Shown piece by piece: positions 1 to 64,000 of a stretch of DNA of 64,000 nucleotides (the first letter of the stretch is position 1; each line of letters opens with the position of its first letter). The DNA is from Phycisphaerae bacterium (GTDB taxonomy: Bacteria; Planctomycetota; Phycisphaerae; UBA1845; Fen-1342): contig JAJVHV010000045.1 of assembly GCA_022072445.1 (NCBI GenBank), forward strand, positions 18,598 to 82,597. The letters are read 5' to 3'. The position numbers and the translations under genes are program-made. The notes under the pieces were generated by a model that did no database searches, was not told the origin of the DNA, and worked only from the letters and a program-made list of their open reading frames with translations.

Positions 1-7
1 GAGACCC

Positions 8-703
8 ATGATCGGACGATTGGTCGTGATCGGCGGCGTTCTGCTGTGTGTGCTGCCGTCTCTGGGGCAGGATGACAACCCGCGCTCGCAGCGGGCGCGC
101 GAGGCGGCGCGGCAGGCGCAGCAGAAGCAGGAAGAGAAGCCCGCCACGGAGAAGCAGGAGGCCGACGCCGAGAAGAAGCCGCGCGACAAGAAGGCGATCG
201 ACGTGCTGGAGGACAAGGAGCACGAGCTGAAGATCAGCGCGCCGAAGGGCTGGCAGGTTGACAAGAAAGACGATTACACCGTGCCCGGCGAGCTGCTGCG
301 GGCCTGGTCGGAGGGGAAAGTCAACGACGGCAACATCGTTGTGTTCATCCAGGACCCCGAGTCGGAAAAACCCATCACGCCGCGCTTCATTCTCGACGCG
401 GAGGTGCAGAAGCTGAAGGCGGCGGACGTCGAGGTGCGCAAGCAGGAGATCATCGACGTGGGCGGGAAGCGGGCCATGATGTGGGCCGGGCTGGGGCGCG
501 GCACGGGCGGGGCGATGACCGGCGAAGGCACGGTCAAGACGTATCAACAGTGTGTGGCGATCCCGCGCGAGAGCGACGTGGTCGTGCTCCTGCTGACGAC
601 GCCGGAGAAAGGCATCGGCCGCAAGCGCAAGCTCTTCGAGGAGTTGCTCAAGACGGTTGAGATCGGCGGGAAGCAGACCGACGAGCAGAAGAGTTCGAAG
701 TAG
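8..703 (+). CDS. Secreted charged hypothetical protein
   Basis: The 231-residue product begins with a signal peptide (MIGRLVVIGGVLLCVLPSLGQ). A Lys/Glu/Ala-rich linker follows at about residues 30-65 and looks like a coiled coil or disordered segment. Residues 75-220 form a compact alpha/beta region that I cannot assign to a family. It probably acts outside the cytoplasmic membrane. The stop lies 7 bp before the acetoacetyl-CoA synthetase start, so the two may be co-transcribed. The ATG is 8 bp from the window edge, so an upstream start cannot be excluded. No function is proposed. Confidence 0.7.
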   Translation: MIGRLVVIGGVLLCVLPSLGQDDNPRSQRAREAARQAQQKQEEKPATEKQEADAEKKPRDKKAIDVLEDKEHELKISAPKGWQVDKKDDYTVPGELLRAWSEGKVNDGNIVVFIQDPESEKPITPRFILDAEVQKLKAADVEVRKQEIIDVGGKRAMMWAGLGRGTGGAMTGEGTVKTYQQCVAIPRESDVVVLLLTTPEKGIGRKRKLFEELLKTVEIGGKQTDEQKSSK

Positions 704-710
704 ACCCGGC

Positions 711-2690
<1,980 letters not shown>

Positions 2691-2734
2691 GCCGCCCGTC
2701 TCGCGCCCGTCGCCGAATAGAATTCTGCGGACAC

Positions 2735-3394
2735 ATGAACGACGACGCGTTTTCGGACAGCCAGGCGTTCCGCGACGAGATGATCGAGACGCAGTGCCGC
2801 CAGCGCGGCGTGCGCGACGCGCGGGTGCTGTCGGCGATGCGGACCGTTCCGCGCGAGATCTTCGTCCCGGCGGGGGCGGCGGACCGGGCGTACGAGGATT
2901 GTGCCCTGCCCCTGGCGCTGGATCAGACCATCTCGCAGCCGTTCATGGTGGCACGGATGACGGAGCTGCTGCAGCTTGGCGGCGCAGATACGGTGTTGGA
3001 GATTGGGACGGGATCGGGTTATCAGACGGCGATCCTGGCGCGGCTGGCCAAGCACGTCTTCACGATCGAATGGCACGCCACGCTCATGGAGGCCGCCGCC
3101 GAACGCCTCGCTCGCCTGCGAATCCCGAACGTCACGTTCCGCTGCGGCGATGGTTCGCTGGGCTGGCCGGAGCACGCCCCGTATGGCGGGATCATCGTGA
3201 CGGCGGGCGGACCGACGGTTCCGGCGGCGCTGAGCGAGCAACTGGCCGATCCGGGAAGGTTGGTGATGCCGGTCGGGCCGGTCGAGGACCAGACGCTGGT
3301 GCTGGTCGTGCGGCGGGATGCGGAGCTGAAACGCAGCGACGTGCTCAAGTGTCGATTTGTGAAGCTGCTGGGTGCGGCGGGCTGGCGTGCGTGA
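2735..3394 (+). CDS. pcm: Protein-L-isoaspartate O-methyltransferase
   Basis: This 219-residue SAM-dependent enzyme methylates L-isoaspartyl residues so that aged proteins can be repaired. The family N-terminus (MIETQCRQRGVRDARVLSAM, VPREIFVP) is followed by the YEDCALPLALDQTISQP segment. SAM motif I is VLEIGTGSGYQTAIL, and the C-terminal part reads PVGPVEDQTLVLV. All expected blocks are present at normal length. It lies 44 bp after aacS on the same strand. A tagaat hexamer at 2717-2722 could be a -10 box for a separate promoter. Confidence 0.92.
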   Translation: MNDDAFSDSQAFRDEMIETQCRQRGVRDARVLSAMRTVPREIFVPAGAADRAYEDCALPLALDQTISQPFMVARMTELLQLGGADTVLEIGTGSGYQTAILARLAKHVFTIEWHATLMEAAAERLARLRIPNVTFRCGDGSLGWPEHAPYGGIIVTAGGPTVPAALSEQLADPGRLVMPVGPVEDQTLVLVVRRDAELKRSDVLKCRFVKLLGAAGWRA

Positions 3395-3442
3395 GGGGCT
3401 GCGCGGGGCGGTAGAGAGCGCCAGCGGCGCGCGGGGGGGCGC

Positions 3443-4240
3443 ATGAAAAAAGGGGCGAGTGCGAAGATAATGCGCGGCATGGCACGGAAGCGCAACCAGA
3501 CCAGCAGGATGCTGCCGCTCTCGCTGAGGTCCGCGTGGGATCGTTATCAGCACGCCACGCAACAGCCGCTCTATTGTCTGCTGTTCCTGTTTCCGATCGT
3601 GGCGGCGTATGAATTCGGGGCGTTGATCCTGAAGGCCACGCCGGGGCCGCACGACAATCTGGTGGCGCAGAATCTGATCAGCAGTTTTCTGGCGATTTTC
3701 GGGGCGCAGGGCGGCTGGCTGCCGGGGGCGGCGCTGATTCTGACGCTGCTGATCTGGCATCTGCTGACGCGCCAGCCGTGGCACATTCACGGCTGGGTGC
3801 TGCCGCTGATGCTGGTCGAGAGCGTGGTGCTGGCCGCTCCGCTGCTCGTACTGACGCAGCTTTCGTTTCAGGCCGAAGCCGGGTTGCCGGACCCCACCTG
3901 GCATCACCGCATCGTCCTGGCGATCGGGGCGGGAATTTACGAAGAGCTGGTTTTCCGACTCTACCTGGTCACGGGCGTGATGCTACTGCTGACGGAGCTG
4001 GTCGGGCTGAAGCGGCGGCCGGCGGAGATCGCGGCGATCGTCATTCCGGCGCTGCTGTTCTCGATCTGCCACGTGCGGCCGGTCGGCGTCGAGTCGTTTC
4101 GCGCGTCGGTGTTTCTGATCCGGGCGTTGGCGGGCGTCTACCTTTCGTACACGTATCTGCACCGCGGGCTGGGCGTGGCGGTGGGGTGTCATGCGGCGCA
4201 CAACGTCTTGCAGATCTTGATGCGTGGACCGCTGACGTAG
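3443..4240 (+). CDS. CPBP family intramembrane metalloprotease
   Basis: This 265-residue polytopic membrane protein has about seven hydrophobic segments. The CPBP (Abi, CAAX protease) signature is complete: EELVFRLYL (the EExxxR motif), then a histidine in SICHVRP, then GCHAAHN near the C-terminus. Family members cleave within the membrane in prenyl-protein processing, bacteriocin immunity or unknown roles; the substrate here is unknown. A second possible start is the ATG at 3479, which would remove a basic 12-residue leader. The gene runs convergently into a long repeat array. Confidence 0.85.
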   Translation: MKKGASAKIMRGMARKRNQTSRMLPLSLRSAWDRYQHATQQPLYCLLFLFPIVAAYEFGALILKATPGPHDNLVAQNLISSFLAIFGAQGGWLPGAALILTLLIWHLLTRQPWHIHGWVLPLMLVESVVLAAPLLVLTQLSFQAEAGLPDPTWHHRIVLAIGAGIYEELVFRLYLVTGVMLLLTELVGLKRRPAEIAAIVIPALLFSICHVRPVGVESFRASVFLIRALAGVYLSYTYLHRGLGVAVGCHAAHNVLQILMRGPLT

Positions 4241-4360
4241 CGCAGATTGCCAGATTGAAGAATGCGGAACGGAGAATGCAGGACGGAGATCCCAGGACGG
4301 CAGCTTTCAGTGTGGGGCGGGGTTTGCGACCCGGCCGCCCCGACGCACGTCGCGGAAATC

Positions 4361-5098
4361 CGAACCCCCGACGCAAGTCGGGGAAATCCGAACCCCCGAC
4401 GCAAGTCGGGGGCCGTACGGCGAGGGCACCGCCGCGCCCTGGCGACATCCTGACGCAACACGCCTGTCGCGCCTCCGACCCCTCACTGGCGTGAGGGGTT
4501 CGGATGCGGCGACGTTCCGTGGATGCGCCGACGTTCGGTGGACGCGCCGACGCTCGACGGCCACTTCATCCGAACCCCCGACGCAAGTCGGGGGCCGTAC
4601 GGCGGGGGCACCGCCGCGCCCTGGCGACATCCTGACGCAACACGCCTGCCGCGCCTCCGACCCCTCACTCGCGAGAGGGGTTCGGATGCGGCGACGTTCC
4701 GTGGATGCGCCGACGTTCGGTGGACGCGCCCACGTTCGGTGGACGCGGCGACGTTCGACGGGCGCTTCATCCGAACCCCCGACGCAAGTCGGGGGCCGTA
4801 CGGCGGGGGCACCGCCGCGCCCTGGCGACATCCTGACGCAACACGCCTGCCGCGCCTCCGACCCCTCACTCGCGTGAGGGGTTCGGATGCGGCGACGTTC
4901 CGTGGATGCGGCGACGTTCGGTGGACGCGCCGACGTTCGGTGGACGCGCCCACGTTCGGTGGACGCGCCGACGCTCGACGGCCGCTTCATCCGAACCCCC
5001 GACGCAAGTCGGGGGCCGTACGGCGGGGGCACCGCCGCGCCCTGGCGACATCCTGACGCAACACGCCTGCCACGCCTCCAGCCCCTCGGCGCAGCGAG
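4361..5098. repeat. Two-hairpin repeat array, locus 1
   Basis: Four tandem copies of a GC-rich unit start near 4388, 4570, 4771 and 4991, preceded by an extra half head at 4361. Each unit holds hairpin 1 (CCCCCGAC-GCAA-GTCGGGGG), a spacer of about 75 bp (ending near CTGACGCAACACGCC) and hairpin 2 (CCCCTCAC-TCGC-GTGAGGGG in most copies). A run of 19-bp sub-repeats (GACGTTCGGTGGACGCGCC type) follows the hairpins. Unit spacing grows 182, 201, 220 bp because each unit has one more 19-bp copy than the last. The array lies between two convergent genes. The long open frames through it are low-complexity and are not called as genes. Copies in transcripts could act as terminators. Confidence 0.9.
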
Positions 5099-5106
5099 GC
5101 GCAGGT

Positions 5107-5126
5107 GACACAGCCGGGGCGGCTGT
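5107..5126. repeat. Single CACAGCC palindrome
   Basis: CACAGCC and GGCTGTG flank a short GGGGC loop just before the convergent pseudopilin stop. The same word family forms the tandem array at 62262-62432, so this looks like a solitary member of that dispersed repeat. It could also act as an RNA hairpin at the 3' end of the minus-strand gene. Confidence 0.5.
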
Positions 5127-5138
5127 GCTACGTGCTGG

Positions 5139-6011
5139 CTAGTCGTGGCCGGGCGGCATTGTGGTCATGTAGCGCGAGCGCGTGCCGATCGTGTGGGGCC
5201 AGCCGACGTCGAAGTTGGTGAGCCGGATGGTCTCGGCATGCCCGTCGTAAAACAGGCCATTCAAGCCGCCGGGATGACGCGCGTCGTTGGCGATGCGCGG
5301 ATAGCTGCCGAATGGCAGTTGCGAGGTATAGAAGACGTGATGAAAGCGGATGTTGAGTGAGCCCAGGCTGCGATGTCCTTCGGTGGTCAGCACGAGCCGC
5401 GCCGGGCTGACGCGCGCCCGGCCCAGATCCTCGAACTTGAAATAGCTGATGTAGTCCTGGTCGAGGTTCGGCGGAGTCTCGCCCTGCCACTGGTCGCCCG
5501 GCGTTCCGCCGCCGGAAACGTCGTCGTTGATGTTCGTTTCGGTCTGTGGAATGGGGAAGGCGCTGGCGACGTAGTCCATGGTCTGTGAGTCGACCGGGTG
5601 ATCTGGGCACTGATACGGCTTCATCTCCTTCAGGATGGCGACCAGGGCGGTCTGCGGGAAGAAGGCGACCCAGAGCTGCGGGTAGATGTGCCCGGAATAG
5701 CCGAGGTAGCGCAGCAGCGCGATGGCGTACGTCGTCTTATCGCGATCGTTGATGCCGCGGATCATGAAGTCGCGGTTATCGGCCGCGTAAAGGTACGCGG
5801 CTTGTCCCTGCGAGCGCAGGTTGGTGTTGCAGACGAGCTGGCGGGCCTGCTTGCGTGCCATGCCCAGGGCGGGGAGCAGTATGCTGATCAGCAGGGCAAT
5901 GATCGCTACGACGACGAGCAGCTCGATGAGCGTGAAGCCGCTGCGCGAGACGCTTGAACGGCCGGGATCGCGACGCATGTCGTGCATGACAAATTTCTCC
6001 ATGGCCGGCAT
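5139..6011 (-). CDS. Prepilin-type (pseudopilin) secreted protein
   Basis: This 290-residue protein carries a type IV prepilin N-terminus, SRSGFTLIELLVVVAIIALL. A prepilin peptidase should cut before the Phe and methylate it. The C-terminus has NGLFYDGHAETIRL, the H-x9-DG-like motif of large planctomycete pseudopilin families. The hydrophobic helix is followed by an extracellular domain. Planctomycete genomes hold many such genes, thought to serve type II secretion or surface structures. Starts at 6011 or 6002 are both possible. The frame stays open further upstream, but that extension has no coding character. Confidence 0.85.
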   Translation of the reverse strand: MPAMEKFVMHDMRRDPGRSSVSRSGFTLIELLVVVAIIALLISILLPALGMARKQARQLVCNTNLRSQGQAAYLYAADNRDFMIRGINDRDKTTYAIALLRYLGYSGHIYPQLWVAFFPQTALVAILKEMKPYQCPDHPVDSQTMDYVASAFPIPQTETNINDDVSGGGTPGDQWQGETPPNLDQDYISYFKFEDLGRARVSPARLVLTTEGHRSLGSLNIRFHHVFYTSQLPFGSYPRIANDARHPGGLNGLFYDGHAETIRLTNFDVGWPHTIGTRSRYMTTMPPGHD

Positions 6012-6253
6012 GACAACGCCGTCGGGCAATGACCGCCCGAAACCAAGCTCACCACCGCGCCCGCTGCTACACGATTTTAGGTCCGGGCGCGTGTCTCGAC
6101 CAGTTGGGACATCTTTGCCGGGGTCGATGGCGCGCTCAGATCGAACCCCGCGCTGACGCTTGGGGCTCGGATGGGGCGCGTGTGCTGATTTCGGGGGCGC
6201 AATCAGGTCGAACCACACCGAGTACCGCTTCCCAATTCTCACCTTCCCACGAT
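6012..6253. other. Intergenic region with CTTCCCA words
   Basis: No gene is seen here. Positions 6225-6290 carry a pyrimidine-rich short-period repeat built on CTTCCCA-type words, which extends into the 3' end of the next gene. A dispersed motif, CGCTGACGCTTGGGGCTCGG, lies at 6151-6170. It recurs with one change, inverted, at 19767-19791. Confidence 0.6.
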
Positions 6254-6790
6254 TCACCTTCCCACATTCCCACCGTCTTCCCGGTTGGGTGCGACGTCGC
6301 CGCGGAACGTCTCAATCAGATTGGCGAACGCCTCGATGTTGCCGTGACCGGGGCGGGCAAAAACGAAAACCAGGAACGCAAACACCACGAGCGCCACGTC
6401 GAGCGTGCGATGGCCGAACAGCAGACTCGCCGACGCGGCCACCGTTGCGGCCGCGGTGAGCCACAGCGCGCGGCGTTTGGTGCGGTCGAAGAGCCGCGCG
6501 GCTTCGGCGATGGGGATCGGTGCGTCGGGCGGCGCGGACCGCAGGTAGCCGCGGATCGCGACGTGCGTCAACCAGGCGGTGAGGAGCAGCATCAGGATCG
6601 GAAAGAGCGCCGTCGCGACGTTGATGAGCGGCATGAACCAGGGCCGTTCGTCGCTGGGGAAAAAGTGCGTCGTCTGAACGATGCCGACCACACCCAGCGC
6701 CGCGACAAATGCGACGGCCAGCAGCGCGTTGTGCAGCCGCACGAGCCGCTCGATAACCTGGACGGCTTCGGGGGCGCTTTCCGCACTCAT
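6254..6790 (-). CDS. Hypothetical four-helix membrane protein
   Basis: This 178-residue protein has four predicted membrane helices: LLAVAFVAALGVVGIV, VATALFPILMLLLTAWL, ALWLTAAATVAASASLL and VALVVFAFLVFVFA. No catalytic motif is recognised. Its ATG overlaps the stop of the upstream gene (ATGA, 6787-6790), so translation is probably coupled. The 3' end runs into a CTTCCCA-word repeat, so the last residues (DVAPNREDGGNVGR) are partly repeat-encoded. Confidence 0.7.
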   Translation of the reverse strand: MSAESAPEAVQVIERLVRLHNALLAVAFVAALGVVGIVQTTHFFPSDERPWFMPLINVATALFPILMLLLTAWLTHVAIRGYLRSAPPDAPIPIAEAARLFDRTKRRALWLTAAATVAASASLLFGHRTLDVALVVFAFLVFVFARPGHGNIEAFANLIETFRGDVAPNREDGGNVGR

Positions 6791-7560
6791 CGCAACGGCC
6801 GCAGACTCAGAATCAGCTCCACTTCGCCAACCGGCAGCGCCAGTTGCCTGCCAATCGCACCAGGCGGCGTGCCCCGGTCGGCGAGATCATAGACGTCCTG
6901 ATAGCGGCCGTCATCGGCAACGCGGCACGCATCCGTGGCGCGTGGATCGACAGCTTCGGCGGCCGGGCGCGGATCGGGAGCGAAATCGGCGAGGCGCGGA
7001 TGATCGGCGTTGTCGGCGACGTGGAGCGCAGGGTCGCCATCCGCCGATGTGCTGCCTGTCGCGGTACCGCTCTCCGCTGGTGTTGTCTCGGGCGGCACAG
7101 CCAGCTTGCGATCGACGCGGAGCGCGCTGATCGACTCGGCGGCGCGACGCGAGCGTCCGGGAGGCTTGGCCGCGCCATCGTCGCCAGCCCGGTCGGCAGC
7201 GAGCCCGGCACGCGCCGCCTCCACGCGTCCATGCCGCCAGGACTCGACCGCGGCCAGGGCCGCTTCCAGCCGATCGACGCGCTCGTCGGCGTCGCGGAGA
7301 GCTTGTTCGAGCTGCGCCAGGCGGCGGGCGGCTTGGGATTCGGCGCGAGCGAAGGTGTGCTCCAGGCGCGCCAGAAGCTCCGAAACGTCGTCGCGGAGTG
7401 CTCGACTGTCGGCTTGATCGTCGCGGATTGTGGCGGAGCGGCGCGATGCTGGCCGCGGCGCACTGTCCCGCAGCGGCGAGAGTCGCCAGGCGAGCAGCAG
7501 CACGGCGAGCAGCAGCGCCGGCGCGCCCAACCAGGTCCAGAGCGCCAGGGCCAGCATCAT
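6787..7560 (-). CDS. Membrane-anchored coiled-coil protein with C-terminal helical module
   Basis: This 257-residue product has one N-terminal membrane helix (MMLALALWTWLGAPALLLAVLL). A heptad-rich coiled coil spans about residues 45-115, followed by a low-complexity acidic linker. The C-terminal module of about 35 residues (VYDLADRGTPPGAIGRQLAL) resembles helix-turn-helix tails of small membrane coiled-coil proteins. The ATG at 7560 overlaps the larC stop in ATGA. The downstream gene is coupled in the same way, giving a three-gene unit. Function is unknown; a link to LarC is only contextual. Confidence 0.65.
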   Translation of the reverse strand: MMLALALWTWLGAPALLLAVLLLAWRLSPLRDSAPRPASRRSATIRDDQADSRALRDDVSELLARLEHTFARAESQAARRLAQLEQALRDADERVDRLEAALAAVESWRHGRVEAARAGLAADRAGDDGAAKPPGRSRRAAESISALRVDRKLAVPPETTPAESGTATGSTSADGDPALHVADNADHPRLADFAPDPRPAAEAVDPRATDACRVADDGRYQDVYDLADRGTPPGAIGRQLALPVGEVELILSLRPLR

Positions 7561-8762
7561 TCCGCGACCGGCGAATCGGCTGCGGCGCCGCGGCGCCAAA
7601 CCGCCAACGCCTCGCTCTGCACGTCGCGAAGCGGCACGCCGTGCCGCTCGGCGGCGACCGCGCAGTCGTCAAACTCGGGCCATGCCTGCACGATGCGACC
7701 TCCCTGTCGTCCGATCTTCACGCGCACGTCACCAAACGACGTTGCGACGGTCTGCCACTCTCGCGCCAGCTTCGTCCGCGTCGCCTCGTGCCGGCGGATG
7801 CCGAAGGTCGTGGTTTCGCGGAAGATGACCCGCTCGAGCGCGTCGGCGTCGGCCGGCCGGCACAGCACCGTGATCCGGCTGCCGGGCCGGTCTTTCTTCA
7901 TCATTATCGGCGCAACCGTCACGTCGAGCGCACCGGCGAGCCGCAACTGCTCGGCGGCGTGGGCGACGTGCTGGCCATCGGCGTCGTCAAGGTCGGTCTC
8001 GAGGACGGTCACCACGTCTGACTCGGCGCTGCCTGCGTCCGCGGTGCTTCCGATAATCACGCGAACGACGTTGGGTCGCGCTTGGCTCTCGCGCGTACCA
8101 GCGCCATATCCGATCGCCTCGATCTGCATCGCCGGAAGGCCGCCGAAACGCGCCGCGACCGACGTCAGAAAGGCCGCGCCCGTGGGAGTGGTGAGTTCGG
8201 CGGCTTCGTCGGACGCCATGAGCGGGACGCCGCGCAAAAGCAGCGCGGTGGCCGGCGCGGGGACCGGCATGACGCCGTGCTCGCAAACGACGGTTCCGCA
8301 ACCGGTGGGGACGGCGGAGGCGTGCACGGCGTCGATCTTGAGAAGTTCGAGGGCGGCGGACGCGGCGACGATGTCGACGATGGCGTCGGCGGCGCCGACT
8401 TCGTGAAAGTGCACCTTGTCGATGGTCGTGCCGTGCACCTGCGCTTCGGCTTCGGCGAGCCGTTCAAAAACCCGCCGGGCGCGAGCGGCGACCGCGGGCG
8501 CGAGGCCGGCCGCGTCGATGATGGCGGTGATCTGCGGCAGGTGGCGGTGCTTTTTTCGCGCTTCGGGCGGCACGTCGACGCGGACGTACGTCGCGGAAAG
8601 GCCGGACTTCCTCAACTTTTCGGCGGAGAGCGTCACGCCGGGAAGCTGGAGCGCGCGGACGGTCTCCTGGAGCGCGGCGAGCGGGCAGCCCGCGTCGATC
8701 AGAGCGGCGAGGATCATGTCGCCGGCGATGCCCGAGAAGCAGTCGAAATATGCGACTTTCAT
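7557..8762 (-). CDS. larC: LarC-type nickel-pincer cofactor biosynthesis protein
   Basis: This 401-residue protein matches the LarC (DUF111) family. It has the N-terminal MKVAYFDCFSGIAGDMILAAL, the HxH region VHFHEVGAADAIVDI, and the segments SAVPTGCGTV and TPTGAAFL. The C-terminal part includes VLETDLDDADGQ and PGSRITVLCRP. LarC inserts nickel into the pincer cofactor of lactate racemase and related enzymes. In Lactobacillus LarC is made by ribosomal frameshifting; here one continuous frame covers both parts. LarB, LarE and a LarA-like enzyme are not in this window, so the cofactor's user is unknown. Confidence 0.88.
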   Translation of the reverse strand: MKVAYFDCFSGIAGDMILAALIDAGCPLAALQETVRALQLPGVTLSAEKLRKSGLSATYVRVDVPPEARKKHRHLPQITAIIDAAGLAPAVAARARRVFERLAEAEAQVHGTTIDKVHFHEVGAADAIVDIVAASAALELLKIDAVHASAVPTGCGTVVCEHGVMPVPAPATALLLRGVPLMASDEAAELTTPTGAAFLTSVAARFGGLPAMQIEAIGYGAGTRESQARPNVVRVIIGSTADAGSAESDVVTVLETDLDDADGQHVAHAAEQLRLAGALDVTVAPIMMKKDRPGSRITVLCRPADADALERVIFRETTTFGIRRHEATRTKLAREWQTVATSFGDVRVKIGRQGGRIVQAWPEFDDCAVAAERHGVPLRDVQSEALAVWRRGAAADSPVAE

Positions 8763-8817
8763 GGGGCGGATTCTCGCGCGGGTCTGGCGCCATCGCAACA
8801 CCGGTGTGTGACGGCGC

Positions 8818-9375
8818 TCATGCCAGCCCGAGCTGCGGGGCGACGCCCTGGAGAGCGGCGATGCAGTTGCGGATGTGGTCGTCGAGCGGCAGGTCGAGCA
8901 GTGCGGCGCCGGCGTTGATGTCGTCGCGCGAGACCGAGGCGGCGAATGACGCTGTCTTGAGCTTCTTGCGCACGCTGGCCGGTTCGAGACCGGCGAGGCG
9001 CGTCGGCCGAACCAGCGCGCAAGCGGTGAGAAAGCCGCACAACTCGTCGACGGCGAAGAGCGCCTTTCGGATCGGCCGGTCGCGCGGATATTCGTCAAGA
9101 TTCCAGTGGGCGTGCGACAGGATCGCCCCCACGACCTCTTCGTCGACGCCGCGCGAACGCAGGATGGCGGCGCCCTGCCGCGTGTGATCGGGCGGATTCT
9201 CCCAGCGCTCGTAGTCAAAGTCGTGCAACAGGCCCGCGAGGGCCCAGGTGTGCTCGTCGGCGCCGGAAGCGCGGGCGTATTGCCGCATGGCGGCTTCGAC
9301 CGCCAGCGCGTGCTTGCGGAGGGAGTCGCCGGCGGTGTATTCGCACAGCAGACTCCAGGCGTCGTCGCGGTTCAT
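8818..9375 (-). CDS. HD-domain metal-dependent hydrolase
   Basis: This 185-residue protein carries an HD signature: His22 (LRKHALAVE), His51-Asp52 (LAGLLHDFDYERW) and a later DELCGFLTA helix. The pattern matches small HDIG proteins that hydrolyse phosphate esters, often nucleotides. Substrate is unknown. It lies just after clpS on the same strand with an 11-bp gap and may be co-transcribed with it. Confidence 0.82.
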   Translation of the reverse strand: MNRDDAWSLLCEYTAGDSLRKHALAVEAAMRQYARASGADEHTWALAGLLHDFDYERWENPPDHTRQGAAILRSRGVDEEVVGAILSHAHWNLDEYPRDRPIRKALFAVDELCGFLTACALVRPTRLAGLEPASVRKKLKTASFAASVSRDDINAGAALLDLPLDDHIRNCIAALQGVAPQLGLA

Positions 9376-9386
9376 CGGGATGGCTC

Positions 9387-9668
9387 TCAGGTGGCCGGCT
9401 CGGCGGTGACGGTCAGTTTGTAGGTTGCGAACTGCTCGACGTAAAGCTCGGCCCGCTCGCGGTGCGTGATCAGCAGCAGCGCGACGCCGCGCTGGTGGGC
9501 TTCGAGCGTGCGCTGTACGGCTTCGACTTCCTTGAGGGGCGTCAGCTTGAGAATGGCCAGGATGACGTGCTCGAAGGTGTTGACGTCGTCGTTATGGAGC
9601 AGAACGCGGTACGGCGGAAGCAGCCGGACGTCGGACTCAGTGATCGGAAGTGCTTCGGGCGTCGGCAT
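9387..9668 (-). CDS. clpS: ATP-dependent Clp protease adaptor ClpS
   Basis: This 93-residue protein matches ClpS, which delivers N-degron substrates to ClpA or ClpC with ClpP. The diagnostic LLHNDDVNTFEHVI motif, which forms the N-degron pocket, is present. It is followed by the helix LEAHQRGVALLLITHRERAE. A variable acidic N-terminus of about 15 residues precedes the core, as usual. No clp ATPase is in the window. Confidence 0.9.
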   Translation of the reverse strand: MPTPEALPITESDVRLLPPYRVLLHNDDVNTFEHVILAILKLTPLKEVEAVQRTLEAHQRGVALLLITHRERAELYVEQFATYKLTVTAEPAT

Positions 9669-9792
9669 CGGATCGTACCGTTTCTACGTCCAATATCATA
9701 TCCGGCCGGGGTTTGCAGACCAGCGTGGATGTGCGGGCGGTCGCGCCACAACCGCTCCCGAATACGAGCTGCTGCCCGCATGCGCTCCGCCG

Positions 9793-9822
9793 TTGACGCC
9801 CGAGGGCCGCCCGTGGTAGCAT
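9793..9822 (+). promoter_or_regulatory. Candidate rpsB-tsf promoter
   Basis: TTGACG (9793-9798) and TAGCAT (9817-9822) are separated by 18 bp, a good sigma-70-like pair. It lies in the 272-bp clpS-rpsB gap and would give a leader of about 110 nt. Such leaders often carry S2 autoregulation, but no specific fold was identified. Confidence 0.5.
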
Positions 9823-9940
9823 GCCCGGTCCGTGTCGCCGCGCAATGGCGGCGGCGCGCGAATCGTGGCATGGTGCTTTCGCCGATGGTCGGCGTCGCTG
9901 TTGGCCCCTGGAACGAAGCCTGGCCCTGAGGAGGTGACGT

Positions 9941-10828
9941 TTGGCTTCAACACTCGTGCGTGAGTTGATCGATGCCGGTCTGCATTTCGGCCACCGCTCC
10001 AGCCGGTGGAATCCGAAGATGCGCCCCTTCATCTTCGGCAAGCGAAATCTGATCCACATCGTCGACATCCGCGAGACGCTCAAGGGTCTGCTGCGGGCCA
10101 AGAAGTTTGTGACGCGCGTCGTGTCGAGCGGGCAGGACGTTCTGTTCGTGGGCACCAAGCGGCAGGCGCGGGAGGCCGTCCGCGCGCAGGTGGAGCGCTG
10201 CGGGATGCACTACGTCACGGAGCGCTGGCTGGGTGGGACGCTGACGAATTTCCGGACGATCCGCTCGCGGCTGATCAAGCTCGAGGAATTCGAGAAGCTG
10301 GTGGGCAGCCCGAACTGGGAAAGCGAGTATTCCAAGAAGATGCAGTCCACGATTCAGCGCGAGCTGAAGAAGATCAAGCGCAATCTCGAAGGCATCCGGC
10401 GAATGACGCGGCTGCCCGGCGCGCTGGTGGTCGTGGACGTGAAGAAGGAAGTCAACGCGGTCCGTGAGGCGAAGATGCTCGGGATTCCGACCGTCTGCCT
10501 GATCGACACCGACAGCGACCCCGATTTCGCCAGCATTCCGATTCCGGGCAACGACGACGCCATTCGCGCCATCGAGCTGGTCATTCGCCACCTGGCTGAC
10601 GCGGTCATTGAAGGCGTCCGCGGCCGGCCGGAGCCGAGCGCCGAGACCGAGCAGCGCGAGAGTGAGGCGCCCGCGGGTCCGCGGCGGCGCGGGCGGCGCA
10701 TGGGCGGGCGGGGCGAGAGCGACGCGCCGAGCTTCGAGGCGCCGGCGCCCGAGCCCGTCAGCGGCGCGCTGGTCAGCGGTGCGAGCAGCGACGCGGCTCC
10801 GGCGGCGGACCCGGCTCCGCAGGCCTGA
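9941..10828 (+). CDS. rpsB: 30S ribosomal protein S2
   Basis: This 295-residue product begins with the S2 signature LVRELIDAGLHFGHRSSRWNP and contains the family segments IHIVDIRETL and ERWLGGTLTNFRTIRSR. It also contains DVKKEVNAVREAKMLGIP. S2 sits on the small-subunit body and is needed for S1 binding. The start is TTG, chosen because a strong GAGGAGGT lies just upstream and no ATG precedes the conserved N-terminus. The last 60 or so residues are a Glu/Ala/Pro/Arg-rich extension absent from short S2 proteins. rpsB is followed by tsf, the usual pairing. Confidence 0.95.
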   Translation: MASTLVRELIDAGLHFGHRSSRWNPKMRPFIFGKRNLIHIVDIRETLKGLLRAKKFVTRVVSSGQDVLFVGTKRQAREAVRAQVERCGMHYVTERWLGGTLTNFRTIRSRLIKLEEFEKLVGSPNWESEYSKKMQSTIQRELKKIKRNLEGIRRMTRLPGALVVVDVKKEVNAVREAKMLGIPTVCLIDTDSDPDFASIPIPGNDDAIRAIELVIRHLADAVIEGVRGRPEPSAETEQRESEAPAGPRRRGRRMGGRGESDAPSFEAPAPEPVSGALVSGASSDAAPAADPAPQA

Positions 10829-10960
10829 CGCGGAACATCGACGAAACACCGACGAAACACCGGCGTTCCTGGTTCATGCAGTACACAGCCCTCCGCCTCC
10901 GCCCAGCCGCTTCGGCGATTGGGCGGTGCGGCGGTTTGATCAACAGAAGGGAGATCGCCC

Positions 10961-11782
10961 GTGGAGATCACGGCGCAGATGGTCAAGGCGCTTCGCGAGA
11001 AAACCGGACTTCCGATGATGGACTGCAAGCAGGCCATGCAGGAGGCCGGCGGCGACGAAGCCAAGGCGATTGATATCCTCCGCAAGCGCGGACTGGGCCG
11101 CGTCGAGAAGTTGGCCGGCCGCGAAACGTCGCAGGGCCGCGTCGCCTGCCACGTGGATGGCGGCGTGGGTGGCATCGCCGAGGTGCGGTGCGAGACCGCG
11201 CCGGTCGCCAAGACCGACGATTTCCAGGCGTTGTGCACGCAGGTGGCGCGGCATGCCGCGGCCGCGGCGGCGCCGTCGCCGGAGTCGTTGCCGGAGCAAC
11301 CGTTCCTGGACGACAAGTCGCGCACGTTCGCCGACTATCTGCTGGAGATCCGCAACCGCCTGCGCGAGAACACGCAGATTCAGCGCGTCGCGAAGCTGAA
11401 AGGCAACGTGGGGTACTACGTGCACCACAACGGCCAGGTCGGCGTGCTGGTCGAAATGAGCACACCCTGCCCGCCGCAGGCCGTCGCCGACGTGTGCATG
11501 CACATCGCGGCGATGCGGCCGTCGGCGACGCGTCGTGAGGAAATCGACGCCGGGCTGGTGGCCAAGGAGCGCGCTCTGGCGGCCGAGCAGGTGAAGGGCA
11601 AGCCGGTGAACATCGTGGACAAGATCGTCGACGGCAAGATCAACAAGTGGTTCAGCGAGATTGTGCTGCTGGAGCAGCCCTTCGTGAAGGACGACAAGCA
11701 GTCGGTCGGGCAGTATCTCGGCACGATCGCGCCAGGACTGTCGGTCAACCGCTTCGTGCGCTACGAGGTCGGCGGAGCCTGA
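10961..11782 (+). CDS. tsf: Elongation factor Ts
   Basis: This 273-residue protein is the nucleotide exchange factor for EF-Tu. The N-terminal UBA-like domain reads ITAQMVKALREKTGLPMMDC, and the core contains NVGYYVHHNGQVGVLVEM. The C-terminal part has DKIVDGKINKWFSEIVLLEQ and PFVKDDKQSV. The start is GTG with an AGAAGGGAG ribosome-binding site. The 132-bp gap from rpsB shows no clear terminator, so the two are probably one operon. Confidence 0.95.
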   Translation: MEITAQMVKALREKTGLPMMDCKQAMQEAGGDEAKAIDILRKRGLGRVEKLAGRETSQGRVACHVDGGVGGIAEVRCETAPVAKTDDFQALCTQVARHAAAAAAPSPESLPEQPFLDDKSRTFADYLLEIRNRLRENTQIQRVAKLKGNVGYYVHHNGQVGVLVEMSTPCPPQAVADVCMHIAAMRPSATRREEIDAGLVAKERALAAEQVKGKPVNIVDKIVDGKINKWFSEIVLLEQPFVKDDKQSVGQYLGTIAPGLSVNRFVRYEVGGA

Positions 11783-11831
11783 CGCTCCGGCGCGGGCAAC
11801 GCGCGGTTCGCCCCGCGGGCGGAAACCGGGC

Positions 11832-13292
11832 CTACGCGACGCCGTGCGGCGGACGGCGCGCCCACCAGTCGGTGTTCGCCTCGTAGGCCCGCATGACCCG
11901 CAGCAGGGTGTTTTCGGCAAACGGCGCGGCCAGCAGTTGAAGGCCAATGGGCAGTCCCTGGCGGGAGAACCCGCAGGGCGCCACCAGGCCGGGAATGCCC
12001 GCCAGGTTCGCCGCGATCGTGTAAACGTCGGCCAGGTACATCGCCAGCGGGTCGTCGGATTTCTCGCCAAAGCGGAAGGCGGGCGTGGGCGCGGCGGGGC
12101 AAGCGATCAGGTCGCAGCGCGCCAGCGCCGCGGTGAAATCCCGCTGAATCAGGCGGCGGGCCTTGAGCGCGGTCAGATAGTAGGCATCGTAATACCCGCT
12201 GGAGAGGGCGAACGTGCCGAGCATGATGCGCCGCTTGACCTCCGCGCCGAGGGCCTCGCTGCGCGAGCGCGCGTAAAGCTCGAAGATGTCGGCGGCGGCG
12301 GCGCTGCGATGGCCGTAATGCACGCCGTCATACCGCGCCAGGTTGCTGGACGCCTCGGCCATCGCGATGACGTAGTAGACCGCGATGTTCTGCTGGCTGT
12401 GCGGCAGATCAACCTCGACCACCTGCGCACCAAGCTGGCTCAGCAGCTCGACGGCAGCCATGACCGCCGCACGCACCTCCTCGTCCAAGCCGTCGCCGAA
12501 GTACTGCCGCGGGAGTCCGATCCGCAGACCGGCAACGTCCGGCGGGGTGTCCGCCGTCAGAGCGATCGGCTCGCCGTCGACGCTGGTGCTGTCGTGCCGG
12601 TCGTGGCCGGCGATGACCGAAAGCAGCAGGGCCGCGTCGGCCACGCTGGTCGCGAGCGGTCCGATCTGATCCAGGCTCGATCCGTAGGCGATCAGACCGT
12701 AGCGCGAGACGCGCCCGTACGTCGGTTTGAGGCCGACAACGCCCGTGAACGACGCGGGCTGACGGATCGAGCCGCCCGTGTCGGAACCCAGCGCCAGCGG
12801 GACGATTCCGGCGGCGACCGCGGCGGCCGATCCGCCGGAGGAGCCGCCCGGGACGCGCTCGAGGTCCCACGGATTGCGCGTCGGACCGAAAGCGCTGTTC
12901 TCGGTGGATGAGCCCATCGCGAATTCGTCGAGGTTGGTCTTGCCGACGACGACCGCCCCCGCCGCCTCGATCCGCTGGACGACCGTGGCGTCGAAGGGCG
13001 AGCGATGCTGGGCGAGGATCTTCGAGCCGGCCGTGGTGCGGCTGAAGCGCGTGCAGATGTTGTCCTTCAGCGCCATCGGCACGCCCGCCAGCGGACCGAC
13101 CGGCTGGCCGGCGGCGACGGCGGCGTCGACCGCCGCGGCACGCGCCAACGCATGGGATTCGGTCGTTTCGAGAAACGCGTGCAGCGGCGGATCGGCGACG
13201 TTGATGCGGCGGAGCGCCTCGCGGCAGATGTCGACCGCCGAGGCGCGTCGGGCACGGACGTCAGCGGCGATCTGTCGGGCACTGCTCCACAT
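11832..13292 (-). CDS. gatA: Asp/Glu-tRNA amidotransferase subunit A
   Basis: This 486-residue amidase-signature enzyme releases ammonia from glutamine so that mischarged Glu-tRNA(Gln) or Asp-tRNA(Asn) can be amidated. The Ser-cisSer-Lys triad is visible as Lys76 (ALKDN), Ser151 ([10 protein letters not shown]) and Ser175 ([11 protein letters not shown]). The ATG at 13292 follows AAAGGCGG, which fits better than the in-frame GTG at 13310. It follows gatC by 14 bp. gatB is not in the window, so the third subunit must be encoded elsewhere. Confidence 0.95.
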
Positions 13293-13306
13293 CGTCGGAC
13301 CGCCTT

Positions 13307-13618
13307 TCACGCGCCGCCGGCCTGATCGAGGACGCGTGGTACGCGGAAGAAGCCGGACACGTGCTGGGGCGCGTTGGCGAGAACGCTCGCTACCGGGAGG
13401 GAGTCGGCGGGCTGGTCGTCGCGCAGGACGTTGATGATCGGCAGCGGGTGCGCCAAGGGCTCGACCTGGGCGGTGGGCAAGGCGTTGAGCTGCTGAAAGT
13501 ACTCGACGATGTGGGAAAGCTGGACGCTGAGCTGCCCGGCCTCGCCTTCGTGCAGATCGAGGCGCGCGAGCCGCGCGATGCGGTGGACCTGGGCTTCGTC
13601 GATCAGCACGTGGCTCAT
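13307..13618 (-). CDS. gatC: Asp/Glu-tRNA amidotransferase subunit C
   Basis: This 103-residue protein matches GatC, which wraps around GatA and stabilises the GatCAB complex. The family N-terminus is [20 protein letters not shown]. The conserved tail has the LRDDQP segment and the [17 protein letters not shown] motif. The ATG at 13618 gives the usual length; the open frame continuing upstream is GC-rich noise. It lies just upstream of gatA. Confidence 0.93.
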
Positions 13619-13706
13619 GCGCGGTTTCGCCGAAGCAGGCCGTACGCCGTTGCGGCGGGCGGTCGGCGGGCTTGCGCGTCGGTCGGACGGGCGCGTGCCG
13701 GCCGGG

Positions 13707-13970
13707 TCACGTGGCCGGTGCGGCCTCCTGGCGCGGCCGGCGGACGGGTTTGACAATCAGGCCCATGCGGATCGCCTTGGCGCTCGCCCGGATGCGGCAG
13801 ACGCGGCCGTCGACGATCGCTCGAACCTTCTGGATGTTCGGCTTGAACTTGCGCGGCGCGATGCTGGTGACCTTACGGCCGACGCCGCCCAGGTACTTGG
13901 CCTTTCCGCGGCGGCAGATCTGGCTGCCGAAGACGGTCTTTTTCCCGGTATACGGACAATATCGGCTCAT
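13707..13970 (-). CDS. rpmB: 50S ribosomal protein L28
   Basis: This 87-residue basic protein begins MSRYCPYTGKKTVFGSQICR, close to the L28 start. It keeps a Cys pair position (CPYTGKK), the segment RKFKPNIQKVRA and the C-terminal RIRASAKAIRMGLIVKP. A final PVRRPRQEAAPAT tail is longer than in short L28s. It is followed by gatC-gatA on the same strand. The mobile element at 14078-15597 lies about 110 bp upstream of its start. Confidence 0.93.
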   Translation of the reverse strand: MSRYCPYTGKKTVFGSQICRRGKAKYLGGVGRKVTSIAPRKFKPNIQKVRAIVDGRVCRIRASAKAIRMGLIVKPVRRPRQEAAPAT

Positions 13971-14070
13971 GCAAACACCTGTGTTCTTTGGGGGCCGGCG
14001 GCACGACGGGCGGCGGGCCTGCGAATTCTGCATGTTAGCCGCCAAGGGGCCAAGGGGTCAAGGGGTCGAG

Positions 14071-14094
14071 GCCCCCAGGTAGTGTCCTAATTTG
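14071..14094 (+). repeat. Left terminal inverted repeat plus target duplication
   Basis: The target duplication GCCCCCA (14071-14077) is followed by the 17-bp inverted repeat starting at 14078. The transposase-remnant stop codon (TAG read on the minus strand) lies inside the repeat, as is common in compact insertion sequences. Confidence 0.85.
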
Positions 14095-14361
14095 GCAGTA
14101 GGTCCGCAACGGTCCACAACCCCGCCGACACGCCCGCCATCATCGCCGGGGTCATGCCTAGGCTACGGTGCAGCCGCACGAAGTTGTACCACCGCGCATC
14201 GTGCGGTCCATGATCGTTTCGCAGTGCGCCCCGACGCGGACCATGAGCCGCATGATCGTGTCGCGGTGAACCCCCGTGATTCGCTCGACGGACCGGATAG
14301 ACGAAGCCTCGCAGAGCATGGAGATTACGGCGATCTGCTTCTCGCGCTTCAGGACGTTCAC
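14087..14361 (-). pseudogene. IS1-like transposase remnant, catalytic core deleted
   Basis: The N-terminal part (about 55 residues, from a GTG at 14361) contains MNVLKREKQIAVISML and SIRSVERITGVHRDTIMRL. These resemble the helix-turn-helix start of IS1-family transposases. After about MDRTM the sequence jumps to a transposase C-terminus in another frame: WYNFVRLHRSLGMTPAMMAG followed by LWTVADLL. The middle catalytic region (roughly 150-200 residues in relatives) is missing and the join is out of frame. No active transposase can be made. Family assignment is by recognition of both ends, not by search. Confidence 0.8.
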
Positions 14362-14746
14362 GGTCGCACCCTTGATCTGGGCGCGACGAGCCGTACAATT
14401 CGGTTACTGACCCGTGCGGCTACGTCGCGCGGTTCAAGTCCCGCGTGCGGTTGCACCCGCACACGGGACGCTTTCTAAAACCGGGTCGCCTCGCCGACGG
14501 TGGGTTACAGGCCACGCCCGCGACTCGCGTTATCGCCCGGCTGATCGGCGACCGCATTCCTCAGCCGGGCTTAATTCTCTCCTCACGGCAGACTCCTTTC
14601 CGCCAAGGTTTATACCGGGTATTATGCCGCACTATTGGATTTCAGTCAATATCACAGCAGAGGAAATCTCAGAAAAAATATCCAATAGCGAGTTGACAGG
14701 TTCTGGAACATCGTCGATACTGTATCGTGAAAGGACGGTGTTAATC
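14362..14746. other. Element interior without a supported gene
   Basis: This 385-bp stretch separates the transposase remnant from the passenger gene. A T-arm-like GGTTCAAGTCC occurs at 14431-14441, but no cloverleaf surrounds it. Composition turns A+T-rich from about 14570, leading into the passenger promoter. No coding region is supported. Confidence 0.6.
14693..14722 (+). promoter_or_regulatory. Candidate promoter of the passenger gene
   Basis: A perfect TTGACA (14693-14698) is followed after 18 bp by GATACT (14717-14722). An AAAGGAC ribosome-binding site lies at 14730-14736 and the ATG at 14747. This places a complete expression signal inside the element. Confidence 0.55.
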
Positions 14747-15544
14747 ATGGCGAACGCCGCACCGACGAAGCCAGAACCGGAACAGGAGCGAAAGCGCCAC
14801 CGCAGTCCGAACTACCCGATTGTCGCGATCGGAACGGCTATCGAGCGGGCGACCAAGCTCTACGAGACAAACAAGTCGCATCCGACCCCGTTGGCCGTGG
14901 CCTGCAAGTTGTGGGAGTACAAGGTCGGCAGCAGCGTAGCAGACCAGAATATCGCCGCGCTGCGAGCCTACGGCCTAGTCACTGTCACGGGCCAGGGCGA
15001 CAAGCGGCTGATTGCCGTTTCCGATGATGCCCGCCGGATCATCCTGAACGCGCCTGAACGGGCGAAGATCGTCAAGCGGCTGGCGTTGAATCCGGCTATC
15101 TACAAAGAGCTGTGGGGTCAGTACGGGGCGTCGATGCCGAACGACGAAACGATCAAGCACTACCTGCTTTTTCGTGAGGCTGGGGCCTTCAACGACGACG
15201 TTGTTGATATGGTTATTGACCGGTTCAAGCAGACAATTCAGTTTGCAAAGCTGACAGAATCTGATATAATCGAGGAGAAGGAGACGGACGCCGAACCCCC
15301 GACTCACGGCAATTTTGCCGTTCGCCCGTCGGAACAGCCGAAGTTAGAGCGTCCGAAGCCACCTATGGCAGGCACGAATCAGGACGTGTTCACGCTGCAA
15401 GAAGGGCCGGTTGTGCTTCAATGGCCTGCGACTCTGACGCCAGCGGGTTACGAAGACCTGAAGGATTGGTTCGAGTTGGTCCTGCGCAAGATCAAGCGCT
15501 CCATCGCGCAGCGCGAGTCGCAGGATTCGTCGCCGGCAGAGTGA
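14747..15544 (+). CDS. Passenger protein of the IS1-like element, function unknown
   Basis: This 265-residue soluble protein has three parts: a charged N-terminus (KPEPEQERKRHRSP), a helical core at residues 20-165, and a proline-rich linker before a short C-terminal domain at about residues 205-255. The core (LAVACKLWEYKVGSSVADQN, then LRAYGLVTVTGQGDKRLIAV) reads like a winged helix, a fold seen in uncharacterised DUF5343-like proteins; this is a structural guess. It has its own promoter and ribosome-binding site, and more A/T codons than neighbouring genes, consistent with transfer. It ends 37 bp before the right inverted repeat. No transposase motif is seen. Confidence 0.75.
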   Translation: MANAAPTKPEPEQERKRHRSPNYPIVAIGTAIERATKLYETNKSHPTPLAVACKLWEYKVGSSVADQNIAALRAYGLVTVTGQGDKRLIAVSDDARRIILNAPERAKIVKRLALNPAIYKELWGQYGASMPNDETIKHYLLFREAGAFNDDVVDMVIDRFKQTIQFAKLTESDIIEEKETDAEPPTHGNFAVRPSEQPKLERPKPPMAGTNQDVFTLQEGPVVLQWPATLTPAGYEDLKDWFELVLRKIKRSIAQRESQDSSPAE

Positions 15545-15580
15545 GACACAATCCCCAACCGCCCGCATGTGCAAGCGGTT

Positions 15581-15604
15581 CAAATTAGGACACTACCGCC
15601 CCCA
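15581..15604 (-). repeat. Right terminal inverted repeat plus target duplication
   Basis: Positions 15581-15597 are the exact reverse complement of 14078-14094, and GCCCCCA follows at 15598-15604. Further right, to about 15730, lies a pyrimidine-rich word repeat (CCCCTTGTTCC type) mirroring the AAGGGG words left of the element at 14041-14066. Confidence 0.85.
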
Positions 15605-15758
15605 GTGATCAGCTCACCGAAAGGCGACCACGCGCTGAGGAGCGACGTGCGGGGCCCTGTCTCTCTCCCCTTGTTGTTCCTTTGTTTTCTTGTCCCCTTG
15701 TTCCCGTGTCCCTCGGCCCCTCGGCCACATGTTTCATCGCCGCCCGCGGCCGGCGTGC

Positions 15759-15788
15759 TTGCGTGCGACGCGCGTGCGGCGCTACAAT
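15759..15788 (+). promoter_or_regulatory. Candidate sdhC promoter
   Basis: TTGCGT (15759-15764) and TACAAT (15783-15788) are spaced by 18 bp, 53 bp before the sdhC ATG. The match is reasonable for a sigma-70-type promoter. Confidence 0.45.
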
Positions 15789-15840
15789 TTCCGCGCGTGA
15801 AAAATTTCACAAGACGGTTCCCTGCAAGGGACTCCAGCGC

Positions 15841-16593
15841 ATGAGCGAGCCTGTCGCCGGTTGGTTTGAGAAGAACGAGTTTCTGCTGCGCCGCCTGCAT
15901 TCGCTGTCGGGTGTCATCCCGATCGGCGTGTTTCTCTTCGAGCACTTGCTGACCAACTCGATGGCCTTCTTCGGCCGCGAGAAATTCAACGAGCACGTGC
16001 ACTGGCTGCACAACCTGCCCTACCTGACGCTGCTCGAACTCTTCGGCATCATGCTGCCGATCGCCTTCCACGCCATCTACGGCGTCTCGATCGCCCTGCG
16101 CGCCAAGCCCAACGCGGCCGAATACCCCTACTTCGACAACTGGCGCTACACGCTGCAACGCGTCACCGGATACGTCGCTTTCGTCTTCATCATCCTGCAC
16201 CTGGCGCACTTCCGCTTCGCGCACTGGTTCGGCGGCGAGCCTTACGTCGGCACCGCCGACCCGTTCGAGCTGACGCGACAGGGCTTCCTGGCCGGCGCGC
16301 TGCCGACCCCGGTGATCGCCCTGTTTTACGCCATCGGAACGCTCGCCAGCGTCTATCACCTGTGCAACGGTCTGACGACGTTCTGCATCACGTGGGGCAT
16401 CACGGTCGGCGACGTGGCGCGAAAGCGCGCCGGCCTGGCGTTCGGCGGATTGGGGTTGATTCTGGTCGCGTGGGGCATGATGTCGCTGCGGGCGCTCGCG
16501 AGCCTCGAGCCGGACCTAACGCGCGGAGCGACCCCCGCGGCGCATGCGTCGTCCGTGCCGCCGTCGACGCCCGCGCATGGCGCCACGCCCTGA
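15841..16593 (+). CDS. sdhC: Succinate dehydrogenase cytochrome b558 subunit
   Basis: This 250-residue membrane protein anchors succinate dehydrogenase and binds heme b. Five hydrophobic segments are visible, with histidines in RRLHSLSGVIPIGVFLFEHL, IAFHAIYGVSIAL, FIILHLAHFRFAHW and SVYHLCNGL. These are the positions expected for heme ligands in the cytochrome b558 (Bacillus-type) family. A Pro/Ala/Thr-rich tail follows the last helix. sdhA lies 1.1 kb downstream rather than adjacent. Confidence 0.88.
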   Translation: MSEPVAGWFEKNEFLLRRLHSLSGVIPIGVFLFEHLLTNSMAFFGREKFNEHVHWLHNLPYLTLLELFGIMLPIAFHAIYGVSIALRAKPNAAEYPYFDNWRYTLQRVTGYVAFVFIILHLAHFRFAHWFGGEPYVGTADPFELTRQGFLAGALPTPVIALFYAIGTLASVYHLCNGLTTFCITWGITVGDVARKRAGLAFGGLGLILVAWGMMSLRALASLEPDLTRGATPAAHASSVPPSTPAHGATP

Positions 16594-16696
16594 CGCTGTC
16601 TCGCGGCGCGATGATACGGTCTCCGAGCGAGCGCGGCCGCCGCCCAGAGCAGCGCGTTTCGTTGAACGACCGGGCGCAGCCCATTAGGATAAGTCG

Positions 16697-16939
16697 ATGA
16701 GCGCCGAGTCCATCCGCGAGCTCCTCGAGCGTGAGCCGTTTCACCCATTTCGCATCCGCGCCAGCAGCGGCATGGCTTACGATGTGCGCAATCCCGGCTT
16801 GGTCGTCCTGATGAAGTCGCAGGTGCTGGTGGCGGAGCCGAAATCCGATCGCTATGCGCTCATTCCGTTCCTGCACGTCGCCGGTGTGGAGTTGATGGCC
16901 AACGGCCGCCCGCGGTCCCGCGCGCGGCGGAGCAAGTAG
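16697..16939 (+). CDS. Small conserved hypothetical protein
   Basis: This 80-residue protein (IRELLEREPFHPFRIRASSG, then YDVRNPGLVVLMKSQVLVA) matches the pattern of a small beta-rich family often seen in planctomycetes. Family members start with a helix followed by PFHPFR and end with a hydrophobic strand and a basic tail. A short AGGATAAG precedes the ATG. The function is unknown. It faces the Uma2 gene with a 47-bp convergent gap. Confidence 0.7.
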   Translation: MSAESIRELLEREPFHPFRIRASSGMAYDVRNPGLVVLMKSQVLVAEPKSDRYALIPFLHVAGVELMANGRPRSRARRSK

Positions 16940-16986
16940 GCGGCTCGGATGCCCTACCGCTGACCGACCAATAAACCGCCCAAGTT

Positions 16987-17544
16987 TCAGACAGGAAGGA
17001 CGTCGGCCAGATCAAGCGTCGGCCGCGGAATCGCCGCTGGAGCAATGCTGGCGGTGCGGCCGAGTTCCTGCGCGCTGCCGTAGCGCCCGCCCGACGGCCC
17101 GCGATGGACGATGAGCCGGCGGCGCACAAGATCGAACACCCAGTATTCTTGGATGCCGGCGCGGGCGTAGAGCTCCAGTTTGGGACCGAGATCGAATTCC
17201 ACGGTCGCATCGGCCACTTCGATGAGAAGCAGCACATCCGGCGTGGTGGGATGGTGGTTGCGGTAGAGGTCGGCTCGCGGACGAGCGAGCACCAGATCGG
17301 GCTGCGGCTCGGAATGCTCATCCAGGCAAATCGGGCTCTGCACCCGGCAAAGCGCCAGCGCTTCCACGTGCGACTGGAAGAATCGATCAAGCGCAAAGAC
17401 GACCGCCGCGTGGCGCGGGCCAAGCGGACTCATCAGTGTCACTGCTCCGTCCAGCAGCTCGACACGCTCGATCCCGGCGTCCGCCATGCGGTGGTAGGCG
17501 TCGCGGGAAAAACGCATTCTTGTCGGTGTCACAACACGAGTCAT
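16987..17544 (-). CDS. Uma2 family (DUF820) putative restriction-fold nuclease
   Basis: This 185-residue protein has the Uma2 pattern: RMADAGIERVELLDGAVTLM, then QPDLVLARPR, VLLLIEVADATVEFDLGPKL, and YARAGIQEYWVFDLVRRRLI. The Asp and Glu-x-Lys-like residues form a PD-(D/E)XK nuclease core. Family members are abundant in planctomycetes and cyanobacteria, with no established role. An ATG at 17556 is an alternative start. The gene is inserted antisense between sdhC and sdhA. Confidence 0.85.
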   Translation of the reverse strand: MTRVVTPTRMRFSRDAYHRMADAGIERVELLDGAVTLMSPLGPRHAAVVFALDRFFQSHVEALALCRVQSPICLDEHSEPQPDLVLARPRADLYRNHHPTTPDVLLLIEVADATVEFDLGPKLELYARAGIQEYWVFDLVRRRLIVHRGPSGGRYGSAQELGRTASIAPAAIPRPTLDLADVLPV

Positions 17545-17733
17545 CGTCCTTATCATAACAAGATCGTCCGGCCGGCGCGACTCCGCCAGGCTCTCGATCG
17601 CGCTGCCGACATTGGACGTTCCGCCCGCACGCGGTAAGCTGATCGCGCTTCGCGAACGCGCCGTGGCGGTGCCGCTTTGGGCGGCCGGGAGCGGCGAGGA
17701 TGGCGAAGCGCCCAGCGCACCAGAGACCAGCAC

Positions 17734-19737
17734 ATGAGCAATCAGCGTGTCGTCGTTGTTGGGGGCGGGTTGGCCGGCCTTTCGGCCGTCATGAAGCTCG
17801 CCGAAGAAGGCACCCCGGTCGACCTGATCAGCATGGTCCCGGTCAAACGCAGCCACAGCGTCTGCGCCCAGGGCGGAATCAACTGCTGCAACAAATTCAC
17901 GCGCGGCCAGGGCGACACCGAGTGGAATCACTTCGACGACACGGCCTACGGCGGCGAGTTCCTCAACAACCAGCCGCCCATCAAGGAAATGTGCGACTGG
18001 GCCCCACGCATCATCGACCTCTGCGACCGCCTCGGCGTGCCCTTCAACCGCTCGGACGAGGGAAACCTGGCGGTGCGGCGCTTCGGCGGGACGCTCTTCA
18101 AGCGCACCGTCTACGCCGGCGCCTCCACCGGCCAGCAGCTCCTGTACGCGCTGGATGAACAGGTCCGGCGCTGGGAGGCCGAGGGCCTGGTCCGCAAGTA
18201 CGAGTTCTGGGAGTTCCTCGGGCTGGTGCTCGACGAGAGCGGCGTGTGCCGCGGCTGCGTCGCCCAGGACATGTTCAGCATGGAAATTCGCGCCTTTCCG
18301 GCCGACGCCGTCGTGCTCGCGACGGGCGGTTGCGGGCTGATCTACGGCAAATCGACGATGTCGATGGTCTGCACCGGCGGGGCCAACGCGCGGGCCTACA
18401 CCGCCGGCGCGTTTTATGCCAACGGCGAGTTTGTGCAGGTGCACCCCACCGCGATCCCCGGCGCCGACAAGCTGCGCCTGATCAGCGAGGCGGCCCGCGG
18501 CGAGGCGGGCAGAGTCTGGGTGCCGCGCAAGCCGGGAGACACGCGCCCGCCGCTGGCGATCCCCGAGGAAGAGCGCTGGTACTTTCTCGAGGAGAAATAT
18601 CCGAAGTACAAGAACCTCGTCCCGCGCGACATCGCGACGCGCGAAATCTTCGCCACCTGCAAATCCGGCTTCAGCGTCGATCCCCACACCTACTCCGTCT
18701 ACCTCGATCTCACCGAAAGCGCCACCGGCGTGAAGCGCGAGGTGCTCGAGAAGAAACTCGGCGCCATCCTCGAGATCTACGAGAAATTCGTCGGCACCGA
18801 CCCGCTGCATGAGCCGATGAAGATCTTTCCCGCCGTGCACTACAGCATGGGCGGCCTCTGGGTGGATTTCGAGAAGGACGAGCGCACCGGCGGGCTCAAG
18901 ATCGATTCGCCGCGCAACCAGCACACCAGCATCGAGGGGCTGTTCTCCATCGGCGAAGGCGACTACCAGTATCACGGGGCGAACCGCCTGGGCGCCAACT
19001 CGCTGCTGAGCTGCATCTTCGCCGGGCTGATCGTCGGCTATGGCATGAAGAGCTGGCTGAGCAGCCTGCCGGGGGGCGGGGCCGGAAAGGTCGCGTCGAG
19101 CGTCTTCGAGCGCGAGGTGAATCGCCACAAGCAGGCATACGAGGCGCTGCTGAAGCGCGACGGGAAGGAGAATCCCTACCTGATCCACCGCGAGCTGGGT
19201 GAGATCATGACGCGCAACGTCACGGTGGTGCGGACGAACGCCGACCTGCGGGCGACGCTCGACAAGCTGGGCGAGTTCGAGGAGCGCTACACGCGCGCCG
19301 GCTTGTCCGATACGTCAAACTGGACCAACCAGAACCTGAGCTTCACACGCGCCCTGGGCGACATGCTCATCCTGGCCCGCGTCATCACCGACGGCGCGCT
19401 GCGCCGCGACGAGTGCCGCGGAGCGCATTACAAGCCCGAGTTCGAGATTCCCGCACCCAGCGCCGACGAGCCGGCCGAGCTCAAGCGCCAGGCGACCGAG
19501 TGGTGCCGGAAATACGCCGCCCAGAACGAAAAGTGGCTCAAGACCACGCTCGCCCGCCACACGCCCAACGGCCCGGCGTTCGATTACGAGCCCGTCGACG
19601 TCAGCCTCATCCCGCCGCGCCCGCGCACCTACGGCATGAAAGGCGCCGGCATCATCGACCAGGTCTGGAAAGAAATGTTCAGCGCGCCCGCCGCGAAGTC
19701 AGGCGGTAGGGCCGCCCGCGCTGCCGCCACGTCCTAA
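17734..19737 (+). CDS. sdhA: Succinate dehydrogenase flavoprotein subunit
   Basis: This 667-residue flavoprotein oxidises succinate to fumarate. The FAD-binding start is VVVVGGGLAGLSAVMKLAEEG. The flavin-linking segment HSVCAQGGIN, the TGGCGLIYGKST loop and the substrate segment HPTAIPGADKLRLISEAARG are present. The C-terminal helices are of SdhA/FrdA type. The length and sequence fit the Bacillus-like SdhA that pairs with a cytochrome b558 anchor. sdhB does not follow: the next genes are a nucleotidyltransferase pair on the other strand, so the iron-sulfur subunit must be elsewhere. Confidence 0.95.
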   Translation: MSNQRVVVVGGGLAGLSAVMKLAEEGTPVDLISMVPVKRSHSVCAQGGINCCNKFTRGQGDTEWNHFDDTAYGGEFLNNQPPIKEMCDWAPRIIDLCDRLGVPFNRSDEGNLAVRRFGGTLFKRTVYAGASTGQQLLYALDEQVRRWEAEGLVRKYEFWEFLGLVLDESGVCRGCVAQDMFSMEIRAFPADAVVLATGGCGLIYGKSTMSMVCTGGANARAYTAGAFYANGEFVQVHPTAIPGADKLRLISEAARGEAGRVWVPRKPGDTRPPLAIPEEERWYFLEEKYPKYKNLVPRDIATREIFATCKSGFSVDPHTYSVYLDLTESATGVKREVLEKKLGAILEIYEKFVGTDPLHEPMKIFPAVHYSMGGLWVDFEKDERTGGLKIDSPRNQHTSIEGLFSIGEGDYQYHGANRLGANSLLSCIFAGLIVGYGMKSWLSSLPGGGAGKVASSVFEREVNRHKQAYEALLKRDGKENPYLIHRELGEIMTRNVTVVRTNADLRATLDKLGEFEERYTRAGLSDTSNWTNQNLSFTRALGDMLILARVITDGALRRDECRGAHYKPEFEIPAPSADEPAELKRQATEWCRKYAAQNEKWLKTTLARHTPNGPAFDYEPVDVSLIPPRPRTYGMKGAGIIDQVWKEMFSAPAAKSGGRAARAAATS

Positions 19738-19766
19738 GAACGGCCATCACCGGCGTGCAGGCACGC

Positions 19767-19791
19767 CATCCGAGCCCCAAGCGCCAGCGCG
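19767..19791 (-). repeat. Dispersed CGCTTGGGGCTCGG motif
   Basis: Read on the minus strand this reads CGCTGGCGCTTGGGGCTCGG. It matches 6151-6170 with one change. Both copies are intergenic, so it appears to be a small dispersed repeat. Confidence 0.5.
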
Positions 19792-19909
19792 CGGGCATTA
19801 CTTGAAGCACGCGCGCCTTCGCGCAGTCGTTGGAAACACCCCCTCCGCGCACACCCGACCGATTGCGCGGCATTCTCCGCCACGACGGCGCATCCCGAAC
19901 GCCCAGCCC

Positions 19910-20386
19910 TCAGCGCCGACGCTTCCGCCGCTTCCTCCGCGCCTTGCCGGTGATCAGCTCGATGTCACGCAGGTCCTGCGGTCGGCCGGCGGCGCGCTTG
20001 TTGCGGATGAGATCGGCCTTGGCAATCACGTAGCATTCCGCGTCGCCGATCATTGTGCGAACGCGCCGCTTCCACGCGGTCGCAAACGTGCACCCGTCGA
20101 TACTCGTCAGAATGTCGATGCGGATCGGCTCGACCCCAAGCTGGTAGATCAACGCGGGACGCGCGAACTCCGACGCCGGCACGTCGCGCAGCGGCGCGCC
20201 GAACCGTGCCAGGGCGTTCCAGACGCGCTGCGCGTTCTCCGGCGTCGGATCGACCCAGATATCGAGGTCCTTCGTGTAGCGCGGCTCAGCGTGGTAGGCG
20301 ACGGCGTGCGCGCCGACGACGAGGAAGCGGGCCCGCGCGGATGATAACGCGCTCAACATCTCTTCGAAGTCGCGGCTCAGGTGCAT
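19910..20386 (-). CDS. Nucleotidyltransferase-fold protein (DUF6036-like)
   Basis: This 158-residue protein carries a nucleotidyltransferase core: FLVVGAHAVAYHAEPRYTKD, then DLDIWVDPT with the Asp-x-Asp pair, then PIRIDILTSIDG with the third Asp. Similar small nucleotidyltransferases occur next to a short helper gene in planctomycetes and cyanobacteria. They are suspected toxin-antitoxin or modification modules. The glycine motif reads GAH instead of GGS or GS. The ATG at 20386 precedes the LSRDFEEMLSAL helix typical of the family. It overlaps the upstream gene by 101 bp. Confidence 0.75.
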   Translation of the reverse strand: MHLSRDFEEMLSALSSARARFLVVGAHAVAYHAEPRYTKDLDIWVDPTPENAQRVWNALARFGAPLRDVPASEFARPALIYQLGVEPIRIDILTSIDGCTFATAWKRRVRTMIGDAECYVIAKADLIRNKRAAGRPQDLRDIELITGKARRKRRKRRR

Positions 20387-20585
20387 CCAGACCTCGCAGT
20401 GCGTAGAACTCGAGCACAGCGTCCCACATCGCGGCAAGCCGCCCGGCCGGCCCGACACGCCGCCAGAACCGCCGGTCGAACGTCCGGGCGGAATGCTCGT
20501 CCGCGGTCGCCAGCGCGGCCATGACCACCCCGCGCCGGCGGCGGCGCGGTGCGCGAAACTTCTGGCGTCGTCGTACACGTTTCAT
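20286..20585 (-). CDS. Small partner protein of the nucleotidyltransferase
   Basis: This 99-residue basic protein contains ARTFDRRFWRRVGPAGRLAA, then MWDAVLEFYALRG and EPRLRRDVE. The pattern F(D)xxFW...AxWxxV...EPRLxRSVE is recalled from short genes just upstream of similar nucleotidyltransferases. Arg-rich tails lie at both ends, and the last 33 residues overlap the next gene in another frame. An internal ATG at 20522 may be the true start. Function is unknown; an antitoxin or substrate role is speculative. Confidence 0.55.
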   Translation of the reverse strand: MKRVRRRQKFRAPRRRRRGVVMAALATADEHSARTFDRRFWRRVGPAGRLAAMWDAVLEFYALRGLDAPEPRLRRDVERVIIRAGPLPRRRRARRRLPR

Positions 20586-20692
20586 CGGACCGGCTTGATT
20601 CTACACGATCGCGCCGGCGAACGGTCGCGCGGGTGCGTGGGAGCGGCGGAATCGAGCACGAATCGCCCGCCGCGCGAGCACTGCAACTGCCG

Positions 20693-22105
20693 CTACTCCG
20701 GCGGCGCCGGCGTCAGCGCCTCGCCGCGCTCGTCGAACACCTCGTTCACCGGGACGTCAGGAATCGCAAGCTCGCCGTCCCAGATGGCGTTGATGTCCGG
20801 CGACTGCTCATACGCAGCCCGCCGGCTCGGCACGAGCCGCAACGTCAGCGAGCGCGGGACTTCGCGGAACATGCATTGCGGCGCGCCGCGCTGGTCGTCG
20901 GAATCGAGATATGCGACATTCGACGCGGGCGGAGCCTGAGGCATCAGTACTCGGCCGACGTGCACTTCGTCCGCGCCGGCCGCCACCGACACGTACACGT
21001 CGAACGCCATGTCCATCCCGATCAGCTGCGGATAGGTCACTGAAAGCGAGACAGTCCATTCCCTACCGTCGGCGGGCGGCGGCGCGCAGCGGACAAATCG
21101 CGCGCGCTCCACGCGAACTCCGCTTGCAATGCGCCGGGCGAGTTCGGGATCTGGAGCCGCTACGAGGGCCACGCGCGAGGTGACATCATCGCTCGTGCAC
21201 TCCAGATCGATGCACAGTCGCTGCTCATGGGTCAGCAGAACCTCGCCCGAAGCTTCGCGTATCGTCGTCAGCGCGGAAAGCTCGATCGCGTGATGTCCCG
21301 GCTCAATGTTGGCAATCGAAAAGCCAGAGTACGTCGAGTATCCGTCCGTGATCTGGAGATTGGACCATACGCCATCCACATACGGTGGTCCCGGACCACC
21401 CAGCCGGTCGAGACCTATCTCCGCGGTCATGTGCGCCGGCAGCACGCAGCGGTTGTCAATGAAGACTCGCACCGGCGTGGGGCGGCCCGCCTGCACGACG
21501 TCGCGCGTTGTCAGTGTCACCTTGGCGAGGGTTGATGCGAACTTCTGCTGTGCCGCGCGGTTGAGCAGCCCCTGCGCGAAAAGCTCGGAATAAAGCCTGC
21601 TCGCCGGCTTGTGCGGCCAGTTGACCACCCTGGAGGGTCGGCCGTGGATCGATTCGAGCACGCCAATCAGACCCTGCACGGCCCCGTGCCGCAGGCGATG
21701 CGCGGCGACACGCTTCTGAAGTACGATTGCCGCACGATCCACGACGCTCTGCCGCTGACCGGACAAGTCCCGCACCAGCCAGGACGTCGGCTGCATGCTG
21801 TACCAATCGACCCGCCGAGCGACCGCAATCGCCAGCAGGACGAACAGCAGCACCAGGCAGCGCCGCCCGACGCGCGCCGCTCGTGGCCACGCCAGGCTTT
21901 GCTGCAGCTCGCGCTCATCGAGCGCTTCATAGCCGCACTCGGAGCAGCGAAGCGTCGGCGTCCCCCGCAGATCGTACCCACAGCGCGGGCAGACTCGGAC
22001 CGCCGTCGATCGCCGGCGACTGGCGACAATCACCAGCCCCAGCAAGCCGGCGACACCGATCGCCAGGAGCATAATATACACATCACCCGTCGCACCGCCC
22101 GTCAT
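20693..22105 (-). CDS. Zinc-ribbon membrane protein, hypothetical
   Basis: This 470-residue protein starts with a membrane helix (YIMLLAIGVAGLLGLVIVA). A double-Cys zinc ribbon follows (CPRCGYDLRG, then CSECGYE) of a type common in planctomycete membrane proteins. A second helix (CLVLLFVLLAIAVARRV) leads to a large beta-rich domain of about 340 residues, presumably outside the membrane. No enzyme motif is seen. It diverges from the kinase gene across 155 bp. Confidence 0.7.
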   Translation of the reverse strand: MTGGATGDVYIMLLAIGVAGLLGLVIVASRRRSTAVRVCPRCGYDLRGTPTLRCSECGYEALDERELQQSLAWPRAARVGRRCLVLLFVLLAIAVARRVDWYSMQPTSWLVRDLSGQRQSVVDRAAIVLQKRVAAHRLRHGAVQGLIGVLESIHGRPSRVVNWPHKPASRLYSELFAQGLLNRAAQQKFASTLAKVTLTTRDVVQAGRPTPVRVFIDNRCVLPAHMTAEIGLDRLGGPGPPYVDGVWSNLQITDGYSTYSGFSIANIEPGHHAIELSALTTIREASGEVLLTHEQRLCIDLECTSDDVTSRVALVAAPDPELARRIASGVRVERARFVRCAPPPADGREWTVSLSVTYPQLIGMDMAFDVYVSVAAGADEVHVGRVLMPQAPPASNVAYLDSDDQRGAPQCMFREVPRSLTLRLVPSRRAAYEQSPDINAIWDGELAIPDVPVNEVFDERGEALTPAPPE

Positions 22106-22260
22106 GCTCGTAGCCCGCGCGCTGCACGCGACAGCAAATGGTCGTCCCATCTTACCCGCGGTCGCACCGCTGGCGTCAGCCCCGTCGGCCGTTAGAATGA
22201 CCTGCGGACAGTTTCGGGCGGACGCATCCGTGTCACACATCGCGAGCGGGGCTACGGAAC

Positions 22261-24681
22261 ATGCCGGGCACATCTCGACCGGATAAAGATCGGCCGTCGA
22301 GCCACGCTCCGCAGGAAGCTGGTGGCGGGCCGGCCGACACACGCGCCAGCGATTCCGGCGTCGATTCGAACTGGTCGACGCTCTTCAGTCAGCCGGCTAG
22401 TGCGCCGCCAGCGCCACCCGCCATTCCCGGCTACGAAATCCTGAGCGAGATTTACCGCGGCGGGCAGGGCGTGGTGTATCTCGCGTTTCAGGCCTCGACG
22501 CACCGCCGCGTGGCGCTCAAGGTCATGGGTGGCGGACCGCTGGCCAGCGAGGCGGAACGCGCCCGCTTCCGGCTGGAGGTGCAGACGCTCGCCTCGCTGC
22601 GGCATCCCAACATCGTGTCGATTCACGACAGCGGCGTCGCCGGCGAATGCCACTATTTCGTGATGGACTACGTCGAGGGCCAGTCGCTGGATGAGTGGAG
22701 CGCGACGCGCTGGTCGCCGCGCGCGAACGACCCGGCCTGCGCCTCCTCGGCACGCGACAGCGTACGCAACGCCGTACGACCGATTCTGGAGCTCTTTGCG
22801 CGCGTCTGCGACGCCGTGCAGGCCGCGCACGCCCGCGGCATCGTGCATCGGGACCTGAAGCCGCGCAACATCCGCGTCGACGACGCCGGCGAGCCGCGCA
22901 TCCTCGACTTCGGGCTGGCGAAGATCGCGCATCCGGCCGGCGGCGAGGCGGCCATGACCATCACCGGCCAGTTCGTCGGCTCGCTGCCGTGGGCGTCGCC
23001 TGAGCAGGCCGAGGGCAGCCCTTCGATGATCGACGCGCGCAGCGACGTCTACTCGCTCGGCGTCACGCTCTACCAGCTTCTCACGGGCAGGTTCCCCTAC
23101 GACGTGAACGGCGGCGTGCGGGCCGTGCTGGAGCGAATTACCGGCGCAGAGCCCGTTCGTCCGCGCGGTATCGTGCCGGCGCTCGACGACGAGGTCGAGA
23201 CCATCGTGCTGGCCTGCCTGCGCAAGGAGCCGCAGCGCCGCTACCAGACCGCCGGCGAAGTCGCCGCCGAAATCCGCCGCTACCTCCGCGGCGAGTCGCT
23301 CCTGGCCAAGCGCGACAGCTTCCGCCGCCGCTTCCGCAAGGGTTTTGGCCGCGCGGTGCGGCGGCACCCCTTTGTGACGTGGCTGACCGCGGCGCTGGCG
23401 GCCGGCGGCATCGCGCGTCTGGTGGCCACGCCGCTGGTGTTCGAGTGGACGCCCGCCAACCGGCTGGTCGAAGTCGGGCTGACGACATTGGCCGCGGCGC
23501 CGGCTCGCGCCCGGCCGCTCGAGCACGTGCGCGTCGTCGGCCGAACCGACGCGACACGGGTCGACGAGCTGGCCAGCGCCGCCGGGCTCGTCGACGTCAG
23601 CGCCGCCGAGATTCGCAGCCTGCGGCGGCTGCACGGTCGACTGATGGAGCGGCTGGCGGACGCCGGCGCGCGGGCCGTGGTGTGGGACATCAGCTTCGAG
23701 GGCGAGTCGCCCTTCGACGCCGATTTCGTCCGTGGCGTCACGGCGCTTCAGCAGCGCGGCGTGGACGTGACGGTGGCGATTTCGAACTGGCTCGTGGCGA
23801 GCGGCGGGCAACCCGCACTGAGCCCGGTGATCGCACCACACGTGCGTTGGGGCAGCAACGTCGCCAACTTCACGAGCCAGTCGGCGTGGAAAGTGGTTCT
23901 GTTCATGCAGCGCGGACAATCGGACCCACAGCCATCGCTGGCATTGTGCGGGCTGGCCTCCGCACGCCAGCCCGGCGCCGGTTTCGTCATGGACTTTCAC
24001 GCCGGCTCCGAGCGGCTGACGATGCGCTACTGGCGCAGCGGCGGAGGAGGGCCGGCCGGCGCCCGCTCGTGGTTGGATCAATTCAACGAGGTGCAGCTCG
24101 TCTCGTGGGAAGTGCGCGATAGCGATGCGCCCGCGGTGTCGCTCCGCCGCGGCGACGTGCTGGGCTACTACCTGCTGAACATGCCGTCCGACGCGACGCT
24201 CGCGGCCGCAACCACGGAGTACGGCCGCGCCATCTCGGCAACGATCGAAGAACTTCGCGCCGAACTGGGCGGCAAGGTGGTCGTGGTCGGCGACATGCGA
24301 AGCGCCATCGATCCGCATCCGCATCCACGCGGACGCCAGATCGCCGGCTGCCTGGGACACGCCGTCGCCATCGAGCAGTTGCTGCGCGAGGCGTCGTTCC
24401 GGCGTCCGAGCTCGGTGGAGCGCGTCGCGATCGTGCTGGCCGCGGGCATGGTCGGCGCTCTGGTCGGCGCGCGGCGCCCGGCCGCTGGCCGACGCCTGAC
24501 CGCCAACGGAACGCTCATGCTGGCCGGCGCCGTGGCGTGTGTCCTGGCCGCGACGCAGTGCTGGTACCTGTGCAACCCGCTTGTGCCGCTGGCCGCGCTG
24601 CTGCTGGGCGGCGAGCTGATGGCATTCATGAAGCGTGTCGATCCCCTCCCCCATCTCACATCCTCCGGAGTTCCGTCATGA
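22261..24681 (+). CDS. Ser/Thr protein kinase with CHASE2-like sensor
   Basis: This 806-residue protein has a Pro-rich N-terminus and then a Hanks-type kinase domain at about 58-325. The glycine loop is YRGGQGVVYLAF (65-76), the catalytic Lys is 87 (VALKVM), HRDLKPRN is at 196-203 and DFG at 216-218. The activation segment ends SPEQAEG. A membrane helix at about 365-385 leads to a domain with the CHASE2 traits AVVWDISFEGES and VVVGDMRSAIDPHPHPRG. Two or three C-terminal helices end the protein. All catalytic residues are present. The stop overlaps the next gene in ATGA, so the two products probably function together. Confidence 0.88.
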   Translation: MPGTSRPDKDRPSSHAPQEAGGGPADTRASDSGVDSNWSTLFSQPASAPPAPPAIPGYEILSEIYRGGQGVVYLAFQASTHRRVALKVMGGGPLASEAERARFRLEVQTLASLRHPNIVSIHDSGVAGECHYFVMDYVEGQSLDEWSATRWSPRANDPACASSARDSVRNAVRPILELFARVCDAVQAAHARGIVHRDLKPRNIRVDDAGEPRILDFGLAKIAHPAGGEAAMTITGQFVGSLPWASPEQAEGSPSMIDARSDVYSLGVTLYQLLTGRFPYDVNGGVRAVLERITGAEPVRPRGIVPALDDEVETIVLACLRKEPQRRYQTAGEVAAEIRRYLRGESLLAKRDSFRRRFRKGFGRAVRRHPFVTWLTAALAAGGIARLVATPLVFEWTPANRLVEVGLTTLAAAPARARPLEHVRVVGRTDATRVDELASAAGLVDVSAAEIRSLRRLHGRLMERLADAGARAVVWDISFEGESPFDADFVRGVTALQQRGVDVTVAISNWLVASGGQPALSPVIAPHVRWGSNVANFTSQSAWKVVLFMQRGQSDPQPSLALCGLASARQPGAGFVMDFHAGSERLTMRYWRSGGGGPAGARSWLDQFNEVQLVSWEVRDSDAPAVSLRRGDVLGYYLLNMPSDATLAAATTEYGRAISATIEELRAELGGKVVVVGDMRSAIDPHPHPRGRQIAGCLGHAVAIEQLLREASFRRPSSVERVAIVLAAGMVGALVGARRPAAGRRLTANGTLMLAGAVACVLAATQCWYLCNPLVPLAALLLGGELMAFMKRVDPLPHLTSSGVPS

Positions 24682-25313
24682 CGCAACCTGTCGTCCGTTT
24701 CGCGATCGTTCTCCTGGTGTGCGGCGCCGCGGCAGGCTGCGCCCCCTCGTCCGCGCCGGTCTTCACGCAGCCGCGCGCCAACATCGTCAGCACGCTGCTG
24801 CGCAAGGACGAGCCGATCGTCACGCGGCACATCCTCAAGCTGCGCGTCAGCTTCAAGGCCAACGGCCTGCCCTGCTCGTTTGACGCGCTCCTCGGCCCCA
24901 GGCCTTTCGTCTTCCCGGTGCCCGACGCGATCGCGACGTATCTGAACACGCAACCGCGGCTGTCGGTCAGCGACGGCTGGCTCTATCTGTCGGGCGACTG
25001 GCCGACCGCCGTCACCGACCTGGTGTTCGCTGGCGCCCACGGAACGACGATGATCGTGCAGGTCGAGAGCAGCACGGTGCATCGCGTGTTCCTGCTGCGC
25101 AAGTCGCTGACCGGCAGCGAATCCTGCAAGGTGCACCTGCTGGCCAATCCTTCCATCGCGCGCGAATGGAGAGCCGACCGCGACCGCTACGTGGAAACCA
25201 CTTCCGGCGGCACCGACCTGTCGCAGCCGCTGCCGGTCGACTCGGCGCCCCAGGCCGTTCAGGACTTTCTGAACTACGTCAAGTCGGTCGTCGAAGACGC
25301 GCACATGCCCTGA
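24678..25313 (+). CDS. Lipoprotein coupled to the CHASE2 kinase
   Basis: This 211-residue product has a lipoprotein signal (FAIVLLVCGAAAGCAPSS, lipobox AAGC) and a mostly beta domain without a recognised family. Its ATG overlaps the kinase stop (ATGA at 24678-24681) and follows CCGGAG, indicating translational coupling. It may bind or modulate the extracellular part of the kinase; this is inference from coupling only. A perfect 8-bp hairpin follows the gene at 25368-25389. Confidence 0.7.
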   Translation: MTQPVVRFAIVLLVCGAAAGCAPSSAPVFTQPRANIVSTLLRKDEPIVTRHILKLRVSFKANGLPCSFDALLGPRPFVFPVPDAIATYLNTQPRLSVSDGWLYLSGDWPTAVTDLVFAGAHGTTMIVQVESSTVHRVFLLRKSLTGSESCKVHLLANPSIAREWRADRDRYVETTSGGTDLSQPLPVDSAPQAVQDFLNYVKSVVEDAHMP

Positions 25314-25367
25314 CCATAAGCCGGGCGCCGCCGCGGCCGTCCGGTCGCTCGGGAGTGAGGGCCACGG

Positions 25368-25389
25368 TCCGCCGGGGAACTCCGGCGGA
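25368..25389 (+). terminator. Hairpin after the kinase-lipoprotein operon
   Basis: TCCGCCGG and CCGGCGGA form a perfect 8-bp stem around GGAACT. There is no U-tract, so intrinsic termination is uncertain. It could be a transcript 3' end stabiliser. Confidence 0.4.
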
Positions 25390-25466
25390 TTGCGCTGGCA
25401 CGTTGCGACCCGACCCGGTTATAGTAGCATCTACGGCCGCTTGACCTGGAACTCGGGAGTCACATC

Positions 25467-27047
25467 ATGACGCGCTGGATACCGCTGCTCGCAGTCGCTC
25501 TGTTCGCGCCCCTCGTCGTTGCCGACGATCTCCTGCCCAACATCATCGTCCGGCAGAACGACCTGTACGATCACGACATTGTTTTCACCGGCGGACTGCG
25601 CTTGTTGCGGCTGACGAACGGCACGCCGAACATCGGCCTGGGCAAACTCTACATGCGCGGTGACACGGTTTACCCCGACGGCACGCAGGACGTGTACCAG
25701 CGCATCTACCGCACGGACGGCAGTTGGTGGGAGCGCCTGGCCGGCAGGTTCGTCTATCACCCGACGCACCAGCACATCCACTTCGAGGGCTGGGCCGAGT
25801 ATCGCCTGCGCGAAGTGCTGCCGGGCGGCGGCGTCGGAGCAGTCGTCGCCATGAGCGACAAAACCAGCTTCTGCCTGCTCGACGTCGCGATCTACGACAG
25901 CAGCCTGCCCAACTTCAACCCCAGCGGACAGTTCCACTCCTGTGGCGCATCCGTGCAGGGAATCTCCGTCGGCTGGATGGACATCTACAGCAAAACACTC
26001 GACGGTCAGGCGATCGACACCACCAGTCTGCCGACCGGCGAATACTGGCTCGAGTCCGAGGTCGATCCCGACAATCAGATCCTCGAAAGCAACGACGGCG
26101 ACAACATCACGCGCATCCTCGTCCAGATCGATGTCGAGGGCATCCCCCTCGACGCCTACGAACCCAACAACTCACGCACCGAGGTCGACGGCCGACCGTC
26201 GGGCGGCGCCAACAGCCCGAATCTCGGCCCGTGCAATCCGGAAACTACCATCCCCGGCCTGACCATCCAGGAATCCGCGAACGACGACTACTTCAAGTTC
26301 TACCTCCCGGCCACCGGCGGCGTGGGAGACCTCGTCCGCATCGCCTTCGAGCACGATCAGGGCGACCTCGACATGAAACTGCTCAACTCCTCGGGCACCA
26401 CCGTCGCCACCTCCGACGGAACCAGCGACGTCGAGTCGATCTCGCTCTGGGGCCGCGCCGCGGGTTACTACTACGTCCGCGTCTACGGCTACCAGCACGC
26501 TGTTTCGCCGAACTACACGCTGACGATCAACCCCTCCGCCAACGGCGCCCCAGGCGTCACCGTCACGGCTCCGCCGCCCGGAGACGTCAAGAAGATCCAC
26601 GGGTTCGACACCTACACCGTCACCTGGGTCGCCAGCGATCCGGAGAGCAACCCGACCTGGGTCACCGTCTACCTGAACACCCAGCCTACGCTGGATGGAA
26701 ACGAAATCCTCATCCCGACGTCGCTGCACACCGACGGCGCGCTGGGCTTCGCCGTGGTCAACTCCGCCTACGTCCCGCCGGGAACCTACTGGGCCTATTG
26801 CGAAATCACCGACGGCGGCACCACCACCGGCGCCTGGTCGCCCGGAACGGTCACCTTCGAAGAGCCCTGCAATCCGTGCGACACGAATTGCGACGGCTCC
26901 ATCAACGGCTTCGACATCGACGGCCTGGTCGCGGCCCTCTCCGGAAACCCGTCCAACTGCTCGCCATGCATCGGCGATTGCAATGGCGACGGTTCGGTGA
27001 ACGGGTTCGACGTGGAGCCGTTCCTGGAGTGCCTCTCGGAGCCCTAG
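25467..27047 (+). CDS. Secreted lysyl-oxidase-like protein with PPC and dockerin domains
   Basis: This 526-residue protein has a signal peptide (residues 1-19) and a lysyl-oxidase-like domain at about 22-222. His101, His103 and His105 (HQHIH) match the copper ligands. Lys132 (DKTSFCLLD) and Tyr174 (WMDIYSKTLDG) align with the Lys and Tyr that form lysyl tyrosylquinone in animal LOX, and DPDNQILESNDGDN matches the family's NPxxxxxESDxxNN block. A pre-peptidase C-terminal-like domain (about 270-355) and an Ig-like region (360-465) follow. The end is a type I dockerin with two calcium loops (DTNCDGSINGFD, DCNGDGSVNGFD). It would be an extracellular oxidase of peptidyl lysines or amines; activity is inferred. 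Confidence 0.85.
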   Translation: MTRWIPLLAVALFAPLVVADDLLPNIIVRQNDLYDHDIVFTGGLRLLRLTNGTPNIGLGKLYMRGDTVYPDGTQDVYQRIYRTDGSWWERLAGRFVYHPTHQHIHFEGWAEYRLREVLPGGGVGAVVAMSDKTSFCLLDVAIYDSSLPNFNPSGQFHSCGASVQGISVGWMDIYSKTLDGQAIDTTSLPTGEYWLESEVDPDNQILESNDGDNITRILVQIDVEGIPLDAYEPNNSRTEVDGRPSGGANSPNLGPCNPETTIPGLTIQESANDDYFKFYLPATGGVGDLVRIAFEHDQGDLDMKLLNSSGTTVATSDGTSDVESISLWGRAAGYYYVRVYGYQHAVSPNYTLTINPSANGAPGVTVTAPPPGDVKKIHGFDTYTVTWVASDPESNPTWVTVYLNTQPTLDGNEILIPTSLHTDGALGFAVVNSAYVPPGTYWAYCEITDGGTTTGAWSPGTVTFEEPCNPCDTNCDGSINGFDIDGLVAALSGNPSNCSPCIGDCNGDGSVNGFDVEPFLECLSEP

Positions 27048-27067
27048 CCGCAAGCAGGAGCGAATTT

Positions 27068-27143
27068 CGAATAGCGAATAACGAATGACGGCGTCGCCCA
27101 CGACACCGTCGTTCGTTATGCTTAACTCGTTATTCGCTATTCG
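27068..27143. repeat. 16-bp inverted repeat of GAATAGCGAATAACG words
   Basis: CGAATAGCGAATAACG (27068-27083) is repeated exactly inverted at 27128-27143. Further ATTCGCTATTC words continue to 27203. Related words occur at 30345-30357, 30427-30439 and 41819-41834. The patch is conspicuously A+T-rich in this GC-rich window. Confidence 0.75.
27078..27119. terminator. Long imperfect hairpin after the lysyl-oxidase-like gene
   Basis: ATAACGAATGACGGCGTCG and CGACACCGTCGTTCGTTAT form 19-bp arms around a CCCA loop, with one mismatch and one G-U pair in RNA. It lies 30 bp after the stop and could end transcripts. It is nested in the larger inverted repeat at 27068-27143. Confidence 0.45.
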
Positions 27144-27165
27144 AGCCCGCCCGCGACGGCGGCTG

Positions 27166-27171
27166 TATAAT
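27166..27171 (+). promoter_or_regulatory. Candidate -10 box for gmhA
   Basis: A perfect TATAAT lies 44 bp before the gmhA TTG, embedded in the word-repeat patch. No convincing -35 hexamer sits 17 bp upstream, so this is tentative. Confidence 0.3.
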
Positions 27172-27214
27172 TCGTTATTCTGAATTCGCTATTCGCTATT
27201 CAAGGCCGGCCCGC

Positions 27215-27787
27215 TTGACGCGCTCCTGGTCCGACATCCTCGATGAGCACCTCGCCGTCGCACGCCAACTCGCCGACGCCGGCCCCACGCTCGACCGCGT
27301 CGTCGACGCGCTCCGCGCCTGCTTCAGCCGCGGCGGCCAGGTCTACATCTTGGGTAACGGCGGCAGTGCAGCCGACGCCCAGCACATCGCCGCCGAGTTG
27401 CTCGGCCGCTTCAAGCGCGATCGCCGCGCACTTCCCGCGCTGGCCCTGACCACCGACTCGTCCACGCTCACCGCCGTCGCCAATGACCTCGGTTACGAGC
27501 GCACCTTCGCCCGGCAGATCGAGGGCCTCGTCCGCAAGGGCGACGTCGTCTGGGCCCTCAGCACCAGCGGAAACTCGCCCAACGTCCTCGCCGCGCTCCG
27601 CGCCGCACGCGCCCAGGGCGCCATCACCATCGGCTTCTCGGGCCACAGCGGCGGCGGCATGGTCCCATGGTGCGATCTCATCCTGCGCGTCCCGCATGCC
27701 AGCTCCGACCGCGTTCAGGAAGCGCACCAGATCGCCTATCACTACGTCTGCGAGCGGATCGAAGTCGGACTGTGCGACGTCGACTGA
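27215..27787 (+). CDS. gmhA: Sedoheptulose-7-phosphate isomerase
   Basis: This 190-residue SIS-domain protein matches GmhA, which converts sedoheptulose 7-phosphate to D-glycero-D-manno-heptose 7-phosphate for heptose synthesis. Key segments are VYILGNGGSAADAQHIAAEL, LTTDSSTLTAVANDLGY, ALSTSGNSPNVL and VQEAHQIAYHYVCERIE, which holds the catalytic Glu and His. The length is normal. The start appears to be TTG; no ATG or GTG precedes the conserved region. No other heptose genes are in the window. Confidence 0.92.
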   Translation: MTRSWSDILDEHLAVARQLADAGPTLDRVVDALRACFSRGGQVYILGNGGSAADAQHIAAELLGRFKRDRRALPALALTTDSSTLTAVANDLGYERTFARQIEGLVRKGDVVWALSTSGNSPNVLAALRAARAQGAITIGFSGHSGGGMVPWCDLILRVPHASSDRVQEAHQIAYHYVCERIEVGLCDVD

Positions 27788-27898
27788 GCGCGCCGCAGCA
27801 GCTTGCGCCCGTCCAGCGCATCCGCCGATTTCGCCGATATCATCCTTCGCGCGCCGCCACGTGGGCGCCGCGCCGGAAACCACGCCGAGTGCCGTTCG

Positions 27899-28585
27899 AT
27901 GAGTCTGTCTGACGATGTCGCGCTGCTCACGCCGCTCTTCCCACTCCCAGGCGTGATCCTCTTTCCCAGCGCGCTGCTCCCGCTGCACATCTTCGAGCAA
28001 CGCTATCGCGAGATGGTCGCCGACGCCCTCACGGCCGACGGCAAGATCGGCATCGCCGCCCTGCGCGACGGCTACGAACCCTACTACCACACCCACCACG
28101 CCCCGATTTATCCGGTCGTCGGCGTCGGCGAGATCGTCGAGCACGAACGCCTCGACGACGGCCGATATAACATCCTGATCCGCGGTGAGTGTCGCGCACG
28201 CGTCATCGGCGAATCGCACGACCGCAGCTACCGGCTCGCCCGCGTGCGGCCGCTGCGCTCCCGCTCCACAGCCAGCGCCCCGCGCGAGCGGCACGTCCGT
28301 GGCGAGCTGCGCAAGCTGTTGGCACGCGACCAGCGCACTTCGCAGCACGCCCGCAACCTCTGGCTTCGATTGCTCGACGACGTGAACGACCTCTGCGAAG
28401 TCAGCGACCTGCTCGCCGCCGGCGTCTGCATGCCCCCCGCCGTGCGCCAGGCCCTGCTCGAGGAACTCGACGGCTACCGCCGCGCACTCATCCTGCTCGA
28501 CCAGCTCAACACGCTCGAACGCATCGACGCCGCCGCTCACCGCACCTACGAACGGATGTCGCGCGGCGACATGAACCCGAACTGA
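27899..28585 (+). CDS. LON N-terminal (substrate-binding) domain protein
   Basis: This 228-residue protein resembles the N-terminal domain of Lon protease without ATPase or protease parts. The diagnostic start is LFPLPGVILFPSALLPLHIF, then EQRYREMVADAL. It continues with a beta core (VVGVGEIVEHERLDDGRYNI) and a helical C-terminus. Free-standing LON-domain proteins are common, with no fixed role; chaperone or adaptor functions have been suggested. It faces the next gene convergently with a 6-bp gap. Confidence 0.85.
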   Translation: MSLSDDVALLTPLFPLPGVILFPSALLPLHIFEQRYREMVADALTADGKIGIAALRDGYEPYYHTHHAPIYPVVGVGEIVEHERLDDGRYNILIRGECRARVIGESHDRSYRLARVRPLRSRSTASAPRERHVRGELRKLLARDQRTSQHARNLWLRLLDDVNDLCEVSDLLAAGVCMPPAVRQALLEELDGYRRALILLDQLNTLERIDAAAHRTYERMSRGDMNPN

Positions 28586-28591
28586 TCCGCG

Positions 28592-29116
28592 CTATCGCCC
28601 CGGATAAACCCGCAGATTCCCGAAGTCCACCACCAGCACCGTGGCCGGCGACGGCACGTACGCCAGGTCCAGATAACACGTCCCGTCCGGAAGACACGTC
28701 CCGGCCCGCGCCCGGCCGACCACGTACCCGGCCCCCTGCGCCACCCGGATCGCATCGATCTCCACCGGCCAGCCCCCGTCCAGCGGCAGCCCGGCACGCC
28801 ACAAGAGTCCGATCACCGTGCCGCGACTCAGGTCCGGCTCCGGTCCGATACCCACCGCCGCCCGCGCCAACACGCGCCACTCCGCCGACCGCCGAACCTC
28901 GATCAAACCGACGTGCTCGGTCAGCGCCGTGTAGAGCGGGGCAACGTCCGATACGCGCGAAACCAGCGCCTGCCGGCGGTCGTGGAGTGGGACGGTCGGG
29001 GCGTGCTCCAGTTCGCGCACCGCGACGCGCGCCGGCCGCGGCGCCGCGCACCCCGGCAGCAGCACGGCCAGCACGACGACCGCTAACGTGGCTGTGTTGC
29101 GTGAATCGGACGCCAC
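28592..29116 (-). CDS. Lipoprotein, hypothetical
   Basis: This 174-residue product starts at a GTG preceded by GGAGA at good spacing. It has a lipoprotein signal (TLAVVVLAVLLPGCAAP). The mature part is mixed alpha/beta and ends TVLVVDFGNLRVYPGR. No family is recognised. An upstream ATG at 29170 is possible but gives an unusual leader. It diverges from ald across 95 bp. Confidence 0.65.
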   Translation of the reverse strand: MASDSRNTATLAVVVLAVLLPGCAAPRPARVAVRELEHAPTVPLHDRRQALVSRVSDVAPLYTALTEHVGLIEVRRSAEWRVLARAAVGIGPEPDLSRGTVIGLLWRAGLPLDGGWPVEIDAIRVAQGAGYVVGRARAGTCLPDGTCYLDLAYVPSPATVLVVDFGNLRVYPGR

Positions 29117-29211
29117 CGATAATCTCCACCCAATCACAGGCTGCGGCGAGGCACGGACGCCGGCCCGCAATGAGGATCGGTTGGCGTGCGCCTCCGCAGG
29201 AGTTCTCCCGC

Positions 29212-30330
29212 ATGAACATTGGCGTGCCGAAGGAAATCAAGACCGACGAATATCGGGTGGCGCTGGTTCCGTCGGGGGTCGAGCAACTGCGCCGCGCGGG
29301 TCACCGCGTGATCGTCGAGCGTGACGCCGGCATCGGGTCCGGAATTCCGGATGAAGATTATCAGGCACTGGGGGCGGAGATTGTGCACTCCGCGGCCGAG
29401 GTGTTCGAGCGGAGCGAGCTGATCTGCAAGGTGAAGGAGCCACAGGCGTCCGAAATCCGCATGCTGCGTGCGAAACACGTGGTATTCACCTATTTCCACT
29501 TCGCCGCCAGCCGCGAACTGACCGAGGGTGTGCTGAAGTCGGGCTGCACGGCGATCGCATATGAGACGATTGTAGATCGTCGGAACCGGCTGCCGCTGCT
29601 GGCCCCGATGAGCGAAGTGGCCGGCAAGATGAGCATCCAGGAGGGGGCCAAATATCTGGAGCGGCCGATGATGGGCCGCGGCATCCTGCTGGGCGGCATT
29701 CCGGGCGTCGAGCCGGCCAACGTGCTGATTGTCGGCGGCGGCATCGTGGGGACGAACGCCGCCAAGGTCGCCGCCGGCCTGCACGCCAACGTCACCGTGC
29801 TCGACGTCGATCTGTATCGCCTGCGCGAGCTGGACGACATCATGCCGCCGAACGTCATGACCGTGTACAGCACGAGCGACGCGATCCGGCGGCACCTGTC
29901 GGAGGCCGACCTGGTGATCGGGGCGGTGCTGATCCCCGGGGCGCGCTGTCCGATGCTCGTGCCGCGGGACTACCTCAAGCTGATGAAACCCGGCGCGGTG
30001 ATCGTCGATGTCGGCGTGGATCAGGGCGGCTGCTGCGAGACGACGCGGCCGACGACGCACAGCGACCCGACCTACATCATCGACGGCGTGGTGCATTATG
30101 CCGTCGCCAACATGCCGGGTGCGGTTGGCCGGACGAGCACGTTCGGTCTGACCAACGCGACGATCCCCTACGCCGTCCGCATCGCGGCGGGCGGCTGGGC
30201 CAAGGCTGCGCTGGACGATCCGGGGCTGGCGGCCGGCGTGAACATGACGCAGCAAACCGTCACCAACCAGCCGGTCGCGGAGTGCTTCGGGCTCGAATAC
30301 ACTCCGGTGAGCAAGACGTTGGCGAAATAG
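29212..30330 (+). CDS. ald: Alanine dehydrogenase
   Basis: This 372-residue enzyme reversibly deaminates L-alanine to pyruvate with NAD. The N-terminal [20 protein letters not shown] and CKVKEPQ (active-site Lys region) are present. So are the His region [12 protein letters not shown] and the NAD fold [20 protein letters not shown] followed by LDVD. The segments [14 protein letters not shown] and [13 protein letters not shown] are also conserved. A CAGGAG ribosome-binding site precedes the ATG. Length and motifs are standard. Confidence 0.95.
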
Positions 30331-30491
30331 CGGATTGCGAAGAGCGAATAACGAATGGTCGCGGACGTGCAGCGGCGCGCGGGAGCGCGGGATCGCTCCT
30401 TGCGGGTGGTTCGATATCCCTGACTCGCTATTCGACATTCACCCGTAGCGCCGGCCCATTGCGGCGGCGCGTGAAAGCAAGCAGGCCTGCC
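30331..30491. other. Intergenic word-repeat patch
   Basis: Positions 30331-30357 carry GCGAATAACGAATG words and 30427-30445 carry CGCTATTCGACATTC, both shared with the 27.1 kb patch. GC-rich sequence lies between. No gene or clear promoter is seen. Confidence 0.6.
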
Positions 30492-31865
30492 ATGAAGAAG
30501 TGGATCATTTTGTTCGGCGGCATCGGGCTGGTGCTGGCCGGGTGGTATTTCGTGCGGTCGAATCCCGCGTTTCGCGTCACGCCCGAATGGAACATGCCCA
30601 AGTTCGCCAAGGTGACGCGCGGCGACGTGCGGGTGCCGATCACGGCGACGGGGATCATTCAGCCGGACGCGCGGATTGAGGTGAAGTCGGAAGCGACCGG
30701 TGAAGTGGAAGAGATTCGCGTGGTCGAAGGCGATTTCGTGAAGGCCGGGGACGTGCTGGCGAAGCTGGAGCGCGACACCGAGGAGCGGAACTTCGCTCGG
30801 GCCGAGGCCGATCTGGAATTGGCGCGGGCGGCGCTCGACATCGCAAACGTCAAAGTCGACGACGCTGCGCAGGCCGTCGAGGCGGCGATTTCGCAGCTCG
30901 ACAGCCTGGTGGCCGAATTCCCCGTTGTGGAGATGGAGCACAAGCAGGTGCTTGAGGACGCGGCGACTCAGATATACAGCTCGGTCGACAGCGTCCGGCG
31001 CAAGTGGAACCTTGACCGAAACCTGGCGAGTCAGCGTGGGGCCGTGGCGAGCATCAAGCAGCGGCGCAACGACGTTGAGACGGCGAAGCTCAGCGTGAAG
31101 CAGCAGGAGCAGACGCTCGCCAAGGCCGACGCGACGTACAAGGACGCGCAGAAGCGGCTGAGTGAAACCACAATCGTGGCCACCACAGACGCGCTGGTGA
31201 CCGAGGTACGCATCCGCAAAGGCGAGAAGGTCCAGTCGGCGTTCGGCACGGTGACAGGCGGCACGACGCTGCTGACGCTGGCGGACATCTCCAAAGTGAT
31301 CGTTGTAGCGGCGATCGACGAGGCCGACTACGGCCGCATCGTCGCGATCTCGCCGGTCAATGCGCTGCCGGCGACCGAGTACCGCGAGCAGGTGGCGCGG
31401 GAAGAAGCCGAGAAGCTGGAGAAGCGGACCGGCAAGGTCAAGCTGCTGGTCGACGCCTTTCCGGACGACGAGTTCGAGGGCATGATCGAGCGCGTCGAGC
31501 CGCAGGGTAAACAGAACGTCGGCGCGTCGGTCATCCAATTCAACGTGCACGTCGTGATCACCGACGAGCGCCGCGCCAAGCTCCCCCTCGGCGCTCAGGC
31601 CCAGGTCGAGTTCACCGTCCAGAGCGCCAAAAACGTGCTCGTCGTCCCCTCCGACGCCGTCAAGAGCTACCTCGATCAGACCGGCGTGTGGGTCAGCACG
31701 CCGCCCGCGCAAGGGCAGATCAAGAAGGGCAAGCGCTTTGTGCCCTGCCGCATCGGCATCAGCGACGGCGAGAACACCGAGCTGATCGCGCCGCTGGGCG
31801 ACGAAAAGCTGGCTGAGGGAACCGAGGTCTACACCAAGATACCCAGGGAAACCGACGAACGCTGA
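30492..31865 (+). CDS. Periplasmic adaptor of an efflux or macrolide-type ABC transporter
   Basis: This 457-residue membrane-fusion protein has an N-terminal helix ([17 protein letters not shown]). The biotinyl-lipoyl-like half reads [20 protein letters not shown] followed by [15 protein letters not shown] long coiled-coil hairpin spans about 90-225, and beta-barrel segments ([27 protein letters not shown]) follow. It resembles MacA/HlyD adaptors. An ABC ATPase follows 88 bp downstream, so a MacAB-like exporter is likely, but no MacB-type permease is in the window. Confidence 0.85.
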
Positions 31866-31953
31866 CGCTGGCACGGCAGTAGTCAGGACAGTCAGCCGGC
31901 CCGCCGCCACCGCCGCGGCGCATCGGCCGGCCGCAGAGGCACGAGGGCTCGCA

Positions 31954-33111
31954 GTGGCGCTGATATCGATTCGCGGCCTGACCAAGACTTACCGCATGGG
32001 CGATGCCCACGTCCACGCGCTGGACGGCGTGGACCTGGACATCGAGCGCGGCGAGTTCGTCGCCATCACCGGCGCGTCGGGCAGCGGCAAGAGCACGCTC
32101 ATGCACCTGCTGGGCTGCCTCGACCGGCCGACGCGCGGCGCGTACATTCTCGACGGGCAGAACGTCAGCCGCATGAACGAAAAGCAGCTCGCCGCCGTCC
32201 GCAACCGCAGCATCGGCTTCGTGTTCCAGACGTTCAATCTCATCCAGCGCACGCCGGCCGTCGACAACGTCGGCGTGCCGCTCTTCTACGCCCGCAAATC
32301 CAGCATCCGCGGCCCGGCGCTGCACGCCCTGGAGCGCGTCGGACTCCGCCCGCGGGCACACCATCGGCCCAATGAGCTCTCGGGCGGCGAGCGACAGCGC
32401 GTCGCGATCGCGCGGGCCATCGTGAACGACCCCGTCCTGCTGCTGGCGGACGAGCCGACCGGCAACCTCGACAGCCGCACGGGCGAGCAGATCATGGAGA
32501 TCTTCCACGAGCTCAACGCGCAGGGCGTCACGATCGTGCTCGTCACCCACGAGGCCGACGTCGCCCTCCAGGCACAACGCATCGTCAGCATGCGCGACGG
32601 CCGCATCATCTCCGACCGCCGCGTCGACCCGCGCGAACGCGACGAGCTGCTCGCGCGGCATCGCAGCGCCCTGGTCATGGCCGATGCGCCCAGTTCCGGC
32701 AACGGAGAGCCGCGCGCTGGCGAGCCGCGCGGCGGCGGGCGTGCTCCCGCGGGCGGGAAGCCCGACCGTGTCCGCGGCGCGGTCGGCGCGCTCACGCTCG
32801 CCCTCCTCGGTGCCGCCGGCGTGCTCAGCGGCGTCGTCGCCGGCCGACTCGTGGGGAAACTCGACATTCAACCGGGGCAGACCCTTCCGGCGGGAGTGCT
32901 GTGGCGTGCCGCCAGCGCCGTGCTGCCGCTGCTGGTGGGGTACGTGCTGGCGATCATCGCGCTATTCGTGGGGCGCCGCGCCCGGCGGCTGATGCGCGAG
33001 TCGCCGGGGCTTTTCCGCGGCGCTGAATACCTTCTCGCCGGCCGCGTGATCGCCTGGCTGGTGATCCTGGCACCACTGCTTTCGGCTCTCGTCAGCAAGC
33101 TGCCGAGCTAG
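31954..33111 (+). CDS. ABC ATPase with unusual C-terminal membrane segment
   Basis: This 385-residue protein has a MacB/LolD-type ATPase domain at 1-230. Walker A is GASGSGKST (40-48), the signature ELSGGERQR starts at 141, and Walker B LLLADEPTGNLD starts at 162. A Gly/Pro/Arg-rich linker then leads to about 110 residues with three or four hydrophobic helices (LTLALLGAAGVLSGVVAGRL, VLPLLVGYVLAIIALFVG, VIAWLVILAPLLSALV). The FtsX-like periplasmic domain of MacB is absent. The start is GTG. It follows the adaptor gene and is followed by repeat array 2. Confidence 0.8.
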   Translation: MALISIRGLTKTYRMGDAHVHALDGVDLDIERGEFVAITGASGSGKSTLMHLLGCLDRPTRGAYILDGQNVSRMNEKQLAAVRNRSIGFVFQTFNLIQRTPAVDNVGVPLFYARKSSIRGPALHALERVGLRPRAHHRPNELSGGERQRVAIARAIVNDPVLLLADEPTGNLDSRTGEQIMEIFHELNAQGVTIVLVTHEADVALQAQRIVSMRDGRIISDRRVDPRERDELLARHRSALVMADAPSSGNGEPRAGEPRGGGRAPAGGKPDRVRGAVGALTLALLGAAGVLSGVVAGRLVGKLDIQPGQTLPAGVLWRAASAVLPLLVGYVLAIIALFVGRRARRLMRESPGLFRGAEYLLAGRVIAWLVILAPLLSALVSKLPS

Positions 33112-33173
33112 ATTGAGCGTCCTGAGTCAGAACCTTGCATGGTAGCCCGGGTAGTGCACACGCCTGGTTTGGG

Positions 33174-33490
33174 GGAATCCGAACCCCCGACGCCAGTCGG
33201 GGGCCGACGCCAGTCGGGGGCCGACGCCAGTCGGGGTCATCCGAACCCCCGACGCCAATCGGGGGGGGGCTCGCACCGGCGAGGACGCCGCTGCGCCTGG
33301 GCGACGTTCCCGACGCGGCCGCTGCGCCCTGGCGACGTTTCCGACGCAACACGCCTGCCCGGCTCCCGACCCCTCACTCGCGTGAGGGGTTCGGATGAGT
33401 CGCCGCGCGTCGGGTGAGTCGCCGCGCGTCGGGTGAGTCGCCGCGCGTCGGATGAGTCGCCGCGCGTCGGATGGGTCAACGTTCGTCGGT
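33174..33490. repeat. Two-hairpin repeat array, locus 2
   Basis: This array shares hairpin 1 (here CCCCCGAC-GCCA-GTCGGGGG), the spacer with GACGCAACACGCCTG and hairpin 2 (CCCCTCACTCGCGTGAGGGG) with locus 1. The head region contains a 17-bp sub-repeat (GCCGACGCCAGTCGGGG) in three copies near 33190-33240. After hairpin 2 a 19-bp sub-repeat (GATGAGTCGCCGCGCGTCG) runs four times from about 33394, plus a degraded fifth copy. Like locus 1, it lies between convergent genes. Confidence 0.85.
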
Positions 33491-33511
33491 GGCCCCATCC
33501 GGACCCTAACC

Positions 33512-35269
33512 CTAGAGTCGCGCGGCTTGCTGCGTGCGAAAGTCCGGGCGCTGCGGAGCGGGGTTGACGGAGAGGATGCACTGCGCGAGGCCCAGGGCGA
33601 CGTGCGCGGAGCCAAAGACTTCGCGCGTGGTCTCGAGCAGAAAGTCGGGGCCGATGATCTCGCCCAGCGGGCTATTCAGCAGGACGGCGCGCATTTTCGG
33701 CGTGAGGCCGCAGATGATGAGGTGGCCGCCGGCGGCGAGATAGTCCGCGACGGGGGCGCGGACGGTGGCCAGGATGGAGAAGTCGATCTGCTGCGTGCGG
33801 CGCATGCGCAGAATGGTGACGCGCGGGCCGCGCTGAAATATCTGCCGCAGGCGGGCGGCGAGCAGGTCGGCGTGGGCAAAGAAGAGCGGACCTTCGAGCT
33901 GGATCATCGTGACGGCGGTGCAGCCGGTCTGCTCGTCCATGTCCTGTTCGCGGAACGGACCTTCGGCGCTGCGGACCATTTCGAAGATGTGGATGCGGCT
34001 GACGCGGCGGAGCAGGACAATGAACGAGACGGCCAGGCCAATCAGGATGGCCCAGTGGATGGGGAGCACGAGCACGCAGACGACCATCGTGAGCAGCACG
34101 GGGCGGTCGTGCACGTCGCGCAGCAGCGCGCGGAGCTCGGACCAGTCGATCATCGTCATCGTCGTGGCCATGAGCAGGCCGCCGATGGCGGGCGTGGTGA
34201 TGTAGCGCGTCAAGGGCGTCGCGACCAGGGCGACCAGGCCGGTGGCGGCGGCGGCGATGAGCGAGGAAAGACGCGTCCTTGCGCCGGCGACGTCGGCGAG
34301 AGCGGAGCGCGCGAAGCTGGCGGAACCGGCAAATCCGCCGGCGGCACCCGCCGCGACGTTGGCGATTCCGAGCGACCAGAGTTCGCGGCGGGGGTCGAAT
34401 CCGCCCTGGGAGCGCAGCGCCAGCGCCTTTCCGATCGCCAGATTCTGAATCATGCCGACCAGGCTGATGGCCGCGGCGCCGGCCAGCAGGTCGGTGGTGT
34501 TGAAATCGCCGGTGAGCGCGAGCAGCCAGTCGTCGGTCCAGCGCCAGTGAAGTGCGCCGATCGTGGGCAGCGGCGGCCGGTCGGTGAGTGAGCCGAGCAG
34601 CCAGGTGGCCAGTCCGCTGAGGGCGAGTGCGACGAGCGCGACGGGGAAACGTGCGTCCAGACGTCCGCCGATGAGCACGAGGGCGAAGACGCCGGCGGCC
34701 ATCGCGAGGGAGACCAGGTCGGTATCGGACAGATGGCGCAGGGCGTTCCAGAGCATGCCGACGAGCATGGGCTCGCGTCCGGCGGGCAGGCCAAGGACGG
34801 GCGCGAGCTGCGAACCGATTGTCAGCATGACCGAACCGACGATCAGGCCGACGATGACGGAGCGCGAGACGAAGCGGACGAGCCGGCCGATGCCGATCAC
34901 AGCGCCGGCGACGGTCAGCAGACCGACCAGCACGGCCAAGGCACCGGCGAGGCCGGGCCAGGCGCGGGGCTCGTCGGGCGCCACGGTGCGGAGGACGCCG
35001 AGCATCATCGTGCTGGCGGTGATGACGGGGCCGATGACGAGTCGGGGAGACTCGGAGAGCGCGGCGCTGACAAGTCCCATGATGACGGCGGTGATGAGGC
35101 CCGAGGCGGGGGGCAGGCCGGCGATGGTTGCGAATCCGACGCATTGCGGGATGGCGACCAGCGCGACGGTCAACCCGGCGAGAAGGTCGCGCGTCGGGAT
35201 GGCGGCGGCGCGGGCCGCGGGCCTTCCGAAAGCGTCGGTCGTGGCGTTTGGCGCTCGTGCGAGCGACAC
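33512..35269 (-). CDS. SulP family anion transporter with STAS domain
   Basis: This 585-residue protein has 10-12 membrane helices and a C-terminal STAS domain (VTMIQLEGPLFFAHADLLAA, then RGPRVTILRMRRTQQIDFSI). SulP motifs are seen in LTVALVAIPQCVGFATIAGL and GGFAGSASFARSALADVAGA. SulP members move sulfate, bicarbonate or other anions, coupled to Na+ or H+; the substrate cannot be told from the sequence. The start is GTG preceded by GGAG. Confidence 0.9.
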   Translation of the reverse strand: MSLARAPNATTDAFGRPAARAAAIPTRDLLAGLTVALVAIPQCVGFATIAGLPPASGLITAVIMGLVSAALSESPRLVIGPVITASTMMLGVLRTVAPDEPRAWPGLAGALAVLVGLLTVAGAVIGIGRLVRFVSRSVIVGLIVGSVMLTIGSQLAPVLGLPAGREPMLVGMLWNALRHLSDTDLVSLAMAAGVFALVLIGGRLDARFPVALVALALSGLATWLLGSLTDRPPLPTIGALHWRWTDDWLLALTGDFNTTDLLAGAAAISLVGMIQNLAIGKALALRSQGGFDPRRELWSLGIANVAAGAAGGFAGSASFARSALADVAGARTRLSSLIAAAATGLVALVATPLTRYITTPAIGGLLMATTMTMIDWSELRALLRDVHDRPVLLTMVVCVLVLPIHWAILIGLAVSFIVLLRRVSRIHIFEMVRSAEGPFREQDMDEQTGCTAVTMIQLEGPLFFAHADLLAARLRQIFQRGPRVTILRMRRTQQIDFSILATVRAPVADYLAAGGHLIICGLTPKMRAVLLNSPLGEIIGPDFLLETTREVFGSAHVALGLAQCILSVNPAPQRPDFRTQQAARL

Positions 35270-35831
35270 GGGAGTCTCCGTCGTCAGTGCGGCAATATAG
35301 TGCCGGGTGCGGGAAAACGGTTCAAAGTGCGAAGATCAAATTGAAAAGTCCAGCGCGCGAAGTTCAGGAGTGCGAAATGTCAGCGTGCGAGGTTCGAAGT
35401 GCGGAGTTCAATGTGACGGCAGATTCGCTTTCGCATTCGCTGGGCTTGCTGGCGGACAAGGCCCGTCGCTGACGCCCCGGGTTTGGACTCGCGGGCGCGC
35501 CGGCGCCGCCGAGCCGATCGAATCAAGCGGGCACCACCACCGAAGCCAGCCCAGTGATTACATTTCGGGTCGATCGCGCGGAGCCGTCGCCGCCCCAAGC
35601 GCGTAACTTCAGTATTACCGGTGGAAACGGGTCCGTTTGTGAAAGCACATCCTGATGGCCCTGGTGCACCGTGAATCGGTCACCAGGCGCATTCCCGCGT
35701 GTCGCCCCGGCCACAGCGCCGGTCACGCGATCAGAACAGCGTGTAAATGAACGGCCCGAGACCCGACTTGGCCGCGAACACGATCAGCCCGCCGATCAGC
35801 AGCCGCTTCAACGACGCGAGAACTCACCGCG
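35270..35831. other. Gene-poor region with word repeats and a gene fragment
   Basis: Positions 35325-35420 hold degenerate words (GTGCGAAGTTC, GCGAGGTTCGAAGTGCGG) with a period near 10 bp. Positions 35430-35730 show no gene. The end overlaps the DUF5989 fragment at 35731-35805. Confidence 0.55.
35731..35805 (-). pseudogene. 3' fragment of a DUF5989 gene
   Basis: Reading left from about 35805, the frame encodes LIGGLIVFAAKSGLGPFIYT followed by LF and a stop. The block is nearly identical in sequence to the end of the intact gene at 39049-39207. The 5' half is missing and similarity breaks at about 35803, near the end of the orphan gene block. It is a truncated duplicate. Confidence 0.8.
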
Positions 35832-36956
35832 CTATCGACTCTGCGGATCGGGCTGCGACCGAGAGATCGCGGTTTGAACGTACGTAGAAACACCGTGTAC
35901 GAGGTGGGCCATCGCTGCGTATCGTCGGTCGTCGACCGAGCCGTCGGCTTCCGCAGAACACAATTGCGGCAGGTCACGCGCCGCAGCGAGGTCGATCACC
36001 CACTTCACGGCAATGTGGTACCGACGGTCCTTGACAACAAGCGGATCATCTGCCGGGATGGCTTCGACGATGTGACCCACAACGTGCACGTACACGTCCA
36101 TCGATTCGGTTGGGGCGTTGGTCGACGCCAAATACGCGACAAGATCGACCTGTCCGTCATCGCAGACGGAATTCAGGAATCGGCTGACCGCCCGGCTCCA
36201 CGACCGCTCGAGTCGCGCCCGATTCCGCGATGACAGCGGGGCGTCTGCGCAGGACTTTACAACAGCCATTGCCCGAATGTTGTGCCCGCCCGCACAGGCC
36301 TGCAACAGAAGCGGTTGGGCTGACTCCTCTAGGAGTCGCGTGACAATTGAATCAAAAGTCAGCGTTTCGCCGTACTGATTCGAAAACTCTGAGAATCGGC
36401 CGGTCAAGCAGAGTGCAACGACAAGCCATGCGACGTCCATTTGTACGTGACTGACGCGCTGCTCGCTGCGCAAGAGCTCGTCGATTGCCGTCGATTCACT
36501 CGACGTCCCAAGCGCCACACCCGCGCTCAGGAGGTACGCGACGAACTGAGCGGGGTGCTGTTGATACCGACCCCCGCTACGGGACCAGCGAAACATCGGG
36601 CCTGCAGGGGTACTTTCAACTGCGCCAACCGAGAGAAGAACTGAATGCGCGGAGTTTGCTTCGCCGTGGTCCAAGACCTCGGTGGCCGGTCCGAGCGCGA
36701 GCACCGCGTGCGCCAAGCGATTCGGCGAGTCCGTCACCTGGAGCTTGACGTGCGCAAACTGGTCGCAAAGCAACTGCCCTGCCCGCACATTGGCCGCTAT
36801 GACATCGTCGACCCGCTCCGTCCGTTGCGTCTCCTGAGGCCGATTGCATCCAACACAGATCGCAATCGCTGGTGCAATCCCGACCAACGCAGCGCGCCGA
36901 AGGCGAACCACGACATGCAAAAGGCGAGCAGGTAGAGTACGGAAGAAGGCAACCAT
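35832..36956 (-). CDS. Hypothetical lipoprotein, orphan block
   Basis: This 374-residue product has a hydrophobic N-terminus with a possible lipobox (IAPAIAICVGCNRP) and a helical body without a recognised family. The ATG overlaps the upstream gene by 160 bp and lacks a clear Shine-Dalgarno. A GTG at 36911 is an alternative start with a shorter overlap. The region has lower GC and more mixed codon use than the window average. Confidence 0.55.
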   Translation of the reverse strand: MVAFFRTLPARLLHVVVRLRRAALVGIAPAIAICVGCNRPQETQRTERVDDVIAANVRAGQLLCDQFAHVKLQVTDSPNRLAHAVLALGPATEVLDHGEANSAHSVLLSVGAVESTPAGPMFRWSRSGGRYQQHPAQFVAYLLSAGVALGTSSESTAIDELLRSEQRVSHVQMDVAWLVVALCLTGRFSEFSNQYGETLTFDSIVTRLLEESAQPLLLQACAGGHNIRAMAVVKSCADAPLSSRNRARLERSWSRAVSRFLNSVCDDGQVDLVAYLASTNAPTESMDVYVHVVGHIVEAIPADDPLVVKDRRYHIAVKWVIDLAAARDLPQLCSAEADGSVDDRRYAAMAHLVHGVSTYVQTAISRSQPDPQSR

Positions 36957-37417
36957 AGATGAACCAAGTCGGACGCTTCGCCGATGAGTAGCGCATCACC
37001 AGTCCAAACGCGGCCAAGCTTGTCGTATGAATAGGTTCGTGTCGTCACGAATCCCTGCAAGGCCGACGCGACAACAATGCCGTCAGTTGTCGAAGTGAGG
37101 AGAAGTTGCGGCTCAGTGACGTGGTCGTTTTGAATCCCCAGAAACACCACAAGACGCTGCCGCCCAAGCTCACGCGGAGCGCACCTGACACGCCTACACC
37201 GAATATGGACCTGCCGCAGCAGAAACTCAAGCCGTCCCAGAGGATCGCAATCTGGAGATAACCGCGGGGTGGTCTCGAAAAGAGTCAGGCGCGCACCGTC
37301 GCCAAGCATGCCGCAGATGAGCCCAAATCGCGTTGCGTCATCCTGCTCAAAACCAGCGCCCAATCGCCCGGCGTTCAGCAGCTCGGAGATGATGATCGCA
37401 ATGATCCCGACGGTCAC
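36797..37417 (-). CDS. Hypothetical membrane protein, orphan block
   Basis: The predicted 206-residue protein begins with a GTG whose last bases overlap the upstream stop (37414-37417), suggesting coupled translation. It has an N-terminal hydrophobic helix (VGIIAIIISELLNAG) and a C-terminal one (LPSSVLYLLAFCMSWFAFGA). No family is recognised. Confidence 0.5.
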   Translation of the reverse strand: MTVGIIAIIISELLNAGRLGAGFEQDDATRFGLICGMLGDGARLTLFETTPRLSPDCDPLGRLEFLLRQVHIRCRRVRCAPRELGRQRLVVFLGIQNDHVTEPQLLLTSTTDGIVVASALQGFVTTRTYSYDKLGRVWTGDALLIGEASDLVHLWLPSSVLYLLAFCMSWFAFGALRWSGLHQRLRSVLDAIGLRRRNGRSGSTMS

Positions 37418-38436
37418 GGCGTCAGACGTCGGGTAAACCGCCAGCGGGCCATGAACGCGCAGCAGATTCCCAGCGCCCCGGCGCCGGCAAAAAACCACGC
37501 GCGATGCTGCGAACCTCGCAGAGACGCTCCGGCATCAAACGCGTCTGCCAGCACGTCGCGCGTGCTGCGCGGTCCGCTGGCAACGTAGAGCTCACCGGTG
37601 TCCTCGTTAACAACCGGCGCGCGCGGGGGGATGGCCACCGCCACGTCGGCGGCGCTCAACCCCTGGTTCACCCGGATGGATGGCGCGCCCGCAACGACTT
37701 TCACCCGCATCTCGCTCGAGACACCCGCGTTCGGGCCGATCCCGTGAAGGAGTTGTGCCCGGAGAGGAAACCATCGACCCCCGACCTGGACGTAGTCGCT
37801 CAGCCGCCCCGTGATCCCCCCGGCCCCCGGCCTGGGATAGTAGGTCCAGAGCAGCGGAACGGCATTTCGTTCGGCGTCCAGCCAGACCGTCATCGTGAGC
37901 GAGTTCGGAAAGTCGGGCGAATCATAGAGATCAATCACGTCCACCACAGTCGCGTCTCGGCCGTCGACCACCTCGCCCTCGGGCCGCACGACAGACTTGG
38001 AATGCGCGAGCAGCGCGCCCAGATCGGTGTGCTTCCAATGGTTCGGAGAGTCTGGGTGATAAGGATTGCGAAGCAACGTCAGCGACCAGTCCGTACCACC
38101 GCCGGCGACATAGTTGCGCGAGCCGCTCATCACAGAGCCGTTCTTGATCCAGCGGCGGCCTGTGCCCTTCACAGAGTCGAATGACACGAGCTGCCCGCGC
38201 GCAGTGCCGGTTTCGGTTGAATCCCAGAAAATCGCGTGATCGGCCCAGCGGTAAACGAATGAATACGCGGTCGTCGCCGAACTCGTGTTCCACTCGTGGT
38301 CGAAGGCCACTTCAATGTCGCTCAAACCCGCCCAGTTGGATTCCCAGCTCGCCCGCAGATCGCTCAGGTCGGTGCGGCCGAAGCACGGGACGACCAGCAG
38401 CACGAAACACGAAAGTCTCGTCGTAGCGCGAAACAT
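37414..38436 (-). CDS. Secreted protein with C-terminal membrane anchor, orphan block
   Basis: This 340-residue protein has a signal peptide (MFRATTRLSCFVLLVVPCFG) and a mostly beta extracellular domain. It contains FDHEWNTSSATTAYSFVYRW and RLSDYVQVGGRWFPLRAQLL, reminiscent of outer-membrane lipoprotein-carrier-type beta sheets seen in planctomycete secreted proteins. A C-terminal helix (AWFFAGAGALGICCAF) and basic tail follow. GAGGAA precedes the ATG at good spacing. Confidence 0.65.
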   Translation of the reverse strand: MFRATTRLSCFVLLVVPCFGRTDLSDLRASWESNWAGLSDIEVAFDHEWNTSSATTAYSFVYRWADHAIFWDSTETGTARGQLVSFDSVKGTGRRWIKNGSVMSGSRNYVAGGGTDWSLTLLRNPYHPDSPNHWKHTDLGALLAHSKSVVRPEGEVVDGRDATVVDVIDLYDSPDFPNSLTMTVWLDAERNAVPLLWTYYPRPGAGGITGRLSDYVQVGGRWFPLRAQLLHGIGPNAGVSSEMRVKVVAGAPSIRVNQGLSAADVAVAIPPRAPVVNEDTGELYVASGPRSTRDVLADAFDAGASLRGSQHRAWFFAGAGALGICCAFMARWRFTRRLTP

Positions 38437-38456
38437 GGAGTTTCCTCGGAGTGGCC

Positions 38457-38867
38457 TTACGAACACGGTCGAATGGCGTCGATGTTGCTCGGGCCGGAGC
38501 AGGGGTGCGGGTCACCGTAGGGCCCGGGGCAGGTGTAGCCGCTCGTACAATCCGTGAAGATGCAACTGCTCGGCGTGACGCATGAGCCCACGACGTAGGT
38601 GATGTCGTCACAATCAAACACGTACTCTGTACCTTGGATGTAAACCACCCCGTTATCCGGTACGGGCAAGGTGATCGTGCAGCCCGTGTAGCACGTGCCC
38701 GGGCACACCCAGCCGGCGCCGCAGTGGCAAGTGCTGTCTGCGGGCGTGCAGTTGGGATTCACTGTCTTGGCCTGCAGCGCGCCACAGATGCCGCCGGAAG
38801 CGGTCGACGCAATACTCAGTAGGAGAATCATCAGCCCAGAGGAAAAGCCCACTGCGACCCGCATCAT
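38457..38867 (-). CDS. Cys-rich secreted protein, orphan block
   Basis: This 136-residue protein has a signal peptide (VAVGFSSGLMILLLSIASTA). Its mature domain of about 110 residues is rich in paired cysteines, such as CHCGAGWVCPGTCYTGC and CTSGYTCPGPYGD. The pattern suggests several disulfides and a small extracellular fold. GGGAG precedes the ATG pair. No family is recognised. It is the first gene of the orphan block on the minus strand. Confidence 0.65.
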   Translation of the reverse strand: MMRVAVGFSSGLMILLLSIASTASGGICGALQAKTVNPNCTPADSTCHCGAGWVCPGTCYTGCTITLPVPDNGVVYIQGTEYVFDCDDITYVVGSCVTPSSCIFTDCTSGYTCPGPYGDPHPCSGPSNIDAIRPCS

Positions 38868-39048
38868 TGCCGGCACTCCCACTTCTCTCATCGGAACTCG
38901 CAGCCAGAAGGATTCACTCTTGCACGGCTCTAGAGAAGTGGCAATTACAAAAAAAAAAGAAAAGTGGCACGCCGATTGCTGAGGGACGGGCCGCGCCCCT
39001 CCGGCCCGCATCACCGCATCGCGCTGCGGCGCGTGCCGCGCGGCGCCA

Positions 39049-39207
39049 TCAAAACAGCGTATAAATAAACGGCCCCAGCCCCGACTTGGCCGCGAACACG
39101 ATCAGCCCGCCGATCGCCAGCAGGATCGCCAGCAGCGGGATCATCCACCACTTCTTTTCATGCTTGATAAAGGCGATAAAGTCGCCGACGAGCGATTGCT
39201 TAGCCAT
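39049..39207 (-). CDS. DUF5989 (SxtK-like) small membrane protein
   Basis: This 52-residue protein reads MAKQSLVGDFIAFIKHEKKW and then one membrane helix (PLLAILLAIGGLIVFAAKSG), ending GPFIYTLF. It matches the DUF5989 family, whose best known member is SxtK of the saxitoxin cluster. It follows a carbamoyltransferase, the usual neighbour. A small accessory role in the membrane is likely but unproven. Confidence 0.85.
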   Translation of the reverse strand: MAKQSLVGDFIAFIKHEKKWWMIPLLAILLAIGGLIVFAAKSGLGPFIYTLF

Positions 39208-39218
39208 TCTCAGCGTCT

Positions 39219-39284
39219 CTGTTCCCTGTTCCCTGCCGTGCTGTTCCCTGTTCCCTGCCGTCCAGTTCCCTGTTCCCTGCCGTC
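39219..39284. repeat. 22-bp tandem repeat between carbamoyltransferase and DUF5989
   Basis: Three copies of a 22-bp unit (CTGTTCCCTGTTCCCTGCCG plus two bases) fill most of the gap between the two genes. Each unit is itself a doubled TTCCCTG word. It would be transcribed in the sxtJ-I-K-like operon. Confidence 0.8.
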
Positions 39285-39285
39285 C

Positions 39286-41055
39286 TCACTGCCTCACCAG
39301 CGACCCGCTCTCGAGCTGCACGCTCCGCCGCATCCCGGCCTCAAAATCCACCGCCGACGGCTTCTCCGTCACGATGCAGTTCCCGATCACCAGGATGTCG
39401 ATCCCCGTGTTGACGAACGTATTGTAGGCGTCCTGCGGCGTACAGACGATCGGCTCGCCGCGCACGTTGAACGACGTGTTCACGACGATCGGCACGCCGG
39501 TCAGTTCGCCGAAACGCTTGATGACGCGGTAATAGCGCGGGTTCACGTCCTGCGTCACGGTCTGGACGCGCCCGGTGCCGTCCTGGTGTGTGACGGCGGG
39601 AATCTGCGGCGCCTTCTCCGGCCGCACCTTCGGCACCAGCAGCATGAACGGCGCGTCGCTGCCCGCCGGCATGTCGAACCACTCGTGCACGTGCTCCTTG
39701 AGCACGCTGGGCGCGAACGGGCGAAAGGCCTCGCGGAACTTCACCTTGCTGTTGATGATGTCCTTCATCTTCGGGTTGCGCGGATCGGCCAGCAACGAGC
39801 GCGCCCCCAGCGCCCGCGGCCCGAACTCCATGCGGCCCTGGAACCAGCCGATCACCTTGCCCTCGACGATCCAGCGCGCCGTCTGATCCAGCAGCTCGTC
39901 GTCGTTCTCGAATTTCTGGAAGACCGCCTCGTTGCGCTTCAGCACGGACTGAATCTCGGCGTCGCTGAACTCCGGCCCCCAGTAGGCGTTCTTCATCACG
40001 AAGCGCCGCGGCTGCTTGAGCACCGAGTTGTAAATCCAGAACGCCGTCCCCAGCGCTCCGCCCGAGTCGCCCGCCGCCGGCTGGATGAAAATGTCGTCGA
40101 AGCCGCTCTCGCGCAGGATGCGCCAGTTGGCGACGCAGTTCAGCCCGACGCCGCCCGCGACGCAGACGTTTTTCATGCCGGTCTGCTTGCGCGCGTGCGT
40201 GCCCATCCGCACCATGATCTCCTCGACGATCTTCTGGCCGCTGTGGGCGATGTCGTTGTGAAACTCCTCCAGGTCGGATTCCTTCCGCCGGGTCGGCCGG
40301 CCGAACAGCTCCTCCCAGCGCTGGTTGAACATGCGCTGCGTCGAGTAGGTGTGCGCGAAATACTTCATGTTCAGCCGGAAGCTGCCGTCGTCCTTGATGT
40401 CCACCACCTCGCGGAACTTCTCGACGTAGGTCGGCTTGCCGTACGGCGCCAGGCCCATCACCTTCCACTCCGCGTCATTCACGCGAAAGCCCAGATACGC
40501 CGTGATGGCGCTGAACAGCAGACCGACGCTGTGCGGAAAGCGGATTTCCTTCTCGATCTTGATCTCGCTGCCCCGCGCCCAGCCCCAGCCCGTCGTCGTC
40601 CATTCGCCCACGCCGTCCGCCGTGATGATCGCCGCCTCGTCGAACGGCGAGACGAGATAGGCGCTGGCGGCGTGCGAGAGGTGATGCTGGCAGTACAGGA
40701 TTTCCTTGTCGGTCCCGAGCTCTTTCTGAATCTCGCGACCCATGTGCAGCTTGTGAACCAGCCACTGCGGCATGGCCTTGATCCACGTCATGTACGTCCG
40801 CGGCCAGTCCGCCAGCACCGTCTCCAGGATGCGGTTGAATTTGACCAGCGGCTTCTCGTAGAAGCCGATGTAATCGACCTGGTCGATCGTGATTCCGGCC
40901 GTCTTCAGGCAGTACTCGGTCGCCAGCTTGGGAAAGTCGCTGTAGTGCTTCTTGCGATTGAAGCGCTCTTCTTCCGCCGCCGCCACCAGCTCGCCGTCTT
41001 TTACCAGCGCGGCGCCGGCGTCGTGATAAAAGCAGGATAGTCCGAGAACGTACAC
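39286..41055 (-). CDS. Carbamoyltransferase, NodU/CmcH (SxtI-like) family
   Basis: This 589-residue enzyme transfers carbamoyl groups to hydroxyls through a carbamoyl-adenylate. The N-terminal domain begins MYVLGLSCFYHDAGAALVKD and contains QHHLSHAASAYLVSPFDEAA and ADGVGEWTTTG. The C-terminal YrdC-like half shows GRMEFGPRALGARSLLADPR and VNTSFNVRGEPIVCTP. The length is typical. The start is GTG. Flanking SxtJ and DUF5989 genes give an sxtJ-I-K-like set; the substrate is unknown. Confidence 0.93.
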   Translation of the reverse strand: MYVLGLSCFYHDAGAALVKDGELVAAAEEERFNRKKHYSDFPKLATEYCLKTAGITIDQVDYIGFYEKPLVKFNRILETVLADWPRTYMTWIKAMPQWLVHKLHMGREIQKELGTDKEILYCQHHLSHAASAYLVSPFDEAAIITADGVGEWTTTGWGWARGSEIKIEKEIRFPHSVGLLFSAITAYLGFRVNDAEWKVMGLAPYGKPTYVEKFREVVDIKDDGSFRLNMKYFAHTYSTQRMFNQRWEELFGRPTRRKESDLEEFHNDIAHSGQKIVEEIMVRMGTHARKQTGMKNVCVAGGVGLNCVANWRILRESGFDDIFIQPAAGDSGGALGTAFWIYNSVLKQPRRFVMKNAYWGPEFSDAEIQSVLKRNEAVFQKFENDDELLDQTARWIVEGKVIGWFQGRMEFGPRALGARSLLADPRNPKMKDIINSKVKFREAFRPFAPSVLKEHVHEWFDMPAGSDAPFMLLVPKVRPEKAPQIPAVTHQDGTGRVQTVTQDVNPRYYRVIKRFGELTGVPIVVNTSFNVRGEPIVCTPQDAYNTFVNTGIDILVIGNCIVTEKPSAVDFEAGMRRSVQLESGSLVRQ

Positions 41056-41079
41056 GATCGCTTCCCTGTGCCGGCGGCG

Positions 41080-41520
41080 CTAGAACGGCCGCATGGCCCG
41101 CTCCACCGTGGCTTCATGGTCCTTGTGGTCTTCCCAGTACGAGCCGCCCTGCGCCAGGTTCATTCGCAGCGGATCCGCCAGCCGGATCAGCGAGAATATC
41201 GGAAGAACCACGATAAAAAGCAGCGTGAAGAACACCGGCGTCATCACCACGCCGATCGCGATGGCCACGCGCATCCAGACGACGTACACCGGCGTCGCGA
41301 CGCGAATCGGCGCCGCCACCGCCAGCAGGCAGACCGCCGCCCCAAGCGCCCAGAGCACGATCGCCGTCTTGTGGAACTTGGCGACGTGGACGGCGTCGGC
41401 GCCAAACCAGCGCGGCATCAGCCACCAGCACAGCACGCCGATAACGCCCAGGCCCAGCAGGATGCCGAAGCCGAAGGTCCGCAATTCGGCACGACTCGGG
41501 TTCTTATTGATCTCAAACAA
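41080..41520 (-). CDS. SxtJ family membrane protein
   Basis: This 146-residue protein has an N-terminal MFEINKNPSRAELRTFGFGI and membrane helices LLGLGVIGVLCWWL and ALGAAVCLLAVAAPI. Another helix follows (IAIGVVMTPVFFTLLFIVVL), then DPLRMNLAQGGSYWEDH. This matches the SxtJ family, usually next to carbamoyltransferases. The start is TTG with GAGG upstream. Its role is unproven. Confidence 0.88.
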   Translation of the reverse strand: MFEINKNPSRAELRTFGFGILLGLGVIGVLCWWLMPRWFGADAVHVAKFHKTAIVLWALGAAVCLLAVAAPIRVATPVYVVWMRVAIAIGVVMTPVFFTLLFIVVLPIFSLIRLADPLRMNLAQGGSYWEDHKDHEATVERAMRPF

Positions 41521-41859
41521 CGTTCGGCCTCATCGAGATTCGTGCACGCACGGCCGCAGAGCGGGACCGATATCTGCGGTCCGATCGGCGTGACGCGCGT
41601 CCAATAGCTGTCAGATGTATCGGTCGGCCCTGCGGGGCCGATCACAACGCCCGCGGCCGCCCGATCGCGGCCAAACGAGCATTCTAGCGACGCCGGCCGG
41701 CAACGAGCAACCGCCAGCGGTACGTCCGGTAAGGCGTGGCCACGGAGAAACGATGAAAGCCGGGCCTCCTGACACCTGCACCGCCCGGCCGCCAGCAACC
41801 GACCGATCGTGCGCTGTTCGACATTCGCTATTCATCCGCGTCGCCGCGGAGGGCCGACG
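41521..41859. other. Intergenic region, no gene seen
   Basis: This 339-bp stretch lies between the SxtJ start and the rsmB stop. It contains a short CGACATTCGCTATTC word (41819-41833) related to the 27.1 kb and 30.4 kb patches. A promoter for the sxtJ-I-K-like operon should lie at its left end, but no clear hexamers stand out. Confidence 0.5.
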
Positions 41860-43305
41860 CTACAGGGACGAGGAATGTGCTGCGCGGCGTTCGAGAAGCG
41901 CGGCGTAGCCGCCGTCGCGCCAGTCGGCGGGGGACGGACCCCAGTGGGGCAGCATGGTTTTTTCGCGCACCCGGCGCCAGTCGGTCGCATGGGCGACGAA
42001 TTGAGCGACGCGGGACTCGTTTTCGGCCGGTTCAAGCGAGCACGTGCTGTAGACCAGTCGTCCGCCCGGCCGCACGATGCGGGCCGCCGCGGCGAGCAGC
42101 CGGGCCTGCAATTCGGTCAGTGATTGCAGCTTGCCAGGCGAGAGCCGCCAGCGCGATTCGGGCCGCCTGGCGATCACGCCGGAATTTGAGCAGGGCACGT
42201 CGACGAGTGCCGCGTCGAACGGTTCTGCCCGGGCGTCGTCGGCCGGATGGAACGGCAGGGGGCTGGATTCGAGGGTTCCCGGGTCGATGCCGCGGCGGAG
42301 AGAGACGGAGCTGATTCCGACGCGCGAGAGGTTCTCGGCGACGCGCGCCAGCCTCTGGTCGGAGACATCGACGGCGACGATCGTGCCTGCGTCGTGCATG
42401 TCCTGGGCAAGGACGATCGTCTTGCCTCCCGGGGCGGCGCACAGGTCCAGGACACGCTCGCCTGGTGTGGCGGCGAGCATCCGCGCCGCATGATGGGCCG
42501 TGCAATCCTGAACGTGATAGTGCCCGGCGCGAAAGCCGCTCGCCGATCCGACCAGGCCGTCGGGCAACCAGGCCGTCTGGCCGTCGCAGACCGCCTCCTG
42601 GCCGAAGTCGCAGGCGACGCTGGTTCGAAATTCGTCCGGCGAGCAGCACAGCGGGTTGCGCTGCAACACGAGCGCGGGCTGAGCCTGCTGCGCCCAGAGG
42701 GAATTCTCGCCGGCAGCGGCGCCGTGCCGCCGGAGCAGTGTGCGAACGCGTTGCGGTGTTTCGCCGGTCGCGGCGGCCAGATATTCGGCAGCGTCGCCGT
42801 CCGACGCGAGCGGCGGCAGGACGGGCATTGCCAGTGCACAGGCTTCGTCCCAGTTGACGCGAATCTGGCGCTCGTCGCCGCGTCGCCAGCGTGTCCGGCG
42901 GCTGATGATGGCAGCGGCCAGCCGCCGCAGGATCGCATTGACCATGCCGGCGGCGCGTGCGCCGCCGATGGTCTTTGCGACGGCGACGGTTTCGTCGATC
43001 GCACTGTGGATCGGTACGCGATCGAGATAGATGAGCTGAAAGGCGCCGGCGTGCAGCAGGGCGCGGAGCGGCGTGTTGACGCGGCGTGCGTCGTAGCGGG
43101 CGGTGCGGGAGAGCACGTGATCGATGGTTCCGCGATGTCGCGCCGTGCCGAGCGCGATCTGCCGCGCCAGGGCCGCGTCGCGCGGCTCGGCGCTGGCGGC
43201 TTCAGGCGCGCGGACCAGCACGTCGGCGATTCGCAGCGCACCGCGATACGCCGCGGACAGCGCCGCGTGCGCCAGCCGGCGTGCGGGGCTTATCGCCGCG
43301 GTCAT
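41860..43305 (-). CDS. rsmB: 16S rRNA m5C967 methyltransferase
   Basis: This 481-residue protein has an NusB-like N-terminal domain (residues 1-150) and a SAM methyltransferase domain. SAM motif I is VLDLCAAPGGKTIVL. DVPCSNSGV and VYSTCSLEPAENE carry the two catalytic cysteines. RsmB methylates C967 of 16S rRNA. It starts four bases inside the fmt stop (ATGA) and ends the def-fmt-rsmB run. Confidence 0.92.
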   Translation of the reverse strand: MTAAISPARRLAHAALSAAYRGALRIADVLVRAPEAASAEPRDAALARQIALGTARHRGTIDHVLSRTARYDARRVNTPLRALLHAGAFQLIYLDRVPIHSAIDETVAVAKTIGGARAAGMVNAILRRLAAAIISRRTRWRRGDERQIRVNWDEACALAMPVLPPLASDGDAAEYLAAATGETPQRVRTLLRRHGAAAGENSLWAQQAQPALVLQRNPLCCSPDEFRTSVACDFGQEAVCDGQTAWLPDGLVGSASGFRAGHYHVQDCTAHHAARMLAATPGERVLDLCAAPGGKTIVLAQDMHDAGTIVAVDVSDQRLARVAENLSRVGISSVSLRRGIDPGTLESSPLPFHPADDARAEPFDAALVDVPCSNSGVIARRPESRWRLSPGKLQSLTELQARLLAAAARIVRPGGRLVYSTCSLEPAENESRVAQFVAHATDWRRVREKTMLPHWGPSPADWRDGGYAALLERRAAHSSSL

Positions 43306-44249
43306 GGCGTGTCCAGGTGCAACCAGCGGTCGCCGGCGTCGACGTACCGGCCTCGTATGTAGGCGTCGTAGCCCATCAGCTTGCCGCCGGCCGGTTTGAC
43401 TTCAAGCGGCAGCAGGCACCCGCGGCCGGTCTGGATGGCGCCGGTGGCGTCGAGCACGCACCCCGGCGCTGGGCGCGCGTCGTGCGCGTCGATCGCGCGG
43501 GCTCGGGCAAGTTGCACGCGTTCGCGCCGGCCGAGCCGGCTGGCGAAGGCCGCCGTCGCCGCCGGCCACGACCAGAGGCCGTGAATGCGCCGGACGATTT
43601 CGTCGGCCGGCAGGGACCAGTCGATGGCGCTGTCGGCGCGTGAGAGCTTGGGAGCACGCGTGGCACGCGACGCGTCCTGCGGGCGGGGACCGCGCTGGCC
43701 GGCGGCGATCAGATCGAGCGTCTCGCAGATCAGCTCGGCGCCGAGCAGGGCGAGCCGATCGTGCAGCTCGTCGGCGGTCTCCAAGGCGCCGATCGGCGTC
43801 TCGCGCTGCAGCCAGATTCCGCCGGCGTCCATGCGTTCCGAGAGCTGAAAAGTCGTTACCCCGGTGTGCGTGTCGCCGCGCAGGATCGCCCATTGATAGG
43901 GTGCCGCGCCGCGGTGGCGCGGCAGGAGCGAGGCGTGGATGTTGACGAAACCGCGCGGCGGTGCGGCCAGAAGCTCGCCGCCCAGTTTCTGCCCGAAATC
44001 GACCACCACGCCGATGTCGGCCCGGCGGGCCAGCTCGACGCACGCGGGTCTGTTGACGTGCTCGGCCTGGTGGTGCGGAATGCCCGATGTGTCGGCACGG
44101 GAGTGGATCGGCGTCGGCTGGACGTGGAGGCCGCGTCGGGCGGGCCGGTCGGGCTGGCTGACGGCGGCGACGATCGCGTGGCCGCGGGCCGCCAGTGCCT
44201 CCAGCGCCGGGACGCCGAACGCACCGGTTCCCAGAAAAACGATCTGCAT
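43302..44249 (-). CDS. fmt: Methionyl-tRNA formyltransferase
   Basis: This 315-residue enzyme formylates initiator Met-tRNA. The N-terminal MQIVFLGTGAFGVPALEAL and the catalytic core FVNIHASLLPRHRGAAPYQW (Asn-His-Ser-type loop) are present. So is FQLSERMDAGGIWLQ, the region with the catalytic Asp. The C-terminal OB-like domain is of normal length. It follows def by 14 bp. Confidence 0.93.
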   Translation of the reverse strand: MQIVFLGTGAFGVPALEALAARGHAIVAAVSQPDRPARRGLHVQPTPIHSRADTSGIPHHQAEHVNRPACVELARRADIGVVVDFGQKLGGELLAAPPRGFVNIHASLLPRHRGAAPYQWAILRGDTHTGVTTFQLSERMDAGGIWLQRETPIGALETADELHDRLALLGAELICETLDLIAAGQRGPRPQDASRATRAPKLSRADSAIDWSLPADEIVRRIHGLWSWPAATAAFASRLGRRERVQLARARAIDAHDARPAPGCVLDATGAIQTGRGCLLPLEVKPAGGKLMGYDAYIRGRYVDAGDRWLHLDTP

Positions 44250-44263
44250 GGCTGTCGCCTCGT

Positions 44264-44797
44264 TCAGCGGCCGCCGTTGCTGCGGCGGAACTTTTCTTCG
44301 AGTTCCTGAAGCGCGCGGCGGGTCGCGATGCGGTCGGTCGGGCCCATGCGGTCGATGATGAGAATCCCGTCGAGGTGGTCGATCTCGTGCTGCCAGATGC
44401 GGCAGATCATGTCGGCGCCGTCGAGCTCGAACGGCTTGCCGTTGGCGTCCTGGGCCGTCAGATGGCAGCGTGTCGCGCGGCGGACCTGCACGCGCACCTC
44501 GGGAATCGACAGGCAGCCTTCCTCGCTCTCGGCGCCGCCGCGACGGTCCGTCAGCCGCGGGTTGACGACGATCAGGTCGTCGCCCGGCTCGCCGGTCGCG
44601 TTCATGACGAACATGCGGACACTGACACCCACCTGCGGCGCGGCGAGGCCGACGCCCTTGGCGGCGCGCATCAGCTCGAACATGCGGCCGGCCAGGCGGG
44701 CCAGAACAGCGTCGAACTGCTCGACGGGGGCCGCGGCCCGCCGCAGGCAGGGGTGCGGGTAGTCAATGATGCCAAGCTGTTCGGGTTCGACCGTCAC
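44264..44797 (-). CDS. def: Peptide deformylase
   Basis: This 177-residue metalloenzyme removes the formyl group from new proteins. All three motifs are complete: GVGLAAPQ (48-55), EGCLS with Cys95, and HEIDH (137-141). The start is GTG with GAGGT about 10 bp upstream; the open frame to 44896 overlaps the flavoprotein end and is less likely. The def-fmt-rsmB order is classical. Confidence 0.93.
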   Translation of the reverse strand: MTVEPEQLGIIDYPHPCLRRAAAPVEQFDAVLARLAGRMFELMRAAKGVGLAAPQVGVSVRMFVMNATGEPGDDLIVVNPRLTDRRGGAESEEGCLSIPEVRVQVRRATRCHLTAQDANGKPFELDGADMICRIWQHEIDHLDGILIIDRMGPTDRIATRRALQELEEKFRRSNGGR

Positions 44798-44879
44798 GCT
44801 GCAACGACCTCGATTTCGGGAAAGGCCGGGGACTTGCCGCGGCAGCGGCGGCAGAACGCCCGAACCATGCCGGATAATA

Positions 44880-45974
44880 TCAGAACTTCTCGCCAAGCAG
44901 AAAGGCGCGTGCCACGCGGAGGGCCATCTGGCGGTTGGGCCCGAAGACCAGTGGCGCGAGCAGCGACAGATCGGTGTTGGGATGGCGAAGATAATCGGCC
45001 AGCTCGGAGCGCCAGCGGTTTTCGAAACTGCCGAGCACGTCCTGAAACAACCCGCCGGCCAGCGCGGCCTGGGCGACCTCCGCCGCGACCCGCGCCGCGC
45101 CGATGGCGGGATAGATGCGATCGCAACTGAAGGCGGCCACGAAGCCGCCGCTGTCGCCGATCAGCAGGGTGCGTTTGCCGACGTGGGCGTCCATTTCGAG
45201 CGCGGCGCCTGCGGGGCAAGGCGTGTTGAAAGTGGCGGGTGGGGCGGCGGTGTCGAGGACGCCCGCCTTGCGCCCCGCGGCGAGCAGCGCGTCAAGTCGC
45301 GCAGTGCCGGCCGTGTCAGGGTCGACGACGGACAGTTGCCGCCGGCCCCCGGCCTGCAGCAGGGTGGCGGCGGCGGGAGAGCGCGCCGCGCCGAGGATCA
45401 CGCCCAGGGCGCCCTGACCGCGCCCGGCGGAAAATTCGGCGTGCGCGGCACGATGGCTGCGACGCAGCAGCGAGCCGAAGCGGGCCAGCTCCGCGCCGCG
45501 CGACGGCACGCCGTCGTCGATCTGTGCCAGGCGCGCCCGCACGGGGTTGGCGTCCGCGTTGACCACGACCGCCGACTCGCCCAGCGCCAGCGATTGCAGT
45601 GGCGCTTCGATGCCGATGGCGCCCAGTTCGAGAGCGCGGTTCAGGAGGCGGCGGCGGAGCGCGGCTTCGTCGATGATCCAGCCGCGCAGGTCGGCGTCGT
45701 CGAGCGGCACCTGCCTGGAGAAGTCCGCCGAGTAGAGCGTGACGCCGGCGAACGCGGAGCCCCCGATTTCGTCGGGCGTGACTTTCAGCTCGGCCAGTCC
45801 GGCGGCGCCGCGCTGCGCGAGCCACTCGAGCCGCGGGTGGAACGTCTCCTCGCCGCCAGGCATGACCAGTGCGGTCGAGAGCCCGCGCTGCGCCGCGCAG
45901 ACGCCCGCCGCCAGCGCGCCGACCGAGTTTCCAATGATGGCCACGTCGACGTCGCGTGCCGCGCCGCCGCTCAC
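44880..45974 (-). CDS. FAD-dependent oxidoreductase
   Basis: This 364-residue flavoprotein has an N-terminal dinucleotide fold (VDVAIIGNSVGALAAGVCAA). Its FAD-binding C-terminal block is LLIGDSGGFVAAFSCDRIYP followed by AIGAARVAAEVA. It resembles geranylgeranyl-reductase and monooxygenase-like enzymes; the substrate is unknown. The GTG start overlaps the upstream MCE stop in GTGA. It continues into def, suggesting a shared transcript. Confidence 0.75.
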   Translation of the reverse strand: MSGGAARDVDVAIIGNSVGALAAGVCAAQRGLSTALVMPGGEETFHPRLEWLAQRGAAGLAELKVTPDEIGGSAFAGVTLYSADFSRQVPLDDADLRGWIIDEAALRRRLLNRALELGAIGIEAPLQSLALGESAVVVNADANPVRARLAQIDDGVPSRGAELARFGSLLRRSHRAAHAEFSAGRGQGALGVILGAARSPAAATLLQAGGRRQLSVVDPDTAGTARLDALLAAGRKAGVLDTAAPPATFNTPCPAGAALEMDAHVGKRTLLIGDSGGFVAAFSCDRIYPAIGAARVAAEVAQAALAGGLFQDVLGSFENRWRSELADYLRHPNTDLSLLAPLVFGPNRQMALRVARAFLLGEKF

Positions 45975-47332
45975 GGTGTGTGCTCCCCCATTTTCTGGAA
46001 CAGGAAGTCCTCGGCCCGCTTGAAGCGCTCGAACGCCTTGCGGATGCCGTCGATGATGGCGTCGATTTCGGCGGCGCTGGCGGGCGCGGCGCCCGACGTC
46101 GCGGACGTGGCCGCCTCGAGCCGGGCGGCGGCGTCATCCAGATAGGTCGCCGCTTCGGCGAACGTGCGGGCGGCTTCGAAGACGGTCATCTGCGACGTTT
46201 CGCGTGGCGACGGCCGGTAGAGCAGTTTCCACGGGGCCAGGCGGATTTCCTCGCTGGCCAGCCGCAACTGCTCGCTCATCTCGCGGGCGTTGGCGATGGT
46301 GCGCTCGGCGGCGGGCTTGCTGACGACGATCACGTCGCGGCCGGCCGCGGTGATCGCCTGGATGTCGGCCAGCGAGCCGTTCAGCCGGTTCATCGCCGCG
46401 TGAACGCGGCCGAGGATCGAATTCGGGTCGTCGCGATTCAGTTCGGCCAGCAGGGTCGTCATCAGTTCGCCGTCCAGCCGCGCCGTCAGGCTCTCGACGT
46501 GCCGCACCGTCTGGGCGAGCGTCGCCCGATTGTCGGTCAGCAGGCCGGTGGCCTCGGCCAGCGTCGCGGCGAGCGATTCGAGGATGCTTGCGACGCGGGC
46601 CAGCAGGCTGTTCGGCACGGCGCGATCCAGTTCGCCGCGCAGGCCGCGCGTCATGCTGGCGAGGTCGTCGGCCATGCCGTGCACCTTGCTGAGCAGCGAG
46701 TGCTGCTCCGTCGCGGACAACTGGGTGCGCAGCTCGGCGGTAATGGCGTTGATATCGTCGAGGCTGCGGGCCACCTTGTAGACCAGCGACGACTCGCGCC
46801 GCTCGTCGATCAGCCGCTCGATCTGCTCGACGACGCCCTCCGGCCCCAGCAGCCGGCGCGAGAGTGTTCCGATTGCGGCACCCAGGCTCTGCGGCGGCAG
46901 TCCGACGATGGCCCGGCCCCGGTCGCGGGCGGTGCCCATGGTACCCACGTCGAGGATCACGAGCGTGGCGCCACCGCCGACCGGCGGCTGATCGGTCGTG
47001 ATCTGGCAATCGCCGTAGAGCTCGATGTCGGCGTCGATCTGGGCGCTGACGTTGATGGTGAGCTTGCGGGTGGAGCGCTGGGTGCGGCGGTCGACGACTT
47101 CGGTCCAGGCGCGTTGCACCTGTGAGACGGTGCCGACCTGCATGGCGCCGGCCAGCAGGACGGGGCTTCCCTCGCGGACGGGTGCGACGCCCTGCGAGTG
47201 CTCGAATTGCACGACGATGGTCTGCGCGGCCGTGCGTTTGAGCGGGTTCATGAACAGGATGGTCCCCACCAGCAGCGCGCCGAGCAGCAGTGTGGCGCTT
47301 CCCAGCAGGAAATCCGACCGGTCAATTCTCAT
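45971..47332 (-). CDS. MCE (MlaD) domain protein
   Basis: This 453-residue protein has an N-terminal membrane helix (FLLGSATLLLGALLVGTILF). An MlaD/MCE beta domain follows at about 38-130 (VQFEHSQGVAPVREGSPVLL, then AGAMQVGTVSQV). A long alpha-helical region with repeated heptads fills 150-450. MCE proteins form lipid-transport rings across the periplasm. MlaE and MlaF partners are not in the window. It diverges from the M16 gene over 103 bp. Confidence 0.83.
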   Translation of the reverse strand: MRIDRSDFLLGSATLLLGALLVGTILFMNPLKRTAAQTIVVQFEHSQGVAPVREGSPVLLAGAMQVGTVSQVQRAWTEVVDRRTQRSTRKLTINVSAQIDADIELYGDCQITTDQPPVGGGATLVILDVGTMGTARDRGRAIVGLPPQSLGAAIGTLSRRLLGPEGVVEQIERLIDERRESSLVYKVARSLDDINAITAELRTQLSATEQHSLLSKVHGMADDLASMTRGLRGELDRAVPNSLLARVASILESLAATLAEATGLLTDNRATLAQTVRHVESLTARLDGELMTTLLAELNRDDPNSILGRVHAAMNRLNGSLADIQAITAAGRDVIVVSKPAAERTIANAREMSEQLRLASEEIRLAPWKLLYRPSPRETSQMTVFEAARTFAEAATYLDDAAARLEAATSATSGAAPASAAEIDAIIDGIRKAFERFKRAEDFLFQKMGEHTP

Positions 47333-47435
47333 GCAAGACCCAGAGGCAGCGCGCGCCGAGCCCAGCCGGCGCGGATTCGGCCCGGTATTCTAAGCAGGTC
47401 GCCTTCGAACGGCGACGGGGCTAAACTCTCCTCCG

Positions 47436-48689
47436 ATGAACGCTGGCTTGACCGAGCTTGACGCGAATTACCGCCAGTTCTCGCTGGCCTGCGGGGCCGA
47501 GCTGGCCGTGGACCTGCTGCCGCGGCGCGGCACCGTGGCGCTGGTCTTCCGCATGCTATCGGGGATCGCCGACGAGCCGGACGAGCTGGGCGGCCTCGCG
47601 CACATCGTCGAAACGACCCTGTCAAAAGGCACGGAGCGCTTCGACGGGCGCGCCCTGGCCGACGCGTTTGACGCGTTGGGGGCGCAGTGGTCGACGGCGT
47701 CCGGCCGCCAGTCGACGATGGCGCGCGTCGTCTGTCTGCCGGAATTCGTGCTCGAGGTGGTCGATCTGGTGGCGGAGATGATCCGCCGGCCGACGTTTCC
47801 CGACGACGCCTGCCAGGTGGCGGTCGAACTGGCGCGGCAGGATCTCAAGAGCGTCGAGGATGATCCGGCCGAGGTCTGCCGGATCATGATTCAGCGGCTG
47901 ACGCTCGGACCGCGCTTCGGGCGCGACACGTTGGGGACGCCGGAGTCGCTGGCGCGGATCGCGCCCGAGGCGGTCCGCGCGCACTGGCGGCGGACGTTTC
48001 ACAGCGGCCGATTGCAGATCGCCGCTGCCGGCCCGATCGACGCCGACGCGCTGGCGGCGCGCGTCGAGCGCGGCTTTGCCGGGCTGGGCGACCCGCGGCG
48101 CGCGGGCCGCGCGGCGGCGGATTACACGTTTGTGCCGCGGCGCGAGCACCGCGAGAAGGACCTGAAGCAGCAGCAGATCGCCATCACGCTGCCCGGTGCG
48201 CGGCGCGACGAGCCAGACTATCCGGTGGAGCAGGTGATGATCGCCGTTCTGTCGGGCGGGATGAGCGGGCGGCTGTTTACCGAAGTGCGCGAGAAGCTGG
48301 GCCTGGTGTACTGGGTCTCCGCTTGGCACGAGCAGCCGCGCGGCTCGGGCATCATCCACGTCCGGGCCAGCAGCACGCCCGAGCGCTGCGACCAGACGTT
48401 TCGCACGCTCTTGCGCGAAATCGAGCGGCTGGGAGAAGATCTGACCGATGAGGAAGTACAGCGCGCCCGCAACACGCTGACGTCGCACATGCTCACGCAG
48501 GATGACCTCACCCGAGCCCGCGCCGCAGCGCTGAGCGAAGACCTGTTCTACTTCGAGCGCCCCATGCCGCCCGCCGAAAAGCTCGCGGCGGTCGAGCGCG
48601 TGACGCGCGGCGACGTGGAAGCGCACGCCCGGGGTCTGCGGCCGGAGCTGGCCTGCGTCGCGACGTTCGGTCCCGCGGCGGTGACGTGA
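47436..48689 (+). CDS. M16-fold peptidase homologue with altered zinc motif
   Basis: This 417-residue protein has the two-half M16B fold, including FRMLSGIADEPDELGGLAHI, the domain-swap segment GPRFGRDTLGTPESL and a late VLSGGMSGRLFTEVREKLGL. The usual HxxEH zinc motif reads H56-I-V-E59-T60, so the second His is Thr. The downstream zinc-ligand Glu region (VELARQDLKSVEDDPAEVC) is present. The protein may be an inactive partner like those paired with active M16 subunits; no active partner is adjacent. Confidence 0.8.
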   Translation: MNAGLTELDANYRQFSLACGAELAVDLLPRRGTVALVFRMLSGIADEPDELGGLAHIVETTLSKGTERFDGRALADAFDALGAQWSTASGRQSTMARVVCLPEFVLEVVDLVAEMIRRPTFPDDACQVAVELARQDLKSVEDDPAEVCRIMIQRLTLGPRFGRDTLGTPESLARIAPEAVRAHWRRTFHSGRLQIAAAGPIDADALAARVERGFAGLGDPRRAGRAAADYTFVPRREHREKDLKQQQIAITLPGARRDEPDYPVEQVMIAVLSGGMSGRLFTEVREKLGLVYWVSAWHEQPRGSGIIHVRASSTPERCDQTFRTLLREIERLGEDLTDEEVQRARNTLTSHMLTQDDLTRARAAALSEDLFYFERPMPPAEKLAAVERVTRGDVEAHARGLRPELACVATFGPAAVT

Positions 48690-48704
48690 GCCGCGCTACA
48701 GAAA

Positions 48705-49214
48705 TTGGCGCGCCCGGCGCCGGGAGAAGTAACGATCAGCACGACCGAGACACCGCGTTCGTCCACCGCCGCACCTCCCGCCGCCGCACCGCGGGTCATC
48801 ACGCCGGCGCGCGCCGGGCTGATCCTGCTGGTGCTGCTGATGGGCGGATTCGTGGTGACACAGTTGCTGGAGAGCGGCGGCCCGCCGGTGCGCTGGGTGT
48901 ACAACCTCGACGAGGCGCTGGCCCGCGCGCGGCAGGAGAAGAAGCGCGTCTTTCTGTACCTGTACCAGCCCGGCTGCGCCACGACGCAGCAGCACGACGG
49001 CGGGCTGTTCAAGAAGTACTTCGCCCGCCAGCGGCTCGCGCAGATGATCTGCTGCCGGCTGGAGCTGGCGCCCGGCGACGAACTCCGCCGGCGCTTCGGC
49101 TTCGAGCGCGACCCGCTCATGATTGTGCTCGATGCCGATGGGAAGCCCACCGGCGAGGCGCAGAAGGGTCTGGTCGATCAGCGCCGCTTCGAAACTTACA
49201 TTCACTCCGAATAG
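48705..49214 (+). CDS. Membrane-anchored thioredoxin-fold protein
   Basis: This protein has an N-terminal Ser/Thr/Ala/Pro-rich tail and one membrane helix (AGLILLVLLMGGFVVTQLL). A thioredoxin-like domain follows with YLYQPGCATTQQH, a CxxT instead of CxxC motif, and a late DPLMIVLDADGKPTGEAQ. With a single Cys it may not act as a classical oxidoreductase. The start is uncertain: a TTG at 48705 gives 169 residues, but a GGGAGAAG sits further in, before VTISTTE. Confidence 0.65.
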   Translation: MARPAPGEVTISTTETPRSSTAAPPAAAPRVITPARAGLILLVLLMGGFVVTQLLESGGPPVRWVYNLDEALARARQEKKRVFLYLYQPGCATTQQHDGGLFKKYFARQRLAQMICCRLELAPGDELRRRFGFERDPLMIVLDADGKPTGEAQKGLVDQRRFETYIHSE

Positions 49215-49261
49215 CGCGATCCGGGCATGCGCGCATCCGCCGCGCCGGTCGAAGGCCGCGC

Positions 49262-49795
49262 TCAGTGTCGCGACGCCAGGTGATCGATGATCCGGGCGGC
49301 AAAGACGGGCAGATCGGGTGGGCGGCGGCTCGAGATGAAATGGCGATCGACGACCACCGGCTCATCCACCCACGTGGCCCCGGCGTTGAGCAGGTCGTCG
49401 CGAATCGCCGGCGTGCTCGTCATCCTCACCCCCCGACACACGCCGGCCGAGATCATGATCCACGGCCCGTGGCAGATCGAGGCGACGAGTTTGCCGGATT
49501 CGGCCAGCGCCCGGACCAGCGCCAAAGTCGCCGGATCGCGCCGCAGCTTGTCGGGCATCCAGCCGCCGGGAATCATCACGCCGTCGAAGTCGCGGGCCGC
49601 CACGTCGCGGATCGCCGCTTCGCTCTCGCACGGATAGCCGTGTTTGCCGCGATAGAGCGTGCGGGTCTCGGGTCCGGCCACAACCGCGGTCGCCCCGGCC
49701 TCGCGGACGCGCAGCAGCGGATACCACAGCTCGAGATCTTCATAGTCATCGGCGACCAGCATGAGAACTGACCGGTTGGCGAGCGATTCGGGCAC
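49262..49795 (-). CDS. DJ-1/PfpI family protein
   Basis: This 177-residue protein matches the PfpI/DJ-1 superfamily. It has the N-terminal LMLVADDYEDLELWYPL with Glu19, the DGVMIPGGWMPDKLR loop and the nucleophile elbow LVASICHGPWIM with Cys108-His109. Members act as proteases, glyoxalases or deglycases; the exact activity is unknown. The GTG start at 49795 has a perfect AAGGAG seven bases upstream. Confidence 0.85.
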   Translation of the reverse strand: MPESLANRSVLMLVADDYEDLELWYPLLRVREAGATAVVAGPETRTLYRGKHGYPCESEAAIRDVAARDFDGVMIPGGWMPDKLRRDPATLALVRALAESGKLVASICHGPWIMISAGVCRGVRMTSTPAIRDDLLNAGATWVDEPVVVDRHFISSRRPPDLPVFAARIIDHLASRH

Positions 49796-49882
49796 GGGGC
49801 GGCTCCTTGAACGCGCGTTGAAGGCAGTGCGGCGTGGCAATATGATGATACTGGGCTTATCCTGCTCCCGGAGATCGTAGCT

Positions 49883-50242
49883 ATGGCCGATGAGAAGATC
49901 CTGCACGTTGACGATGACTGGAAGGTGCAAGCCCAGCGCGAGAAGGAGCGCCTGGCCCAGTCCGACTCGGCGGCGCCGCAGCCGATGGCCGACGCCTCGT
50001 TCGCGTCGCTGGTGGAGCTGCTGGCGATGCAGGTCTTCATCAGCATCGGCGGGCTGGCCGGTCCGGGCGGCGAGCGTCTGCCGCCGAATCCCGAAGCCGC
50101 CAAGCACTTCATCGATCTGCTGGGCGTGCTCGAGAGCAAGACGCGCAACAACCTGACGCCCGAAGAGAAGGCGCTGCTGGACAACGTGCTTTACGAAGTC
50201 CGCATGCGCTACGTTCAGGCCGGGGCCGGCCCGGGGATGTGA
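49883..50242 (+). CDS. DUF1844 protein
   Basis: This 119-residue protein matches DUF1844: a charged start (HVDDDWKVQAQREKERLAQ), then ASFASLVELLAMQVFISIGG. It continues with AAKHFIDLLGVLESKTRNNL and ends TPEEKALLDNVLYEVRMRYV. The function is unknown. It lies 4 bp before the VWA-domain gene and heads the Exb cluster. Confidence 0.88.
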   Translation: MADEKILHVDDDWKVQAQREKERLAQSDSAAPQPMADASFASLVELLAMQVFISIGGLAGPGGERLPPNPEAAKHFIDLLGVLESKTRNNLTPEEKALLDNVLYEVRMRYVQAGAGPGM

Positions 50243-50246
50243 CCCG

Positions 50247-51320
50247 ATGAGCAGCACACCCGCCGACAGCACCGCACGCCGCGTCGCCGAACCGGACCGC
50301 ATGGTCGACCGGGAGGCCCGCAATCCGTGGTACCGGTGGCTGTTGCACTTCGGTGTGCCGGCGGCCGGCAGCCTGGTGTTTCACGTCGTCGTTGTGACGG
50401 CGCTGGGGTTGACGACCTGGGCCGTGGTCTCGCGCGACCGCGAGAACGTCGGGGAGTTCGAAGCCGGCATCACCGACAGCCTGGCCGACCAGATGCGCGA
50501 CGGTTTCTCCTGGCAGCAGGAGCAGCTCGAGACGCCCGAAACCAAACTCGAAGACCTCGACTCGCTGACGTCGCTTACCGAAATTCCCGACATCGACACC
50601 TCCGACCTGTCGCCCTCGGAGACCGCGGGCGACGAATCGGCCGGTCCATTCGGCGGCGCCGGGCGGCCGGACATTCTGGGAATCGGGAGCGGCGCGGGGG
50701 AGGCGGGGACGGGCGGCTTTGGCGGTGGGCTGGGTGGCGGGCGGCGCGTCGGCGGGCGGATCGAGGGCTGGGGCCTGGGCGTCGAGGCCAACAAGGTGGC
50801 CTACGTGATCGACTTCTCCGGTTCGATCATCATCGCGCAGGACGAGCTGGTCGGCGAGCTGAAGCGCTCGGTGGGCAACCTGAAACCGTCGCAATCGTTC
50901 AACGTCCACATCTTCTACGAGCGTAGCAATAAGCTTGTGACCGATTCGTTCCGCGACGGCTTGCAACAGGCCACGCCTGATGCCAAGAAGCAGTTTTTTG
51001 AGTGGATCGCCACCAAGACGCCCAAGGGTTCGACCGAGCCGCTCACCGCGATGAAGCGCGCCATCGCCAACGAGCCCGAGGCGATCTTCTTTCTCTCCGA
51101 CGGCTACTTCGACGAATCGGTCGTCGACGAAATCCGTAAGGCCAATAAGTCCATCAAAGCCCGCATGATGTGCCTGGTGTTCGACGAAATCCTGCTCGGC
51201 GACCGCAACGCTGACCTGCCGCCGCGCACCACCGACGGCGCCCGCCGTCTGCAGCGCATCGCCCAGGAAAACAACGGAAAAATGAAGATTGTGACCCGCA
51301 AGGACATGAATCGACGTTAG
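50247..51320 (+). CDS. TonB-like protein with von Willebrand A domain
   Basis: This 357-residue protein has a short cytoplasmic start and one membrane helix at about 39-60 (AAGSLVFHVVVVTALGLTTW). An acidic extracellular segment and a Gly-rich linker (about 130-178) follow. A VWA domain spans about 183-355 with a complete MIDAS: Asp189-x-Ser191-x-Ser193 (DFSGS), Thr263 (GSTEPLTAM) and Asp285 (LSDGYF). The topology copies TonB, but a metal-binding adhesion domain replaces the TonB C-terminus. The next three genes are ExbB, ExbD and ExbD. Direct coupling to that motor is inferred. Confidence 0.85.
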   Translation: MSSTPADSTARRVAEPDRMVDREARNPWYRWLLHFGVPAAGSLVFHVVVVTALGLTTWAVVSRDRENVGEFEAGITDSLADQMRDGFSWQQEQLETPETKLEDLDSLTSLTEIPDIDTSDLSPSETAGDESAGPFGGAGRPDILGIGSGAGEAGTGGFGGGLGGGRRVGGRIEGWGLGVEANKVAYVIDFSGSIIIAQDELVGELKRSVGNLKPSQSFNVHIFYERSNKLVTDSFRDGLQQATPDAKKQFFEWIATKTPKGSTEPLTAMKRAIANEPEAIFFLSDGYFDESVVDEIRKANKSIKARMMCLVFDEILLGDRNADLPPRTTDGARRLQRIAQENNGKMKIVTRKDMNRR

Positions 51321-51434
51321 GATTTGACCCCCCGGCGTTTCGGTCGATTGCCTGCCGCCGATTCCAGCGCGGCACGCGACTCCCGGTCCGTTCCGCCCGA
51401 GCCGCCGGCGAACTCCGTTTTGAATCGAGGCAGC

Positions 51435-52244
51435 ATGAGACGCGCACGATACCTCTTGGCGATTGGGACGGTTCTTGGCTTTCCGCTGGCAGCCTGGGCG
51501 CAAGGCGAGGCCAAACATCAGTCCTTCTTCGGCATCATCTGGGACGGCTTCGAGTGGCCGGGTGTTTTCATCGTGGCCGGCTCGATCTTCGTCGTCTCGC
51601 TGATTGTCGAGCATTTCCTGACCGTCCATCGCGGCACGATCGTCCCGCGCGACCAGGTCAAGCGAGCCAAGGAGCTGATCGAGAACCGCGCCTTCCGCGA
51701 CTGCCTCGACATGATGCAGAAGAGCAAGACCTACTTCGCCAAGGTCATGGCGGCGGCCCTCGGCCACGCGCGGCACGGCTTCGAGGCCATGCACGACGCC
51801 GCGATCGAAAAGTCCGGCGAGCTGAGCGGCCGCATGTTCCGAAAAGTCGAGTACATGAACATCGTCGGCAATCTCGGCCCGCTCATGGGCCTGGTCGGAA
51901 CCGTCCTGGGCATGATCTCGGCCTTTCAGGGGCTCTCGGGCGGCGGCGGCTCGGCCGGCGCCAGCGAGCTGGCCCGCGGCATCAGCCTGGCGCTGGTCAA
52001 CACGTTCCTCGGCCTGTCGCTGGCCGTGCTGGGGCTGGGGTTCTTCGGCGTCTGCCGCAACCGCATCGACTCGCTGACGGTGGAGGCCACCGTCGAGTCG
52101 CTCGACCTGCTCGAATACTTCCGGCCGGCCGCGATGAGCAGCCGTTCGGAAGAGCCGCGCCGCCGGGCTGAGACCGCGCCAGCCGGCGGCACACCCGCCG
52201 CACCGCGACCCGCGGCACGGCCGTCGCCACAACAGGCATCCTGA
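51435..52244 (+). CDS. exbB: ExbB/TolQ/MotA proton-channel protein
   Basis: This 269-residue protein has a signal-like start (MRRARYLLAIGTVLGFPLAA) and a helix with VFIVAGSIFVVSLIVEHFL. The MotA/TolQ/ExbB core is NIVGNLGPLMGLVGTVLGMI followed by SAFQGLSGGGG, and then ELARGISLALVNTFLGLSLA. The channel runs on the proton gradient and drives partner proteins. A Pro/Ala-rich tail follows. The ATG at 51435 follows GAGGCAGC; the frame is open earlier, from a TTG. Confidence 0.9.
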   Translation: MRRARYLLAIGTVLGFPLAAWAQGEAKHQSFFGIIWDGFEWPGVFIVAGSIFVVSLIVEHFLTVHRGTIVPRDQVKRAKELIENRAFRDCLDMMQKSKTYFAKVMAAALGHARHGFEAMHDAAIEKSGELSGRMFRKVEYMNIVGNLGPLMGLVGTVLGMISAFQGLSGGGGSAGASELARGISLALVNTFLGLSLAVLGLGFFGVCRNRIDSLTVEATVESLDLLEYFRPAAMSSRSEEPRRRAETAPAGGTPAAPRPAARPSPQQAS

Positions 52245-52263
52245 GCGCCGGGAGCGCGCCGTC

Positions 52264-52755
52264 ATGTTTCGTCCGCCCAAACCCGTCGGCATGGAGCTGA
52301 ATCTGGCGCCGATGGTCGACGTGATGATGTGCCTGATCATCTTCTTCCTGCTGGCCTCGACACTGGTCAACGCCGAGAACACGCCGGTCAAGCTGCCCTG
52401 GGCGATCGCGGCGAAGGAGATCGACCGCAAGGAGCTGGGCAACCGCGTCGTCGTCAACGTGCACGTCAACCCCAATGATCCCAAAGAGGCCGACTACGTC
52501 GTCGCGCGGCTGGAGCCACAGCCTGGCGGCGGGCTGGAGATCGTCGAGAAGACGCTGACGCCCAAGGACATGGAGGAGTTTCTGGCATCCACGGCGGCCC
52601 GCGCCGCCGCCCGCAAGGACGAGCTGCGCTGCATCATCCGCGCCGACCAGGAAGTGCGCTACTCGCACATCGAAGTGATCCTGCGGGCCTGCGGCCTGGC
52701 CAAGATCGGCAAGATCACCTTCAGCGCCAACGCCGGCGTCGAGGGGGCCACCTGA
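52264..52755 (+). CDS. exbD: ExbD/TolR family protein, first copy
   Basis: This 163-residue protein has a short N-terminus and a single membrane helix with the essential Asp (LNLAPMVDVMMCLIIFFLLA). The periplasmic domain ends CIIRADQEVRYSHIEVILRA followed by CGLAKIGKITFSA. ExbD dimers form the rotor-like partner of ExbB. The stop overlaps the next ATG (TGATG), so the two are translationally coupled. Confidence 0.9.
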   Translation: MFRPPKPVGMELNLAPMVDVMMCLIIFFLLASTLVNAENTPVKLPWAIAAKEIDRKELGNRVVVNVHVNPNDPKEADYVVARLEPQPGGGLEIVEKTLTPKDMEEFLASTAARAAARKDELRCIIRADQEVRYSHIEVILRACGLAKIGKITFSANAGVEGAT

Positions 52756-53216
52756 TGCACAAGGGCCCTCCCAAGCCGCATGGCGAGAGCATTCCAAACC
52801 TCGCCCCCATGGTCGACGTGATCATGTGCCTGCTGATCTTCTTCATGCTCGGCGCCTCTATCCAGATCGCCACCGAAGGCGTCCTCCAGACCGAGCTCGA
52901 CCCGCGCAGCGGCCCGGGCGGCGGCGCCCAGGTGCAGATCAACCCCACCATCCGCATCGGCCTCGAAGACCTCGACGACGGCAAGGGCTGCAACATCTAC
53001 GTGATGGAAGACACGCTCCGCGGCAACACCTTCGAAGACCTGCGCAAGTTCATGGACTCCCGCCGCCAGGCCGGCGCCGACCTCACCAACCCCGTCATCA
53101 TCGGCGCGCAGGGCGACGTGCGCTACAAGTACGTCATCTCCGCGTTCGACGCCTGCGTCCGCGCCGGCTTCAAGAACGTCCAGTTCGCCGTCAGCTTCGC
53201 CAACACCGGCGGCTGA
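52755..53216 (+). CDS. exbD: ExbD/TolR family protein, second copy
   Basis: This 153-residue protein has the same plan, with PNLAPMVDVIMCLLIFFMLG and the periplasmic end IIGAQGDVRYKYVISAFDAC. It diverges from the first copy between the helix and the C-terminus, so the two are not recent duplicates. The two could form a heterodimer in the ExbB ring. It faces the permease-like gene convergently. Confidence 0.9.
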   Translation: MHKGPPKPHGESIPNLAPMVDVIMCLLIFFMLGASIQIATEGVLQTELDPRSGPGGGAQVQINPTIRIGLEDLDDGKGCNIYVMEDTLRGNTFEDLRKFMDSRRQAGADLTNPVIIGAQGDVRYKYVISAFDACVRAGFKNVQFAVSFANTGG

Positions 53217-53254
53217 TTCTTCACGCCGCGAGAGCCACCAGCGCCCGGGCGGCC

Positions 53255-54994
53255 TCACGCCTCCAGCCGCTCAAAATGCCGCGCACCGACCCACATCGGC
53301 ACTGTCGTCACCACCGCCGCCAGCACCACCAGCCCCATGACGATCAGCCACCCGCCCACCGAAATCGAGGTGCGCAGCGCCCCGCTGGCGTGAATCTCCG
53401 TGAAGTTCATCGTCGCGAATCCCGCCATCTCGGCCGTCACAAACAGCATGCTCGCAATCAGATTAAACGTGCCGCCGAATCCCGCCGCGATCCGCGCCGG
53501 GTTGCGCTGCCCGAGCACCGGAAAACGCGCCCCCAGCCCGACCGAAAGGCCGCACAATCCGCAGCAGATCGCCAGCGTCAGCACGCAATGCACGATCACC
53601 CAGACCTGCGGCAGTCGCAGAAACGCCGCCGCCAGCGACATGACCAGCACCGCCGAGATGACGGTGATCGTCAGCGAAAAGAGGAACTTCGCCTCGATGA
53701 TCTGCCGCCTCTCCATCGGCAGCAGGCCGATCAGCCAGAGCTGCTGGCTCTCGAGCGAGAGCAGCGGATAAACGAAGCGGCTGGTGAACGTCGCCAGGAT
53801 CAGGCTGACAACCGTGAGGTTGAGAAACGAGACCAGCCGGGCCAGCCCCGGGTTGTCCAGGTCGACCAGCCGCGGCAGGTTGATGACGTAGATCGCCAGC
53901 AATCCGAGCATAATCACCATTTGCGTCCATTGCGTCGGATCGCGCCACAGCGCCCGAACGTCCTTCAGCAAGAGCTGCCGCCAAGCCCGCGGCAGGTAGA
54001 AGAACAGCAGCCAGCTCAGACCGAGCGTGAGCCAGCCGCGACGGATCACCGGCCGGAAGCGTCCGTGCCGTGCCCGGTTGAATGCCTCGGCCCACGTCCG
54101 CCCCAGCAGATTGATCGTCAGCCACGCCAGAAACAGCCCGTTGCACGCCACCACCCCCAGGTAAAACAGGCTCTGATCGACGCGCTGGCTGATCGCCGCG
54201 TCGATCCCCTTGGCCGTCCACGTGCTGGGCAGCAGCGGCTGACGGGCCATGGCGATGTGCTCGAAAACAACGCGCAGCCACGCATCCTGCGCACCATCCG
54301 CCTGCTGGTAGATGCTGATCATCCAGCCGACCGCCAGCAGCACCACCACGCTGGCGCACCAGATCGCCGTCGCCGCCGGCCGCCGCGGCGCGAACATCGC
54401 CACCGCCCACGCCGCCCACACGCCGACCGTCGCCGGTATGGTCGCGAAACCGATGAAGTGCAGCACGAAAAGCGGGTAGTAGTACCACCGCACGGGCGTC
54501 GTATGCGCCACCGCGAACATCAACGGCACACCCAGCAGCATGAACGACCAGCTCGACAGCACCATGCCTTCGAGCCACTTCACGCACACGACGTGCCCGG
54601 GCTGCGCCGGCAGCGCGAGCAGATGCGCCGGTTCATCGCGGCCGTAGAGACTCCCGAACGACAGAATCGCGTTCGAAAACGCCAGCATCACCGCCAGCAC
54701 CAGAAAGAAGTAAATGAAGACCGTCTGGTCGGCGACCACGGCCAGCAGCTCCCAGCGGCGGATCTGCGCAAACACCGCCGCCAGCAGCAGATAAAGCGCC
54801 ACCCAGATGACCGCCAGCAGCGTCAGGATCACCAGCACGCGCCACGGCGCTTCGCGCAGTTGTTCGTCGATGACGTTTCGCAGATACGTCGCTCGATACC
54901 GCACCAGCACGCGAAACGTACTTGGCACCGCACGCACTCTCGCTGGACGAATGGGCTGAACCGGGCGGTACGCCGCACGGGGCCGCTCGTCCAT
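53255..54994 (-). CDS. ABC-2-like multi-pass membrane protein
   Basis: This 579-residue protein has about 12 hydrophobic helices in two halves, with a cytoplasmic middle (RQLLLKDVRALWRDPTQWTQ) typical of large ABC-2 permeases. Its first cytoplasmic loop (LSFGSLYGRDEPAHLLALPA) is also of that type. A basic N-terminus of about 45 residues precedes the first helix. No ATPase gene is adjacent. Substrate is unknown. Confidence 0.75.
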   Translation of the reverse strand: MDERPRAAYRPVQPIRPARVRAVPSTFRVLVRYRATYLRNVIDEQLREAPWRVLVILTLLAVIWVALYLLLAAVFAQIRRWELLAVVADQTVFIYFFLVLAVMLAFSNAILSFGSLYGRDEPAHLLALPAQPGHVVCVKWLEGMVLSSWSFMLLGVPLMFAVAHTTPVRWYYYPLFVLHFIGFATIPATVGVWAAWAVAMFAPRRPAATAIWCASVVVLLAVGWMISIYQQADGAQDAWLRVVFEHIAMARQPLLPSTWTAKGIDAAISQRVDQSLFYLGVVACNGLFLAWLTINLLGRTWAEAFNRARHGRFRPVIRRGWLTLGLSWLLFFYLPRAWRQLLLKDVRALWRDPTQWTQMVIMLGLLAIYVINLPRLVDLDNPGLARLVSFLNLTVVSLILATFTSRFVYPLLSLESQQLWLIGLLPMERRQIIEAKFLFSLTITVISAVLVMSLAAAFLRLPQVWVIVHCVLTLAICCGLCGLSVGLGARFPVLGQRNPARIAAGFGGTFNLIASMLFVTAEMAGFATMNFTEIHASGALRTSISVGGWLIVMGLVVLAAVVTTVPMWVGARHFERLEA

Positions 54995-55073
54995 TCTACG
55001 CCCGCCGATTCAGGAGGGATGAACGATCCGGCCGAGACTTTCCAGCTCGCGCGGCACACGCGATACTGCACGC

Positions 55074-56036
55074 ATGCCCCAGCGCGTCGTCATCACCCGC
55101 CGCATCCCTCCTCCCGGCGTCGAACGCCTCCGCGCCGCCGGTCTCCTGCCGGAGGAGTTTCCCTCCGACGATCCACCTTCCCGTGCCGAGCTGCTGTCGC
55201 GCGTCCGCGACGTCGCCGCGATCGTGGCCATGCTGAGCGAACGCATCGACGCCGAGCTGCTCGACGCCGCCGGCGCTGGGCTGCGCGTCGTCTCCAATTT
55301 TGCCGTTGGCATCGACAACGTCGATCTGGCCGCCTGCCGGGCCCGCAACGTCCGCGTCACGAACACGCCGGGCGTGCTGACCGAGGCGACGGCCGACATC
55401 GCCTGGGCGCTGATTCTCGCGGCGGCGCGTCGCGTCGCTGAAGGCGATCGGCTGGTGCGCGCGGGCGAGTGGCGCGGCTGGACGCCGACGCAGCTTCTGG
55501 GCCTGGAGATGAACGGCGCCACGTTGGGCGTGATCGGCGCCGGGCGGATCGGCACGGCGGTCGCGCGGCGCTCGGCCGGTTTCGGCATGCGCGTGCTCTA
55601 TTCGCACCCGCGCGACAACCCGGAGCTGGACGGACCGCTCGCGGCGCGGCGCGTCGAACTGGACGTGCTGCTGCGCGAAAGCGACGTGGTCTCGCTGCAC
55701 ATCCCGATGCGTCCGGAGAATCGTCATCTGCTCAGCAGAGAGCGTTTGTCGCTGCTGAAGCCGACCGCGATCCTGATCAACACCGCTCGCGGCGCGGTCG
55801 TCGATGAGGCGGCGCTGGTCGATCTGCTCCGCGCCGGCCACATCGCGGCCGCTGGCCTCGACGTGTACGAGCGCGAACCGGCGCTGGCGCCCGGTCTGGC
55901 GGAGCTCCCCAACGTCGTGCTCGTGCCGCACCTGGGCAGCGCCACAACCGCCACTCGCGGCCGGATGTCGGCCATGGTAGCCGAGAACGTCTGCGCGGTG
56001 CTCACCGGCCGCGAACCGCCCAATCCCGTGGTCTGA
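55074..56036 (+). CDS. D-2-hydroxyacid dehydrogenase (hydroxypyruvate/glyoxylate reductase-like)
   Basis: This 320-residue enzyme has VVSNFAVGIDNVDLAACRAR and the NAD-binding fold GATLGVIGAGRIGTAVARRS. The catalytic Arg is in LINTARGAVVDEAALVDLLR, the Glu in LDVYEREPALAPGLAEL and the His in VLVPHLGSATTATRGRM. The pattern fits glyoxylate or hydroxypyruvate reductase (glycerate dehydrogenase) best. Start and length are standard. Confidence 0.9.
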   Translation: MPQRVVITRRIPPPGVERLRAAGLLPEEFPSDDPPSRAELLSRVRDVAAIVAMLSERIDAELLDAAGAGLRVVSNFAVGIDNVDLAACRARNVRVTNTPGVLTEATADIAWALILAAARRVAEGDRLVRAGEWRGWTPTQLLGLEMNGATLGVIGAGRIGTAVARRSAGFGMRVLYSHPRDNPELDGPLAARRVELDVLLRESDVVSLHIPMRPENRHLLSRERLSLLKPTAILINTARGAVVDEAALVDLLRAGHIAAAGLDVYEREPALAPGLAELPNVVLVPHLGSATTATRGRMSAMVAENVCAVLTGREPPNPVV

Positions 56037-56055
56037 CACGCGCGCCGCGTGCGAC

Positions 56056-56146
56056 CCATCCGAGCGAGCTATCCGAGCGACCCATCCGAGCGAGCCATCC
56101 GAGCGACCCATCCGAGCGAGCCATCCGAGCGAGCCATCCGAGCCGC
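56056..56146. repeat. 13-bp tandem repeat
   Basis: Seven copies of CCATCCGAGCGAS (S is C or G, with one CTATC variant and a last degraded copy) run without gaps, in a strict 13-bp period. It fills most of the gap before the phosphohexomutase gene. It shares the GATGG/CCATCCGAG word with other repeats here. Confidence 0.85.
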
Positions 56147-56332
56147 GACCGTCAGGGAGCGGTTTCCATGCCCCGCGCGCAGACGCCGTACCGTCCGAGT
56201 CGCGGCTCGGATGGGTCGCGACATCGCAATTCGGACGAGTCGCGCCGCGTGGCAGAACATCCGGGTGGAAGTTAGAATTCCGACCGGATGCGTCGCCGCG
56301 GCGGGCGCGCCCGTGAACGCGGGAGTCTGGCC

Positions 56333-57916
56333 ATGGAAAAGGCCCCGGAGGCATACTATCGCTTTTGTCCGGGCGAGGAACACAACAAGATCTCCGACGC
56401 GATCTGCGTCGGTCGCCGCCGCGTCAAATACGCCAAGTGCAAGGGTTGCCAGTTCAATGACGATGAACACGGCGCTCCCTCATTCGTCTCGCAGGTGCTG
56501 GCCATCCGGAGGGCCTCCCCGTTGAGCGCCGCCGCCGACACGATCGACCGCGTCTTCAAGGCCTATGACGTCCGCGCCACGGTGCCCGATCCCCTCAACC
56601 AGGAAACCGCCTGGCGCGTCGGCAACGCCACGGCCCAGTTCCTGCGCTCCGTCCTGCTGGGCTACAACCGCGCCGACAGCGACATGCAGACGCTCATCGT
56701 CGGACGCGACATGCGCAAGCACAGCCCGATGCTCTCACGCTCGCTGATCGACGGCGTCCTCGCCAGCGAGACGCGCGTCATCGACATCGGCATGATCGAC
56801 ACGCCCCAAATCTACTTCGCGGTCAACTACATCACCTGCTGCGGCGGCGTGCAGACGACGGCGAGCCACAATCCGTCGAACTACAACGGCTTCAAGATTT
56901 GCGGCCCGAAGGGCAAACCGATCGGCTCCGAGACGGGCCTGAAGGAGATTCAGCGCATCGCGCGGGCCATTTCGCCCTATCCGCTCACCAACGGGATGCA
57001 GGCCCGGCCGATGGACCTGTCCGAGGCTTATCGCGGCTTCCTGCTCAAGTTCCTGCGCCCGCCGCGCCCGCTGAAGGTGGTGGTCGACGCATCGAACGGC
57101 ATGGCCGGGCGCTGGGTGCCGATCATCTTCTCCAACGTCCCGAACCTCACGATCCTGCCGCTCAACTTCGAGCACAACGGCGACTTCGTGCATCCGCCCG
57201 ACCCGCTCGTGCCGAAGAATCTCGACCAGCTCCGCGCCGCCGTCCGCGAGTCGCGGGCCGACTTCGGCGCCTGCTTCGACGGCGACGCCGACCGCTGCAT
57301 CTTCGTCGACGACCGCGCCGAGATCGTCCGCTGTGACCACCTGACCGCGCTGCTGGCGCGCGACTACCTGCGCGACAAGCCCGGCGCCACCGTCGTCTAC
57401 GACCTGCGCTCCAGCCGCGTCGTGGCCGAAGAGGTCATCGCCGCCGGCGGCCGGCCCAAACGCGAACGCGTCGGGCACGTGTTCATGAAACGCGCCATGG
57501 CCGAATCGAATGGCGTATTCGGCGGCGAGCTGAGCGGCCACTTTTACTACCGCGACTTTTTCTTCTGCGATTCCGGCGCGATGACGCTCATCGCCGTACT
57601 CAACCTGCTGACGGAGTCCGGCGCGGTGCTCAGCGAGCTGATCCGCCCCTTGAACCGCTTCGCCGCCAGTGGCGAGCGAAACTTCGAGAACGAGGACAAG
57701 GACGGGACCATGGCGCGGATCGCCGACCGCTATTCCGACGCCCGCGTCGACCGCCTCGACGGCGTGACGATCGAGTACGCCGACTGGTGGTTCAACGTCC
57801 GTCCGTCGAACACCGAGCCGCTGCTGCGGCTCAACATGGAGGCCGCCGACCCCGGGTTGCTCGCCCAGAAACTGGCCGAGTTGACGCCGCTCCTGGGGGC
57901 GCCGGCGTCCCACTGA
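56333..57916 (+). CDS. Phosphomannomutase/phosphoglucomutase with N-terminal Cys motif
   Basis: This 527-residue alpha-D-phosphohexomutase has catalytic Ser178 (TTASHNP), the metal loop DGDAD (316-320), the sugar loop GGELSGHFYYRD and the phosphate loop RPSNTEP. It interconverts hexose 1- and 6-phosphates. Before the core is an unusual region of about 65 residues with Cys12, Cys25, Cys36 and Cys39 (CKGCQ), which may bind zinc. The ATG at 56333 follows GGGAG; an earlier ATG at 56288 is less likely. Confidence 0.9.
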   Translation: MEKAPEAYYRFCPGEEHNKISDAICVGRRRVKYAKCKGCQFNDDEHGAPSFVSQVLAIRRASPLSAAADTIDRVFKAYDVRATVPDPLNQETAWRVGNATAQFLRSVLLGYNRADSDMQTLIVGRDMRKHSPMLSRSLIDGVLASETRVIDIGMIDTPQIYFAVNYITCCGGVQTTASHNPSNYNGFKICGPKGKPIGSETGLKEIQRIARAISPYPLTNGMQARPMDLSEAYRGFLLKFLRPPRPLKVVVDASNGMAGRWVPIIFSNVPNLTILPLNFEHNGDFVHPPDPLVPKNLDQLRAAVRESRADFGACFDGDADRCIFVDDRAEIVRCDHLTALLARDYLRDKPGATVVYDLRSSRVVAEEVIAAGGRPKRERVGHVFMKRAMAESNGVFGGELSGHFYYRDFFFCDSGAMTLIAVLNLLTESGAVLSELIRPLNRFAASGERNFENEDKDGTMARIADRYSDARVDRLDGVTIEYADWWFNVRPSNTEPLLRLNMEAADPGLLAQKLAELTPLLGAPASH

Positions 57917-58007
57917 TCGCACCGCCGCGCGTCGCGGCCGTGGCCGACGGCCCGCCGCCCCGGACGCTCTCCGCCGCGGCCGCCGGGCCTGAAAGGACGT
58001 GCCGTAC

Positions 58008-59951
58008 ATGAGAATCGGTGTCAACGCCGTTCCGCTCCGCGTCTGGGGCGGCGGCGCGCGCTACTGCTTCACCAACCTGATGGGAGCCATGCTGGCGCGC
58101 GACGACGAGCATGAGTATCTCATTTTCGCGCACTTCCTCGCACTTCCGGTCGTGCACGAACTGATCGAAACCCATCCGCAGCTTCGCCGGCGACGCCGCG
58201 TCCGCGTGGTCGAAGTCGCCGACGAACAGGGCGTGATGTGCCATGCCGCCGAGTTTGACGTCTATTTCGCCCCGCTCAACAACCTTCAGCCCCGCATTTA
58301 CGATCGTCCGACGGTCGCGATTCTGCACGACATCCAGGAACAGTTCTTCCCCGAGTTCTTCAGCCGCGACGACCTCGAAGCCCGCCGCGAGATTTATCCC
58401 GAGATCTGCCGCTCCGCCACCGTCCTGGTCACGATTTCCGAATTCTGCCGGCAGTCGATCGTCGAAAAATTCCAGATCGACCCGCGCCGCATCGAGGTCG
58501 TCTACAACGCCCCGCAGCAGTCGCTCGTCGGCCGCCCACCCGGCGACGTCGGCGTGTGGCGCGGCGAGGCGCTGCCCGAGCGATTTGTCTTCTATCCGGC
58601 CAACTTCTACCCCCACAAGAATCACGCCGTCCTGCTCGACGCCTTGGCGCGGCTGCGCGACGCCGGCAGCCCGCACGTGCCCAGCCTGGTCTTCACCGGC
58701 TTCGAAGTCGCCGGCGGCCCGCGTATCCACGACGAGATTGCCCGCCGCGGCCTGGCGCCGCACGTCGTGGTGCTGCCGAAAGTCGACGAAGACGCGCTGC
58801 GTTACCTCTTCTGCCACGCCCGCGCCCTGGTCATGCCCACGCTGTTCGAGGGCTTCGGCATGCCCGCCGTCGAAGGCATGGCCTGCGGCTGCCCGCTGCT
58901 TCTCTCCGACACGCCCGCGCTTCGCGAAGTCGCGCAGGACGCCGCCGCCTACTTCCAGCCCGGCGACGCCGACGCACTGGCCGCCGAACTCGAGCGCCAC
59001 ACGCGCGACGACCTGCGGCACGAATCGCGCGTCGCGGGCGGCCGCCAACTGGCGGCGCAATTCTCCTGGCAGCGCTCCGCCGAGCGCATCGTCCGCATCA
59101 TCGAAGACGCCCCGCGCCGCTTCCTGGGCTTCTCGCCCGTCCCCGGCCGCAACGCCATCGACGGTGCCCCGACCATCGCCGTGCTGCTCTCGGCGCTGCG
59201 CGGCGACATTGGCGTGCCGGAGTCGCTCAAGAGCATCTGGGCCACGGGCTACCCGCACGTCCGTCTCGAAATCGTCGCCCGCCTGACGCCCTTTTCGGAC
59301 GCCTGCCGGTCGCTGCTCGACGGCGTGCCGGTCAAGCACTACGAAGTAATGAACGGCACGCCCGACGTCGACCTCCTGCTCGACCTGGCGAAACGGACCC
59401 GCGCCGACCTGGTCGGACAAGTTTGGGTCGGCAACGGCTACACGCAGTCCGGCCTGCATTCCGTCGCACAGGCCGCCAGCGAGAATCCCGACGCCCTGAT
59501 CTACCTGGGCGAATCGTGGGTCAGCAACGACGGCGGCATCGTCACGCACTCCGCCCGCCTGCGGCTCCGCGGCGAATTCTGGACGCTCGACGGCTTTCTG
59601 TTCCCCGAGATGATCTTTTTCCGACCCGCCGCCCTCGAGCTGGCCCGCGCCCAGTCCGACCGGATGATCGCCGGCCCCAACTGGCGCTGGGAGCTGCTCA
59701 AACGCGTCCGCGCGCAAAACCGCCTGCACCTGCTCCGCCGCTCCGTCGGTGCCAGCCGGCAGTCGCTCGTCAGCTTCTGGCGGAAGTTCCGCGCGTCGCT
59801 CGATTCGACGCTCGACACCGACCGCCTGACGCTCCGCCGCTCGCTCTTCGAGAACGTCGAGCCCGTCATGCGGATCGCGGGCCGGCTGCTGCCCGACGGC
59901 CTGCGCCAGAAGGGCCGCCGGATCTGGAACCACCTCAAGTCGGACCGCTAG
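58008..59951 (+). CDS. GT4-type glycosyltransferase with C-terminal extension
   Basis: This 647-residue protein has a GT-B fold: N-terminal MRIGVNAVPLRVWGGGARYC and a C-terminal donor-binding half with YPANFYPHKNHAVLLDALA, then VMPTLFEGFGMPAVEGMACG. Residues 390-647 form a second region (TIAVLLSALRGDIGVPESLK) that looks like a GT2-type fold without a complete DxD motif. The product might build surface glycans. The ATG at 58008 follows AAAGGA better than the GTG at 57999. Confidence 0.85.
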   Translation: MRIGVNAVPLRVWGGGARYCFTNLMGAMLARDDEHEYLIFAHFLALPVVHELIETHPQLRRRRRVRVVEVADEQGVMCHAAEFDVYFAPLNNLQPRIYDRPTVAILHDIQEQFFPEFFSRDDLEARREIYPEICRSATVLVTISEFCRQSIVEKFQIDPRRIEVVYNAPQQSLVGRPPGDVGVWRGEALPERFVFYPANFYPHKNHAVLLDALARLRDAGSPHVPSLVFTGFEVAGGPRIHDEIARRGLAPHVVVLPKVDEDALRYLFCHARALVMPTLFEGFGMPAVEGMACGCPLLLSDTPALREVAQDAAAYFQPGDADALAAELERHTRDDLRHESRVAGGRQLAAQFSWQRSAERIVRIIEDAPRRFLGFSPVPGRNAIDGAPTIAVLLSALRGDIGVPESLKSIWATGYPHVRLEIVARLTPFSDACRSLLDGVPVKHYEVMNGTPDVDLLLDLAKRTRADLVGQVWVGNGYTQSGLHSVAQAASENPDALIYLGESWVSNDGGIVTHSARLRLRGEFWTLDGFLFPEMIFFRPAALELARAQSDRMIAGPNWRWELLKRVRAQNRLHLLRRSVGASRQSLVSFWRKFRASLDSTLDTDRLTLRRSLFENVEPVMRIAGRLLPDGLRQKGRRIWNHLKSDR

Positions 59952-60112
59952 ACCCTAGACGGCCAGCACCGGGTCACCCGAAGCACGGCGCCCGCCGATC
60001 GCCCGGCGCATTCTCGAGCCGGGTTGCTCCCCATTCGCGCGCTCCCCCCGTAGAATGGGCGCGCCGCACGGCTTCAGGAGCGAGACACCCGGTTCTTCAG
60101 GAGCATCGTCCC

Positions 60113-60466
60113 ATGGCTTACGTCGTCACCGAACGCTGCGTGAAGTGCAAGTACACCGACTGCTGCGCCGTCTGCCCGGTCAGTTGCTTCTACGAGATCG
60201 ACGACCCGCCCATGCTCGTGATCGACCCCGACACCTGCATCGACTGCCATCTGTGCGTGCCCGAGTGCCCCGTCCACGCCATCTACGCCGAAGGCGAAGT
60301 GCCCGAGCCCTACGCCGAGTGGACGCAGAAGAACCGCGACCTGTTTCCAGGCGGCACGAACATCACCGACAAGAAGGACGCGCTGCCCGGCGCGCTGACG
60401 CTCGCGCAGATTCAGGAGCGCGAGAAGTCCAAGGGCTGGGACGTCAGCGAGCCGACCGACGCGTGA
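60113..60466 (+). CDS. fdxA: 7Fe ferredoxin
   Basis: This 117-residue ferredoxin has the FdxA arrangement: RCVKCKYTDCCAVCPVSCFY followed by DPDTCIDCHLCVPECPVHAI. It can bind a [3Fe-4S] and a [4Fe-4S] cluster. A C-terminal tail of about 40 residues (TLAQIQEREKSKGWDV) is longer than in many relatives. CAGGAG precedes the ATG. It probably serves as a general electron carrier. Confidence 0.92.
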   Translation: MAYVVTERCVKCKYTDCCAVCPVSCFYEIDDPPMLVIDPDTCIDCHLCVPECPVHAIYAEGEVPEPYAEWTQKNRDLFPGGTNITDKKDALPGALTLAQIQEREKSKGWDVSEPTDA

Positions 60467-60561
60467 TTCCCGTTCATCCGGACCGCGCCGCCGCGGCCCT
60501 CGCCGCTTCCCGGCCGACGCCGCCGCGCCCCCGATCTCCGGTCCCACGAGGTCCGTTCTTC

Positions 60562-61101
60562 ATGCCTGGTTCCTCCTCCTCCGCCCGCCACCCGTCCGCG
60601 CTGTTCGCGCCGCTGGCGCTCCTGGCCGCGTCGCTGTGGGGTTGTCACTCGGCGTCACGCGTCGACACCACTGACGCGCAACAGGCCGCGTTCGTCGAGC
60701 TTATCACCCCGCGGGCGATCGAGATTCAGCGCTATCTCACCAAGCCGATCGCCTCACGCAAGGACGGTCCGTTCGACACGATCGAAGTGATCCTCGCCGC
60801 GCTCGACCGCTTCAACGATCCGGTCAAGGTCGTCGGCACCTTCCACTTCGAGCTGTACGTCGCCCGGCCGGCCAGCGGCGACCGGCTTGGTCAGCGCGTC
60901 GCGTTCTGGGAAGTGGTGATCGACTCGCAGGAGTCGCTGGAGCGCTTCTGGGACCGCCCCTCGCGCTACTTCCGTTTTCCGCTGAAGCTGGAACCGCCCA
61001 CGCTCGAGCCGCGCGCCTACGTGCTGACCGCGCGCTTCATCGCCCCCTGGGGCGACCGGCTGTTCAGCCAGTACGAGCTGCCCGAAATCCCGGCCAAGTG
61101 A
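60562..61101 (+). CDS. Lipoprotein, hypothetical
   Basis: This 179-residue product has a signal and lipobox (LFAPLALLAASLWGCHSAS). The mature part has a domain with PFDTIEVILAALDRFNDPVK and a beta-rich end (YVLTARFIAPWGDRLFSQYE). No family is recognised. It runs convergently into repeat array 3. Confidence 0.7.
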   Translation: MPGSSSSARHPSALFAPLALLAASLWGCHSASRVDTTDAQQAAFVELITPRAIEIQRYLTKPIASRKDGPFDTIEVILAALDRFNDPVKVVGTFHFELYVARPASGDRLGQRVAFWEVVIDSQESLERFWDRPSRYFRFPLKLEPPTLEPRAYVLTARFIAPWGDRLFSQYELPEIPAK

Positions 61102-61153
61102 GGTTGCTCGCGTAGCGCCCATCGGATGGGTCCACGTTCGCCGAACGGCCCAA

Positions 61154-61733
61154 TCCGAACCCCCGACGCCAGTCGTGGGCCGCCGAAATCCGAACCCCCG
61201 ACGCCAGTCGGGGGCCGGACGGCGAGGACACCCCCGCGCCCTGGCAACGTTCCTGACGCAACCCGCCAACCCGCCTCCCACCCCTCACTCGCGTGAGGGG
61301 TTCGGATGTGTCGACGAAATCCGAACCCCCGACGCCAGTCGGGGGCCGGACGGCGAGGACACCCCGCGCCCTGGCAACGTTCCTGACGCAACCCGCCAAC
61401 CCGCCTCCCACCCCTCACTCGCGTGAGGGGTTCGGATGTGTCGACGAAATCCGAACCCCCGACGCCAGTCGGGGGCCGCCGAAATCCGAACCCCCGACGC
61501 CAGTCGGCGGCCGGACGGCGTGGACACCCCCGCGCCCTGGCAACGTTCCTGACGCAACCCGCCAGCCCGCCTCCCACCCCTCACTCGCGTGAGGGGTTCG
61601 GATGAGTCGACGAAATCCGAACCCCCGACGCCAGTCGGGGGCCGGACGGCGAGGACACCCCGCGCCCTGGCAACGTTCCTGACGCAACCCGCCAGCCCGC
61701 CTCCCACCCCTCACTCGCGTGAGGGGTTCGGAT
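61154..61733. repeat. Two-hairpin repeat array, locus 3
   Basis: Four copies of the unit seen at loci 1 and 2 start near 61190, 61321, 61451 and 61617, with a half head at 61154 and an extra head near 61487. Each has hairpin 1 (CCCCCGAC-GCCA-GTCGGGGG), a spacer with GACGCAACCCGCC and hairpin 2 (CCCCTCAC-TCGC-GTGAGGGG). The units are about 130 bp and lack the 19-bp ladders. Like the others, it lies between convergent genes. Confidence 0.88.
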
Positions 61734-61773
61734 GGATCGTCCGTTCGTCCGAGGGGCGCCGTTTGTCGGATGG

Positions 61774-61810
61774 CTTCAGCGTTCAACGTTCAGCGTTCAG
61801 CGTTCATCCC
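61774..61810. repeat. CAGCGTTCA word repeat
   Basis: Four to five near-copies of a GTTCAGC/AACGTTCAG word, with a period of 8-9 bp, end inside the last codons of the zinc-ribbon gene. Confidence 0.65.
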
Positions 61811-62233
61811 AAACCGATGAATCAGCCCCGCCGCCGCCCGCGGCGAAAACCGCCGCCGTACGATCGCATACGTCATCCAGTAGCACGCGCTCAGAATCAT
61901 CGCCGGAAAGCCCCACCCGCCGAAAATCCTGTACACCATGATCAGCAGTATCGCGGCCAGGAAGACGATCAGCAGGCCCTCGCGCACCCAGATGGCGCCC
62001 GAAAGGTCCGTTTGCAGCGGCCAGGCCCCAGGTATCAGGACCTCCGGCCCGTATTCGTCCACCAGCCGCGCCGGACGCTCCACCGCCTCGCCGCACGCCG
62101 GGCACGCCTGCCCCGCTCCCGGCGGGATGGACGTTCCGCACCGCGGGCAGCTCACCGGCGCGATGGACGGGCCGGGGTCGACACCCGCGTAGGGCACAAC
62201 ATTCTCGGACGTTGGATCGGGTACGCCTGCCAT
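61790..62233 (-). CDS. Zinc-ribbon membrane protein, hypothetical
   Basis: This 147-residue protein has a double-Cys zinc ribbon at about residues 29-48 (CPRCGTSIPPG, then CPACGEA). Two membrane helices follow (GLLIVFLAAILLIMVY and GFPAMILSACYWMTYAIV). The ATG at 62233 is preferred; a GTG six bases earlier is possible. The last five codons (MNAER) lie in a word repeat. Similar small zinc-ribbon membrane proteins are common in planctomycetes, with unknown roles. Confidence 0.68.
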   Translation of the reverse strand: MAGVPDPTSENVVPYAGVDPGPSIAPVSCPRCGTSIPPGAGQACPACGEAVERPARLVDEYGPEVLIPGAWPLQTDLSGAIWVREGLLIVFLAAILLIMVYRIFGGWGFPAMILSACYWMTYAIVRRRFSPRAAAGLIHRFGMNAER

Positions 62234-62261
62234 ACTCACAGTCTAGGCACGTCGAACCGCC

Positions 62262-62432
62262 GTGGCACAGCCGCCCCCCACCTGTGTGGCACAGCCGCCC
62301 TCGCCTGTGTGGCACAGCCGCCCTCGGCTGTGTGGCACAGCCGCCCCCCGCCGGTGTGGCACAGCCGCCCCCGCCTGTGTGGCACAGCCGTCCCCGGCTG
62401 TGCAGGTATGCAGAGCAGCCGCCCACGGCTGC
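62262..62432. repeat. GTGGCACAGCCGCC tandem array
   Basis: Six tandem copies of a 23-24 bp unit (GTGGCACAGCCGCCC, then CGNCTGT) run to about 62402, with a degraded copy to 62432. Each unit can pair CACAGCCG with CGGCTGTG, so a chain of hairpins is possible. It lies in the divergent gap between the zinc-ribbon and MFS genes, unlike the two-hairpin arrays. A single copy lies at 5107-5126. Confidence 0.85.
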
Positions 62433-62516
62433 ACTCCCCAGCGATGCGCCACCGATTTCTGCCCTCACAGTCGCGGAGCACCGATAGAATAGAATCCTTG
62501 TCATCAGGAGGCGCGG

Positions 62517-63917
62517 TTGAGCGACGTAGACGTCACGGACGCAGCACCAAAAGTTGACTTACCCGCCGAGCGACATCCCAACGATGCGACGCTGAAGCGC
62601 GATCTTCGTCTCATGCTCATCGACGCAGGCTGCTTCAGCCTGATGATGGGACTGGGCGAGACCTACTTTCCGGCCTTCACGCTGGCGATCGGCGGCGGCG
62701 AACTGGCCGCCGGCCTGGTGACCACGCTGCCGATGCTGATCGGCGCGCTGATTCAGCTCAGTGCGCCCGCGGCGGTGCGCGCCGTCGGCTCGAATCGGCG
62801 CTGGGTCGTCCTGTGCGTCTTCATGCAGGCGATCAGTTTCATTCCACTGGTGACGGCCGCGTGGCGCGGCGGTTTTCCGGTATTGGGGATGTTCGTGCTG
62901 GCGTCGCTCTACTGGGCCGCGGGCCAGGGCTCGGGCGGCGCCTGGAGCACCTGGGTCGGCTCGATCATCCCACGCCGCATTCGCGCGCCCTTCTTCGCCT
63001 GGCGCAACCGCGTCGCACAGCTCGGAACGCTGGCGGGCCTGCTCATCGGCGGTCTGATTCTCGAAAGCGGCGCCGCCCCGCTCCAGCGCACCGGCGACCC
63101 GCTGCTCGCCTACGCCCTGCTTTTCACCCTCGCCGGCCTGTGCCGCTTCGTTTCGAGCGGCGTGCTGTCGGTGCAGAGCGAGCCGCCCATGGATCTCACC
63201 GGGCACCGCGTCGTGCCGTGGCGCGAGCTGGTGGCGCGATTTCGGCACGGCGTCGACGGGCGGTTGATCGCCTACATGTTCAGCGTGCAGATCGCGGCCT
63301 ACGTCGCGGCGCCCTATTTCACGCCTTTCATGCTGAAACGCTTGCAGCTCAGCTATCTCGGCTTCACCACGCTGACCGCCACCGCCCTGCTGACGCGCAT
63401 CATCGTCCTGCCCGCCCTGGGACGCATCGCGCACCGGCTCGGGGCCGTGCGGCTGCTGTGCATCGGCGGCGTCGGGATCGTGCCGCTGGCGCTGCTCTGG
63501 GCGTTCTCAGGCAACTTCTGGTACCTGATGGCGATTCAGGCCGCCGCCGGCGCGTCCTGGGCGGCCTACGAGCTGGCGACGCTGCTGCTGATTTTCGAGA
63601 CCGTCCGCGAGACCGAGCGCACCAGCATCATGACCAGCTACAACGTGCTGAACTCGCTCGCGATCGTGCTCGGTTCGTTCATGGGCGGCGCCCTGCTGCT
63701 CGTCTGGGGCGAGCACGTGCGCACCTACGTGGCGATCTTCACGCTCTCGACCGTCGCCCGCGCCGCCACGCTGCTGCTCCTGGCGCGCGTCGCGGGCTAT
63801 CGCGTCGGCGTGCGGGCGGCGTCGCGGTTTTTCCAAATCAGCCGGTCAGGGCCAATCCGCGGTGCGACGTTGACCGACGCCTTCGTCCCCTCTGACGCCG
63901 TCGAAGCGCGGCCCTAA
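62517..63917 (+). CDS. Major facilitator superfamily transporter
   Basis: This 466-residue protein has 12 predicted helices, with MFS-type loops such as RRWVVLCVFMQAISFIPLVT and GRIAHRLGAVRLLCIGGVGI. The start is TTG with a strong AGGAGG at good spacing; no ATG lies nearby. A hydrophilic N-terminus of about 25 residues precedes helix 1. The substrate cannot be told from the sequence. Confidence 0.82.
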   Translation: MSDVDVTDAAPKVDLPAERHPNDATLKRDLRLMLIDAGCFSLMMGLGETYFPAFTLAIGGGELAAGLVTTLPMLIGALIQLSAPAAVRAVGSNRRWVVLCVFMQAISFIPLVTAAWRGGFPVLGMFVLASLYWAAGQGSGGAWSTWVGSIIPRRIRAPFFAWRNRVAQLGTLAGLLIGGLILESGAAPLQRTGDPLLAYALLFTLAGLCRFVSSGVLSVQSEPPMDLTGHRVVPWRELVARFRHGVDGRLIAYMFSVQIAAYVAAPYFTPFMLKRLQLSYLGFTTLTATALLTRIIVLPALGRIAHRLGAVRLLCIGGVGIVPLALLWAFSGNFWYLMAIQAAAGASWAAYELATLLLIFETVRETERTSIMTSYNVLNSLAIVLGSFMGGALLLVWGEHVRTYVAIFTLSTVARAATLLLLARVAGYRVGVRAASRFFQISRSGPIRGATLTDAFVPSDAVEARP

Positions 63918-64000
63918 TCGCCGCACGGCAGCGAGCGCGGCGCTCCCGTGCTCCCAGCTCGAAAAGAAACGCAATTCGTGCTTGACACTGTGGGGGGGGG
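63918..64000. other. Window end with TTGACA and poly-G
   Basis: No gene is seen. CTTGACA at 63980-63986 could be a -35 box for a gene beyond the window. The last ten bases are G; such a homopolymer may be real or an assembly edge. Confidence 0.4.

Follow-up and report, generated by a model that had tools for sequence, protein, structure and literature searches.

Both the IS1 family and the IS1595 family are known to include transporter insertion sequences (tIS; Siguier et al. 2009, as cited in PMC8496243, PMC3129680, and PMC11891212; also PMC9330008 and PMC7986276), and PMC11891212 names transcription regulators and methyltransferases among their passengers. Mobile insertion cassettes (MIC) are also known, for example, MIC231 of IS231 (PMC6542083, PMC3129680). 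Toxin-antitoxin genes are carried in Tn3-family transposons, beside the resolution site (PMC7157771), and Tn7-like transposons carry exchangeable cargo in which genes for defence and for toxin-antitoxin systems are enriched (PMC8649781).

Here, we present an analysis of a locus in a 64,000-nucleotide stretch of a Phycisphaerae bacterium genome (the window). We consider it quite probable that this locus is a 1520-bp IS1-type element that has lost the middle of its transposase, needs a related transposase from elsewhere, and carries a passenger gene that is likely interchangeable cargo of the defence or addiction type. Compared with the systems above, relatives of the element resemble tIS in combining IS-type ends, a transposase, and passenger genes unrelated to transposition within one end pair; they differ in that toxin-antitoxin- and defence-like genes are abundant in their cargo and in that none of 36 is a bare IS (in a sample in which bare copies are under-represented), while the window copy has a transposase remnant only and, thus, no working transposase. 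The window element itself resembles MIC, which have ends and a passenger without a working transposase and presumably depend on a related transposase for their movement; however, its ends are of the IS1 type, whereas those of MIC231 are of IS231, and movement in trans is something that we infer here. The Tn3-family transposons share with these elements the carriage of toxin-antitoxin genes, but here no resolvase was recognised and the cargo varies between elements. Similarly, exchangeable cargo rich in defence and toxin-antitoxin genes is shared with Tn7-like transposons; however, Tn7 has a multi-gene transposition machinery, while the elements described here have one transposase gene and span 2-5 kb. 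Finally, members of the IS1 family are ~0.77 kb long, with two frames joined by a frameshift, and generate a direct target repeat of ~8-9 bp. The window element is 1520 bp and the relatives are 2037-4779 bp, mostly with a one-frame transposase, and in size and frame they depart from that family.

The element extends from position 14078 to 15597 of the window and is bounded by perfect 17-bp inverted ends, of which the left, GGTAGTGTCCTAATTTG, lies at 14078-14094 on the plus strand, and the right, at 15581-15597 on the minus strand, is the exact reverse complement of the left. A 7-bp direct repeat, GCCCCCA, abuts both boundaries (14071-14077 and 15598-15604), compared with a target repeat of 8 bp in 35 of the 36 relatives. 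Both the inverted ends and the direct repeat had been described in a previous sequence-only reading of this locus and are present at the exact boundaries. Within the window, there is no other exact 17-bp inverted pair with arms 0.3-5 kb apart. A separate exact inverted pair of 18 bp, with arms within 78 bp, is present at 27067-27145 in A+T-richer DNA and is unrelated to the ends of the element. Based on their translations, the neighbours of the element are the gene for ribosomal protein L28 on one side and succinate dehydrogenase genes on the other; the identity of the succinate dehydrogenase flavoprotein was confirmed by a search of relatives. Among the best 120 relatives listed in that search, every named protein with an organism name came from Planctomycetes or Phycisphaerae, which makes a planctomycete host very probable.

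Using a profile of two intact relatives, we found the transposase on the minus strand in two pieces that occupy different frames. Profile residues 245-276 of 281, the C-terminal part, match at 14096-14191 (E 1.4e-6), and residues 3-59, the N-terminal part, match at 14191-14358 (E 1.5e-14). Residues 60-244 are missing and, with them, the DDE catalytic residues, in line with the suggestion in the sequence-only reading that the core of the transposase is deleted out of frame. The IS1 model itself matches the N-terminal remnant weakly (20.7 bits, E 3e-4). In the rest of the window genome, no further match to the relatives' transposase profile was found at E up to 1, and the NCBIfam IS1 model had no match in this genome. 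Because the middle of the transposase is missing, its pieces are in different frames, and the genome holds no other match, the window copy should, judged by its sequence, be unable to move by itself.

The passenger gene is an intact open frame on the plus strand at 14747-15544 encoding a protein of 265 amino acids, and its GC content is 58.9% compared with 67.5% in the 2-kb flanks; the description of an intact, A+T-richer gene is, thus, borne out. A putative promoter of its own, as had also been proposed, lies upstream at 14693-14721 on the plus strand (TTGACA-17-GATACT, a 10/12 match to the consensus); a scan of the region found five promoter-like sites versus 0.6 expected. The protein had no match in Pfam, NCBIfam, or PADLOC (the last at E up to 1). 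Its predicted model agrees with the winged-helix fold that had been guessed, although no fold match is firm: over residues ~17-177, the candidate folds are a FokI-type recognition domain and a BrxA-like winged helix, with match scores like those of unrelated models, and Foldseek searches of PDB and BFVD with the model gave nothing under E 1e-3. Based on the model, the passenger is predicted to be a winged-helix DNA-binding protein, perhaps with a function in defence or addiction.

It could be argued that the locus is a decayed plain IS1-like copy beside an unrelated host gene, with a second end that arose by chance or is a solo end, and that there is no gene-carrying unit. Single ends are indeed frequent, most loci with the exact 17-mer have one end only, solo ends occur in a genome of the same family as the window genome (G408), and single ends matching a 15-mer with one mismatch are no commoner than in the backwards control. 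However, 17 of 17 bases of the two ends are complementary, the direct repeat sits at the exact boundaries, the GC content of the passenger is far below that of the flanks, and the same passenger family occurs within three other delimited elements (see below). We consider this explanation very improbable. The proposal that the element moved recently was not confirmed. Only one copy of the element was found in its genome, the assembly of which is 96.7% complete. When the empty site was sought in 25 relatives with an sdhC match, from a sample without a genome of the same genus, L28 was not found within the ~1.5 kb beside sdhC.

To what extent do intact relatives of the element exist? A transposase profile search gave matches in 20 of 392 genomes of a phylum sample (E up to 1e-20) and in 40 of 387 genomes of a class sample (E up to 1e-30), from which 19 of 26 and 30 of 48 matching loci, respectively, were fetched. 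Around 51 transposase anchors, inverted ends starting with GGT and a direct repeat were sought. This delimited 34 elements, including that of the window, with a score of at least 23, compared with a maximum of 21 in a control in which the right arm was reversed but not complemented; three elements score exactly 23, near this maximum. Nine plasmid records have a relative, five were examined, and three gave elements, i.e., in Acidiphilium multivorum (2634 bp), Hoeflea (4224 bp), and Mesorhizobium loti (3370 bp). Altogether, 36 transposase-bearing relatives were delimited, 33 in genomes of the same phylum and three on alphaproteobacterial plasmids. Excluded from this count were L104, with a score of 21 equal to the control maximum; L105, in which one end starts with GGC (score 22); five end pairs without a target repeat (L049, L054, L107, L108, and L227); and two loci with 7 of 8 repeat bases (L065 and L235). 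Single 15-mer ends with one mismatch were rejected as evidence, as 19 of 392 genomes contained 29 such places in all, compared with more than 30 for the backwards control.

The 36 relatives have a median length of ~2.9 kb, and the GC content is below that of the flanks in 33 of them. An exact 8-bp target repeat is present in 35 (7 bp in L051); with few exceptions, the search required at least 7 bp. Their ends are GGTAGTG-like, and TG is present at positions 6-7 in 74 of 74 ends, the two of the window included, which was not a requirement of the search. No bare IS is present among the 36, with the qualification that 17 of the 51 anchors were undelimited, several of them near contig edges, and could hide bare transposases, and that search profiles from cargo-bearing members, together with scoring on ends plus repeat, under-sample bare and decayed copies. 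The transposase is in one frame in most relatives, and D67, D137, and E203 are invariant in 13 of their transposases. All 13 match the NCBIfam transpos_IS1 model (best 7.8e-29; one of them scores 53.5 bits, where the cut-off is 100) and, more weakly, the IS6 model; PF03400 is above its cut-off of 24.1 bits in both transposases tested (26.6 and 28.4 bits), and the NCBI annotation is IS1 family transposase for four of the five plasmid relatives examined. Judged by these matches, the relatives' transposases are homologous to the IS1 transposase; the window remnant matches only weakly. Relatives with a full-length transposase, which the sequence-only reading had proposed to look for, were found, with like ends and 8-bp repeats. 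Together with the anatomy of the locus, they support its interpretation of the element as IS1-like, non-autonomous, and loaded with a passenger gene.

At positions 3615-9950 of L100, two different elements of 2037 and 4275 bp lie head to tail and share three copies of the 8-bp sequence tgtaatgg, as if one element had inserted exactly at the target repeat of the other. In a genome of the window's family, two facing ends lie 41 bp apart (L196 4909-4955; G408:C446:11915-11955); this pair is a candidate for a minimal relic or a solo-end pair.

Transposase-less units were found elsewhere. The exact 17-mer of the window occurs in 52 stretches of a viral collection, whose contigs may be viral or host, versus two for the reversed pattern. 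Units with an exact 8-9-bp repeat and with no transposase match, or a remnant only, are L204 (2140 bp, with a methylase-like gene), L205 (1670 bp, with a PIN-like protein, a partner, and a ribbon-helix-helix-like [RHH-like] protein, as read from the translations), L209 (789 bp, with a transposase remnant), L215 (773 bp), L220 (220 bp), L233 (a 654-bp unit within one of 1086 bp at 1329-2414, each with its own exact 8-bp repeat), L244 (790 bp), and L252 (1135 bp). Another transposase-less unit, of 1159 bp, is present in genome G378 (L048). Based on their sequences, these units would most simply be explained by movement in trans; alternatively, the gene could have been lost after insertion.

What do the relatives carry? 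The cargo has matches to the PIN, PemK, HicA, SocA/Panacea, and HTH-ImmA families, and two HTH-ImmA proteins match PADLOC PD-Lambda-2_B at 7e-36 and 4e-43. An AAA protein has its best PADLOC match in HEC-04 (5e-48). Other cargo matches are to N6 methylase, DUF3800 (PDC-M04A), NYN, P63C, SDH and Clp proteases, and Bro-N, and many cargo open reading frames (ORFs) match nothing. Among 82 passenger ORFs from 33 elements, five match the RmrA model and three match PD-Lambda-2_B, while among 82 flank ORFs, drawn at random from 152, two match mad2 and one PDC-M51B, and the Pfam families listed are largely housekeeping; these ORFs were picked by length without a gene finder, and some are spurious. The family counts of 162 for cargo versus two for flanks overstate the contrast, as a single AAA protein accounts for matches to 153 families (E up to 0.01). 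PADLOC type I specificity and PDC-S13 models match one cargo ORF each, and an 831-residue protein encoded at 5847-8342 of L166, between IS1-type ends, has a match to N6-methylase and a weak one to TaqI-type specificity.

L099 and L101 align over 850 bp of the transposase (75.8% identity) and 137 bp near the other end, and L180 and L183 over 851 bp of the transposase (73.3%) and 158 bp near the other end; neither pair has a further aligned stretch of at least 120 bp. Judged from these alignments, the two pairs show cargo exchange on related chassis. Some small genes recur. Of 47 elements searched by tblastn, 24 have a KGG-type gene, to which the motif adds L099 and L106, and 10 have an RHH-like gene. 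The KGG-type gene was not found in the window element, L015, L095, or L096. It has the motif GGxKGGxARA...AARW and often lies near the end opposite the transposase; loci with it include L166, L171, L174, L175, L177, L178, L180-L182, and L200. One such gene on a Mesorhizobium plasmid is annotated as histone H1, and two that were tested had no Pfam match. A gene for a 100-residue protein is present in six of 47 elements (L050, L051, L095, L218, L244, and L253), directly after or near the transposase.

Homologues of the window passenger were found at 12 other loci, comprising eight genomes, three loci from a scan with a small alignment, and one plasmid. At three of these, they lie inside delimited elements with an intact transposase, i.e., L015 from a Pirellulales MAG (3183 bp), L095 (3486 bp), and L096 (2643 bp); a link between the passenger protein and ends of this kind, which the sequence-only reading had proposed to search for, was found. 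The ends of L095 and L096 came from the later ends-plus-target-repeat search; exact inverted words in the short flanks of passenger homologues had given none. In L017, from an alphaproteobacterial MAG, the homologue is adjoined by a transposase fragment, and the other eight loci have no such transposase alongside, at least two of these eight being near contig ends. The plasmid homologue, in Tistrella, has 27% identity, and convincing ends were not found there. The contig scan gave no locus with the passenger alone as query and three with the small alignment, and no passenger was found on phages. On contig L227 of the viral collection, ends of this kind, which no matching repeat flanks, enclose a methylase-like gene, a transposase, and a remnant of the passenger; on another contig of that collection, L197 (2715-2921) has a 68-residue frame that resembles only the C-terminal domain of the passenger. 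Because homologues sit inside three intact elements, the sequences indicate that the passenger is a recurrent cargo.

We considered that the passenger could instead be an accessory transposition factor, e.g., a regulator binding the promoter or ends of the element and kept for helping it. Its predicted winged-helix DNA binding fits this idea, as do its occurrence together with an intact transposase within three of the delimited elements, which group in a part of the transposase tree that has loose support, and the layout common to the window, L015, and L096, in which the transposase reads to the left end and the passenger, away from it, to the right. On that tree, presence of the passenger in its three rows requires 3 changes, compared with 2.9 in shuffles, and the branches are weak. 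However, 33 of the 36 relatives lack a homologue (by tblastn or ORF lists; by annotation for the three plasmid elements), homologues also occur without such a transposase alongside, and the recurrent KGG-type, RHH-like, and 100-residue genes are better accessory candidates, making an accessory role unlikely. Because those 33 relatives do without it, we prefer the reading of the passenger as cargo, likely interchangeable and of the defence or addiction type.

Under the cargo reading, and by analogy to the IS1 family, the relatives' DDE transposase would cut at the GGTAGTG ends, and the whole unit between them would be inserted with an 8-bp stagger, its contents carried along. The window copy would have arisen by internal deletion of such a unit, either before its last jump, which would then have occurred in trans, or afterward, and it would stay in place as long as no related transposase enters the cell. 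The passenger would bind DNA and be of use less in transposition itself than to the host or in maintaining the element.

The element probably belongs to a family of small shuttles that carry toxin-antitoxin- and phage-defence-like genes. A broader reading, which we put forward tentatively as possible but a little short of probable, is that this IS1-type clade no longer consists of bare IS but of a chassis, with the transposase at one end and often a small KGG-type or RHH-like gene, and a swappable slot for toxin-antitoxin or anti-phage genes. It would occur in planctomycetes and Alphaproteobacteria and shed transposase-less cassettes, and the passenger would belong to an uncharacterised defence or addiction family riding on it. 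In the literature searched, which covered few subscription journals, we found no account of such a cargo range, chassis, or passenger family; within that literature, tIS and MIC are known as kinds. If the chassis picture is true, immunity and addiction genes travel on very small transposons, the boundaries of which are readable to the base, and reading between such ends would be a simple route to new genes for defence and toxin-antitoxin systems in phyla that are poorly known. The passenger family, which is without family annotation and occurs in three further elements, would be a first candidate.
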